Shown piece after piece: positions 1 to 64,000 of a DNA stretch of 64,000 nt (position 1 is its first letter; each line of letters opens with the position of its first letter). The notes below the pieces were generated by a model that saw only the letters and a program-made list of their open reading frames with translations, had not been told where the DNA came from and searched no databases. Both the position numbers and the translations under genes were made by a program. This DNA is from Utricularia gibba (Eukaryota > Streptophyta > Magnoliopsida > Lamiales > Lentibulariaceae): NCBI GenBank assembly GCA_002189035.1, contig CM007989.1, positions 2,294,001-2,358,000 on the forward strand, written 5' to 3'.

Positions 1-54
1 AACAAATAATTCAATAAAAATTATTTGAGATAATGTTTTTAAAAATGTAATTAA

Positions 55-90
<36 letters not shown>

Positions 91-623
91 ATATAAATAT
101 ATGTTATTCAAAGTTTTAATTTTGATTTCAAATTAATTCAATAATTTATGAATTGTAAAATCAAAATTTTTTTACAAAAACATGTCTTTACTATAATCAT
201 AACTTACATCTATAACAAATACATGGTATAATCATATATCGTTTTAACTATGGATTACATAGATATGAATTAAATAATAAATATTTATAATTTAATTTAT
301 TACATGTGATTTATGTACATATAAGTGTAACATATGCTTTAGTTTATTTATTTAAATTGTATTTTATTAAATATCTGATTTATAATGGAATTTATGTAAT
401 TGATTTATGCATAAAATTTTTAAATATTATACTTAATTTAACAAAATTGTATGTAACATAATTTATAAAATTTATTAAAAATATAATAATAAGATAGAAT
501 TATTGATCAGATTATTATTTAAAAACAATATTTCTATAAATGTATTAATAAATTCAATTGAAAATATAACAAAATAAATTAAAATTTATTTGAAAAAATA
601 TTTGTATAAAAATATTTTTGTAA
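1..623. other. AT-rich intergenic DNA with a short (TA)n tract
   Basis: The stretch is very AT-rich and has no open frame of note. A (TA)n microsatellite runs from about 57 to 86. I see no RNA gene or recognisable transposon end here. Confidence 0.7.
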
Positions 624-1501
624 ATGCATGTATTTATTTTTCATATATTATTCATATGTATTTTTTTATTATTTTTTCGTATAAAAACTAAAGGTATTCA
701 ACAAATAAAACAAAAAGTTGGAGTATTATACAAAAAAAGTGAAAAGTCAGATTCATCAAAGGAGATTTTTACAGTGGTGTATTCTACCAAATTAATCGGA
801 AGCATTGTGCAGCGGTGTGGGACCCGGGTGCATTGTGAAGGTGGGGTAGCGGATCCGGTGACGGTTTGGTGTAGATCTGGGGTTAGGTGGGTATTGTGCT
901 GCACGAGTTCTTCAATTCTGCTGCCTGATGCTGTCTTCTTTATTTCGAAAAACGCAGAGCCGGTCCCGTGAAATCCAACAACCACACTTAAGAGTTGCAC
1001 ATCGTCCAGAGGCATGGAATCAATACGCCAACTTCCAACATTTTTTTTAATCCGTCTGAAGTGTAGCACATGCTTGCGCAGTGATACACTCGATAACCCT
1101 AATCGTGACATTGCAGTTCGATGATGTGCTGCGACCCAGAGCCGCTGCCCGCCGCAGGCCGATCCATAGACGAAGGGCCCCCACCCAACTGGAACAACCA
1201 AGCCGTCCACATCAGGATTACTTTAGGATCATACACTAATTTCGTGTGGGCCGACACCTTACTGGTAAACAGGCTGTTTTCTTTGATTGTGTTTACTTTG
1301 GTTGAGTGAAGTGACCATATATTAAAATATGAATTGTACTTAATATTTTTTAATGTGATTTATGTTTATTATGTAATTGAATTTCAATAAGGTACGCCTG
1401 AATACTGTCTTCATCTACGTGCCTTGATGCAAACTCCCAATGACTTTATGTAGTGTCCGTACTTCGGATAGCTCCCAGATAGTGTCCGTAGTGCCTGGGT
1501 G
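624..1501. other. Unassigned island of higher GC, left flank of the Copia element
   Basis: Between about 770 and 1270 the base composition is clearly less AT-rich than the DNA before it. Open frames occur on both strands, the longest being about 170 codons on the minus strand, but none shows a domain I recognise or good splice sites. It may be an old transposon fragment. Just before the Copia insertion the 11-mer TAGTGTCCGTA occurs twice, near 1451 and 1480. Confidence 0.4.
1497..1501. repeat. Target-site duplication, left copy
   Basis: GGGTG lies directly before the TG of the 5' LTR and is repeated exactly at 6433-6437. It marks the integration site of the Copia element. Confidence 0.9.
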
Positions 1502-1942
1502 TGTAGGAGGTAAGTAAGCCCATAATCTACAAATGGGCTGCTCAATAACGGAAGTGAGGCGTGAGATGCGTCTAATGGTTACCTCCCACTACGTCCACAA
1601 TTTATGGGAGTGGAGCATATGGAGCAGAGGTGGGGTCTGATCCAAGGAGTGGAGGGAGAGGGGAGTTATGTCTGGACAAGGGGGCACGGTGGATGATCCT
1701 AGCAGCTACTGAAGGAGTGATCACAAGAAGTGTGTGTTTCCTACGCTGGTGTGCGTTGTAGTAACTCTGTGTAAGTGGATCAGGGTGCTTCTTCTTGTTT
1801 ATAGTGAACTCTTGCATCTGGTGTGATTAACCAGAGGACATGAGGTTTTACCAACCAAGGAGCTGGCTTTTTACCTGAAACAGATTGTGTTCATTACACA
1901 TATTCAGCTGATTTTACAGGGTGACAGAATTGATTTCCTACA
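1502..1942 (+). repeat. 5' LTR of the Copia element
   Basis: The LTR runs from TGTAGGAGG to CTACA and is matched by 5987-6432. Relative to the 3' copy it lacks 5 bp near 1552 and has about 16 substitutions. It should hold the element's promoter and R region. Minus-strand open frames inside it are incidental. Confidence 0.93.
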
Positions 1943-1944
1943 GG

Positions 1945-1956
1945 TGGTATCAGAGC
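1945..1956 (+). promoter_or_regulatory. Primer-binding site, initiator tRNA-Met
   Basis: TGGTATCAGAGC, two bases after the 5' LTR, is the standard plant Copia primer site complementary to the 3' end of initiator tRNA-Met. The Gag start codon follows at once at 1958, so there is almost no untranslated leader. Confidence 0.9.
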
Positions 1957-1957
1957 C

Positions 1958-2701
1958 ATGGATGAGGTCCATGGTGTGCCAAAATTGAACACCACGAACT
2001 ACTCGTTGTGGCGTTCGAAGATCAAATCAGTGCTGGTATGCAAAGATGATTTATGGGACCCAGTCGTGACAGGGGTGAGTAGACCTTCCAATGTGGAGGA
2101 TATAGACTTGAAACAGTTGCACTTGAAGGCTGTGGCGATAATGAATCTGTGCATCGACAATACCCTATCGCACCGTATTAGTGAGTTTGATGATGCCCAA
2201 CAGCTATGGAAGACAGTGGAGGAGATGTTCCGTCCAGACAATGCGCTCAACAAGATAGCCCTATATAAACGCATGTCCAGGTTACGGTACAAAGATGGAG
2301 AATCGATGTCAGAGCATCTAAGCCGGTTCAAAGACATTGTTGATCAAATGGTGTCTGTGAAAATGAGTTTTGATGAGGAGATTCAAGCCATTCAGCTAAT
2401 GGACACACTACCTCACTCTTGGGAGACTCTGGTAATCACGTTAAGTAATTTTGCCAATAGTGGGCTGAAGTATGATGCGGTGGCTACGGCATTGCTTCAA
2501 GAGGAGTTGCGCAGACGCATTACTGGCCTAGAAAAAGGTTTTGATGCTAAGAACACTCTTGCCTACATTGATGGAGAGCACCAGAATCGGTCACAAGATC
2601 GCCAAAACCGTAGTGCTCGAGAAACCTCCAGAAAGCGAGACAAGTCCAATACTAGACATGGGAAGAACGATAAAAAAACAGAAACAAGGTCGTGCTTCTA
2701 A
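1958..2701 (+). pseudogene. Copia Gag, stopped inside the zinc knuckle
   Basis: This frame of 247 codons starts just after the primer-binding site. It has the N-terminal region typical of plant Copia Gag (LNTTNYSLW near residue 10) and the UBN2-type capsid region with MSRLRYKDGESMSEH. It ends at a TAA that falls between the first and second cysteines of the CCHC zinc knuckle. The remaining knuckle residues continue in the same frame after the stop. The nucleocapsid is therefore truncated in this copy. Confidence 0.85.
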
Positions 2702-5700
2702 TGTGGGAAAAAAGGGCACCTACGTAAGGATTGTCGAAGCTATAAGAAGTCTCAACAAGCTGCATCACAAGAGTGGAAGGGCAAAGAACCGTCTGAAACG
2801 AATTCTGCAGCATACCTGAGCGATGCTGATGACGATTTACTAGTACTCCTGGCAGCAGAAGCCGGCGAGACGGGTTTAGAAAACTCCTGGTTTGTTGATT
2901 CAGCAGCTTCCTTTCATGCGACTTCCAGAGGAACTGAGCTAGAAAATTATAGATGGTGCACCTCAAGCATCGTGAAGATAGGGAATCACTCTGTCTCAGA
3001 AGTAGCGGGGATCGGGGATTTAGAGGTTATCACGAATCTGGGAACATCATTACGGCTCAAGGATGTGAGACATGTGCCATCACTTCGTGTGAATCTACTG
3101 TCCGCGGGAGAGTTAGAATCACAAGGGTACAAACATAGCTTGGGAGACAGGACATGGAAGCTTCTGAAAGGGTCATTGGTGATAGCGAAAGGCCAGATGG
3201 TTGGACGTTTGTATAAAACAGAGCTCAAGCACAAGATGGCTGAGCTGAATGCTATTTCTGGTTCAACCACATCTTATGACCTTTGGCATCGAAGGTTGGG
3301 ACATTTATCTGAGATGGGTGTTCAGAGATTACTGAGCAGTGGTAGGATCGAATACTCAGGGGGCTAAAAGTGGCTGTGAGAGTTGTATTTATGGCAAACA
3401 TCATCGGGTATCATTTCAATCCAACTTTCGAAAACAATCAGGGAAATTAGAGGTTGTTTTCGCAGATGTTGGTGGACCCGTAAATGTCTCAACCGCTGGA
3501 GGAATGAGGCATTATTTACTCTTTGTGGATGATGCCACCAGAAAAACCTGGATATATCTTGTGAAAAAGAAATCTGATGTGTTTGAATACTTCAAGCAAT
3601 TCCATCGTATGGTGGAAAGAGAAGCAAGTACAAAACTCAAGTGCTTCTGGACTGATAATGGAGGTGAGTTTTGCAGTGACGAATTCAAACGGTATTGCTT
3701 GGAGTTGGGGATTAGGAAAGTGGCAACGGAACCTGGAACCCCGCAACATAACCCAATTGCAGAGAGATTGAATAGAACCTTGTTTGACAAGGTGCGTTGC
3801 ATGGTGAAAGATGCAAGGCTTCCTACAAGGTTCTGGGGGGAAGCCTTGAAAACTACTTGTTATCTGTCAAACAGGAGCCCCCAAAAGGCCCTTGCGTTCC
3901 GCATTCTAGAGGAAGAATGGCTAGGCAAACAGGTGAACTTCGATCATTTAAAAGTGTTTGGTTGCAAAGCTTTTGTTTTTGTGCCAGCAGATCAACGAAA
4001 GAAGCTAGATGATCACTCGAGACCATGTATTTTTCTGGGCTATGGAGACCCTGAAATGGGTTATCGCTTTTGGGATCCTGCTGGAAAACGAGTTGTACGA
4101 TCGAGAGATGTAAAATTTTTGGAGGATCAGAAGCACCCAGATCAGCTATCTCAGGGTCTTGATGAGGTCAGGCTGAATTTAGAGTTTTTAGGAGTGCAAA
4201 GCTGTGTTGGAGAGGTTCCTCCCACTGCTTCGGTTCTGCCAGAGGTGGGCAGCTCCTCCCAAGGTGTAGATTTAACCTCGAATGAGGCTCCTGAGAGGGC
4301 TACATCTGTGCCTGAACAGCCACGACGTTCAGCATGAGAATCAGTTCCGAGTACAAGATATTCAACTGATGAATTTATTCTTGTCACAGAAGAAGGTGAA
4401 CCAGAATCTGTGGAGGATGTGTTGCGATCACCAGATAAAGAAAAATGGCTAGAAGCAATGAGGGATGAGATGCAATCTCTTTGGAAGAACAAGACTTATA
4501 TACTCACAGAGCTACCTGCGAGAAGGAAAGCATTGGAAAATAAATGGATCTTCAAGCTAAAGAAAAACCCTGATGGCACCATTAGGTATAAAGCAAGGAT
4601 TATGGTAAAGGGCTTTCATCAAAAAGAGGGAATTGATTACCAAGAAATCTTCTCTCCAGTAGCAAAATTGTGAACCATCAAGATAATCCTGGCAATTGTG
4701 GCAGTGTTGAATTTAGAGCTCCAGCAGATGGATGTAAAAACTGCGTTTTTGCATGGAGAGTTAAAAGAAGATATTTTCATGAAGCAAGTACCTGGTTTTG
4801 TGGCAAAGGGTCGAGAGAAACTAGTCTGCAAACTCCAAAGAAGCCTCTATGGTCTGAAACAGGCTCCTAGGGAGTGAACAAGCGCTTTGATGGATACATG
4901 ATGCAGCTTGGGTTTCAGAAATCAGTTTCTGATCCGTGTGTATATCTAAAGGGAGTTGAAGATGATGTGGTGATCTTGATTTTATATGTTGATGATATGC
5001 TGCTCATCAGCAAGGAGATAAAACATATTGATGCTCTCAAGAAGCAATTGGGGTCAGAATTTGATATGAAAGACTTAGGTGCAGCTAAGAGAATTTTGGG
5101 TATTGACATTGAACGAGATAGAGCTCGTGGGATATTAACTCTCAGCCAGACACGCTACATTAATCAAGTCATAGAAAAATTTGGTTTGAGAAATAGTCGG
5201 TCAGTGTCAGTGCCTATGAATCTTGCTGTTAAATTGTCTACAGAATTCTGTCCAAAAGGGGAGTGTGAGCAGCATGAGATGAACAAGGTGCCCTTTGCTT
5301 CCTTGGTAGGATCGGTCATATACATAATGGTGAGCACTCGACCTGACATCGCTTATGCAATTAGTTGTATCAGCAGGTACATGTCGAATCCAGGTCGTCA
5401 ACATTGGGAAGCTGCCAAATGGCTGGTGCGTTATTTGAAGGGGACAGCCGAGTTATGCCTCTGTTATGACAGCAAGTTCTTGACCCCATGTGTGTATGTG
5501 GATTCTGATTTGGCAGGGGACATTGATACAAGAAGATCTACTACTGGGTTAATTGCTCTGTTAGGTGGAGCAGGAGTCATTTGGATGTCAACGTTACAAA
5601 AGTGTGTAGCTCTGTCAAGCACAGAAGCCGAATATATGGCCTTGTCTGAAGCTGGAAAGGAGGCCATATGGCTTGGTCGGTTCATGGCAGAACTTGGTCT

Positions 5701-5953
5701 GCAGGAACACAAGGTAACCATTTTATGTGATAATCAAAGTGCATTAATTTTGAGCAGACATCAGACTTATCACTCAAGGACCAAGCACGTTGATATGAGA
5801 TACCATTGGGTGAGAGATATGGTAGAACAGAATCAATTCCTGCTGGAAAAGGTGAAGACAGTTGATAATACAGCAGATATGCTGACAAAAATGTTAGCCT
5901 CCTCATGGCATATGATACTACTAAAGGAGGCTGGTCTAATGCTCAGCTGCTAA
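2702..5953 (+). pseudogene. Copia Pol remnants: protease, integrase, RT, RNase H
   Basis: After the Gag stop, the retroviral-type aspartic protease region (about 2890-3150, motif FVDSAAS) and the GAG-pre-integrase domain lie in one frame to 3367. The frame then changes, and integrase follows from about 3340 to 4330 with YGKHHR, the DDE-type core (TDNGGEF) and ERLNRT. A TGA at 4335 interrupts it. The RVT_2 reverse transcriptase starts near 4430, has a TGA at 4671 and a frame change near 4865, and then carries the YVDD catalytic motif near 4988. RNase H with its DNQSA and SRTKH motifs ends at 5953. Several breaks make the unit non-functional. Confidence 0.88.
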
Positions 5954-5970
5954 ATCTGATCCCCCCTTCC

Positions 5971-5986
5971 AGCCTGAGGGGGTGAT
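5971..5986 (+). promoter_or_regulatory. Polypurine tract region
   Basis: A G-rich purine stretch (GAGGGGG) ends a few bases before the 3' LTR. This is where plus-strand DNA synthesis of LTR elements is primed. Confidence 0.65.
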
Positions 5987-6432
5987 TGTAGGAGGTAAGT
6001 AAGCCCATAATGTACAAATGGGCTGCTCAATAACAGGCTGGAAGTGAGGCGTGAGATGCGTCTGATGGTTACCTCCCACTACGTCCACAATTTATGGGAG
6101 TGGAGCATATGGAGCAGAGGTGGGGTCTGATCCAAGGAGTGGAGGGAGAGGGGAGTTCTGTCTGGACAAGGGGGCACGGTGGATGATCCTAGCAGATACT
6201 GAAGGAGTGATCACAAGAAGTGTGTGTTTCCTGCGCTGGTGTGCGTTGTAGTAACTCTGTGTAAGTGGATCAGGGTGCTTCTCCTTATTTATAGTGAACT
6301 CTTGCATCTGGTGTGATTAAACAGAGGACAGGAGGTTTTACCAGCCAAGGAGCTGGGTTTTTACCTGAAACAGATTGTGTTCATTACACATATTCAACTG
6401 TTTTTACAGGGTGACAGAACTGATTTTCTATA
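5987..6432 (+). repeat. 3' LTR of the Copia element
   Basis: This is the direct repeat of 1502-1942. It starts TGTAGGAGG and ends CTATA, so the terminal CA of the 5' copy has mutated here to TA. Confidence 0.93.
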
Positions 6433-6437
6433 GGGTG
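6433..6437. repeat. Target-site duplication, right copy
   Basis: GGGTG directly follows the 3' LTR and matches 1497-1501 exactly. Confidence 0.9.
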
Positions 6438-7249
6438 GGCGTGGTTTTCTGATCTGAGCAGCAAGCTTACGTAAAATAGCACAGACTCATAGGATGTAGT
6501 CTGGTAAACCCTAGAAATTCTGGGAAACTTCCAGGGTCAGCATCCTGAGTAACGAAATTCAATGTGTTTTGGACGAGTGATTACACTGAGCGTCATAGGT
6601 ATAATACAAGAAGGACAAGTCAGAACACTCAGCATTGGGTTGCTGATTCTTATCACAGATAAGAAACTCGTGGGCTTCACCGAAAAAGCTGAACTCCTCA
6701 GAATCGACTCTCAGCGAACTTCACCATAACCAGACAGAATTTCATGCTGCTAGCTTGTGTTTAGATATTAAAAACATTTATAATAATTCATCCTACATTT
6801 TATCCAAATTAAAATAAATATGGGCTACTTGATCTCATTACTACACGGGTCGGCCCATTAAAAGACCCTTGGATTACATCACGGGATGGATATCTGTGTT
6901 CTCAAAAGAAAATGGGCCACACCGAGGCCCATTTTAAAAAAAAGACTGTGGGGGCTGAAAAGCCTAAATCGCGAAAGTATTTTGGGGAGTAATGGAATTT
7001 TAGGTAGTTTTGGGGTAACAAATGAAAATTCGGGGAAATGTGCTCCGCCGACGAAAAAGTCATCAACGGTTTGAAGTCGGATTAAGAAGGGGAACGAAAG
7101 CGCGAGTCTTTTTTCCCTCCCAATCTTTTGCTTTTCCACTCAGTTTGCAGAGATCAACTCATTTTTAGGGTTTTTTTAAACGCGATTTTCTCTGTTTTCG
7201 TTGTGATATCGGATTGATTCCGGCGATTTCGCTTAACACCGGAAAATTG
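6438..7249. other. Right flank of the Copia element and ubinuclein promoter
   Basis: The first 400 bases show no recognisable gene. From about 6850 the sequence looks like a housekeeping promoter with several GGCCCA/TGGGCC elements, followed by the ubinuclein 5' UTR. Confidence 0.6.
6852..6931. promoter_or_regulatory. Three site II (TGGGCC/GGCCCA) elements upstream of ubinuclein
   Basis: GGCCCA at 6852-6857, TGGGCC at 6913-6918 and GGCCCA at 6926-6931. Site II elements are known targets of TCP factors in promoters of growth and housekeeping genes. They lie 320-400 bp before the ubinuclein start codon. The link to regulation here is inferred. Confidence 0.55.
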
Positions 7250-10200
7250 ATGGCCGAAGGCGATGGTGGTCGGGGTCAAGAATTCAGTGGTCGTTCAAAG
7301 CTTGCGTCCGTATGCGAATCAGCCGGCGGTCGCCTTAGGTTTAGGGTAGAACTCAGGCCGGGAGAAGCAACAATTGTTTCATGGAAAAGGCTTCTCAAAG
7401 AGGCGAATTTGAGTGACCCGGATGGTCCAAACCCGTCCGTTCCGGGTCCTTCGATGGCAGAACGTCAGGATGCTCCTCACCCCCCTCCTCCGAGTACGTC
7501 TGCTTTGCCTCCTTCTTCAAGGCAACTCATGGAGAAGGACACAAAGGATTCGCAAGCACAGGCAGGATCGAGTCGTTTGAACAACGTGATTGAGAGAATT
7601 GAGCGAATGTATGCCGTAAGTATCGCAGGATGGTACATTCAATGTTTCCAAATCGATATCCTGAAACGCTCGCGGATTTGTGATTTTACGCACAATATTC
7701 CATTTTTCTGGTTGGACAATGGATGGCATGCATTGTTTAGACACTTTCTTCGAACGTTTCTGGAGACTCCCTAGCTTTACAGGTTTTAGGCAGTTGATAA
7801 CGACATGCATCTGGATTTTGTAACTTAAAGCTTGGTAAACTTTCAGGGTGATGGGAGTAGTGACGAGGAAGCTGGAGTTCTTGACAATGTACCTTATGAT
7901 GATGAATATGATACAAGCGATTCTTTCATAGATGATGCTGAATTGGTACGATTTCTGAATTCAAGCAGTTTTTTTCCCTTCTTCCAGATACGACTGGTTA
8001 AAATGATAGTTTAACTGTTTATGCAGGATGACTATTTTCAGGTTGATAATTCTGCTATAAAACATGACGGGTTTTTCGTCAATCGTGGCAAGTTGGAGCG
8101 CATGTCAGTTCCATCATTCCTTCTCATTTTGTTTTTGATATTTGACAAAATAATAATATGTCATTATTTGGGTGACGTAAGCTTTGTATTCCTAGATGAT
8201 GATTTTGGCCCCGTTTGGCTGTCTTTATTAACTGCAGTGAAACAACAATATCTAAAGACCAACAGCCGAAGAAGAGGAAAAGGAAAAATCTTGCCAAAAG
8301 TCATGTTGGGAATGATGATGGATTTTCTCCAAACAAAATCTTAAAAGTAGGAGATACGGGAAGAAAACAACATTCATCACCGAGAGCATCTCTTGAGGTC
8401 ACTATGCGAAGGCGAGATGCAGAGGCTGTTCAATTTCCAGATTCTATGGGAAATGGTTCTGAAGTTGTTCTGAAGAAAAAATCAGTCAACGCTGCAGCAA
8501 ATATGGGTCCATTGGGACTGTCAGGTGTTGATCCCGGCAAGCAGTATAGGGAAACTGACCAGTGGAAGCCTGACAATGTTTCTTCAGCAAGCCACAAGAG
8601 TTCAGTGGATTTGCACAGGTCTACTGAAGCATCTCTTGGAGTCAACACAATAGGCCTAAATAGAGAGGCATTGCAATATCGAGATTCCATGCCAAATGGT
8701 TCTGATGTTTTACAGAATAAGAAGGCAGCCAATGCAGCAGTTACTGTGGATGCACATGGACTATCTAGGCTTGATGCCAACAAGAAGCATAAGGATACTG
8801 ACTCACGGAAGCCTGGAATTCCTTCTTCAGCAAACCAGGCTAGTTCAATGGATTCATTGTCGCACAGGTCCATTGCGAAAAGCCATGTAAGCAAACACTG
8901 TTACCACTATCAGTAAAATGTTGAGGATATCTTGTTAAGCGGGTAAGCAATGGCACTTGAGACAAGATTCACAATTCATGCTCATTGTATCCGTGGATGA
9001 GGGTAGTTAGTTTTGACTATTCCATTTTCGTACATTTTTTTAGATGCCGGTCAAATATCCATCTCTTTTACCGTAATATGTGCCCATTTCTTCATGTATC
9101 GGCTGCCCATGGCATCAACAGTAATTACAATTTATTCTGGTTTAATGCTCTTGGCGCCAGTGCATGCAACTTATTTTTCGTCGCTGTGCTAATGTTTGAT
9201 GAAATGCTAACTCTTTTGTGCAGAGAAGGGAAGGATCTAGCGCTAGACCTAAAAGTATGATGCTTGACAAGGCAATCAAAGATCTAGAGAAAATTGTAGC
9301 AGAATGTCTCTACTGCCTTCATCTACAACAGAGTCTTTTATCAATTGTACTGCCTTAGTAACTTATTTGCACTTGTGGTTTCTCACTGCAGCTAGACCAG
9401 CTTCTACAGAAGTGCAGGATCCTGATAATTCATTTCAGGCAGTGAAAAGGAGATTGCCCCTTGAAATAAAACTGAAGTTGGCTAAAGTTGCTAGATTAGC
9501 AGTAATAATCTGCCACTCATTTTTATCTATAGCAATGCAGCTTCAATGACAATTTTTTTTTCAGTGGTATTGGGTTGCAGGGTTGGCCTTTTCTGATTTA
9601 TAATTGGTATTGTTGCCCTGTTTTTTTTCCCGTGGCAGCAGCAATCCAATTGTGGAGCGATACCAAAGGATGTGATTAATCGTCTGATGAGCATTGTCGG
9701 CCACTTGATGCAAGTGAGAACCCTGAAGGTATCTTCTTATCAGTATAGCTTAGCTCCATTTATTATAACTATGTAATGATATTATGGGCATAGACTCTTT
9801 GATGTTATGCTCTGGGTGCTCAAAGATTATTGCTATTTTTTTATGGTTTATAATATGCTACAAGAAAATAATGACCACTTTGCTGACTCAGAAATCTAAG
9901 AACCCTTTACCTCGTCTTCTAGATATCCAATATTGTGGCTGGAGATAATGCCTTTGCTTGTGTTTTCTTCTAGGTCTCTAGTTTTCATAAGCCTTCGTAG
10001 ATGTATAATGTGAAATCCAAATCAAGGATCTCTTCAACTCTTACTCTTATGAAGTTCTATTCTATAATTATCATATTGAAATTGACTTGTTTCTTGTGTG
10101 CTACTATTGGTGACAAGTTTCATTACTCAAATTCCTAAATTTGTTAGCGTTCAATGTATCTTAAATTTTGAATTTTGATGAGTGGGTCTGATTAATTCTT

Positions 10201-11681
10201 TTGAACAAATTGCTAATGCTTCAGTTTTGACAGAGAAATCTCAAACTTATGGCTAAAATTGGATTAACTGCGAAACAAGAAAAGGATGACCGGATACGGA
10301 GAATAAAACAAGAAATTGCAGAAATGGTTGAGCTCCAGGTTTCAAGTTTGAAACCAAATGTAGGGGAATATTTTTTGATTCCTTCTGATCTATGCCTGTG
10401 GATTTTCAATCAATGCTTTTAGTAGTATAGTTGTTGCCTCATTTTTGCTTTCTGTAAGAATTTGTGGTTTATTCGTATGAATACCTGGTTCTTGTACACG
10501 CTTTGCAGGTTGAGCACCTTGCTGCAAATTCAGATGGAATTCATGAAGATGGTCAAGAAACAAAAGATGGTAGAAAGCCTAAGTACTGCATGGACGATAT
10601 GTTGGAAAATAAGATCTGTGAACTATGTGAAGTTTACCTGGAGGTATGCATCAAGTTTGGTATTACCAAAACTTGCGATCCGTTGAGGCAGATAAAGAAA
10701 CAAAAAGGGAAAAGTAAATTCTGTAAAGTTGAATCCTGACATTTTCTGTTTTCACTTTAGGGAGGAGATGAAGATTCACATCCATCAGTTAGAAAGTTGT
10801 ATGAAGAGGTACCTAATAGGTCATTGGTTCATTTTCTACATCTGCAATTCTATAAAATTTTTACATTCGATGAATGATTCAAGCAATTAATTTTTTTTGC
10901 TAAGGGCAACTTGGAATTTTTTAGAAAATTCTCTGGACGGCTATAAATGCAGTGGACCATTTTGTAAACATGGCATCGTCAGAATCATTTTAATTTCGTT
11001 TGTAACAATCGATGTTTCCTTGGGGCAGCTCACAGTGTTGTGGCCTAATGGCTTTACTGACGTTGATGGAGTAAAACGTGCTATACACCGAGCAAAAGAA
11101 CGGAAGGGGCTACACAGCCTGTTTAAGGTATAAATAATTCTTGTTTGCAAATCGATCATGAATTTCATATCGTTCAGCTGAATAATAAGCTTTTTGAAGC
11201 CATTTTGTCATGACGTGTATCATTTCTTGTTTTTCTTTCATGCGTAGCGTGAGAAAATCAGGATGAAACGGCCCCCTTAGCTCAAGAAGCGGAAGAGGAT
11301 CCTGAAAAAGCTCCTCTTTTAATGCATTCTCATAAGAAGAAACTTGCGTTAGACTCTCATGAACATGGCTTCACTTCGAACGTCAGACCCACCACCGTTT
11401 CTCATTTTCGTCCACATGCTCCTCCCACCGCTTCATCTGATGGTCCTGCAGTGGACACGATGGCTCTAGATAAAGCCAGGGGGAGTCTTACTATCAGCTC
11501 TGTTGATGGCGTACCAAGAAAGAAACTGAAAAAGAAACCACCCACTGATGCGTTGGAAGATCAGTATCATCCCAAGAAGTTTGCCTCTGCGCTTTCCAAA
11601 GAGCAGCAGATCCAGCAGAAGCAGCAATTAACTGCCCCTCTGAGTAAACCCAACTTCCAGCCCGGTGGAGGAAACCCTTAA
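7250..11681 (+). CDS. UBN: Ubinuclein-type HIRA-complex histone chaperone subunit
   Basis: Twelve exons: 7250-7615, 7847-7945, 8027-8103, 8238-8886, 9224-9305, 9392-9501, 9639-9728, 10234-10338, 10509-10643, 10761-10808, 11029-11127 and 11262-11681, for 759 residues. Exons 2-3 encode the HPC2-related domain (YDDEYDTSDSFIDDAEL, then FFVNRGKLER), which in this family binds HIRA. Exons 6-11 match the ubinuclein middle domain (IPKDVINRLMSIVGHLM, WPNGF.DVDGVKRAI). Known ubinucleins act in the nucleus with HIRA and CABIN1 to deposit histone H3.3. The start at 7250 is the first ATG before the conserved N-terminal region. The acceptor of the last exon is uncertain: AG at 11261 keeps a 140-residue basic tail, whereas AG at 11247 reads into a TAG at 11278. 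Exon 7 begins at a CAGCAG, so NAGNAG splicing is possible. Confidence 0.88.
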
Positions 11682-12149
11682 CGTAGTGAGATCATTCGAC
11701 CACCGCAGGTTGGCTGGTAAGTAGCCCCTTAACTTGGTGGTTTTTCATCCTTCTAGACACAGGTTTTGCTTTGGTGATTGCCTCTAACCTTGTAAATCGT
11801 TGTGTGCTCAGCTGAGCACAGAACAATCCTGATGTAGTCATGTCTGGTCATCTGTGACTTGTAGAACAAATGAAGCTGATGCTCAATAAAGGCAAGCTAT
11901 CCCATGAATACAGATCGCCACTTATGACTCTTGTAAATTATTCTTTGGTTTCTACAAGTTTAATACGATGAAAAATATTATTTCAAATTCTGATATTTCT
12001 TCGATTTGTTTTCGTGTTTTCGCAATAACAGTGGCATGTGATTGGTTAGCTAATCCAACATTAGCCAGCTTGACCGTGGCTTGGTTGTAGTATTGGTCAA
12101 GATTCTGGGATGGCCTACTGGCCTTCCAGGTAGAAACTGAGTGATCTCT
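11682..12149. other. Convergent 3' region between ubinuclein and the WAT1 gene
   Basis: The stretch carries the 3' UTRs of two converging genes, with AATAAA near 11885. I see no further gene in it. Confidence 0.6.
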
Positions 12150-13749
12150 TCATGGTTGCAGGCCATTGTTGCACTTCACCTCTTTCTGCTGCGACGGAAC
12201 TTCATCACTGCTCTTGCTCTCAGCCACTACCGGAAGTACTTCCGCTTCCGACTTCTGTTTGCTTTTGCCCCAGACCACGGAGTACAATCCGAAAACGATG
12301 ATCACGGCCCCGATTAAGCTGCAATGCGGTGCCATCCAATCATCAGAAATCACTAAGACAGCCACCTGAGCACTGTATCGTATGTGTGGTAATGTTACCT
12401 ACCTTCCGAGGTAGATCTGTTCAGCCAAAACTATGGCACCCAAGACGGCGGTGATGATCATGCTCAGCGGCTGAAAGCTGTTACGAAAACTGGTCCCCTG
12501 CTTCTGTTCACAACGCTTTGTAAGTAGTAAGCGATTCCTGAGCAGATTATACCCTGAAACAAGCCACAACACGGCGTTATTCTGCTTTTCTTGATGATGG
12601 AATTTGAGCATGGATGGACAAGGGTAACTAGACTAACGGAGTAGGTAGCTGCAAGAAGCCTAGTGTCGAAGCCGATGGCCCAAGCGCTCGGCCGTCGCTC
12701 CATTACAACCGCCACGGCGCCGCCCTCAAGGGTTCCCATCAAGCAAACTAGCGCCGTCAACGACAACTCCGCCGGGTAGTCCTTCAACGTGTTTTTCTGT
12801 TACAGGAATTGTAAGTTGAATCTTTATCATTCGTCCCTGCGTGGTTTCATGGAAGATAGGGGGGGCATTGAGTGATTACCTGAAGAATGAAGAAGCCTGC
12901 CCAGCCGCTAACTGTACCGAGCATCATGATTGTCCCGAGGACCCAGTGATGACTGGAGGCTTCTCCGCCGGGCCCGTGGGAGATGGAGTGGCTGTTAGGG
13001 AAAATGTCGAACGAGGGTCCTTTGAAGAGCGTCATCACCATTGCTCCACCTAGAGTTACAACAGTTCCGATCACCATTGCCAAACTGTGAGCCTTTTTCA
13101 AGTTCACCCTCTCCATCCTGAACAAAGGACACCAGGGTCAGATCTCCCTCCTCCCGATTCAGGCAAGTTTCAGAGTAAAAACGCAGTGATATCACCTGAA
13201 GATTAAGGCCAAGATAAAGGTTATGGCTGGCAAGACATTCATCATGGCCGCTGCGAATGCTGCAGATGTATACTGCAGCGCAACACCGTAAAGGTTCTGG
13301 TCGATCACAGGCCTGAATCAAACAAGCAGTCACAAACATCACAAAGTGCGAAAGATATGCATCAACATGTGTTTATGCAGCAGCAAGATTACTCTAATAA
13401 TGCAAGCCCCATGATCTTCAAAAAAGTCATCTTCGTCATCTTCGGCCTCACCTTCCTGAACAGAAGATCGTAAGGTTATACATACGCTAACAACCAAGAT
13501 AAGTGCAGTCCAGATGAACTTCTACAAGGAGCAAGCAACTGGGAACCGATTTTATCACCTTTCAAGGAAGAAGGCGAATGGGGCGAAGAGCACAGTGGCG
13601 ACGGCGTGGCGGTAGACGACGAATACCCAGTGACTGAATCCTTTTTTGAAGGAAAGGAGGACGATGACATGCATCCCCGAGTAGCCCAATTGCAGAGAGA
13701 TCATCGCTATGTAAGTCTTGGCGCTCTGCCATATGCTTTGGCTCCCCAT
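12150..13749 (-). CDS. WAT1-related / UMAMIT (EamA) transporter with a one-base frame break
   Basis: Seven exons on the minus strand: 13749-13559, 13455-13393, 13312-13196, 13117-12880, 12796-12638, 12553-12403 and 12318-12150. The product is a plant drug/metabolite transporter of about 362 residues with two EamA domains and ten predicted membrane helices. Diagnostic stretches are LQLGYSGMHVI and VVYRHAVATVLFAPFAFFLER in exon 1, EPVIDQNLY and FAAAMMNVLPAITF in exon 3, and AVLGAIVLAEQIYLG in exon 6. Members of this family export amino acids or auxin across the plasma or vacuolar membrane. The exon lengths sum to 1088, one short of a multiple of three. The break is near 12468-12471 in exon 6, where the frame runs into a stop right after the conserved AFS. 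The last-exon acceptor at 12318 was chosen because it gives the family-like LIGAVIIVFGLY. Confidence 0.85.
12466..12472 (-). other. Single-base deletion in exon 6 of the WAT1 gene
   Basis: Conserved protein sequence on either side lies in two different frames that overlap here. One base is missing from a short C run (minus strand). Everything else in the gene is intact, so a consensus error or a very recent null allele is likely. Confidence 0.7.
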
Positions 13750-16684
13750 TCTGCTCACCACCTAGCGACTTGCTCTGCAAATGCGATCGCGGTTGATGCC
13801 TTTTATATAGGCGTGTGAGCTGCTTGTCACTGTCCTCCATGTAAATACTCTTTCAACTTCTACTTCTAATGTGGGATAACTTTCATTACACAGAGTTGAA
13901 CTTGGTGTTCCCTACTCTGCAAAAAAAACAAAAAAAAAAGAAGGAAAACCATATCCAAAAGCACCAAGGGCTTGTTTGGTAGTATATTAGAAGTTGGTTT
14001 ACCTTAAATAACATGTTCTAATCATGATAAACAATGATATTTAGTATTAGAAATTAGATATTCAAATAATTTATTTTATTTTAAACTATCTTAATAGTAA
14101 AACACAAAAGAATCATTTGAACAGAATATAAAAGATTTATAGTCAAATTTACATATAAATTCTATTTAATAATTATTATATGTATATTAGTATTGTATGA
14201 CTATAACATTCATATACTCATTTTTTAAACATATAGATAATAAAATACTATGGAGTACAATGATGATAAAAGACAATAGTATTCTTATTATTTAAAAAAA
14301 TATAATTATTTATTATGTAATTATACAATTTTCTATCAAATGTTATCTAGAAAACATACTTTTTAATTTATTTTTTATAAATTAATACAAACCTTATTTA
14401 ATATGGAATAAATTAAAACATCCTACCAAACTAATCCTAAAATAATTATTTATCAAATAAAAATATCTAGAAAACATACTCATAATTTTCAAATTATTCA
14501 TTTTTATATAAATTAATTTAGTTTTTATTTAACACCCAACAAATAGTCCTAAAATAAGAAGCCCTTTGCACTTTAGTGTCCAACCATAAAAGCCTGTCCA
14601 AGACAGTCATCTTATGTTGCTGTAGTAAAGTGAGAAGACAGAAGGGCGATGCACATGACCGGTATTTCATCCTTGTTCACTAGGAACATGGACGATCTTC
14701 GAAGCTTTTACCCTTTACACTGATCTCTTATCCTTTTAACCTAAAGTAGAACAACATTATTGCCCTCCTCCTGCTGACATGAATGAAGTCGATTATTAAA
14801 GAAGCTGAATAGATTTCCATCTGAAGCTGGGGTGTGAGTGTTGTCTCATCTCATCATCCTGTTGCCATTTGGATTGTGGCCCATTATCATCTTTAGGTCA
14901 CCCATTGCCTTTAGGGTTTGGTGCTTCCTGACATTGCCTACTTTTTCCCCCTTTCTTCCTCCTCTAAAACATGCTTGCTTACACCAGCCTTCGTTCCATA
15001 ACATGGGATTAAGAAATCAGATTAAACCCTAACTCGGCATCTTCCAACTAAAAAGGCGAGCAGATCAGATAAACACGTTTTTTCTTTTTCTCATCTTCAG
15101 AGTAACATGGTTGGAGATACGATTGTCTGTGTGTAAGAAACCATGCATATGATCCCTGTCATGTCCCACAGCAGATGCAAAAAAGGCAAAAGGGCAGTGA
15201 TTATTCTACAAACAAGTTTTCTGGATTACTATTGAAACATTTCTGGATGACTATTGAAATCAAACATGATTTCTCCTTGCTGTTCCTGCTTTAGTGCTGC
15301 GTGGCTAAAAGGACCTCGTCTTTGCACAGTCTTTCTTTTAAATAAAGCAATGGACGCTTTGGGGTACCGTATATCAGCCAAATACATCTACTGCAACGTG
15401 CATGAAGTGCGTGCAAAGAAGACGACATGTCCCTTTGCTGGTTTGTTTTTTCCTGCCACAGTCGTCTGGAATTGGACGATGGAAAATCCAAAACGGAGCT
15501 CCTTTCGACGACAAAACGCAATATTGAACATGTTTATTTTCGAGGCGCCGAGCTGCCGACGCAAAGTAGTCAAAAGTGTGCAAAAGAGGGGGGCAAGCGA
15601 AGGAGGACAGTCCCAACGTATCGTGGCTTAACTCAACCCTAGCCCCATGTTCACTTTGCTTTCATAAAGAGTGGGCGGCATTGAAGAGAGGATGAGGAAC
15701 ACAATAATAAACATCCGATCTCTCAAACCCCCTATTTTCATATTGAAATTCGAATTGAGTAAGTATAAGTGAAATTCAATTATACAATAAATATAAATTA
15801 TATTAAAAAAGATAAAGTACAATCAATTACCAATAATATATAATTTCTTATACATTTAATTATTTTAATTTCAAATCCTAATATGAGATTATTTATTTTA
15901 ATAGTATCATGATCGAGTTTCCGGCAAATTGGGATAGAAGAGTTTTTCACTGAAGGAAGACAAGGCAAATGAAACAGTGTTCAGCCAGCCCCAAAACAAG
16001 CTATTCTATAGAGGATATTGCAGCTAGTGAAGAATGAAACACCATAGCACGCACACATGCTGATGATGATATAACGAGTCATGGAGCCAGGTCCATTATG
16101 ATTATGATTATTTCCATGTATCTTCTTAATATTCTTGATTATAATAATCAAAGAATATTCCAAAGCATGTGAAACTCGGCCCAGGTCCATTATGGTTAGG
16201 CTCTTTGTCTTTGTTTGAGCAAGTATTGGAAGAGAGTTGTCCAAATGCTACAAAAAAAACAGTATTTGAAAAATTCCGAGAATATTTCATGGCAATGAGT
16301 GGATTAAACTCGAATCATCTAACTAGAATTAGAATCGCATTGGATTGTTGATTCCGGTTGGATTCAAGAGGAAGTAAACGTTTTGGTTCAATTCATTAAA
16401 ATTCAGAATCACGAACCTAAACCAACAAATTTGATTTCAGTTTGGATTTGATTTTTTCAAAAAAAAAGTGATTCTTGGTTCGAATATTTCTTATGTTGAG
16501 TTCACAACTGCTGCAAAATTTAGAATGCTGGTTCTGGAACCTTTGCAATAAGGGGAAAAGTTGTCAAAGATTCCAAAGAAGCAATCTTTTCTGGTTAAGA
16601 TGAAATGGGATTGAGTACAGCTATTCAATGGGTTCCTAGATAGCTCTAGCTGTTTTATTGATCCTGCAAAAAGTTGCAGAAGCT
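13750..16684. other. Gene-free AT-rich stretch between the WAT1 and p24 genes
   Basis: The first 250 bases should hold the WAT1 promoter. A transposon-like AT-rich block starts at about 13967. From 14560 to 15660 there are short open frames without recognisable domains, and from 15660 the DNA is AT-rich again. No tRNA, rRNA or known miRNA sequence was found by eye. Confidence 0.55.
13967..14432. repeat. Possible MITE-like insertion with imperfect terminal inverted repeats
   Basis: The block opens with GGGCTTGTTTGGTAG and closes near 14417-14432 with CTACCAAACTAATCCT, whose reverse complement shares TTTGGTAG and several further positions. The interior is AT-rich and non-coding. The GGGCTTGTTTGG terminus is common in small plant hAT-like elements. 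I could not define a target duplication. Confidence 0.35.
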
Positions 16685-17591
16685 CTAAATCAGCTTCTTC
16701 TTTCTGAAATATCGTTTCAGATAACATAACTGCAGCAGTGAACCCGCAATGCAGATGCCAAAAGAAGCGAAGCTGCACCACGCCACTACAGCATTTGCAG
16801 ACTCACTCGCCATCCTCATTTCCCATTCTCTGCAGGAAGATTCAAAGTAGTGCCTCCATGGGATTCATGAAGTTGTGAAATCAAGCAAAGTATTGTTTGA
16901 AGCTCACCTATTCACCATGTTGATCACGTTTGTGTGGACGGCATAAACCCTAGCTTCGAGTTTTTGCAGCTCAAGTTCCAGACCCTGCATAGTGATTGCT
17001 AATAAGAATCATGAACCTCCATCAGAGCACAGGGGAGTAGTGTTAAAAAAAGGGGGAACCTCGATCTTCTCCTTCTTCGCAACGGAATCCCAATCCTCAG
17101 CCGCAACCCCGTATCGCCATTCGATTCCCACAGTCACATTTTTGTCGGGGAGGGATTCGCTACCCACCCTGAAGCATGCCATGTAGTTTCCGGCCTCCGT
17201 TGTAGTGAAGGAGAACTGGCCATACGTCGCGTTCTCTTGGTGATGGAGTTTCTTCCCATACGGCGACGAAACCTGAAACCGAACAAAGTGAAAAGTAAAA
17301 TGTATGGTCGGATTCACTACTTAATCAGGATCCGGAACACTGATTACAGAGTACCGACGCTTGAAAAATAGCGTAAATATGACGAACCTCAACGGAAATG
17401 GGTGGGAAGCCAGTTGCATTGAAATCGGAAACGCCGCTGTAGAAAGAATAGTAATCTGCCATTACCACCACCTTGCTCTGCAATGACTCCGTCAGGCACT
17501 TCTCCCCAGAGCGCGGAAGTTCCACCCATAATCCACGCGATGCCGGCACGATTATCGCCACCGCCGCAATCAGAATCCACACCACCGTCAT
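16685..17591 (-). CDS. p24-delta type cargo receptor (emp24/gp25L/GOLD)
   Basis: Four exons: 17591-17388, 17272-17060, 16984-16908 and 16829-16685, encoding 212 residues. A signal peptide (residues 1 to about 20) is followed by the GOLD domain with its conserved cysteine (GEKCLTESL), a coiled-coil segment (LELELQKLEARVYAVHTNV), one membrane helix (FASFGICIAGSLLQLCYL) and a short cytosolic tail RYFRKKKLI. The tail carries an aromatic COPII-type signal and a terminal dilysine KKLI for COPI retrieval. p24 proteins cycle between ER and Golgi and sort GPI-anchored and other cargo. All four exons join in frame, and the length fits the family. The DWDSVAKKEKIE stretch assigns it to the plant delta subclass. 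Confidence 0.93.
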
Positions 17592-18479
17592 CGCTGTTCC
17601 GTCCTGAATCGATAGACAGCGGCGCCATAGACATTTGTATGGCTTGTGACGCGCTGCTGGAAAAGAAAAAACGACACGTCGAGGGTTTTCCTCCAGCCAA
17701 TGGCATTCAAGAACTCTGCTGACGTGGATGTCAACACACTGCACTGTTCCAACTTTAATTCGAAAATTATTTTTTAAAAAATAGAAATCAATTATCACAC
17801 ACTTCCAAATTTTTATTTTTTTATGAGAGAATAAGTTACTTTCAACATAAAAAAGAAAATTACTTGACTTCTCATATAATGCAATTTATTCTCGAATAAG
17901 ATGTTCAATATTTTATATAATAAATGAGAAATATATTTTTATTTTATGTTACAATATTTATTTGATAACTAACATAAACCGCCATAATTTTATATATTGA
18001 ACACGTGCCGTTGCCGAGCACACCTGCCGGCGTCACTCACTCACCATGCGTGATTTTCTCTTTTAAGAAACGTTTCTAGTAGTGCACGTGCGTTTAGGCG
18101 CATGCTGGTTGACTACGTAACTCCATGCTCTCGTGCATGTTGACGTCATCCTGTCTACGTAACACAGTCATGTCGTGTAACACGTGACCCTATGGGAAAA
18201 AGAAGAAGATACCCAGAGCAGCTGTTGAGCTGTTTAAAGGAATTCAACGTTGTGTTGAAATCTCATCCAACTTTGCATGGAGCAGTTGGTGGAGGTGCAA
18301 CTCGCAAGAATCTTCCGAGAAGCTTCGCGGGAGTCAAATGGCTGATTTTTTTACGCGAAACAATCAATTCAGGTGAGGCTCCGGTTGCAGCACATCGTTT
18401 GTTGTTGATAGTTATACTTTGAGTTTTCCTTCAACTTTGTTGTTGTTGTTGCGATAAACCAGTGTATTCCATCTGAAAA
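17592..18479. other. Divergent intergenic region between p24 and the half Ca2+-ATPase
   Basis: The left part, 17750-18000, is AT-rich. The right part holds a dense group of ACGT-core elements, described separately. A 76-codon ORF, 18192-18422, lies just before the ATPase-like start and may be an upstream ORF. It has no recognisable domain. Confidence 0.55.
18002..18186. promoter_or_regulatory. Cluster of six ACGT-core elements (G-box, TGACGTCA, TACGTA)
   Basis: CACGTG occurs at 18002-18007, 18085-18090 and 18181-18186, TACGTA at 18114-18119 and 18156-18161, and TGACGTCA at 18141-18148. These are binding cores for plant bZIP and, for CACGTG, bHLH/PIF factors. Six in 185 bp is dense. The position, 290-480 bp before the ATPase-like start codon and about 400-600 bp from the p24 start, suggests ABA-, light- or stress-linked control of one or both genes. 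That role is inferred. Confidence 0.6.
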
Positions 18480-21400
18480 ATGGGGCCATACGTTCCTCAA
18501 CAGTTCGCCGGTGATGGCAGGAAAAAGCAGCAGTTAGAAATTGTAAGAGTCAAAAGGAACCCTTTCGAGAAGATGCGTAGATGGAAGGTGAGTGAAGGTC
18601 GCGGAAAAATTAGGGTTGTGATTTCCTCCAAAATTGAATTTCTCTCTCTCTGTGTTTTTTTTTTTTTTTTTTTTTTTTGTTCTCAGCAAGCTACTATGGT
18701 GTTGAGTGCCTTTCGGTTATTTGGGTCCAAATCAGGATCCAAGATTCAAAAGCAGGGGAAGCATTTGAGGGCCAAGATGAAAGCAAATGCTCATGCTGTT
18801 AGGGTTGCTGAAAGTTTGAAGTTGAAAATTTTTTATTCTTGTCTGTGTTGATAATGAGTCATGATTTTTTTTTTTATTGGAGGCAGGCTGCTGCGCATCT
18901 CCAAGCTTCTACAAACGGTATGAAGTTTAATTTTCCTTGCCTCTATATAAAAACTATCTGCTTGATTCGATATATTTATGAACAGATGATAATGGACTAC
19001 GGAAGGAACAGGACGAAGGGAGTAAAAGATATGTTGTTTGTACAGAAAAGAAGTCTACAACACCTGTGGGAGAATTCCTACAGAAAGATGGTGTGGATTC
19101 AGGAAAAGGTTTAGTGGTTTTCTTGTTTGGTTTAGGAATGCAAGAAACTTGAAGTTGATATACTGATTTTTAGATTCTAAAGGAAGCTTACATGTAGGTA
19201 GTAAAAGATATAGTGTTTGTACAGAAAAGAAGTCTTCGACAACAATGGCACAACTCCTACAGGAAGATAATTTGCATTTGAAAAAACGTCGGTTAGATGA
19301 ATCTGAGGTTTTCTTGTATTGTTTACGAAACTTGGAATTTTGATGTCTATATTTTTATCAAATGCAGAAGAATTGTGCCATGAAGGAAGCAAGAGATATA
19401 CTATTCGTACAGAAAAGTTAACAACATCCAGGAGTGAATTCCTACAGAAAGATGATTTGGGTTCGGGAAAAGGTTTGTTAAAAATCCATCCACGGTTTTC
19501 ATGTTTGGTTCTTAATCTTGTAAACTTGATGCTGGTAAAATCTTGATCAGATGCGAAAGGAATATGCCATGAAAGAAGCAACAGACATACTATATGTGCA
19601 GAAAATAAATCTGCAACAACTGAGAACGAACAGCTACAATATGATGGCTTGGACATGGGAAAAAGTTCCTTAGATCATTCCACGGTTTGCTTATTGAGTT
19701 TACGTGTCTCTGTTCTTTTTTCCTTCTAATTCATTGTGATTGACAGCAAGCATGACGCTAGTTCAGGGATACATGAAAAAGCTGGAGACTGTAACAAGAA
19801 TTGACAACTTTGGTATCAGCCTTAAGGATCTATCTGCCATGTCTAAGGAGCATGACATCTCTTTCTTAGAGCGAAATGGAGGGGCAAGTTTTCTGTCTAT
19901 TATGCATGTATCAACACTGAAATGTTTTTCCATTTGATGGATTTCCTTTTACGTTAGATTGGAGGAATTGCTGGGAAGCTAATAACGAATTTGAAAGAAG
20001 GTATATGTGGAGATGAGACTGATGTGAAACTTAGAAAAATGACTTTTGGATCAAATGAATATCCTAAGAAAAAGAGAAGCTTCTGGGTAAATTCATCTAC
20101 TCAAGAGATTATGTCGGTCCTGTTAGTGTAGGATTTTGCTCCACTTTCTTAACTTTTTCACCTGCTTATCTTCAGAGATTCATCCAGGATTCATGTACGG
20201 ACACCACCTTGGTTATCTTGATGTTTGCAGCTGTTGCTACTTCAGCCTTTGGAATAAAGACAGAGGTGAGGGATAGTACAATATTGGGTGAATAAAGGTC
20301 ATCTTCTGCTTAGATGAATAAAACAGGACTTTCGTATGTTATTAGGGAATAAACCGAGGTTGGTATGAAGGAGCAAGTATTGTTTTGGCTGTTCTTATAT
20401 TCATCATGTTTACAGGTATCTTTTGCATACTCATCATGTTTTGAGATAGCAACTATTTCGTTGTTGTAAAGGTTGGTTTTATTTCTTCTCAGCTGTCAAT
20501 AATTTCAAACAATTCATACTGATCCAGAAGATGGAAGAAGAAAAGGAGAAGATACAAGTGGAGGTCAGGGATATGCGCTGCCACTGTGCTTGCTTCTCTT
20601 CGTTTTCTTACTCACATGTTATGAATCACAGGTCCTTAGGGGCAATTCCCAAACAAAAGTTCACATAACAGAAATAGTTGCTGGGGACATTGTTAACTTG
20701 AGAACTGGTGATGAGGTGAAACCAAGTGTAACCAGTTTTCTTGTAGGCTCTTTCTCATCTTGTTAGTATATGATCTGTATTTATCTTCCCTTCAAAACAA
20801 AAAAACAGGTACCTGCAGACGGACTTGTCATCACCAGTCATTCCCTGTCAGTCGACGAGTCAAGAATGACAGGGGACAGTAAAATTGTGAGTAAATGCGA
20901 CAGTATACATTTTTTAGTTGTACACATTTTGTCTTAACGAAACGGGTTTTGTTTTTCTCTACAGATTCACAAGGATGCTGCAAGAGAGCCCTTTCTTATG
21001 GCAGGATCTAAAGTTGTTGATGGCAGGGGAAGAATGATGGTAAGAATCTTATATTCATGAAAGCCATCCTAAAATCATAAAAAATTGTGGGATTATTTAT
21101 TCTTGCACAGGTTACAAGTGTAGGAACCAATACTGAGTGGGGACTACTCAAGGCAAGCAGCATAAACGATCATCAAGAAACTCCTCTGCAGGTTACACAC
21201 TGCTGTTGGCAATTTTTAACATGCCCTCCCACCATCTTCTGATCATGAAACTGCTGCATCTTTGTCATGATTTCAGGTGCGGCTGGACGACGCAGGCACA
21301 TTCATCGGCATAGTTGCTGTTGTAGTATCTGCAGTGTTTCTCACTGTTCTTGTCATCGGGTACAAATACAACAAACACAGTTAGTTCTCTGGTTATTCCC

Positions 21401-21985
21401 TTCCTATTCTTTGACAACTCAATCACTATTTGTATGTGTAGGCTTTTTAGTTGGCGCAGTAGAAACCCCTATGGTAGTCTAGAGTTCATGACCTCAAGGA
21501 TCAAGTTGGTCAATGCAACAAACACCTTCATCAAGATTTTTACTGTGGCAGTAAATTCTCACACATTTCATTTGTGAATCAAAACCACATAACTGTTTAC
21601 AGCATATTACACTTTTTTTTTTTACCTGTTTCCTTCAGGTCACCATATTTGTGAAAGAAGCCCGTGAAGGCCTCCTCTTGGGCATCATTTTAGTGTAAGT
21701 TGAATGTCTAATATTAAAGTTGTTTATAAAACCCTTTTCAAAATGAATAACTAATAGTATATGCTTTCCATGCAGGTTTGCCTACTTGATGAAGGAATTA
21801 TATGCCAAAAAGGTCAATCCCATCATTGCATATATTTTATTTCTATTATTATTATTTATTTAAAAAACAAAACATGACTTGCCGTTTGCCTTCTACGCCA
21901 GGTACAAGCCAAGGGGCTATCCACAAGCCTGGAGATGGATGAGGTGAAAGAGCGAAAGAGGCGCAAACTTTTTCTTTGCATTTAG
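18480..21985 (+). CDS. Half autoinhibited Ca2+-ATPase (ACA8/10-like N-terminal half) with four inserted repeat exons
   Basis: Twenty-one exons join into one open frame of 638 residues: 18480-18587, 18687-18820, 18883-18917, 18986-19108, 19174-19287, 19368-19472, 19551-19664, 19747-19883, 19958-20086, 20176-20265, 20346-20415, 20493-20563, 20632-20715, 20809-20886, 20965-21039, 21111-21191, 21277-21359, 21442-21550, 21639-21694, 21776-21812 and 21902-21985. Residues 27-50 resemble the calmodulin-binding autoinhibitor of ACA8/10 (FEKMRRWKQATMVLSAFRLF). Residues 93-244 are four repeats absent from ordinary ACAs. Residues 245-333 match the ACA linker, 334-387 TM1-2, 388-516 the actuator domain and 517-610 TM3-4. 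The stop falls about a dozen residues before the position of the DKTGT phosphorylation site, so the P and N domains and TM5-10 are missing. The actuator TGES is TGDS (459-462) and the TM4 PEGLP is REGLL (589-593). Pumping is therefore not expected. It could be a regulator, a dominant-negative form or a young pseudogene. Confidence 0.8.
18986..19664 (+). repeat. Four tandemly duplicated exons encoding a repeat of about 38 residues
   Basis: Exons 18986-19108, 19174-19287, 19368-19472 and 19551-19664 are 123, 114, 105 and 114 nt long, all multiples of three and all phase 1. Each encodes a version of GSKRYxxCTEKKS followed by EFLQKD or similar and GKG. The copies have diverged (CTEKKS, RTEKLT, CAENKS), but the frame is open in all four. 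The flanking introns also share text such as GGTTTTCTTGTTTGG, so exon and intron were duplicated together. I do not recognise the repeat from any family. Confidence 0.8.
19884..19957 (+). other. GC-AG intron in the half Ca2+-ATPase gene
   Basis: The donor reads GGG|GCAAGT. Using GC keeps the frame (LERNGG then IGGIAGKL), and no GT nearby does. GC-AG introns are a known minor class with a strong donor consensus, which this one fits. Confidence 0.65.
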
Positions 21986-22412
21986 GAGGTGTTCTGATAA
22001 TATTGATTATTAAATGTCACAATTTTGAGATACAGACGCAGAATCACATATTATACCTTCTTTTCTTTTCTGTTGAAAGTAAGATATGATCGAACCGTGT
22101 ATATATAGACTGTGAGCTCATTACAGAACAGCACAGCTGTGTTCTTTTCAGGGATTCCTGCTCTGCATTGTCTAGTTTGTGTGATCTTGCTCAACTCTGA
22201 TTCCTCAACGCTTGGTGGAAACCTCGTCTGAAGTGAAGTGCTAGCTAGCTTTATTGTGATGAGTCCATAAAAATACAAGCACAAGATGAAGAAAGAAAGC
22301 CTACTGCCTGACTGAACTCCCATGCTTCATCTCTGGTTGGTTGAGAGGAAGAATGGAATTTCACAGGTGACGCGAGACTGGCGTTTACAAAAGCATGCAA
22401 CTGGGTGCCTCT
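21986..22412. other. Convergent 3' region between the half Ca2+-ATPase and PMT genes
   Basis: The stretch holds the 3' UTRs of two converging genes. I searched it for continuation of the ATPase (DKTGT region) and saw none. The PMT gene begins immediately after, so the missing half of the pump is not downstream. Confidence 0.6.
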
Positions 22413-24862
22413 TTAAAACTGCCGGGATGTCGACCAAAGCTTCTTTCTGGCAACGAGCACTGCGTCTTCCTCTAGGCTGGCTTCTGGAACCGAATCGCCT
22501 ATGGCTTCCCAGCGCAATGGGCCCAGATACTTCTTTACATAGTTGACTACAGTTAGCTTATCATGGATGATGACAACGCCGGAAGGTCTAAGAATGCGGT
22601 CCATCTCAAGAAGAAGATCCTCGCTGCTACATCCTTTCTTCTTGATATCCGAAAAGACGGTCCAGGCATGGAGTAGGTCGTAAGTTCTGGGGTACGTGGA
22701 GAAGGCCTCGCACCTGCATGCAGAATGGTTCAGAGATGAAGCAAAGAGTGAAAAGACACAGTTAGTAAAAGGAAGCATAAAAGGTAGGCGTACCAGTTGT
22801 GCACACTGCCAATCAAACCTCGGTCATAGATAATCTTGAGTGTATTGGGTCCATCTTCAGGAACAACATTCATCACCCAGACATCCCTTTCTTTCAATGC
22901 AGCAGCAAAGGATCCTATGTTTGCTTTCATGTCCATCACATTTCTTATGCTATCAGCCAAAATATTTGGACCCAATATACTCCAATATTTGTCCACCCTT
23001 TGACGCCACAGATCCTGCTTGCAAAATTTCTCAACATTACACAAAGAACTGCCATCCCATATTTTGTCCAGAGTTGCAGATAATAATAGCAAGGTGAAGG
23101 AGAAGATACCGAATCATTTTCAAATATCTCGGATGAATAGCCGAGGTCAGCAAGGCGAGGAGGAGGAGAAATTAATCGAGCAGGCCATGGAGCCAGTCCA
23201 CTGCCTCTGGCTTTATGATCATCTGCAGTAAGAAAGAAGGAAAATAACATTGAAGTCAACGACTGATCAGCAAAAAAGGAGGGAGATGATAGTTTTCCAT
23301 CCAGGGTGGACATGCAGAAAGTAGGTATATGGTCTTTGTGTTAGCGATGCTCACGTTCAGAGTAGGGCATGATACAGGCCTTCATTGGTACACCCCAAAC
23401 GGCATCAGGATCATCATCTGATGCACAGAGAGGCGGCCGGGTTCCAGGCTTTCTTTCCAAATAGCAATGATTTGTTAATGGTTTTTGCCAAATAGCAGTC
23501 TGGTTTTTCCTTGCCACAACTTTCCAACACATGCGGCCAACAAGTGCATTCATCTCCTTCCATATTCTGCGATCCTCTTCATCCTGAGCATAAGCTTCAG
23601 GTGATGAGTAAACAAAATAACCGCCAGGTCGAAGAAGCCGATCCAACTCCAGAAGTAGTATCCCATCCCGCTGCAGCCAGTCGATTCTACAACGAGAACA
23701 ATGAGCTAGTTCAAAGGATCTGCTTGGGTAAGTGAGTCTCTTTGAACCTAGAACACCAAGGTATGCAGGAATTCCTCTTTCTAATGCGAATTGGATCTGA
23801 TTTTCATGCACATCATTAGGAGCAAGTGACATTGCAATCATGTCCGATGAAAGAAGGTAACCACCAAAGCTTGCAACACCACAACCAACATCAAGAACTG
23901 TGCGCAGTTTTCCTCTGTTGTTCAGGTTACTGTTCGGAAACTTGAGCATCTGCGATATCAAAAACAGTGTTCAGTAAGTGCCCATGCATTCCAAGGAGCT
24001 AGTGAGTCAGAAATTGCAATATGCTGAAATCAGCCGGTCAATTAGCATTTTCATATTTAAAACTCACACTTGCAATAGAAGCAATGTATTTATCAGCTCC
24101 ATAGTGAAAGTGAGTTCCTCCACCAGGAAAATAAATTTTGTTCCCTTTAACAACCATCCAATTCTGGTCAGATTTCTCGTGTGCTAAGTGAGTGTGAGGA
24201 ATGTTGGCTTTCCATACTTCATCTCTACTTTTTGGCCATTTTACTGGAATCTGTGGCTCAAAATGTTGCAAAACATTAGAGAAACAACAGAAACTGAGGT
24301 GATAAAACCACAATAACAACCATGAACGTAGATGTCCTCACCTTATATCCTCGAGGAGGTGGGATCAGACAATTGTAACGTCTGTCAGGTAATGGGCAGT
24401 GCCGTTCGTAGTGTTCCATTAAAGAATAATCCACCTTCAATCTCGTTTGATAAATAAGATTTTTGTCCAGGCAGGGGATCAACTCTGAAAGGTTATCATC
24501 ACAGACCTTTTGACATGCAGAAGATGATAATCAGAAATTGATAGCGGACTTCTAGTGTACTACTACTAGAATCTGAAGTGCCACAAAAATATGAAATCAC
24601 TTACAGGAAAGCTCTTGGGGAAAGCATCATCTGTCCATAATTTGGTGTAAGCTTCATGTAGCATACTAACAGAATCGGAATCTTCATCTCCATGCAAATA
24701 TGAAGATCCCAGTTTCATCAGAGACTCTTTGCCATACTGCAGAGCAGACTCTCCGGAAGTTCTTTTGCCAAAGTGGGCGTACAAAAACACAAGAAAAAGA
24801 GCAGCAAACACCACATAAGCAAAGATCCGCTTTTTATGTGCTCGAACTGAGCGCCCTCTCAT
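22413..24862 (-). CDS. PMT-type pectin methyltransferase, Golgi type II membrane protein
   Basis: Seven exons: 24862-24605, 24506-24342, 24250-24068, 23949-23355, 23222-23110, 23014-22794 and 22713-22413, encoding 611 residues in an unbroken frame. A short basic N terminus ([12 protein letters not shown]) precedes one membrane anchor (residues about 13-31). The DUF248/methyltransf_29 domain follows: [19 protein letters not shown], the SAM-binding motif [28 protein letters not shown] and [20 protein letters not shown]. The C-terminal half holds [17 protein letters not shown] and [12 protein letters not shown]. These proteins (QUA2, PMT8 group) are thought to methylesterify homogalacturonan in the Golgi. 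The N terminus and overall length are closest to the PMT8 group as I remember it. Confidence 0.92.
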
Positions 24863-25080
24863 ATTTTCCAAAGGTTGACTGACTCAAGTGTAGGGGTTAA
24901 ACTCTCCAGATACAGAATACACAATGCTCAAAACATCATCCAATCGTCAATAAACGTTCAAATCCACCAAAATTATTGCATGCAGGACAATCACATCTAC
25001 CTGCATACGCTGTTCACAATATTAATATGCAACAAGAAATCCAACAAAGGATTTCAACAACAAGAATTATAACGAAGATA

Positions 25081-25230
25081 CACCCACAAAATGAAGTACC
25101 AAGCTACACTGTGGAATGTGACTAGGTATTAATTCTACGCCCACAAAATAAAGTAACAATCTGCACTGCGGAATGTGACTAGGTATTAATCTCTACACCC
25201 ACAAAATAAAGTAACAGTATACACTGTGGA
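25081..25230. repeat. Tandem repeat, about 58 bp x 2.6
   Basis: Three consecutive starts of CACCCACAAAAT(G/A)AAGTA (25081, about 25138 and about 25196) are followed by similar text including GGAATGTGACTAGGTATTAA. The third copy is partial. It lies upstream of the PMT gene, possibly in a 5' UTR intron or the promoter. Confidence 0.75.
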
Positions 25231-27162
25231 AACAATTTACAAGAATCATTTGGGAGAACAGATCTTCCAACTACTACATTGCCATTCTCTTTATACATTC
25301 AGAAAATCAGGAATTTGTGAAGACTAGATTTCCTAGCCAATCCAGCCTGATTGTCTAAGCCCTACGGAGTGTCAGAAAGGTTCAGATCTGAAACCTATCA
25401 TTATATATATTCTACATTCACACAGAATATATAACATGAAAAGTAGTTGGATGTCATATTTGGGTTTCCATTTCTCGAAAAATCGAATTTTTGACCTTCA
25501 GAAGTCAAGTGTCTCCCTAATAGTTCAAGAACAGCCCCCTCCCCATACATGATCTTACAAGAGAAAGTCACAATCCAGACGCCTCAAGAATCCGGATAGT
25601 CTTGCGATTTCAAACCGCCGGGAAAAACATACACAACATCTTATTGAATTCCAGGTAGATGAAACGGTAAATCAAACTCAAAAACAAATAGATCCGCAGA
25701 CAAAACAACAGATAAGGTCTAAAAGAAATAGGATTCTAAACTTATCGGATAATGTGACAGCATACGTGTGTCCAGTCAGAAGAATAAAAAACCAGAATAT
25801 TTGTTGCCCAATAACACATACCAGATCTATGCCTTCCTTTGAAGCGTTTGTATTATACATCTTACTTGCATACACTTGAATCGGAATGCGTCAATGGAGA
25901 AAAAGATAACTCATAGAAAACGTTGAAGCTAAAAGTGACAGGTCGGGTGCCAACTTGGGGATCAAAACAGTGATAATTTGGCAGCGGATTTGGGGATACA
26001 ACCGGCGTCCGCGATTTGGGCATGAATTGATGAGACCCAGAATTTGTGGAAGACGGTCAATCGAGAAAATGCAATGAAAATGAACCCTATGTGATTAACG
26101 CCGTTCAAGTAGCTGTTTGCCATTCCTTCTCAAAAACCACAAACGAAGTAGCCGTTTGTCATTGATGAAGGCGCATTTTAACCATATCATTATTTTCTTG
26201 GGTTCCTTTTCTTTGCTTTCTATAATTTCTTTTTTACGTTAGTCAGGCGGAGGGCGATGCAGTGGCGGCGGTCAGACAACCCGGCGCGGCGGGATATTGC
26301 CACAGCAATTTTAGTAATTAGGGTTTCATAATTGGGATTAGTCGTACGGTATCACTTTATAAAAACCTTATTTTTCTAAAATGTAATTTTTTCAAATGAT
26401 AGGGATAAGTTTACTAAAAATCCGCGGGAACTACAGCTTCTCGCTTTGAACTAATTAAAATAAACGGTATTTTTTAAAAAAAACAAATAATAATAGTGAT
26501 TATTAGCGCCATATCATCATTTGGAAATGAATGTTCTATGGATGCCTTTAGTTGTAAGATTCATATATGTTAAAAATATGTGTGGATAGGATAAAATATA
26601 ATTTTTTAATAAATTATGTTTAGGATGAAAACATTATTATTTATATAACAATTATTATATTATTATTATTTTTAATGTGTATTAAAAGAAAAATAAAAGA
26701 TGAAAATGCAAAATTTATATATTCTAAACTTTAGATATATCTAATACTAATTCCAATCATAAGTTTTATTTCAATTATTAAATGTGATATTTTAATGTCT
26801 CTTGAAATTTTCCCTCTAATACCATCAACAAGTTGGACCTCCAAAAACGGTTTAACAGAGTGTAGGCTGTGAAGCACTGAACACCGTCTTCCATGAAGCA
26901 CTATCACTTCACCTAACCTGCACATGGGAGGAGATGTAAAGGAGGTGCGATCAGTGGGGGGTGGCCTGGCCAATATGTTGTACGGATACTTGACTTGTTC
27001 GTGAGGGGTGTAGTGTAGTGTGGAACCGAGCAGAAAAATGGGAACATTTAGAGGAATCTTTTATTGCTGAATCGTGTGTTGTGGTGGACAACACGAAGAA
27101 CAGATTTCATGTTGTGGTGGGGACCTTAGCTAGTGCTGTGGATGTACGCGTTGTCTGTTGTC

Positions 27163-27168
27163 TATAAA
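27163..27168 (+). promoter_or_regulatory. TATA box of the glycine-rich protein gene
   Basis: TATAAA lies 54 bp before the start codon at 27222. That leaves a 5' UTR of about 25-30 nt, typical of short-leader, highly expressed plant genes. Confidence 0.6.
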
Positions 27169-27221
27169 TGCCATTCTGCTGCGTCCATGGAGGATCAAGT
27201 TTGTAGGCATAGCACAGTGCT

Positions 27222-27779
27222 ATGGAAGCCAAGAAGGGAAGCGTTGTTGCCATTCTTGTCTTCCTGGTGCTGTGGGTTGCAGCATGCTCTGCAGCCAGGA
27301 CCTTGATTGGGGTGGAGACATACCATGGAGCTTTCGGTGAGGGTGGAGGGTCGGGCTTCGGGGGTGGAGAAGGTGGAGGCGGCGGTGGTGGAGGTGGGTT
27401 TGCAGCAGGTGGTGAGTATGGTTCCGGGTATGGGAGTGGTGGTGGGGAAGGCCATGGCGGCGGTGGTGGACTCAATGGTGGCGGTGGTGGTGGCGGCGGT
27501 GGTGGAGGCGGCGGAGGTGGAGCTGCTGGTGGATACCCTGGCTATGGTGGTGGGCATGCGTGGGGATACGGAGGAGGTGAAGGAGCAGGCATTGGTGGCG
27601 GACATCCCGGAGGATATGGCGGCAGTGGCATCGGGGGCATTTACGGTGGGGGTGGCCGCGGTGGCTCCGGCTACGGGAGCGGAGGAGGAGCAGGTGGAGG
27701 TGCCGCAGGCGCAGCACATGGAGGAGGATATGGTGGAGGCGAAGGAGGCGGCGGCGGTTATGGTGGCTATGCTCCTTGA
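27222..27779 (+). CDS. Secreted glycine-rich protein (class I GRP)
   Basis: A single exon of 185 residues. An N-terminal signal peptide (MEAKKGSVVAILVFLVLW, cleavage probably after the alanines near residue 25) leads into a short non-repetitive segment (RTLIGVETYHGAFG). From residue 39 to the end the chain is (Gly)n interrupted by Tyr, Ser, Ala and His. There is no cysteine-rich C-terminal domain and no RNA-binding motif, which fits structural cell-wall GRPs or vascular GRPs. Glycines use mostly GGT, GGA and GGC in GGN runs, so the other frames and the antisense strand are also open. Those are shadows. Confidence 0.88.
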   Translation: MEAKKGSVVAILVFLVLWVAACSAARTLIGVETYHGAFGEGGGSGFGGGEGGGGGGGGGFAAGGEYGSGYGSGGGEGHGGGGGLNGGGGGGGGGGGGGGGAAGGYPGYGGGHAWGYGGGEGAGIGGGHPGGYGGSGIGGIYGGGGRGGSGYGSGGGAGGGAAGAAHGGGYGGGEGGGGGYGGYAP

Positions 27780-28055
27780 CGCCGGGTGATGATCATGCAC
27801 TACTGATTCTGCAAATGCAAGCATGCCTCAAACTGGAAGGATGCCCCATACGGCATTCCAGTGATGTATGGCAATGTACTTTGCTTATGCATCTTCATAA
27901 TACAAACTACATTTAAAAAAGAACATCATCTGTCTACTTAATCTACCTTAGATATGACAGCTCCATTGAAGATATTACAGCTCCATTTGTTGTTGCACCT
28001 GGAGCTTCCATAGATTCCTTTCAGGCACGACACAATCCTTGCCTGCAAAATCCTC
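27780..28055. other. 3' region of the glycine-rich protein gene
   Basis: Non-coding as far as I can see. It should contain the GRP 3' UTR and, on the other strand, the 3' end of the weak minus-strand candidate. Confidence 0.5.
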
Positions 28056-28620
28056 TCACCATAAATAAGTACCCACAAAATCTAGTTCAAAATACACCAG
28101 AACGAACACTCTCCAACTAACACAAACACAAGATTTCCTCCTCTCATGGCTGTAGTCATCAGTGGCTATGGGCTGGTATCCCATTTTCCCATTTCTGAGC
28201 CGCCATCCGGGAAACATTAGCTTGATCTTCTTAAGCCCGCACCATTGCCTCTGTTCAACCTTTTTACCCAATCAGGTTTCGTAATGCCATAACACAAGAA
28301 GCTAGTGACAGCAGCAGCAGTATTATTTTACACAAAAACAATCAGCTTTTTCTGTAAAAAAAAACCATTAGATCCAGCAGAAAAACAACAACGGTAATGG
28401 TGAATACCTTCCATTTAGGGGACCGACGCAACTCTACATCATTCCTTAGGACCTGAACCCGCGGGTCGCATGCTCGTCCTTTTGCTGAAACGACGGGCTT
28501 CGTGGCTTGAGGCCGCGGTCGATTTCGGCGGTGGTCCGATGAGATCGTGGGTTTGTAGACTCGGTGTACACAGTGATGATGACGCTCATGCTCTCTCGTC
28601 GCATCATCATCACCATTTCT
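28056..28620 (-). CDS. Weak candidate gene, two exons, unknown function
   Basis: On the minus strand an open frame of about 70 codons ends in VLRNDVELRRSPKWK at a GTATTC donor near 28406. It can be spliced in phase to a second exon starting near 28244 (RQWCGLKKIKLMFPGW) that stops at 28056. The first exon frame has no ATG. An ATG at about 28613 is in a different frame, so the 5' end is unclear and may be broken or lie in another exon. I do not recognise the product. The in-frame splice and the basic, tryptophan-containing motif are the only support. Confidence 0.3.
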
Positions 28621-29247
28621 TTAATTCTGCATAGTTCTCATAATATAAACAGTTACTCGGATCCAAAATGTATGGAATTGATGAATTTTTATGTATTAAT
28701 ATTTATTTATTCTTATTTATATGCTGAAATCTTATTTGAGAGGGATTACTATGTTGAAAAGTAATTTTATTATTAGATATAAATGACTTATGATGAATAT
28801 AAATAAAAAAAGCACTGAACATTTCAACTATTATTTATTAGATTTATTTTTTCAAAATTCAATTAATAAGATTTAGTAATATATAGTAATACTTATAATT
28901 AAAAATAAATTAGTATTTAAATAAAAACCAAAGTACTTTAATAAAGTTATTTCATTAAATGTAAAATGTTTCTGTAAATTAGTGTAATAAAATTAGAAGC
29001 AATTTTATTATGATTGGAAACTGCAACAATTATATTTAAAGTATAGAGTCATAATACGAATAAATTCCTTTTTACATATAATTTCAATTTTCTATTAAAT
29101 ATTATTATTGATATAGATGGATTATTTAACATATTGCGGGCCGCTTCTATTTGGTGTTCGGGTGCAGGGGTCGGTTTCAAATTTTAGGGTTTAAAAAACG
29201 CTCGCCGTGAGCTTCGCTGCAGTACGGAAGTATCCGGCAGCCGGGAG
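28621..29247. other. AT-rich intergenic DNA before the ASCH gene
   Basis: AT-rich up to about 29130, then a GC-richer promoter and 5' UTR. No gene is visible. Confidence 0.6.
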
Positions 29248-29901
29248 ATGGGAAGTTCATCAAACTACAGAAACCCTTGTTTGACGATGCACCAACCGTG
29301 GGCTTCACTGCTGGTCCATGGTATCAAACGAATCGAGGGCAGGTCTTGGCCTGCTCCGATTCGAGGGCGTCTTTGGATCCATGCCGCTGGTAAGGTTCCA
29401 GAGCCTGATACCATAAAAGCTATGGAAGATTTTTACCGTGAAATCTATGCTGTGGATGGAATAACAGACCTAAAGTTTCCAGAGCATTACCCAGTATCCA
29501 GGTTACTTGGTTGCGTTGATGTAGTTGGGTGTGTTACTTGTGAAGAGCTAGTAAATTGGGATGCTGTACCGCAATCTGTGAGATTGGAAGGGCAAACATC
29601 GTTTTGTTGGCTGTGTGAGCGACCCCAGAAACTAGTTATCCCATTTGAGATGCGTGGCTACCAGGGGGTATATAATTTGCAGAAGAAGGTATACGAATCC
29701 GCCGTCAGGGGTCTTGCATCTGCTTCTGCCCCTTTACCAGCCACATTCCCACTTCCGTATCCTGGAGATCGGTTCTCGTTGAAACCTTGCTCACGTCCTT
29801 CACCAGATGAGGAAAAGCCTCCTGGTCTTGAAGCTGCCATCGCTGGTGCTAGGATGGCTGCGAATCAATTTTCGAAGAAGACATCTCATGGCGGCAAGTA
29901 A
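29248..29901 (+). CDS. ASCH-domain protein (activating signal cointegrator 1-like)
   Basis: Intronless frame of 217 residues starting MGSSSNYRNPCLTMHQPWAS. The ASCH domain spans about residues 10-125: LTMHQPWASLLVHGIKRIEGRSW, the basic RGRLWIHAAGK and LGCVDVVGCVTCEEL are the expected strands of this PUA-like fold. ASCH proteins bind RNA or DNA, and in animals TRIP4 (ASC-1) carries this domain next to a zinc finger. Here only the ASCH part is present, with a proline-rich C terminus. Plant homologues of similar size exist and are poorly characterised, so the cellular role is unknown. Confidence 0.87.
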   Translation: MGSSSNYRNPCLTMHQPWASLLVHGIKRIEGRSWPAPIRGRLWIHAAGKVPEPDTIKAMEDFYREIYAVDGITDLKFPEHYPVSRLLGCVDVVGCVTCEELVNWDAVPQSVRLEGQTSFCWLCERPQKLVIPFEMRGYQGVYNLQKKVYESAVRGLASASAPLPATFPLPYPGDRFSLKPCSRPSPDEEKPPGLEAAIAGARMAANQFSKKTSHGGK

Positions 29902-32172
29902 ATCCATTATTGTGTTCGTGTTTGCACATGTTCTCTTTTAGGAAAATACAGCCTTTCATAGTAAAAAGAAGCCCCCTTTTTCGAACAAACACTATTCAAA
30001 AAACACACACACACAAAAATCAATCTTTTTCAAAACTGATTTCAAATCTATCCTGTTCCTAAACCCATCTGCTTCTCAACTATCGTATGCTTGAGTTCAG
30101 GTGGTGTAATTTGATGATGTGTAGTTTTAATTTGGTTTACTTGATGCGTAAGTTGCACATGGATTCTTAGTGTTATGATTCCTATCTATCATTCGAGTGC
30201 ATTGCACTTGCCACTCCTCGGTTCCTTGTTTGTTGATTTAAATATGGAAATGATGGCAAAAGTAAAAGGTCTGAGCAGCAAAGTGGTGGTAGTTGCCGGA
30301 GTTTGGTAGAATGAGTAGTGCAGAAAGATGAAGAAGGCCCTTGTCTGTGCCTTAAGCATTGGCATCTGACAGTCGCAACTTCTTCTATATCAACACAGGG
30401 CTGCCAGAAAAGGCGTGGATTGCATTCTAGTATTGAATCGCAATTTAGATCGCTGCCCTTCACCTTCCCATTCTCTTACAAGTTGGTTGACAGGCCACCA
30501 CTTTGTTCTGCATTGATCAAATTTCTCATGCTGATCCACTTGATGTTTGTTTGCCTCTTTTTTTTGCTGCCTTAAATGGGGATTACTTCATCCAAGCTCT
30601 GGTATTCAGTTGCTCGCATAGATAGGTTTTCAATGTCTGAGGCAATAAGACTCACTCAGCATGATAAGCCTTTTGAGACCCGATTCTGCTTTTCAGAGCA
30701 TTTTCTGTTCCATTTGGTATGCTAAATTGTAAATAGTTTCTTGTTACTGAAATGGGTGAATTAATTTTGTTTTTATTATCAAATAAAAACATATATACAA
30801 AAATAATAATAATAAGTGAATGTTATCAACTAAGGATAATATCTCTATTATTGCAAGTAGTTGGAGGGATATTTTCTCTAGTCGGCCAAGAGGCAGTGTT
30901 TTAAAACCATGGGTTCCACCCGTGGTCCGGATTAGATCTTAATTGATATTTTGATGGGTCGGAGTTAATTTTATTTTTTTTTACTTTTATTCTCTTATTT
31001 TTTTAATTTTTACTATTTATCTTATGTAGATGATTAATAACAATATAAGACATGTCATAAATATTTAATTTATATATTTTAAATAAATTTTAATAATTAT
31101 ATGTTTATATATGTATTTGTATTGATAATAGAAAATACTTATTTGTATTTGGATTATACATTATTTGAATGAGATATAAGATGAAGATGATTTTGATAAA
31201 GCTTTTTGATTTAATTATTTCAAGTGTTTAGAGATGTATTTTTAATGTTCTATATTTTGAATATTTTGATGCATTGAATTATGATTTTATAATTAAATTT
31301 TAATATTTTAATAAATATAATTAAAATTAATATATCCTATTCAATTTATTCTAAAAAGAATTTAATCCAAACACATAATTAAATATTTCATTGAGTTTAA
31401 ACCGTTTTTCAACAGGTCTAAAGCGGGAGGCGGTGTTGTTGATTTTGAAATTATTAATTCACTTTCTTTCTGAAGCCCAATCCTTGCAGCTAGGGTTTCC
31501 TCCACTCTTCTCTTTATATATAACCATTGCTGCCGTGCCCACATTTCCTAGCTCCTTTATGTGCTCTTCTGAAGGGGAATTTTCATCCCATCGTCGGCTG
31601 CGGCGTACTTTCGTCTTCCGTGCCTAGTGAGTTGAGGTATTTGCTGATGCTGTTTCTCTTACAATTTGAGTATTTTTTGTGCACCGCTTTACGCTGAATC
31701 GAATATTATTTATGTTTTCCGGTGTTTAAATTATCTGTGATTAACGTAAGGTATTTAGCCGATCGATTTCAGATCCACGGAAGTTTTTGTTTGAATTGAT
31801 GATTGATTGACGATTGAATCCATTTGATCTAAAAGGACGTTCGGATTTGGTTATGTTGTTGAAGTTTCGTTGCTTTTCGTTATCGTTCTGGATGATTGTT
31901 TTTGTGGATCTGAAGTTTTCCTTTGTTGGATTTGACTCGTATGCCATATGATAGAGACAGAGTTCAGATCTTATGTTGATAGTTTTGGTGTTTTGAATTG
32001 AAAATATGCTATTTTTTTCTTTCACTGTTTCTGCCTAGCTAGTTATGTTGGGCTAATTGGTTCATATTGATGTAATTTATTCCGACTTTAATATATTTCC
32101 AGGATTTGGCTGGTAGAGTTGCTGCGGTACCAGTTAGCAACAGTGAAGAGTATTAAGTTTGTATCTTCTTTT
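29902..32172. other. Intergenic region and eIF5 5' UTR with its intron
   Basis: From 29902 to about 31380 there is no gene, and 30730-31380 is strongly AT-rich. The eIF5 leader probably starts near 31500-31540. An intron seems to run from a GTGAGT donor near 31627 to a CAG acceptor at about 32102. Most of that intron is T-rich, as usual for plant leader introns. Confidence 0.5.
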
Positions 32173-32409
32173 ATGTCTGAACGAGAATCTCACTTTTTAT
32201 CATCGGTTGGCTTGCTTGTGGAGCATTTTCCGTCGCCCAGAATAAAGGATAAACATCCTGTTCCAGAGGTTGGCTGTATGCATCTGAGGCCGCGACAAGG
32301 ATTCAACATAAACTGTAAATACTACCAGTTTATGCCACTTTTCCGTGCTGCAAAGAATTATAAAGATACTGGAAAGAAGCTCTCTGTGAACCTATTGTCT
32401 GTCTTCTGA
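32173..32409 (+). CDS. Upstream ORF of eIF5, 78 codons
   Basis: This ATG-initiated frame in the spliced leader ends 25 nt before the eIF5 start codon. Its start context is poor (TTTTATGT, no purine at -3, no G at +4), whereas the eIF5 ATG has a strong context (AAAAATGG). In animals and fungi eIF5 expression is autoregulated by uORF starts in poor context, because more eIF5 relaxes start-codon stringency. The arrangement here would fit the same logic. The peptide begins MSERESHFLSSVG and has a basic centre. I cannot tell from one sequence whether the peptide itself is conserved. Confidence 0.55.
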   Translation: MSERESHFLSSVGLLVEHFPSPRIKDKHPVPEVGCMHLRPRQGFNINCKYYQFMPLFRAAKNYKDTGKKLSVNLLSVF

Positions 32410-32434
32410 TAAAGAGTGATACCTTCAGTCAAAA

Positions 32435-33784
32435 ATGGCTTTGCAGAATATTGGTGCTGGCAACAAAGATGATGCCTTCTACCGGTATAAGATGCCTAAA
32501 ATGGTTACTAAAATTGAAGGTCGTGGAAATGGCATCAAGACCAATGTAGTGAATATGGTTGAAATTGCAAAGGCTCTTGGAAGGCCTGCATCGTATACCA
32601 CAAAGTATTTTGGTTGTGAGCTGGGGGCACAGTCGAAGTTCGATGAGAAGACTGGTACATCACATGTCAATGGAGCTCATGATACTTCCAAGCTTGCTGG
32701 ACTCCTTGAAAACTTCATCAAGAAATTTGTGCAGTGCTATGGTTGTGGCAACCCTGAAACAGAAGTTATCATAACGAAGTCCCAGATGATCAATCTCAAG
32801 TGTGCAGCATGTGGTTTCATCTCTGAAGTTGACATGAGGGACAAGTTGACGACTTTCATCTTGAAAAACCCTCCAGAGTCCAAAAAGTCTTCCAAGGACA
32901 AGAAGGCTATGAGAAGGGCTGAGAAAGAGAGGCTGAAGGAAGGCGAGGCTGCTGATGAAGAGCAGAAGAAACTCAAGAAAGAGGCGTCTAAGAAGAAAGG
33001 TTCAACTGGCAGCTCCAAAGATGCAGCCTCAAAAGTGTCTGGCAAGAAAAAGTCTCAATCTGATGAGGAGCAATCTCCCACTGGCAGCCAAGTAGATGAA
33101 CAGGAAGTTGCTGCAGCTGCTGCTAATGAGAGTGATGATGACGTGGAATGGCAGACAGATATCTCTGCGGTTGCCGCACAGCGAACAATCCAGGAGCAGC
33201 TGAATGCTGTTACAGCAAGTATGGTCATGCTCGCACCAAACGAGGACAAAAAAGAACATGTGAAAAGTTCTCCAAAAGAAGAGGACCATAAAGCCAACGG
33301 GAAGTCAAATGGAATCCATGCTGATGGTCCTGATCCTATCATCCATTCAATAAAAGAGTATTTGAAGAAGGGTTCTCCTGCTTCCCAACTGAAATCTTTC
33401 CTGGACTCCCTCTCTGGCACGCAGCAGGAAATCATGGATGCCTTGTTCGAGGCTTTATTCGAGGGAGTGGGGAAGGGCTTCTCCAAAGAGGTTCTAAAAA
33501 AGAAGAACTACATCGCTGCTGCAGTGCAGGTGGAGGGCTCACAGCCTCTCCTGCTTCATGCCATCGAGTCCTTCTGCACGAAAGCCGCAAGCCCTGAGGC
33601 CGTGAAGGAGGTGGCTCTGGTTCTAAAGTCGCTCTATGATGGTGATGTCCTGGAAGAGGAACACATCGTGGAGTGGTACAACAAGGGTTCAGCTGGCAGC
33701 AATAAGGGCTCTCCGATCTGGAAGAATACCAAGCCATTCGTGGAGTGGCTCCAGAGCGCAGAATCCGAATCCGAAGAAGAGTGA
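32435..33784 (+). CDS. EIF5: Eukaryotic translation initiation factor 5 (eIF5)
   Basis: A single coding exon of 449 residues. The N-terminal eIF2beta/eIF5 domain (1 to about 150) starts MALQNIGAGNKDDAFYRYKM; R17 corresponds to the arginine finger that drives GTP hydrolysis on eIF2. It contains a C4 zinc finger with cysteines at 101, 104, 123 and 126. A lysine- and acid-rich linker (about 150-290) leads to the W2/HEAT domain (about 295-440) and an acidic aromatic C terminus (PFVEWLQSAESESEEE) that binds eIF2beta and eIF2Bepsilon. The protein acts in the 43S complex as GTPase activator for eIF2. Its intronless coding region with an intron in the leader is a common plant eIF5 structure. Confidence 0.96.
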   Translation: MALQNIGAGNKDDAFYRYKMPKMVTKIEGRGNGIKTNVVNMVEIAKALGRPASYTTKYFGCELGAQSKFDEKTGTSHVNGAHDTSKLAGLLENFIKKFVQCYGCGNPETEVIITKSQMINLKCAACGFISEVDMRDKLTTFILKNPPESKKSSKDKKAMRRAEKERLKEGEAADEEQKKLKKEASKKKGSTGSSKDAASKVSGKKKSQSDEEQSPTGSQVDEQEVAAAAANESDDDVEWQTDISAVAAQRTIQEQLNAVTASMVMLAPNEDKKEHVKSSPKEEDHKANGKSNGIHADGPDPIIHSIKEYLKKGSPASQLKSFLDSLSGTQQEIMDALFEALFEGVGKGFSKEVLKKKNYIAAAVQVEGSQPLLLHAIESFCTKAASPEAVKEVALVLKSLYDGDVLEEEHIVEWYNKGSAGSNKGSPIWKNTKPFVEWLQSAESESEEE

Positions 33785-35386
33785 GGTGAAAAAGTGAGCG
33801 CTATATTATCATACTGGTGGCTTCCGTATCCTGTGCTGTTTCATTTTCCCAAGCAATAACACCATGAGAGTTCTTGTGTGCTCACTCTCATTGGTTCGTG
33901 TGGCATTTTACATGGATTTGATCGCTGTGCTGTTCTGAACTACATGTTTGTTCCCTTCGATTTCTCATGTCGGCCTGCAACTTTTTAAGGACGTTTCTGG
34001 CTTCCTTGAGCTCAACGTCGCTGCTGGCTAGTGCAGCTTCCACAATTTCGTGGACTCCCCGTGTGCCTTAGAAATAGGGTGTGTTCGCTCTCGGTAACGA
34101 ACATTGATGGATTGATTACAAGAGTTGGGCAGAGGCTCGTGTGTGCGCAAATTGGGTTTCATTCTCGACACTACACGACGAATTGTGTTGGGTGAGAACT
34201 CATCTTCATGATTTTACGTTTTGGATTTTAATAACTTCTGGAGGGTCATGCATACATACGTACGTACATACGCTAGCGTTCTTGTTATACTCATCTTCAT
34301 TGATGAGATTCGGCATGCCTGAAATCTGAACCAGAAAAACACTGCAAATAAAGAATGTGTTGAACTTTTTGCAGACAGACAGAAGAGCAGCAGCAATTTC
34401 ACCAGTTTGATTAAGGGATTTTTGGGGTGCGCAGTGCTTGTAATGGCGGGCTTCGGGGGCTAATCTGCTTCCACGCCAAGATCTGATTTTTGCACAATTC
34501 CATAACACTGCGATCGAGGGGGAGTACTGGGAAAGCGAAAAGAATTGGGAGAAGGGGGCTTCAGAATCAGGCGACTGAAAAGAAGAATTTTTTTACGCAA
34601 ACCCCAAAGGAAATATCACATTCGTGGAGACAAACAACACGCTTATTCAGTAAAAGCAACAGCGACTTAGTCTCGGATCCAGCGAGAATATCCACCATTC
34701 TCAAAGGCTTTCCTGGACAAACTCATGCAGGGCATGTGCTAGTTAGTTATTATGTTGCGCAACCCAGAAGCATACTCCACTGTCATTCATCACATGTGTG
34801 TTAAAAAGAAGCCGTTTTGATCTTTCTAGATCTGCTCACACGTCTTCAGGGCCGGCCGGTTCATGGAGGGAGCCAATAGGGGCAGTAAAAATTGCATCTT
34901 TTTTATCCGGTAAACCAAGAAGACGAGTTAAAAAGCAAAAGATTCCAGCTAGACTTGTCGGTGGAGTGGCTGGGAAGAGCAGATATCAAGATTTTTGAGC
35001 CCCCAACAGCCGCAACTTCGCTGGCTTTAAATGCAACTGCTTTCTTCATATGGAAGAGAGGAAGGAAACAACAACAGCGGAAAAGTTAACTGCTTTTATG
35101 GCTCTGCTCTAGTTTAAAGTATGTTTCTGTTCACTACCTTACCTAGCTGAAGTGGCCATGTCAAGCTTTTCTTTATTTCTGCTTTTTATTGTGCAATGGT
35201 TCGCCTTTTTGTTGGCCTGCATCTTCTGAGAATCATGCTTTTGTTGTTGTTTTTCGTAACAGCGGAAAGGGATTTGAATGATCATCATCAAAAAGAAAGT
35301 AGCAATGGGTGGGGGATTCAGAGTGTTTTGTTGCTGAGCCAGAATCTGGTCATTTGATAAGCAAAACAAAACTGTTTCCTTTTTCT
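33785..35386. other. Intergenic region between eIF5 and the BYPASS1-like gene
   Basis: The first 200 bases are eIF5 3' UTR. A small (CATA/CGTA)n tract lies near 34248-34272. Open frames between 34490 and 35090 have no known domain. Nothing else is supported. Confidence 0.55.
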
Positions 35387-36414
35387 CTACCTATGGCTAC
35401 AGAAATCAGACAGCTTCTTCCTCCCTTCAACGATCTCGTCGAAGAAGTCATCAAGTTGCCCGATTACATTCTCTGATCCATCTCTCAGTACAGAGAAGCA
35501 GTTCTTGAGACCTTCGATTTTTTCTCTGATGGAGGCTTCTGATCCCCTGCTCGTTTCAAGCTCTCCTCTCAATTCATCAATGACGGCTCTCGATTTCCTG
35601 AACTCACACAACAGAACCCCACCTCCGCCAGGTAAATGGGCCATCTCTGAAACAACCCTTTGCTGCAATCGCGCAGCAGAGACCATGAACGATGATCCAT
35701 AAAAAACACAGCCATCGTACTCGGTAATGGAAAAATCAGCAGCAAATTGCGATGAAGAATAGCAGTAAACGAAGCCCTGTAGCAGTATCATCAGCAGAAA
35801 CGAACTGACATTTCTCATTGCGTAAATAACACCTCTGAATCCACTAAAGGCGTTTAGCTTCGATTCGACAGATACCCTTTCACCGAACTTCAATGACAGA
35901 GGCCCAATCCTGGTTTCAACCAATCCCCTGTTTTCTTCTTCTACGCCGACAGCTTCCCTTCTGCAACGCGAGATGGCTCGAACAATCTGACACAAAAAAG
36001 AACAGCATCTTCATATGTTCTAATCTGTGAAATGAAAATTCGTTTTTTTTTTTTTACCTGTCGAGAAAGCTGTGAACCGAGGCGACGATTGGCGTCGAGA
36101 GAAGAAGCCATTTCAAGGCCTGCAGAGCAGTAATTCTCCATAGCAGAAATCCCATCTTTGAGAACATGACAGACATCCCAAAGCTTGGAGCTTTCATCCA
36201 TGTATTCATCGAGCCATTTTTCACCCACGGGGAGATGAAGCTTCTGCACCAAAACGAGGAGTTGAGAGTGAAATGATCTCAGAAGGGAAACAACTGTCTG
36301 CAAGAACTGCATCGACATGAAGTCGTTGGATAAGAAAACGCGCTCAAGATCATCGATTCCCCTGGTGAGGAAACTGTAGAAGCCGTTGACAGAATTAGAT
36401 GAAAAGGGATCCAT
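35387..36414 (-). CDS. BYPASS1-like (BPS1/DUF793 type) protein
   Basis: Two exons, 36414-36058 and 35986-35387, giving 318 residues. The start was set at [16 protein letters not shown] because the frame upstream of it has no ATG. The N-terminal half ([60 protein letters not shown]) matches the conserved first part of plant BPS1 proteins. The middle carries one hydrophobic segment ([17 protein letters not shown]) and the C terminus a probable coiled coil. BPS1 in Arabidopsis prevents constitutive production of a mobile root-derived growth inhibitor. The biochemical function is unknown, and this paralogue is assigned by similarity of the N-terminal half only. Confidence 0.7.
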
Positions 36415-39400
36415 GAAAACCGAAAGAAGAAGAAGAAGAAGAGGGATGAATGAAATGAATAGGAGAAATACAAGAGGAGGAGACAGTGATATCTGAACAG
36501 AGGAAAAGAAAAGCAAGAAAGAGGAGAAGCGGGTGAGGGATTGTGAGTGAATCCACACAGTTATAGGTTCCCTGGAGAGGGAAGAAGACTAGAATTCTTC
36601 CATTTTCAATGTTTGAAAATGAACCAGAGTTGCAGAAAGACAGGAGACAAGCACAATTTCCCATCTCACTACGAGGAAACAACACTTCAACCACAATCAA
36701 AAAATGCACAAATTCCCATTTCCATAACCAGAGGGATACCAAACAGGCACTCCCACCAAAGGTATGTACATCAAAAAAAGCAAACAGGGTTTTTTTTTCT
36801 TAATGAATTAAAGCAACTTGGATTTGAAAATATTTGTTTTTACTTCAATGTTGCCTGGTTGATTGCGAGTGATTACCCAGTCTTCTCTCTTCTCCAGCTA
36901 ATCAACATCGATGCCAAACTTAATCTGTGTACATATGTTTTGTTTTGGATTCTTGTGTAGATTTGTTGATTGCAATGTAAGGATACTGCATCAATGAAAC
37001 TTCACTCCATTCCACTGCATCCCATCCCATCTAACAATCCAGGAAAAGCTCATACTGAAGCCTGCCTGCCACGCAAAATCCAACGTCTGTTAAACATAAT
37101 ATAACTGAGACCTTGTGGAAATTTATCATGAGATCTATTCGACAATACAAGTGGAACCATTTTCATTACAATTTCAAAGCTAAACATGATATCATAACAG
37201 TGGATGAGAAACCATAACGCTCCTCAAAACAGACAATATCATATCAGGATGAACAGGAAGCCATCAGCAGCTGCCAAACAAAAAACAACCGAGACCTGGG
37301 GGGCAAAAAAGGGTAAATAGCCCTAGGAGGGATGTAATTTGGAGTTGATCCCAAGTCATTATCTTCCTGGGGTTCCGCGTGTGCGAGATATGAGTACAGT
37401 GACTTGTAAACCAGCAGCAGCTTGTCTTCTTCCCAGCCACGAACACCGCGGGCCACCAATAATCCCCTCGTGCTGGTTCATTGAGCGTGCCTCCTCTCCC
37501 TCCCTGCGTTGGAATTTTGTTCTGTTTTTGAAATGGCTGTATTTTACACTTTAATAATTAAATAATAAACTAACTAAAAAAGTTATCATATTTATTTGTT
37601 TATATTTTTTAAAAATACATTTGTATCTTCATATTAAATTATATATTAATTTAACTTATTAAATTTTAATATTTCAATAACAATTTTATAAAATCCTAAA
37701 ATTGATTTTTATTATCAAATACATTTAACTTTCGAATTAATATAAAATATCTTATACAATGCTTTAAAAAAGACATGGTACAAGATTTTTATAATCATTC
37801 TACTTAAATTCATACTATTTTTCATTTGAAATCGATATTAAATTCAACTAAAATGGTTAATCCACCTTTCATTGAGGGGGACCTTACAATTCTATTCTAC
37901 ATAATATGCAACAAAAATGAAAAACATATCCCTAGTTACTAACACATTTACGGAAGTGAATTGAATTAATTCCCTCCCACGTAGTTTCCAAAGCCTAGAA
38001 TTGGACACGGCGGTCGGACCGGTGAAACTACTAATTTTGTCCTAATTACAAATACACAGTGGCCAGCGAAGAGTCCTTAACGGCGTCCTAACCAGACAAT
38101 TAATTATTCAAATAAAAAGAGAGAGAGAGAAGAAGAAGCAGATCTGGATGAATGTGTTCGTGGGTCCACTTGCTGCTTGGAGATTTCATGGGATGAGTAT
38201 TGTATTATTTCTATTCACCCGTGTCTTGAATTATTGCCTTTTTAAAATTCCATTATAATAATCATTTAGGAAGCAGCAAGTATCATAGGCAGAAGAGCAG
38301 GCACAGCTCATTTTTGTCGTCCACACATGCAATACTCGGACAATAAAATAAAGTATTAAAATACACACAAACAAACAATCCTCATTTGATTACTCAAGGT
38401 ATTTTGAGTTGGAATGGTTAAGGCCCAAGATGCCTTCATTTTAAGATGTATAGTTTTATTAGTTTTTAAAAAATGTATACAAATGTGTATAAAATGTTAA
38501 AAATATAAAATAATAGATTATGAAGGTGGAATGATGACAGAGTTTCATCATCATAGTTCAACCAACCATTTCTTTAAATGCATATACTGTTCCTTTCGTT
38601 TATTTTGTATCAAATGAAATAATTATAATTGAACTATTTGAGAATAACGGTCTCAAATATATAAAGACAACATTAAAAGCGTGACTGACCCTCCAGATTT
38701 GGTTTGCTAACAATGTGTGTATTAAGAGTAAGATTAGTGATGAATAATTCCTCACCAATACGTACTTAAACAATGTTCCATAATATTTTTGAAACATGTG
38801 TTTATTTTTTAAAATTATTTTAGAAAAATAGAAATAAGAATTAAAAATAACCAATTCATTACTTTTTTAAAAATAACTTTTGTAATATAATATTAAAAGT
38901 GTTTTTAATAGAATTACTTTTATAATTAAAAACATTTTTAAACAAAACTATTTTTATTTTTGAATAGTAAAAATATGTTTTAAAATTTTTCCAAAACACT
39001 ACTTTAATATATATGATTAAATTGCATTGCAAATGGTGTGTGTGCATATTGATGTAATGAAAAAAGAAGAGTGAGATATCAATGATTGCAATTGATATGT
39101 GGGTTGGGTTTGGGGGTTAAAAGGAGGGAGGAAGCGCGGGATGAATGAAATGAATCAATGATTCGTAGGCGGTTGGGGTTGTCGGTGGGGGTAGGCCCAG
39201 GGGCGCGAGCTTGTCTGAGTCTGGGCAGGCAACTCCATTACTCCACCTGCTCTCTGCTTTTTACTACCGTACCATGTGGGGATCCGATTCAGCCTTGATC
39301 CCTCCGGAGACAGATAAAAAAAAGGAACAAAATAACCAAGATCTTGGCTTTGGTGCCAACCATAGCTTTATCATCTCTTTCCACGCTAACCCCCACTCCT

Positions 39401-41869
39401 AATGTTATCTTAATCTCTCTCACGCTACTAATGAAAGCTTAATTAGCATCCATCAGCCATGGCTGAATGGCAAGGCTGCTGTTTCCATCTTCATGTGAAG
39501 CTTTAACAAGGCGACTACATCAGCTGCAAATGCGCAAGCTTGGATCAGTCAAAGATTAAAGAGCAGTTTCCAGCAGATATAGATAGACATGTTTGTCTTC
39601 CCATAGCATGATTCACAGCAGAAGTTTAGCACCAAGAAAGGTATTCTAACAGCGGCTGCATGTGATGGAAAAGATGGAGGAAAGAATGACGGGAAGCTAC
39701 AACTGATTGATTATCTCTCAGAAAAAAAAAAAGAAGAAAAAAGCAGGACCAAGAACGTATCTGGATGAGTGGATAGCTTCCAAATTTTGTCTACCGAGAC
39801 AATGCTGTGTACATCATGAACAATATGCAGTCAAAATGCATCCTAATATTCCCAACCTCAACAATTTCTCTTGCAGCAAGACATGCGCTACGATGGCACC
39901 ACTGATGCCACGTGCCATTTCCATATCCTTATTTTCCAATGATGCGATTATACGTACATACTGCACCAAGGGAGCGTTGGAAAGACAGGAGGAGACTTAA
40001 TGTAGGCACTAAAATTTTCGAAAGTTCAGAACAAAAGCCTTCCATCAATGAAAATTAAAAAGCAGGCAATGCGAATAAACCACAAAACTCATCAACGACC
40101 ATTCCATTCCAATCCTCCTGAACCTGAACTCAACAAAAAATAAATAAATTCATAAAAAAGGTGAAAAACAACGACATTCACGGTCATGGAAAGAGTTGGA
40201 TTCCGATCGAGATTCCTTACAGTGGCGAGTGCCACTGGCGTCAACCCTCTGCAAACCCTTCTTCTTTAGGATGAAATTGACCCCATTACGTTCTCCCTGA
40301 CACGACCAAGCAAGCCCCTGTGAATCTAAACAAAAAAAAAAAACAATCTTTCACAGGCGTTCAAAAAACCGATTACGGAGAACTTAATCGGACCTCTTCT
40401 CCCATTTCTTCTGAAAGCAATTATGTACATGCGGCCAACAGCATTGATGCACCAGTCAAGTGCTCCCACTTCTCACTGCGTACGCCCAGAACGCCATGTG
40501 CTGTAGCTTGTTGAACAGGTTTGGGGCCTAGGGCTGGAGGGAGGGAACACACGCAACCACACATTTCAAATCCTACTATTTTAGGTTGATGACGCTCATT
40601 TTATTCTTTGTTGTTTTTAGTAGGTACAAATAAAAATAATCGACGTGAATACCAAATTTTGTTTTATTTAATTGTTAATTATTTGGTTCGGGCATGATCC
40701 GATTGCCCGTTTTACTGACGGGTTTGGGTGGCCCGATGGGATCAAACCGGGTTTTAAAACGTAAGTGGAAACCAGGGAAACAAACTACGTCAATGCATTC
40801 CAAATCCAATAGATGCGAAAAATGCGGGAAAAAGAAATAAAAAATTTAATGAAAATATTATTATACACAAGTTTCCCTTTCCAGCTTGACTGTAATAGGA
40901 TCCGCATTCAATTACAAAAATAGCAACGTTTTCAAAAGGAATCGCTCGCTCGCCCTTATTTTCTCACCCTGTCGGCTTCATTTCACACGAGGAGGAGGAG
41001 GGAGAGTGAGGTAAAAGAGACGGGGTTTTCCGTTCATTGCGAGGTACCTCTTCGGCATCATTTTCTCCTGAAAAGGGTAACTCTTTGAACCGCAGGTGTT
41101 TCTTCATCTCACCCCTACATATATTTATAGTGAATCTTGAATCTCACCTGAACTTTCTGCTGCCTTTTTCTCCTTCTCCGTTTAAAGCTAGAATCTTGAA
41201 CTGGGTTGGAGGCTTTGATCATGAGAATGGAAAATTTTCAAAGGTTTAGCCAGCGCTTTGAATTAAACTAGAATCTTGAACTGAAGCCAGGTTTCGCCGC
41301 CGTCGTGCTCCGGGACTCGTATCATCTGTTCAAAAAAGAAAGGCACAAACCCATGAAAATTTACGGACTGGTACTCATAAAAGTGGTATGACTGCGAGAT
41401 TCTTTACCACTGTTTCGTGTTTGGTGAAGAATAAATGGATGAGATGCAGATTCTGCATATAATCATAAATGCGATGAAAATTTCTCTCATCTCCATTGGA
41501 GAGTTTACCTGGGGTTATTCCTGTATAGGAAACTTTCATCGTCTTCCTGCAGCCTTACCTGTACTTCACTGCACAAACCTCTGTAATTCACCAATTAGCA
41601 TCCTTGCCCATCTCCCCTGCCACTTCGCTTTCCCATATATGTTGGCAGCCAAGTCGATAAAGTAATGAAGTCAGTGGGCTTTCACCATCCCAAAGAATAA
41701 TTTACTCCTAATCTGTGTGGGAAAAGCATCTTTCTCAACACTCAATCTCCTTTCCCTTGTATAACTCGAGATACGATTTTTTCCGAGAAGAATTCACCTT
41801 GGTTTGTTATCTTCTTCGCAGACGCAGCACGAAATTTAATTCGTCAACTTTCTACAACCGGGTTTCTTG
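36415..41869. other. Long gene-poor interval before the MATE gene
   Basis: 5.4 kb without a supported gene. AT-rich blocks lie at 37540-37880 and 38400-39020, and a GA-rich run near 38118-38140. Short frames at 37244-37459, 39707-40000 and 40320-40514 have no domain. From about 41000 the MATE promoter and leader begin; the 16-mer CTAGAATCTTGAACTG occurs there twice, at about 41188 and 41268. Confidence 0.55.
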
Positions 41870-43506
41870 ATGGCTGAAAGAAGCAGAGACTTGGAAAGCA
41901 ACAGATACCCTGTTTCGACCCAGGTGGTGGAGGAGTTGAAAGATCTCTGGTCAATGGCGCTCCCAACGACGGCGATGAACTTTCTGGTTTACATCAGAGC
42001 AGCGGTTTCAGTAATGTTCTTGGGAATGCTCGGAAGTTTAGAGTTAGCCGGCGGCGCACTCTCGATTGGGTTCACAAATATCACTGGCTACTCTGTTTTA
42101 GTCGGCCTTGCTTCAGGGCTCGAGCCTGTATGCAGTCAAGCGTACGGCAGTCAAAATTGGGAGCTCCTTTCTCTATCTCTGCATCGAATGATCTTCATAC
42201 TCCTCTTAGCCATCATCCCCATATCTTTTCTCTGGATCAAACTCGAAACCATCATGAATTTCCTCGGGCAAGACAAGGAAATCACTGCGATTTCCGCAAC
42301 TTACTGCCTCTACGCGCTTCCAGACCTGTTAATCAACGTGATGTTACAACCGATTAGGGTATACTTGCGATCTCAGGGAGTGACAAAGCCCCAAATGTGG
42401 TGTACCCTAATTGCAGTAGCGTTTCACGTACCTCTGAATTACTTTCTGGTGGTGACCAACAATTTAGGGATTCGAGGTGTAGCGATTGCCTCGGTGCTGA
42501 CGAATTTGAGCATGACGACGCTGATGACTGCGTATGTTTGCATGTATGGGAGATGGGAAAGAAGATTGAAAGGGGGATTTGGTGAGATCTGCGGCGGCAT
42601 TGGGCCCCTACTGAGGCTGGCGGTGCCGAGCTGTGTCGGAATATGTTTCGAGTGGTGGTGGTATGAAATCGTGACCATTCTCGCCGGGTACTTACCGACG
42701 CCGAAGTTGGCCGTCGCTGCCACCGGAATCATAATTCAAACCACCAGTCTCATGTACACTGTTCCCATGGCCTTGGCTGGTTGTGCCTCCGCACGGGTAA
42801 ATTTGCTACTCCTTTCAAAATACATATTTTTTAATAGGAAAAATTATATGATTTTAAGCTTTAATCATATTAAATTATTTTTTTAAAAAATGGTCGATTA
42901 ATTACTTTATTATTTAGAATATAATCAGTTAATCAGTATAAGAAAATTCAGACGTGTTTGGGATTGCAATTGCAGGTGGGCAATGAGCTCGGAGCAGGAA
43001 GGCCACACAAGGCCAAGGTAGCTGCAATCGTGGCACTGGGTTGCGCATTCGCGATCGGCTGCATAAACGTCGCATGGACGGTGGCGTTTCGCAACCACTG
43101 GGGCGGCGTCTTCACCCCAGACAACGATCTCAAGCTCCTCGTCGCCTCCGTTCTTCCGGTGATCGGTCTCTGTGAGCTGGGGAACTGTCCCCAAACCACC
43201 GGCTGCGGCATTCTTCGAGGATGCGCACGGCCGTCGGTCGGCGCTCGCATCAACCTCGGATCGTTCTACTTTGTCGGCACGCCGGTTGCCGTGGGGGCTG
43301 CGTTTTGGCTGGGCGCAGGGTTCATGGGTCTGTGGCTTGGGCTGCTGTCTGCCCAAGCCACATGCTCTGTGTCGATTCTGTACGTCGTGTTGCGGTGCAC
43401 GGACTGGGAAGGCGAAGCCATGAAGGCACGGAAGATGAGCAGTGTGGAGATGGCCAGTAGCAGACGAGCTGAAGAGGACGAGCAAAGGCTGCTCAGCGGA
43501 GGGTGA
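41870..43506 (+). CDS. MATE-family efflux transporter (DTX48/ADS1-like subgroup)
   Basis: Two exons, 41870-42796 and 42976-43506, encoding 485 residues with twelve predicted membrane helices. The two MatE domains are visible as [19 protein letters not shown] and [15 protein letters not shown] in the N half, and [14 protein letters not shown] at the start of exon 2 in the C half. The intron sits exactly before [10 protein letters not shown], a position common in this family. MATE proteins export organic cations, hormones or citrate by proton antiport. The C-terminal [16 protein letters not shown] resembles the acidic di-leucine-like tail of plant members in endosomes, Golgi or vacuole. Subgroup and localisation are inferred from general resemblance. 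Confidence 0.9.
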
Positions 43507-44581
43507 TGAGTCTGGGAAGACGATCCACAGCATGTGCACTCTTTTGCTGACTTCTTAAATCAAATTTTGTTTAGTAACATAATAAAATATTTTGTAAATG
43601 ATGTTTTTAAATAATAATGATCACATAATTATTTAATCCGTAACATGAAGAGAGCATTTTGGATAATTAAATTTTAATAATATATGAAGTGTAATTGTTA
43701 ATTTAATTTTTTATTGGTCACAGTTTTGGTGAATTGAGAATTCATGTAATAAACAAAATAAAGGAAGAAATTAAAGAGAAGGCTGTCTCTTTTCTTTCTA
43801 CTGGAGGTGTTCTGTTGGCTGGCTACCAGAAAAGTGAGTTACACTGGAAGGGTTTCCGAAGGCGATCAAGGTTTCGGCCTGAAATATGGGAATGTGATCT
43901 TAGACTAGAAATCGGCGTCGTTCAGGTTTTTTGGTGCAACCTTGTCGGGGAATCACGAATCCGGAGCAGCTCTGTATTTGATTTGATCTATTTCTGCTGA
44001 ATTGTAAGTCGGACTAAACACCAATATCTTGATATTGTTCTTCTATTTGGATGTGTTACTGTAATTTCCGTTCTAGCGTTTTAGTCAAATCGAATTTTCA
44101 CTATATACCATGCTGTTTCGCATGGCGAATTGGGTTTGTTAAATACTCACGCATGCTGTAGTTTTTAAATGCTAGTGTGTAAAGATTCATTTTTTATGGT
44201 TGTCGTATCGTGGATTCGATGATGATATGCCTTGATTGTAATCGGGGGTTACTTTATTGAATTTTTATGGTCATTTGTCTACTGCAGTCATCCTTATTGA
44301 ATTTTTGCTATGCTGAAAGTAAGTTCTCCCCTCTATTTTTGGGACTGTAACGAAGCACTTGATAGTTTGGTGACATGATGTTGAAGATCATTCAGCCGTT
44401 GCTCATCTTTGTCAACAATTATTCGCTTTGGTTTCGTTCAGTAGGTTTGCATGATGATTCCATGGAAGTCTTTCATTTGTATGTCTCCACTGATTTAGTT
44501 TGCACTGGCGTTGGAAATCTGGAATTTGGAAGTGCTTTCTGATACTCCTGTGGTTTTCTCTCTTGTTAGATTCTGGACCTG
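43507..44581. other. MATE 3' region and VMA21 leader with intron
   Basis: AT-rich to about 43730. The VMA21 5' UTR then appears to be split by an intron from a GTAAGT donor near 44005 to a TTAG acceptor near 44569. I looked for a snoRNA in this intron and found no convincing C/D pairing with a terminal stem. Confidence 0.5.
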
Positions 44582-45347
44582 ATGGGTGTCACAAGCAAGT
44601 TTATTATAGCATCTGCATTAATGTGGGTTTTACCGATCTTGATTATATATGGGTTTAACCATAAGGTTTATGCTGGTGAGCGTGCATTCTTTATCATAGT
44701 TGGCGTTTATACTTCCTTTGTTTACTGTTTTCTCTCTTTCTCACTTGTATTTCACCCAAGTTCAGGTTCGGTTTATTGTCTGGTAACTACGTATTATGAA
44801 AAGCCTTTTGAGCCTCACTACTTTTGAGGGCATTTTTTTTCCTGTTCCATTTTCTTGGACTTGCGCCTTGCTCTTTTTTTTCCCAACCAAGTTTCAATCT
44901 GAAGCACTTCAATAAAACGGTGGCTGTGATCTTTTTTGCTTGTAATAAGAAAATAAGCAGCTTCTGTGGAAACCTTCTATAGGATTTCTAATGCCGGTTG
45001 ATTTTTTTTTTGTGAAAAACCAGATTTTTATATGCGGTGTATCTCTGAGATTGCATAGCCTTCTTTGCATCATGTTATACGTTTTTCGAGTGTAATGGTT
45101 TCTGGCCATTTGAATCTTATAAGCAGGTATCGTTGATTTGACTCCCGAGTCTGTCACGTTGTGGAGTGGTATCCTGGCAGTCGTCTCTGTGAATATTGTC
45201 ATAGCACTGTATATCTACGCCGCCATTAAAGAACCTGCAAACAAACATGAGCCAGATCCCAAATTCGTGTCTGATGCCAAGGAAAGCATAAAAAACTTTG
45301 GATCAGTTGAAGCGGACTCATCATCAGATCGTGCAAAGCAAGAGTAG
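44582..45347 (+). CDS. VMA21: V-ATPase assembly factor VMA21-like protein
   Basis: Two exons, 44582-44675 and 45127-45347, encoding 104 residues. Helix 1 (FIIASALMWVLPILIIYGF) and helix 2 (WSGILAVVSVNIVIALYIYAAI) are separated by a short lumenal loop (GIVDLTPESVT), the VMA21 topology. The cytosolic tail EPANKHEPDPKFV is typical of plant members. VMA21 is an ER membrane chaperone needed to assemble the V0 sector of the vacuolar H+-ATPase. The splice joins in phase 1, and length and topology match the family. Confidence 0.9.
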
Positions 45348-46226
45348 TAAGCAGTGAGTGATAGGAGAAGCTTCTTGATACAGCACTCTGCTTTGCCTTC
45401 GCTAGTGAGTTGTGGCTGATTTGAGGATACTCATTCCCTTCAAAAAGTATTGTTACTGAATAAACGAACGCTTAGTCTTTTGTACTAGTTTTCTCAGAAT
45501 ACAATTCTTCTGAATGTAGCACAAGCTTCGTTTTTGCTCTTCATACATTCCTTTAGCTTGTAGCTTGTGAGGAGACAATCTTTAAAAGATAACTTCAAGA
45601 GAAGTGCTTTTGGGATCCAAAACTAAAACTAGACTATCATTGTCTTCTTGGTCTCCGATCCCAAATCTTTTTTAAGAGGAGAAGCAGAACTTCAAAGTAT
45701 GCTCAAAAAGAAAGAATAATGGAGGTGCTACTGCCCTTCTATCGTTTCTTGTGCTAGATTCATTGTATTTTCCTTAGCATCCGTGCTCAGGGATGAAAAC
45801 CCTGTGTTTTCAATAAAGGCTAACACCTGTTTTCTCAAGGTTCACACAATCGCTCAAATTCAACACGCCATTTCTGGGGACGAAGGTGATGCCTTGATGT
45901 GACATAAGGGGCACGTTAGCTCTCAGCGAGATGTTGTTAACTGCCCATAAAACAAAAACCCTCACAATGATCAATGAATGGATAAATCGAAGGTAAAGAT
46001 GGCTGGCTATCTGCAGAATCAAATAGCTGGTTCAAAAGTACAAAATACAGTAATATACAGGCACCCCTTGCGTCCTGGCCACTGAGAATGAAGTCCGGGA
46101 AGTCGTCAATTGTCCCTGGGGAGGGTCTTGCCACCAAGCTCTGAGAATCAACATAAGAATCAATGGCATTGTTCTGCGATGATCTTTTCCCAATCCGTAA
46201 TGCAGAAAAGAAACTTCCATCCATTT
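45348..46226. other. Convergent 3' region between VMA21 and the MUCI70-like gene
   Basis: 3' UTR sequence of both genes, with AATAAA near 45459 on the plus strand. No additional gene is seen. Confidence 0.55.
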
Positions 46227-49200
46227 CTACATTGTTGTTGCAGGAAAGGTCCTTCTCTCCTCAGACCTATGATGATACAATTTGGCAATCTTCCGCCTCT
46301 CACAGTCCTGTAATGCATACAACGATCAAAGCTTATCAATGGGAGCACACTCCAGTTTACTCACTAGATGCTTTTTTGGCATGAAATTGTGATAAAAATT
46401 GAACCTTGAACATATTTAGAAAGAAGGGTTTCTCAGGATTCTTCCTTCTCAACTTGTGGTATGTATAGGCAAAACTCAGCTGATCACGAGGGGTAAACCG
46501 ATCAACCTCATTGAACCAAAGGCAAGAAAACAAGTTTGACATAGGTGTATGAGCTCTGACAATGAAGGAGCCTTCTGGTACATCTGCCATAAAAGATTGA
46601 CTTGAGCATATAAACAGCTACTAATATAAAAGAATATACTTGAGGAGATGACCAAAGGGGCACATACTGCTGGGAAGAAGTTTTTCAGGATCTGATGCAT
46701 TGAATCTTTTCATTCCATCTGCTTGATAAAATGCAAATTGCTCATCGATTATGCTGTGATTATATTTGTTAAGCCTCTTGTTTTGTGCAACCTCTTCCCA
46801 CAAACAATGGCGGTCATAGTGATTTGAAATGGCATACTCATATCCTTTTCTCCAAAGAAAGTACTCCAAGATAAGCATAGGGTCAAGCTGGAGACGCAGT
46901 TTGCTATCCAACCAGATTGAGTACCTAAGCAAGTTTCAAAGCAGATTTAGTCAGGGATGTCATTCACAATCTCATATATTAAAACAATGCATTTCACTGA
47001 ATCAATTTGTAACTGAAATGCAACTCATAAACCAATAATCCCTTTAAAGTGGACGTGCCTCAGGAGTAATACCTAGCAGAAGGAAATAACCGGTGCGGCA
47101 AAAATTTAGGTATCTTCCCTACTCGTCTCATATCAGCATAAGGAAGATTCTTCACCACAACAATTTTCCATAGACCAACAAAGCCCATTATATCTGGCTG
47201 TTGGCCCTCTGCTGAAAGAGTTTGCATGGTTTCTTCATCCACAAACATGACAAAACATATGTTTTTCCTTGACAGACGAGAAACCTGAAAAGAAATAGAA
47301 AGTTTAACATGAAATATAATGCGAAGTCTTAAGTACAAATCATACGCCTATCTTAGCATACAGAAAAAAAGCTCCACTCTTTTTTTTCGACTCACATTAG
47401 AATCAGCGTAGCATAAGTTAGAAACACTATAAAGCATCAGCACCTTTCTACCCAGTGGTGATCTCAGGCGGTCAGAGTTCCCAAAGATGCAAGACATAAC
47501 AGCAATGTGACAACTACTGATATAATTCATATCATCTTGGCTCAAGTCAAACCCTGTGCTTTTGGACTCCTTGGGACCTTTCACAAATCCACAGTGAATT
47601 TTCTGATCATGAGCAGTAAAAGATTCCTCCCGCTCGCTAAGTGACTGATGTCCAGCAAACCGATGCTCCCACTTCTGATCCTCAATAGGTTTTTCTTCTT
47701 GTTGAACGTACAGCAGGGAAAATCTGGCAAATTTCCTACTTTCCACAGGCTCAATAATTAGCGCAGAAGAATTTGAAATTTTCATGTCACATGCACCTGT
47801 GATCAGATGAAGGGAGAGCATGAACATAATACTATAACAGAAATGGTCAAAGGAATACCTTCCAAAAAAAGGAACACAAATAAGGCTACATGAGAATTCT
47901 TCAAAGGATCAAAGGGTCAACATCTAACTCCGAAATCAAGCATGAAAGCAGAAAAATGGCAACTTTCCGGAATTTTAAAGATGAACTAATCGCATACAAA
48001 ACATGCACAGATGAACTCCTAAAACCATCCTTACCATGAAATTTTCGACGTTTTGGCTTCTTTTTCAAACTTGATTGCTTTGCAGAACTCACATGGACAC
48101 CCAAATTCTTCCTTTTGCCCTCGTGTTCATGAGAAGTCTCGCGAATGGGTTGTTTAGTGGCATGCGACTCATCCTTATGATCATGCCTGGAATCAACGTA
48201 CTCATCGTCCTCCAAATTAACACCATCATCATATTCATCATCTTCTACTTCTTTAACGTTTCCAATGCCATTATTGCTCAGTTGTTCGTTTCCTTTCTTG
48301 TACTCATCTTGCAATTTTTCATATTTTGCTATTGATGACATGTCTTTGGTTTTATCTCGTGTCATTTCGTGGTGTGCAGTTTCATGGAAGCCATTATCTT
48401 GGTGATCCAAGACCTTCTGAGTTGTTTCAGAAGCAGACAGCTCTTTATGAGCCTTGCTCTCAGCATCATTCCTTGCTTTTAGAATTTCCTCATCATAGTC
48501 TTCATCCCTCCTCCTATCATCCTTATCCAGTAACGAGAATCCTGGCCATATGTGACTGAACCCGCACCAAATTCTAGCCCCTTCAGCCTTTGTATTCTTG
48601 TAGCATTCATGACATAATCTGAATCCATGCTGCCATCATCCTGGGACGTATCTCTGTCTCCATCTGTATCAATTCCCAGCATTTAACACTTTGAAATATA
48701 AGATCACGATATTGCTGAAAATTAGCACTTGTAGCTTGCATATGAGATCCATTGACATGATCAGATACTAGATGTATTACTCCGAAGTAAACCAAACAGG
48801 AGCAACAGAAAAATCAACTAGATTTTGACTAACCCACAGCTTGGATTGAGAAGCAAGCATTGGATCTAGTTCACAGTTCCTAAAGGCTTATCTAATCACA
48901 GGCCAAAAGAAATAAAAAAGCATACGTTAGTAATCCCATGAACCCGGCTTGATTTCAACTTCACCAATAAACTAAACAAACTACAGTTTCCACTCAATGC
49001 ATTACTCAATAAAGACAGCCACTTGATTGCCATTTCAGCGGGAAAAATCTAATAAAGAAACGCATAGCTTCTTACCTTTACTCTGCAACAAGACATAGAA
49101 AGACGTCGCGACTAGTAGAACGAGAAGGAGCGTGAAAACCCAGAATATGTTCAATACATTGCAACCCCGTGTAGCTTTGGATCGTCGGTGGTGGTGAAAC

Positions 49201-49295
49201 GGACGCAAACCGCCGCGGACACCGATTGAAATGTGATCCGCGGCGACACCGTTTCGCCACCAGTTGACGCCCACTGATTGCCTTTGCTGGGTCAT
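46227..49295 (-). CDS. MUCI70/TOD1-like DUF616 protein with a one-base frame break
   Basis: Seven exons: 49295-49076, 48663-48035, 47796-47444, 47284-47073, 46924-46668, 46583-46405 and 46307-46227, about 643 residues once the break is ignored. An N-terminal anchor (VLNIFWVFTLLLVLLVATSFYVLL) fits a Golgi type II protein. The charged stem in exon 2 is followed by the DUF616 domain: CHIAVMSCIFGNSDRLRSP, CFVMFVDEET, PHRLFPSARYSIWLDSKLRLQLDP, EYAISNHYDRHCLWEE and FNEVDRFTPRDQLSFAY. MUCI70 is a putative hexosyltransferase for mucilage pectin, and TOD1 is a related regulator of turgor. Exon 2 switches frame near 48527, where one base is missing from a G run on the coding strand. The first exon uses ATG 49295. 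Confidence 0.85.
48524..48530 (-). other. Single-base deletion in exon 2 of the MUCI70-like gene
   Basis: Frame of LEFGAGSVTYGQDSRYW ends here and the frame of the following acidic repeat region takes over one base out of register. Exon 2 is 629 nt where 630 would keep phase. The missing base is in a short G run (minus strand). Confidence 0.7.
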
Positions 49296-50186
49296 CCGCT
49301 CATCATAGAGTGCCCCTGAGTTTGTTGAATAGCTCGGGAAACTTTCACCAGAGAGTTTCAATTTCACCAGAAAGGAGATGCAACGGAAGATGAAACTTTC
49401 AACATCATCTGATTTTCCCTTGCATTTCCTTTTCGGACCAAACAGTTAATGGGCCGGAATTGGGTTGGGCTTTACGTAGAGCCAACTTTTCAGACCGGAT
49501 AGTTCAATCCTATTTGGTCTTAACTATAAATGGGCTGCTGTCGGTTTAGGTATATTTAGAAAGAACTTCAGTTCTGGATATATTATTTTACAAAATAAAT
49601 TAAAAATATATATTTAAATACTTCTGAGCAAGGCCGGACACGGGCCATCATTGTGGGCTGCCGGTGCCGGGCCTACCGCATGGGGCCCACCAATAGTCAA
49701 ACGTACGGCCGCTGATATTATTACCCCCATCATAAAAATATAATTTAAAATTTCTCTAATATTTTATTATTTTAATTTGAAAAAGCGGAATGAAAATCGC
49801 ATCTGTTGGATTCCATTGACTTATGCCGTGCTTCTCCCACGCCAAATCAACAACTCGCCGAATTTCTCTTCTTTTCTTGTCTTCTCCTGGAATCTGTATT
49901 CGTTGTTGGTATATGGGGTTTTAAAAATGGTTCATGTGAACCCGTCGTGGCGTCCTCGCCTCGCATCCCTATTCAATCCCGCTTTTGAAACCTTTTTCTC
50001 CGTTCTCACTTCTGCCATTTGGGGTATTCTTGATTGCTTGCCAAGATTCTGATGTCCGTGATCTCTAAAATATCACTCCTATTCATAGGATCGATAATTC
50101 AGGTTGTGAACTTTGGTTTCTAGGCGAATTTGTCGCAAACCCATCTCGTGTTCTATGCCTGGCGCTGAGTGAAAGCCAGCGGTATC
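49296..50186. promoter_or_regulatory. Divergent promoter region rich in site II elements
   Basis: TGGGCC/TGGGCT or the complement occurs at 49450-49455, 49466-49471, 49531-49536, 49654-49659 and 49684-49689. The region lies between the minus-strand MUCI70-like gene and the plus-strand VTT gene, so the elements may serve both. The part 49560-49620 is AT-rich. Confidence 0.5.
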
Positions 50187-51770
50187 ATGGCGGCGCAGCG
50201 AGGGGCGGTGTTGGATACCAGTGACTGGCCTTTGGTGCGGGATGTGGAGAAAAGTTTGGATTCTCCTGGGAGAAAGGTGAAGGCTGGGAAATTCCCTTTC
50301 TCTAGCTGGGAATTTGTGGTGGCTATGGTGACCTTTTTTGTGTTTTCTTTTGGGTTGTTGTGCGTTTACATCACCATGCCTGCTGCGGAGTATGAGATTC
50401 TAAAGCTGCCTCGTTCCTTGGCTGATCTTCGTCTGATCAAGTAAGGAGATGTCCTGCTTTACATGGTTAAGCTTTTGTTTGCTCTTAGGGAAGAAATATG
50501 TGTTTCTGAACAGCCTAATGTTGTTTAATACCCCTATATTCTCAGCTTTTTCTCTGATCTTTCAGCAGTTAATTTAAGTGCATGAGGGCTTATTAATTGA
50601 AAGCCTACTCGCTTAAGAGATTGCATTCTATACTTTGTTTATGATTTGTCTAGCTACCCGGACACCTAATGTGCCGAACTATTTTGTAACATTTTCTCTG
50701 TTTGCTGATTAGAAACATTGATATTCTTAAAAGATATTTGTGAAGGACCATCATCTTAAAGGCTGAATTTTTCAGGGATCATCTTGCAGCATATTCCGAA
50801 TTACATCCATCCAAGTTCATTCTGGTCTACTGTTCCACATATATTTTCATGCAGACTTTCATGATTCCTGGGACGCTTTTCTTGTCTTTGTTAGCGGGAG
50901 CACTTTTTGGCATTATCAGAGGTCTTTTCTTGGTTGTTTTCAATGCAACTGCAGGCGCATCAACTTGCTATTTTTTGTCAAAACTGATCGGTCGACCTAT
51001 TGTCTTTTGGCTGTGGCCTGAAAAGCTCCATTATTTTCAAGGGGAGGTATGCTTCTTCTATGCAGATCCAAATCTGGATCCGTGGCTTCTGCTTTGTAAA
51101 ATTGTTCAAATTCTTCATCTCAGCTAGGTTGTGTTTCAAATTTAAGATAGTAGATGTCGTTCAGTATCTGCTTCTCAACCAGGATTGGTTTCATTTTCAG
51201 GACTTTTGTGCTCATATGTGTTATAGCACGCATTTAATTTGTTCCTTTTTGAAATCTACGTTGTTTAGTAGCTGGTGATTCTTAATATTCATTTTAAAAG
51301 CGTTTGTTTGATGTTCAGATAGCAAAGCGGAAAGACAAGCTGCTGAACTACATGCTGTTTTTAAGAGTTACTCCAACTCTGCCAAATCTGTTTATCAACT
51401 TGGCATCTCCCATTGTGGATGTCCCATTCCATATTTTCTTCGTGGGACATTATTTGGGCTCATCCCAGCTGCCTACATCACAGTTCGAGTAAGCATCACT
51501 TGCCTTCTACATTACTCGTGGGCATGCTTTTTCTTGGTATCTCTTGTTGTATCACCCACATGAAATGTGGATTTAGATATGAGTGATCCATATTTCTGTT
51601 TTTTCCATATTGATAGTAGCAGTTGTGTGTAATGACAGGCGGGGTTGGCCCTTGGAGATCTGAAGTCGGTAAAGGATTTGTATGACTATAAGACGCTGAC
51701 CATACTTTTCCTGATTGGATCACTTTTACTACTACCCACACTTATGAAGAAGAAGCAGGTTTACGAGTAG
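50187..51770 (+). CDS. VTT-domain (SNARE-associated / TMEM41-like) membrane protein with a one-base frame break
   Basis: Four exons, 50187-50440, 50776-51046, 51319-51488 and 51639-51770, about 275 residues when the break is ignored. The N-terminal helix (FVVAMVTFFVFSFGLLCVYI) is followed by the VTT domain: FMQTFMIPGTLFLSLLAGALFG, the NATAGASTCYFLSKLIGRPI loop and YMLFLRVTPTLPNLFINLASP. The C terminus (TILFLIGSLLLLPTLMKKK) adds a last helix and basic tail. TMEM41B and VMP1 homologues are ER phospholipid scramblases acting in autophagosome and lipoprotein biogenesis. Exon 3 is 170 nt where 171 would keep phase. The break is in the GGG at 51444-51446, after which the conserved sequence continues in the next frame. 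Confidence 0.85.
51443..51447 (+). other. Single-base deletion in exon 3 of the VTT gene
   Basis: The coding frame leaves family-like sequence after HIFFVG and resumes one base out of register. One G is missing from a G run. Confidence 0.7.
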
Positions 51771-52072
51771 ATAGTTTTTTTAGAGAGGAAACTGCTTTGT
51801 ATTGTGCTGTGTGCATTAGAAATGGCAGGGGCATGTCTCTTGGTTTGTGGAATGAGAACTTGCGGGCTTCAACTTCATGTTCATGTTGTGGAGTCTGATG
51901 CCATATTTTGGGAAGAAGCGTAATCGGAACCGGGAATATGATAACTTGGAAACAAAGATTTATTTAACAGAATGTTGCCGCAGCAAACAAGAAAAGTTGG
52001 CAAAAGATAACCCAACTGTTTAAACATCATAATACGCAGTGCTATGTACTGAAGTCTAAAGCCATCCATCTC
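51771..52072. other. Convergent 3' region between the VTT and SPI-1-like genes
   Basis: Short 3' UTR sequence of both genes. Nothing else is visible. Confidence 0.6.
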
Positions 52073-52770
52073 TCAGACGTTCAATGTCCCCTTCCCAGAA
52101 TGAGGCTGGAGTGTTTGACTGGGGACAACTTGAAGCACCCCTGGTTGTTCTGCGCAATCCAGGAAACAAAATCATCAGAACATAACTAAAATTGAAGACA
52201 GAATTCCAACAGTTGGAACTCAAATTCAAAGATCAAATTTTGATCGCAGTGGGATCACAAGCCAGAGTATTCTCCGTCAAATACCAGTACAGGATGGGGT
52301 GAAGCATGGTATTTATCTACGTGTAACAAAGGGCAAGTACAATACATAAAAGATCCCTCAGCGAGGACGACAAACAGGAAGTCAATTTCTTTCAAGGCTT
52401 ACTTGACAGCTGAGAAGCCTGTTCGGGAGTCAGCTTAGCAGAGAACCCACTCGCCGCATGCTTGTAGCTGTACAACGGAGCGTCCTTGGCAGCGTCCTCA
52501 CTGAAAACAAAATGTGAAACTGAACATTTGCGTTACCACAGAACAAAGTTCGAAACAGAATTAACAATGGAATTCGGGGAGTGCACACGCAGTGGAAACC
52601 TAGAAATTTCAAATCGCCCATCACAGCAAATCTAAGAGGGAGAAAATTGTAACCTGCTGAAAACAGAGGCGAGGGTCTCGATGTGATACTCCGCAGGCTC
52701 CTCATCTTCCGGTCTCGGTGTACACTATGTGTGCTTTCGGCTCAGAGGATGATGAATCCGCAGCAGCCAT
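52073..52770 (-). CDS. Subtilisin propeptide-like inhibitor (SPI-1-like, inhibitor I9) with a two-base frame break
   Basis: Three exons, 52770-52654, 52500-52403 and 52149-52073, about 97 residues. The chain is a stand-alone peptidase inhibitor I9 domain: AHIVYTE, EEPAEYHIETLASVF, LYSYKHAASGFSAKLTPEQ and QPGVLQVVPSQTLQ. Arabidopsis SPI-1 is such a free propeptide that tightly inhibits subtilases. The exon 2 donor is TCAA|GTAAGC; reading through it would give a false stop after SSKP, whereas splicing continues into KQPGVLQVV. Near 52711-52715 the frame shifts between VYTE and the following PEDEEP. The exon lengths sum to 292, so two bases are missing or one is extra. An in-frame upstream ATG exists, but MAAADSSSSEPK is the simpler start. 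Confidence 0.82.
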
Positions 52771-53776
52771 TGACGATGACGCTATGTCGGAGACGACGTA
52801 GAACAGCAGACGCGCAGCACCTGGGCTTCTGGGCATTCTCATATTCTTTTGTTGAAAGTGGACACCACCTCCACCGCGTTTCTTAATATTTAATATATGC
52901 ATTATATTGTACTTTATTTTATTTTATTTTTTTTGTTAAGCCAACCTCGTTCCTACAAAAGGATTCATTCAATTGGCCAAACCCCACACCATCAAGCTTT
53001 CTTCCCACCGCAGACTCGAGTTCCTGTTTTTGACTCCTTTAGCATTCGACTCTCACCTTCACCGGCGAATCAACGTCGTCCCCCTGCGTTCAAGCTTCCT
53101 GTGCATATCTCATCCTCTGGATTCCCACAAGTATCGGCAATGAGATGTGCTAATTCCTTTCATCCAACTGAAGGCACTTCGGATATCTTGTCAGTTTACA
53201 TGCACAAAAAGTGATCCATAGCATGACGTTTTACAATTGTCACCAAACACAGCAGCCACACACAACTCGAAGTCTTCCTGGTTTCCACACTCAACAGGCA
53301 TTCCCAAATCTACTTCAGGAGTGGCACCTGCAGCATCCAAATGATGATATAAATCCTTTAGTGTGTAAGCCAGCAGTAAAACTGAAAGAAAGGCTTTCTG
53401 CACTGCTGTGTCATTTTTCCATCCATCATGAATACAAAGAATAATCGATAACTCGATTCTGCATGATGCATTATTTAAAGCTACATTGACATGAGTTCAT
53501 GGAAGAAAGCACAATAATAGGCAAATAAGTTTCTTCATCCCCGTACACCCTAAGGAGAAACGCCATGCATTATTTTCTTTTTGTGTGTGCATTTATATTT
53601 CAATTCGAGATTACTAGTTGTTAGCCTTGGAATTATTATTGGCATTCTTCCTTCTCGCACATGATCCATTGGTGGCCACTCAATAGGGAATGTTCCTTAA
53701 CTGAATACTATGCCCACTGAAGGTATAATGAGCCACGTATTAGAATTAAATCAACTTACAGGATCAAAAATCCATG
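52771..53776. other. Intergenic region between SPI-1-like and TRAPPC5
   Basis: Holds the SPI-1-like promoter to the left and the TRAPPC5 3' UTR to the right. Frames at 52897-53214 (+) and 53191-53403 (-) show no family I know and no splice support. Confidence 0.5.
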
Positions 53777-55598
53777 TCAGCCCAACCTTGCCTCGCGCTG
53801 TAGAACCTAAAAGACACAAATATCACAGAGTAGATAATCAGGAATCTGAAGCCTAAGAGCTTTAATCTCACTAATTCTTCCAGCGACTTATTTCAGTAAT
53901 AGATTTAGAGAGTCGGTGCAACAAAATTATTTAATGTCTAATTGAGAAGTACCTCTTCAGCAAACTTAATCAAAATGGTTGTTCTGGGTCTCTGCTGACC
54001 ATCCACGGGAACAAAATGAGCTGTTACCACCGCCGGGAAGCCTGCATTATCCAGAACCCCCTTCCAAGATAGAAAAATATTTTAATTCATATAGCTTGGA
54101 GGAACAAAAATTCTTAGATAGTTTCTTTATGTTTAGAACGCACCCTAACAATTCCAGCAACAAATGCCCCACAGTTGAAGGCACCCATATCCTTGGGTAT
54201 TGAAATAAATCTACGATAAGCAAGAAAGAAAAAGGGTATATAAATGTATTGTTCCCACTGTGACAGAAGACATCAATTTGGCTACCTGTTAACCAGAAGT
54301 TCCTTCTCACTGATCATGTACTCATCTTCATGCTCAGTACCTTTTTCAAGTGAGTCAGCTACCTGAATTGATGAGAATAAAAGATAAATTGCTAACTGAG
54401 ATTTCTATCAACCATTCGTCCCTTAAGAAATAAATGCCATTTAATGTAAAATGTGGCACGTTAATAGAGAGGCTCCATATAATACTTATGAGAAAACCAT
54501 AAGAAGATGTACCAAACCTTTCCAAACAAGACCTTCCACATTGTGCTATGAATAAAGGATAAGATTCCCAATAGCCTTGTCTCCCTCCTATTACCCTATG
54601 AAGATGAAAATCGATATATTGATCATATTAGAAAACTGAAAGAAAGAAGCTGAAATAAATACTGTAATATGCCGGTTAGCGGAATATTGTAAGGTATTTT
54701 GAGGTCAATTGAATCATAATAGTCACAGCTGAATTAAATCATAACAGACTTTTCTAGAAACTAAACTTTACACAACGAAATGCAAAGAGTAGGAATATCT
54801 GATGAAAATCTAAACTTTACACATTACCTCTGTCCATCTACATGTCCTCCAATGAAGAGCATAATAATGAAAGAATACGCTAGATAAAAAATTAACAAAG
54901 ACACATCACTTCTAATACGGTGACATATAATGAAACCAGAGCAATTTAATTGGATGGTGTTGTAAATTAAAAAAGAAAAAGAAGCACACCTTCTCTCGAT
55001 GGCAAAGAAGTTCCAAAACTCTAACTCCGACAGCATAACCCGCATCCTCAAGCCTGATCTCAATTATAAAAAGAAAAAAGAAGCTCCAAGATTACATCAA
55101 CTCTTCGAACTTTCACTATTTGTATTTTACTCCGCAATATGTAAGCAATGAAAAGATGCCCATGGCTAGGGAAGCGAGAAAAAGTTCTATCAGAATTAAA
55201 ACCAATCGAATGATCAATTTACTCATTTTCCATTACGCTCATGACCATATTTGGATAAAATATTCTTGAGAAGACGAAAACAGATTGATTACAGTTTACC
55301 TCCTTTCCAATTCAGTAATATTGTCCACCTGCGTCTGATTATACTGAACAAGCTCGGAGAACAAGAACGCAAATGCACTTAGACTGACCTGCATCACAAA
55401 CTCAGTTAACGTACATATCACAATCCAAAACGCTATCCCGTGAATCTAATGGCTAACACATAGGATCGAGAAAACTCGCGAAAATCGAAGCATTAACTAT
55501 CAGAATTCAAACAAAATTGAAACCACCTCTTGCTTCCCTTTTCCGAGAGGTCTGTCGAGCACATTGGAGTACTGCCGTATCTTCCCACTTCCGATCAT
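53777..55598 (-). CDS. TRAPPC5: TRAPP complex subunit TRAPPC5 (Trs31)
   Basis: Eight exons: 55598-55527, 55388-55300, 55053-54990, 54595-54518, 54362-54286, 54210-54144, 54060-53953 and 53806-53777, giving 194 residues with no break. The sequence MIGSGKIRQYSNVLDRPL, FAFLFSELVQYNQTQVDNI, GYAVGVRVLELLCHREK, FIHSTMWKVLFGK and NCGAFVAGIVRGVLDNAGF is the Bet3-like alpha/beta fold of Trs31. TRAPP is a multisubunit guanine-nucleotide exchange factor for Rab1/Rab11-type GTPases and tethers vesicles at the Golgi. The gene is head-to-head with the ARAD-like gene, with 387 bp between the two start codons. Confidence 0.95.
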
Positions 55599-55985
55599 CC
55601 TTCTTCCAGAGGTAAGCAAAGTCCAAGGATCAGGGGTTACTGCTAGCCTTCTTCTCGTCAATCATCTGTGTGAGATTTGTTCAATTGGATCGCTGTGCTT
55701 CATTCTTGGGCTTATGGAAGGGCCCTCCCAATATAAATTTTCTTTTTTATATTAAAAGAATTTAATTTTAATATAACAAACAACTCTGAATAAAGGTCAA
55801 AATAAAAGCCAAGGAAAATAAAAAAGAAAAGGGATGAAAAGAAATGGTGATGAAGCAAACACTTGGATTTCACCGGCTAATCTTCGCTGAGCTTCCCGTA
55901 GTACCCACCGGAGATGATGAACCTCCGGCCGAAATTCATGCCGACACCCGTCAACTCCGCTAGATACTGTCCGTCGATCACAAAA
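55599..55985. promoter_or_regulatory. Compact bidirectional promoter, TRAPPC5 / ARAD-like
   Basis: 387 bp separate the two divergent start codons, so promoter and both leaders must fit here. The ARAD-like frame stays open upstream to ATGs at 55914 and 55917, so a 24-residue N-terminal extension is possible. Confidence 0.55.
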
Positions 55986-58069
55986 ATGGTCCGGAAATCT
56001 CAGCTGAGACCTACTCTTGTCCTCGCCTGTCTCATCACTCTCTACGTGCTCTATTCCTTCTTCACATACTCTCCTTTTTATCATATAAGTAGAGCCTCGA
56101 TAGATTTGGAAAGTGAGGGAATCCCATATCGGAGATCAAAGGTCAAAGTATACATGTATGATTTGCCCAGGAGATTCACTTACGGGGTGATTGAAAGCTA
56201 CGTTTTTGCTCGTGGAGGTGAAGCCGTGGCCAGCGATGCCCTGCTCAAGTATCCTGGGAATCAACACTCTGCGGAATGGTTCTTGTTTTCTGATTTAAAT
56301 CGGATGGATCAGGACCGCGGTGATTCCTTTGTGACTCGAGTTAAGAACCCTGATGAAGCTGAGCTCTTCTATGTGCCCTTTTTCTCTTCGTTGAGCCTTA
56401 TTGTTAATCCAATTCGACCGAACGCGACTAATGTCTCTCCAGATAGACCTATTTACAATGACGAGCAGACACAGGTAAGTCTGAACTTAGGTAGCCTAAT
56501 TTTTGAAATGTAACTATTACATTACCTTTAGAAATGAAAGCTGGTTCTGCTTCTGCCCCACGAAGACTGTACTCATTTTCCTCTCAGTGATTTCTTCTCC
56601 TTTCAAGTGCCTTACGTTTTTGTGAACTCTTTTGCATGATGAGTAATGAATCTTCATTATCAAGTCGTTCATTGTTGTACCAGATGTGCTCATGTGATCA
56701 TACTTATTCAGGAGGATCTTCTGGAATGGTTAGAAAAGCAGGTGCATTGGAGGAGGAATGATGGTCGAGATCATGTTTTTATATGCCAGGATCCCAATGC
56801 TCTTTACAAGATTGTCGACAGAGTAAAAAATGCCATTTTACTGGTTTCTGATTTTGGGAGGTTGGCCCCCAATCAAGCGTCACTGGTGAAAGATGTTATC
56901 CTGCCGTATTCACACAGAATTAATCCGTACAAAGGGGAAATTGGACTTGAGAATCGCAAGTCTCTCCTTTTCTTTATGGGTAATCGATACAGAAAGGAGG
57001 TAACAATCCCCTGTTATTTTTTTTTTTCTGCATCTGCTTCTAGCATTAGTTTCTCTACTACCCTGTTATTTCGATTGTCTCTGCTCCAATGAATCAAAAT
57101 GTCATAAACCATGATTGGACATTTTCATCTCTGTTACGAATTTCCAAGGCCTCCTTATGAAATTGTATGTGATTCCCATCCTTCTTAGAAGTAAATTCTG
57201 TTATTTCCTGGTCTATTTATTTGACACGGTGTAGCTTCAGTGGCACGTAAAAAGTATCGTCTGTGTAACTGGTTTTTGTGCAGTGTTAGATAGTACATTC
57301 GTCTTTTCTTCACTTTCACGAACACTTCTGTTACTACTTTCCTGTGGTTTGCAGGGTGGTAAGATTCGAGATATGCTGTTTCAAGTCCTTGAGAATGAAC
57401 CAGATGTTATAATCAAACATGGGGCACAATCTAGGGAGAGTCGTCGCATAGCATCACAGGGTATGCACACTTCAAGATTCTGTTTACATCCAGCTGGAGA
57501 TACTCCATCAGCATGTCGACTTTTTGATGCTATTGTGAGTTTGTGTGTTCCTGTGATCGTGAGTGACTTCATTGAGTTGCCTTTTGAAGATGTAATTGAT
57601 TATCAAAAAATATCTGTTTTCGTTGACACAAAAAATGCTGTGACACCTGGACACTTGGTGAATCTTTTGAGGAAAACGAGTCCAAAGAGAATATTGGAGT
57701 ACCAAAAGGAATTGAAAGAGGTACAGTTTTCTTTTAGTAACAAGAGCTTGATTACTCTTTTCACCTTGCCATTGAACTAAAGATTTTCAGAGTCTCTTGA
57801 GAGCTACCATCTCCTAAACTCTCTTGACCGTGGTGAACAGAACAATGTTATGCCTTACTACTGCTTCTGACAACCTGCAGGTCAAGAGGTATTTCGAGTA
57901 TCAAGACCCAAATGGGACTGTCAAAGAAATCTGGCGCCAAGTTTCCTTAAAGCTGCCCCTCGTGAAACTGATGTGTAATCGCAGCAAACGTCTCGTGATA
58001 AGAGACCTGACACAGCCCGACTGTTCATGCCTTTGCTCTAACCAGTCGGGAGTACTCCCTACACTGTGA
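55986..58069 (+). CDS. GT47 exostosin-family glycosyltransferase, ARAD-like
   Basis: Four exons, 55986-56474, 56712-56999, 57355-57720 and 57881-58069, encoding 443 residues without a break. A short N terminus (MVRKSQLRP) and one membrane anchor ([17 protein letters not shown]) indicate a Golgi type II protein. The exostosin domain follows: [86 protein letters not shown] and [14 protein letters not shown]. The C-terminal [14 protein letters not shown] and CSCLC are characteristic of ARAD1-type proteins, which make the arabinan side chains of rhamnogalacturonan I. The start at 55986 was chosen by family length. Confidence 0.92.
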
Positions 58070-58642
58070 AATTCCTTGGAAAGGTTATAGAATGATCTCT
58101 GCAGCATGCCTAGAGATTGACTGGAACCAGCCTGATAAGTTATTGATGCCTTTACATCACCTGAAAATTTTGCTGCCCTCCCTACTGTTGGTTAGGGCAT
58201 GCGGTTTCTTTTGTTGACATTAGTTTTGCGGCTGCAATTCCCTGTATAGTAACATCTATACATTTAGAGCCTCACTGAGGTCGGTGTCTGATAGTTGCAG
58301 AGTTTTTCTTTTTGTTCAAGTTCCTGGGGATTGTGAGATGCTTTCTAGTTACAGTTTTTGTTCAGAAATCTTGCAACAGTGGGAGCTTCTATAAGGATAA
58401 TAGCTCAAGTCCATTTTTGTGTAACGCTAATAAGCTGACACTCATTTCATTACAGTATCATCCATCCCAAATCTGCGTGTTATGTGTTTACAGAGGTGGA
58501 TTAACACAGTTTTAATGAATCTATACTGAAAACTCTGGCATCAAACCTCATACACTGAAATTTAAAAGTTTTGCACAGAAGGCAGGCGAAGAAGGAAAAG
58601 GTCGTGGAATGGAGACCATTTCATTTCCTTGCAAGACTTGAT
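58070..58642. other. Convergent 3' region between ARAD-like and HINT
   Basis: 3' UTR sequence of two converging genes. Short open frames have no domain. Confidence 0.6.
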
Positions 58643-59828
<1,186 letters not shown>

Positions 59829-60323
59829 AGGACCACTGTTGAATATAGCATCTGTCAGTGAATTCCCTAGTCGAATTCATCTCAAAACAAGAGCAAGAAG
59901 AAGAGAGGGGGAAGAGTTGGGAACCATCGCCACCGTAGTAGAGATGAGGAATTCACGGCCGCCATTGACGAGAACCAGCAAACGCTGCCGGAATGGAATT
60001 TTGTTTTTATTTTCAAAAAAAGAAAACAAATCTTGAAATACTATTTTAACGTGGGACCCACATACTAGGGTTTTGAGGTACGTTTCAGTGGGGCCCAAAA
60101 GGGGTAACATACAAGCAAGGGACTTGTGTGTACAAGAGATATGGGATGGGCATTTTTCTGATGCTCTTATTTGTACTCACCGGAGATGAATAAAGTTAGC
60201 GATGCGATGGGTCTCGTGGGAACACAGGGAGGAAGGTCACGTGCACAGGGCTTGCCATTGCAGCTTCCAAGGAGATGGGAGAGAAATGGTTGATTATCAT
60301 CAGATTTTTTTACGTCTACAGCG
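59829..60323. other. HINT promoter region
   Basis: Contains a G/C-richer leader and promoter for HINT, and the upstream region of the tRNA gene. A TGGGCC-type element (GGGCCCAAAA) lies near 60092. No other gene. Confidence 0.5.
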
Positions 60324-60396
60324 GCCGTCTTAGCTCAGTCGGTAGAGCGCGTGGCTTTTAACCACGTGGTCGTGGGTTCAAGTCCCACAGACGGCG
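60324..60396 (+). tRNA. trnK-UUU: tRNA-Lys (anticodon UUU)
   Basis: A 73-nt cloverleaf. The acceptor stem pairs GCCGTCT (60324-60330) with AGACGGC (60389-60395), with discriminator G at 60396. The A box TAGCTCAGTCGG and B box GGTTCAAGTCC are intact. The anticodon stem is CGTGG/CCACG around the loop CTTTTAA, which places TTT at 34-36. The T stem is GTGGG/CCCAC. There is no intron and no encoded CCA, as expected for a nuclear plant tRNA. A TTTT terminator follows near 60408. Confidence 0.96.
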
Positions 60397-61044
60397 ATGC
60401 GGAAACACGTTTTCGTTTCATTTGTATTTTGTTTGACGTTCGATTATCCAACAGAAAATTCATTGCGATGGCGATTCGCTTCCGAGACTCGCAGCGGCAC
60501 AGGGCGATGCTGAGACATAGTGGCAGTTGCCAGTGTGCTGCGGTAACTTAACTGGAATGACTTGAGGGACAGGACAGACAGTATGCGTCATATTTCAAAA
60601 TTAAATTTATTATCAGATTTTTATTTAACAATATAAAAATTTGTGAATAATTTTTATTTTTTTAAAAAATTGAATTCCTGTTTGTTATTTTATTAGAAAC
60701 GTCTTTCCAAAAATAATTTTAAAAAAGAAAATTAACATACCCGATTCATCCGTTGGCCCGATTACTCCACAATCGGTTACCCGATTACAGCGTCCGTTCG
60801 GATGGATTGGGTTCCAAGTTCCAACGGCTCTATTTCTGGAACTGAGCTGGAGTAATGGTGGGCTGGGCCCTGGTATGAGCCCAATATCGTTTCTGGATCG
60901 TCACCTTCAGCCTTCAACAGTCATCCATAGCATAACGGCTAGCAGTCGGATCTTGTAGCCGTTACGCACAACATTCGAAAGGTACACTCAGCAGTCTTCG
61001 CATTTTTGCTGCCCTCAACCGGAGGATTCTGTCTCTGCCACAAG
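60397..61044. other. VPS2 promoter region with site II elements
   Basis: AT-rich to about 60740. TGGGCT at 60859-60864, TGGGCC at 60864-60869 and AGCCCA at 60878-60883 lie about 160-190 bp before the VPS2 start codon. They are typical housekeeping promoter elements. Confidence 0.55.
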
Positions 61045-63193
61045 ATGAATCTCAACATCTTCAAGAAGAAAACTTCCCCCAAAGGTGATTCTGCGGCGCA
61101 TCTCCGTTTTTGTATTGAATCACTCTTTTGTGCTCACCGAAGGAAAGCGTTTCCACATTCACCCGTTTTTTTCCGTTTAATGTCTTGCTACTTCATATGG
61201 GTTTTTCTCATTTGGGTTGGAGAGAAGGTGAACTAACTATCGTCGTTTACTTTGCATTTTCAGAAGCTCTCAGGACGAGCAAAAGGGAAATGGCAGTTGC
61301 CACCAGAGGTGGATGTTTCAACATTTTTTCCCTCTAATTGGCTATCTGATGTGTGTGATCTCATAGTTTTTTTCTTCCGCGACAGGCATTGAACGAGAGA
61401 TTGCGTCATTGCAGTTAGAGGTATTTTCATTTAAACAATGGCTTCTCGAGTTTGTGCTTATGCGTGCTGCTTCCCACGGAGTAAACTAATTCCAATCTGA
61501 CAAGTTTTAGGAGAAGAAGTTGGTTGCTGAGATCAAGAAGACTGCTAAAACAGGAAATGAGGCAAGTTTCTTCGATTTCATTGATCCAATACCAATACAT
61601 AGTGGCAGAATATAGATGAAAAAAAAAAAGAATGATTCCCATCCTCGTGAAGACTTGTACAGTTTGGAGCCAAGCCTTGGTATCCTTTGGATGTTAGAGG
61701 AGTTATGGCTTTAGCGATCTGTTCATTTTAACTGTTATTCGAGTTACCTATAAAAATGGTTTCTTGCTACTTTTGTTTTTACAGACTGCTACTAAAATCT
61801 TGGCTCGTCAATTGGTTCGCCTGCGGCAGCAGATAACTAACTTGCAGGGAAGCCGTGCACAAATCCGAGGAGTTGCGAACTATACACAGGTCAGGGTGCA
61901 CTTAGTATGAAGCAAACTCGGTGGAATCATCACCGAGATTCCAATGAAGTGTCATAACATGAAAATTGTAGATAGCCTTCCAAGGCATGTTGATACTCTT
62001 TATTCTATTTCGTTCACATTTTCATGTTTTCAGGCACTGCATGCTAGTACCTCGATTTCAACTGGCATGAAAGGTGCAACTAAGGCAATGACTGCAATGA
62101 ACAAGGTAGGTTTTGGGTTGTCATCATATGGTTTAAATATATCTTCAGTATCACTTCGCCAAAGATGGCGCACAATCATTTCATGAGTAATTCTATTTCA
62201 GCAAATGGAGCCTGCAAAACAAGCTAAATTGATTAGAGAGTTCCAGAAACAGTCTTCGCAGATGGATATGACGGTAATTTGCAACATTGTCAAGCTGTAT
62301 TTAGGATCACCGGGGATGCCTTAACACTCTATCCAGTATGGTGTATCTGCATTATGCATTAAAGATACTATTTTCTTTTCAGATTGAGATGATGTCTGAG
62401 GCTATTGATGAGACATTGGACAAGGATGAGGCAGAAGAAGAAACTGAAGAGCTTACTAACCAGGTGAAGAATTACTCCAGCAGAGGAACATATCCCACAC
62501 ATTTTGGCCCTTTTAATTAGTTTCTTTTTGCAGGTGCTTGACGAGATTGGCGTGGATATTGCTTCTCAGGTTAGTTTCCTTTAAAGCTGTGTGTGGACAA
62601 TCCTCTTTGTGAAGTAGATATACTGGCCTGTGTTATAAAGAAGCAGATATTGACTTGTTCAATCCTCGTAAAACCTTATGATGGAGTTTGACCCTGTTTT
62701 TTTTTGGGAACAGTTATCATCAGCCCCAAAAGGAAGGATCGCATCAAGGAAAGCTGAAAATGCTGCTCCCAGTCCCAAGTAAGCATCCTTTTTGGCCTTT
62801 GACCTTTAAATTATATAATGGGTGCACTTGCAATCTAGATTGATAGCAACTTTATACCCATTTCTCTAGCGGCTTTGGACCATTTGATTCATTGCTTTGA
62901 TGGATTTGGATTTTGCATGAACCAGTTTGATCAGATTTTGATTTTTTTTGTGAGCTCTTGGTTTGGTTTGTTTGCGTTGTTCCTACGAATATGTATGGGA
63001 TTCATTGTAATGGTATTGATTCATTTATACTGCGAATTTTGAGTGTCTCGAGTGTTCTCTCTGCATGCTCATGTTTGTTTTGTTTTCTACCATCAATGCA
63101 TGGCATCCTATTGACAGTAACGCTGCATCTGCATCAACTGATGCTGACGTCGAGGATCTGGAGAAACGGCTAGCATCTCTGCGGAGAACATGA
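61045..63193 (+). CDS. ESCRT-III subunit VPS2/CHMP2-like
   Basis: Eleven exons, 61045-61084, 61264-61308, 61386-61420, 61511-61561, 61785-61889, 62034-62105, 62202-62273, 62383-62463, 62534-62569, 62714-62778 and 63118-63193, join into 225 residues. The Snf7 domain begins MNLNIFKKKTSPKEALRTSK and contains LARQLVRLRQQITNLQGSRAQI and MSEAIDETLDKDEAEEETEEL. The C terminus DVEDLEKRLASLRR is a MIM1 motif (LxxRLxxL) that binds VPS4. Short N terminus and CHMP2-type sequence point to the plant VPS2.2/2.3 subgroup. ESCRT-III forms membrane filaments that sort cargo into multivesicular bodies. The fourth intron has a GC donor. Confidence 0.95.
61562..61784 (+). other. GC-AG intron in the VPS2/CHMP2-like gene
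   Basis: The donor is GAG|GCAAGT after AKTGNE, and the acceptor is ACAG before TATKIL. Only this GC donor keeps the conserved Snf7 frame. Confidence 0.75.
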
Positions 63194-63522
63194 CAACATT
63201 ATCAGTCACCACCCCCTGCTTTTATGTATCATCAAACAGATACAGGCTTGTAATGTTTCTATTTACATCGAGGACTACTTCACATCCATTTAGGATCAAA
63301 TGCTATCACTAAACCATAGTTAATATGTTTGGATCATATCATGCATAACAAAAGCTGAAAAATCCCTTCAGTATTTAGCTGCTACAGTCAAATCTCTGAC
63401 TCTTTCAATCAAAAGTTACAAAAATCAACCATTCCCTAACAATTTTTACTGTTGGGAATGACAGCGCTAGCAAGAATTTTGTATGTAATAAGCAAAAGCA
63501 TGTTCTACGAGACAAAGAAAGG
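63194..63522. other. Convergent 3' region between VPS2 and HEN1
   Basis: 3' UTR sequence of both genes. No other feature. Confidence 0.6.
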
Positions 63523-63984
63523 TCAAGAAGACAAAACATCCGCGGCAGTTACCTTATGCACATCATCAGCTTCTCTAGTCCACTCCCAAATGGGAGTACA
63601 AGGGCTATCCTCCATTCTGCCCACCCTAATACCATCGTCCAGCCTTCTGAATATTGCAATTTGTGATGCAAAACCCGGCTCAACATCACCAGAACCACCA
63701 ACTCCACTGAACTCGACACCATAGTTGTGCCTCGCAGCCAACTCAGATGCCCAATGCTGGAATTGTTGCCTTGTCCACTCAAACTTGTGGTCATGGTTTC
63801 TGAACTTACAGATGGACTGGTTCTTCTCTTCGAGGTCTTCATCATGGCTACTTGGGGCTGATCTCTGGAGGATCGTGTTGTATTCATAGTTTGGTGTGGA
63901 GACAATGAGGATTTTGGGGCAGAAAGAGCCTAGAGTCAAGTCGCCAAATATCCATGCATCTTCTTCCTCCATGTGCTCAATCAC
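63523..63984 (-). CDS. HEN1: Small RNA 2'-O-methyltransferase HEN1, last exon only
   Basis: The last coding exon, 63984-63523, carries 153 C-terminal residues. The rest of the gene lies beyond the right edge of the window. The exon starts right after an AG acceptor with VIEHMEEED, part of the active-site signature that supplies a metal-binding Glu and His. CPKILIVSTPNYEYNTIL and FRNHDHKFEWTRQQFQHWA (with the further metal-binding His) and VGGSGDVEPGFASQIAIFRR follow. HEN1 methylates the 2'-OH of the 3' nucleotide of miRNA and siRNA duplexes and so protects them from uridylation and decay. Confidence 0.93.
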   Translation of the reverse strand: MIEHMEEEDAWIFGDLTLGSFCPKILIVSTPNYEYNTILQRSAPSSHDEDLEEKNQSICKFRNHDHKFEWTRQQFQHWASELAARHNYGVEFSGVGGSGDVEPGFASQIAIFRRLDDGIRVGRMEDSPCTPIWEWTREADDVHKVTAADVLSS

Positions 63985-64000
63985 CTGATTGTCAAAATAA

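Follow-up and report, generated by a model that had tools for sequence, protein, structure and literature searches.

A diverged, non-pumping ACA8/10-type gene of Utricularia gibba that may act as half of a Ca2+-ATPase

Described P2B pumps and truncated relatives

The gene analysed here lies in a stretch of 64,000 nucleotides (the window), and the described systems closest to it are the P2B pumps ACA8 and ACA10. Its best solved relative is ACA8 (8qmp), with which residues 245-613 are colinear (350.6 bits) and residues 25-81 form a weak second stretch (15.4 bits), and its introns and their phases are as in its paralogues. It differs from these pumps in that the P and N domains and TM5-10 are missing, TGDS and REGLL are present, the N terminus is degenerate and four extra tandem exons are carried. 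In the excerpts available of PMC6255812, the isolated regulatory domain of ACA8 binds the core weakly in trans and is displaced by calmodulin.

The layout of TM1-4 and actuator without P and N domains resembles that of S1T, a truncated human SERCA1 which, according to excerpts of PMC5840383 and PMC10058886, retains TM1-4, does not pump and raises Ca2+ leak. However, S1T arises by splicing from the gene of a working ER pump, whereas the present sequence is a gene in its own right, diverged and of P2B class. Excerpts of PMC3355532 describe plant P-type genes without key motifs, one of them with cDNAs; the non-pump protein of its footnote 12 has altered TGES and PEGL motifs and lacks DKTGTLT, as here, but it appears to continue beyond DKTGT, as altered motifs of later domains are also described. 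No plant half-ACA gene with a function was found among the open-licence PMC matches listed.

Truncated ACA models from Olea (P0107) and Sarracenia (P0110) also end between TM4 and DKTGT, but with an ordinary PEGLP and a stop where an exon ends they resemble fragments or models with a retained intron. DKTGT was absent from 53 of 119 ACA-like proteins taken from the best 120 of 160 matches. Fourteen of these 53 match the paralogue to residues 378-467, and nine of the 14 end at residue 450 or 464-467, where exons 15 and 16 of the paralogue end; on this evidence the nine look like fragments or retained introns.

Structure and descent of the gene

The genome (100.1 Mb, 516 contigs) was searched, and exon models of three ACA8/9/10-type genes within it (L029, L030 and L031) were built from alignments with two ACA proteins, one of them Salvia ACA8. 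L029 is clean across the aligned part (Salvia residues 7-1068). One-base frame breaks occur in L030 (three) and L031 (two), and as all five are near runs of at least three identical bases they are perhaps assembly errors.

The spliced model at 18480-21985 on the forward strand has 21 exons, which join into 631 codons and a TAG with no stop inside (Table 1). An earlier note had described 21 exons with matching phases and an uninterrupted frame, which was reproduced, although its count of 638 codons was not, a splice choice differing by a few codons. Nineteen introns are GT-AG and one, after E8, is GC-AG; a GC donor is also found at the equivalent place in L029, L030 (GCAAGT) and L031 (GCAAGA). 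Leaving E4-E7 outside the comparison, intron phases agree with L029 at all 16 shared introns. The internal exons compared with L029 (E2, E3 and E8-E20) are of equal length in ten of 15 cases and differ by multiples of three in the other five, so that every length change is in frame; E1 was excluded because the paralogue's E1 was aligned in part only. Judged by these alignments, the agreement in exon length is more independent support for the model than the splice sites; the splice-site argument is partly circular, as some donors (e.g. GTTGCT after E2) were picked for fit. A hidden frameshift at E17/E18, where one reading gives a stop at the acceptor, was considered but not upheld, since the corresponding join is spliced in the paralogue, and by this comparison the join is the ancestral one.

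Table 1. Features of the gene, in positions of the window
Feature	Positions	Strand	Description
Exons 1-3	18480-18587, 18687-18803, 18887-18917	+	N terminus, degenerate ACA8-type calmodulin-binding/autoinhibitory region; 32% identity to L029
Exons 4-7	18986-19108, 19174-19287, 19368-19472, 19551-19664	+	Four tandem phase 1-1 exon copies, direct repeat D1
Exons 8-9	19747-19883, 19958-20086	+	Cation_ATPase_N region, PF00690; ancestral GC-AG donor at E8 end
Exons 10-11	20176-20265, 20346-20415	+	TM1-TM2, by hydropathy; 64% identity to L029
Exons 12-16	20493-20563, 20632-20715, 20809-20886, 20965-21039, 21111-21191	+	Actuator domain with TGDS for TGES; PF00122
Exons 17-18	21277-21359, 21442-21550	+	TM3 and next loop; lengths and phases as L029 E13-E14
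Exons 19-20 and start of 21	21639-21694, 21776-21812, 21902-21937	+	TM4 region, REGLL for PEGLP; homology ends
Last 15 codons and TAG	21938-21985	+	Tail, no homology to the DKTGT exon detected

Two Pfam domains alone match the whole protein at E<=1, PF00122 (actuator; residues 399-540, 94.1 bits against a cut-off of 28.1) and PF00690 (Cation_ATPase_N; residues 281-346, 40.2 bits against 20.4). In the tree the gene joins the Lentibulariaceae ACA8 genes with a support of only 69 and on a long branch (1.04), and L029 and L030 cluster with Genlisea (support 96). Among the 7998 candidates scored, those with the most words in common with the query, the closest database protein is Salvia ACA8 (55% identity across 58% of the query). 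Intron positions and phases, the place in the tree and the two domains together identify the gene, at the level of sequence comparison, as a member of the ACA8/10 clade by descent. The alternative of a young truncated duplicate, which the earlier note had allowed for, is ruled out for the duplication by a dS of about 0.70 on the gene's own branch, against 0.41 between L029 and L030, but not for the truncation, which could be younger. For the two neighbouring frames, taken by eye to be genes for an eIF5-like protein and a methyltransferase, the best paralogues lie on contig C321 and on C413, C4 and C187, none of them beside ACA paralogues.

E4-E7 are 123, 114, 105 and 114 nt long (35-41 codons) at a spacing of 179-192, and lie where the intact paralogues have intron 3; they are absent from L029, L030 and L031 and add about 150 residues to the arm that links the calmodulin region to the core. 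They had appeared in the earlier note merely as 'repeat regions'. No other copy was found in the genome, and none of 20 comparisons at the DNA level, made with exons of the paralogue or of the gene itself, scored above its best shuffle (lowest 3/60). One of the four repeats resembles the paralogue linker at the protein level (4/200 shuffles), which is too weak for use, and the identities of repeat exons and introns are equalled by shuffled sequences. Omega among the four repeats was 0.48-0.55 in three topologies, not clearly below 1 (2dlnL 2.4-3.9). A search of the protein database for signs of transcripts, with residues 1-326, gave no match at E<=1 among 1538 candidates. The control for this search, the first 130 residues of an intact paralogue, is weak because its length filter (296-941 aa) excludes a full-length pump; among the best 120 of its 160 matches the top identity was 79%, and the organism's own ACA8 was absent from those listed, so that the missing match speaks neither for nor against transcription.

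Loss of the catalytic half and constraint on the remaining frame

Homology ends nine residues ahead of the DKTGT aspartate, with LSTSLEM where ACAs have LSACETM. Beyond the 'ETM' point there are 15 unrelated residues and then the stop. E21 was considered as a degenerate DKTGT exon, both being 84 nt, and rejected, as alignment beyond 'ETM' is no better than that of shuffled sequence, the score being reached by 128/1000 (L029) and 502/1000 (L030) shuffles. No catalytic exons were detected in 21939-22420 (score 28, against a 95% point of 28 and a maximum of 32 in 200 shuffles), nor P/N exons elsewhere in the window by tblastn of Salvia ACA8, and 21600-22420 matches only itself in the genome. At least 75 P/N-domain matches in the genome, sorted by coordinates by eye, were assigned to L029-L031, a stop-ridden copy on contig C515 and other P-type ATPases, and no detached catalytic half was recognised among them. 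The open frame of the next gene lies on the other strand at 22413-22823, about 430 bp beyond.

The reported motif changes were all seen: the TGES loop of the actuator reads TGDS (residues 452-455), and VPEGLP of TM4 reads AREGLL, with R replacing the P of PEGL and the charged pair KE directly upstream. P-type ATPases without P and N domains cannot be phosphorylated. As DKTGT and both domains are gone and TGES and PEGLP are altered, the predicted product cannot be phosphorylated or pump on its own.

TM4 is 40% identical to that of L029, whereas L029 and L031 share 98%; for the actuator the values are 62% and 80%. By these identities the most pump-specific part of the protein is without most of its usual conservation. 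TM4 was assigned by homology and its first half, less hydrophobic than in the pump, is below the hydropathy threshold; the second half is more hydrophobic (1.76 vs 1.03). The hydropathy sum of TM1-3 is 6.93 against 7.01 in L029 (neutral P 0.0017 to 0.067 in four settings), a retention due mainly to TM2 and TM3 (TM3 3.04 vs 3.12), with TM1 uninformative by itself.

Selection was estimated with a GY94-type model built for this analysis, using 455 aligned codons of the gene, L029, L030 and L031. Omega on the gene's branch was 0.478 (dN 0.337, dS 0.704) against a background of 0.074, and the branch model was favoured over a single omega (2dlnL 47.9); dS on the L031 branch was 2.6, near saturation. 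The branch omega is below 1 (2dlnL 6.8, p about 0.009), with a bootstrap range of 0.30-0.80 and one of 100 replicates at or above 1, so the dN/dS near 1 over the whole frame that the earlier note had named as counter-evidence was not seen. By region, only the actuator (0.32, p=0.014, the lowest p of all) and TM4 (0.22, p 0.047, with an unreliable dS of 2.3) were individually below 1 at p<0.05, two of six; the others were the calmodulin/N-terminal region (0.60, p 0.44), Cation_ATPase_N (0.57, p 0.22), TM1-2 (0.52, p 0.64) and TM3 with its loop (0.73, p 0.65). At positions invariant in 17 other ACAs the ancestral residue is present in 109/175 cases, and at the most variable ones in 9/39. The purifying selection proposed earlier thus holds in so far as the frame, with no stop and an omega of 0.48, is under some constraint, but the term overstates the case for much of the protein because selection is strongly relaxed (omega about six times the background). 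On these estimates constraint is clearest in the actuator domain.

If the excess amino-acid change were neutral drift added to ordinary constraint, about 0.31 substitutions per site would be required, by arithmetic from the branch estimates. Simulated drift of 0.31-0.35 per site produced on average 11-15 stops (11-14 at 0.31) over the 455 codons and no clean frame in 2000 runs at each of four settings; clean frames were obtained in 0.2-0.8% of runs at 0.1 and in 5-9% at 0.05. The neutral probability of usable ends at 20/20 introns is about 3e-11 at a drift of 0.31 and 3e-4 at 0.1. At the level of the sequence, this is how a coding gene with a maintained frame looks, unlike freely drifting DNA.

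The loss of pumping looks old, given the TM4 identity of 40% here against 98% between L029 and L031. This age estimate draws mainly on that difference and the evidence is mixed, as two 19-residue pieces of TM4 disagree when compared with the identity at 0.35 neutral drift (0.42 where 0.49-0.50 is expected, and 0.68 where 0.50 is expected). On these results the frame was kept while pump-specific residues went, which does not extend to the time after the loss of the 3' half; the truncation could be later, and some of the constraint may predate it.

Possible role of the retained half

We give a probability of about 0.5 to the reading that the gene is an old ACA8/10-type duplicate turned 'half-pump', fast-evolving and acting via its membrane and actuator half. 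An ACA8/10-type plasma-membrane Ca2+-ATPase gene would have been duplicated long ago, and the copy would now lack TM5-10 together with the phosphorylation and nucleotide domains, while retaining the N-terminal cytosolic arm, TM1-TM4 and the actuator, the arm being lengthened by the four tandem exon copies. The putative membrane protein would work through its TM1-3/actuator half, and the half-pump may pair with, or compete against, full-length ACAs or their partners, lowering or tuning Ca2+ export. By analogy, action in trans on full-length ACAs is the most likely mode, with the partner and the sign of the effect being guesses; for the actuator half we infer it, as the trans evidence concerns the regulatory domain of ACA8. 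More tentatively, and doubtful as it stands, this may be a dedicated gene, rather than a splice form, for a non-catalytic P2B half: a selected ACA-tuning partner whose new tandem-exon arm lengthens the linker behind the autoinhibitory region.

Function is placed in the membrane and actuator half because the calmodulin region misses PF12515, the N-terminal autoinhibitory domain (12.4 bits, below the cut-off of 25; 67 for the N-terminal piece of an intact paralogue), and is the least conserved stretch of the protein (32% identity to L029, against 61% between L029 and L031). It seems unlikely that the product is instead a calmodulin sponge or calmodulin-gated regulator, its arm binding calmodulin and the membrane half merely an anchor. 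W35 and F48, which we take to be the calmodulin anchors of ACA8, are kept 13 residues apart as in L029 and L031, and the net charge is +14 over 60 residues (+10 and +12 in those two genes); in addition, excerpts of PMC6255812 give an apparent Kd of 18 nM for the binding of calmodulin by full-length ACA8. Nevertheless, the actuator is better kept than the arm, and the poor conservation, the regional omega and the missed domain all argue against calmodulin binding as the reason for constraint. The N terminus is only weakly ACA8-like, and calmodulin binding by the arm may remain, weaker and secondary. Taken as a whole, what stands of the earlier note is a non-pumping ACA8/10-type relic under some constraint and of no young duplication; what does not is calmodulin as the cause. 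An S1T-like leak or ion-conducting protein, overlapping with the half-pump reading but working by another mechanism, is very unlikely: the retained parts are as in S1T, which raises Ca2+ leak (excerpts of PMC5840383), and truncated SERCA1 forms may act as cation channels (excerpts of PMC10058886), but TM4 is heavily changed here. The calmodulin and leak readings each imply a kept function in another form, so that the probabilities overlap and do not add up to one.

The main rival, less likely than not but serious, is ongoing decay: the gene would be a relaxed ACA8 paralogue that lost its 3' half fairly recently, with a leftover open frame and no function. Truncated duplicates are commonly pseudogenes, and the sixfold rise in omega, the four regions individually indistinguishable from omega=1, the destroyed ion-site motif of TM4 and the lack of a close orthologue in the database search that listed full-length relatives are all consistent with this. 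Against it, TM4 suggests that pumping was lost long ago, yet no stop, frameshift or splice loss has followed, and a clean frame is unlikely past about 0.05-0.1 neutral substitutions per site. That the true gene runs on into a catalytic half, its end here being an artefact of assembly or annotation, is extremely unlikely. The assembly may contain single-base indels, as the frame breaks in L030 and L031 suggest, but there is no DKTGT-exon homology past 'ETM', tblastn yields nothing more in the window, no detached half is assignable by coordinates among the P/N-domain matches listed, an opposite-strand frame of the next gene lies shortly beyond, and the TM4 changes alone already forbid pumping.

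If expressed, the half-pump would represent a pseudo-pump of natural origin, with the regulatory and actuator half of a Ca2+-ATPase encoded by a gene of its own that is kept in a very small plant genome. One could then test whether the P2B actuator half can act in trans, and the truncated P-type ATPases for which a function has been proposed would gain a plant member. Should the copy instead be decaying, it would illustrate well how long a frame of 21 exons can stay clean.

Other ACA copies in the genome

Two paralogues of the truncated Ca2+-ATPase gene, L030 and L031, align over nearly their full length, frame breaks apart, and their one-base breaks are either assembly indels or a sign that two more ACA copies are in early decay. 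In a further copy, L032, the exon joins are read through and the introns are absent. This copy looks like a processed pseudogene, and its P/N (phosphorylation and nucleotide domain) region contains stops, in contrast to the clean frame of the window gene.

Features of the window and ACA copies elsewhere in the genome
Feature	Location	Strand	Remark
L030, ACA gene	G000:C414:2896500-2906400		3 one-base frame breaks
L031, ACA gene	G000:C413:3618000-3627900		2 one-base frame breaks
L032, ACA copy	G000:C515:199500-209400
Donor after exon 19	window 21693-21698		phase 2, GT/gtaagt
Several frames	window 1934-5953		putative; Copia-type retrotransposon-like by eye
Long open frames	window 27107-27827	both	overlapping
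Glycine-rich frame, within the preceding region	window 27213-27779	+

Intron retention and truncated ACA models

Retention of the intron after exon 19 leads to an immediate TAA. Some ACA protein models from Olea and Sarracenia stop at 'LAVTLT', and the same intron-retention rule may explain these ends.
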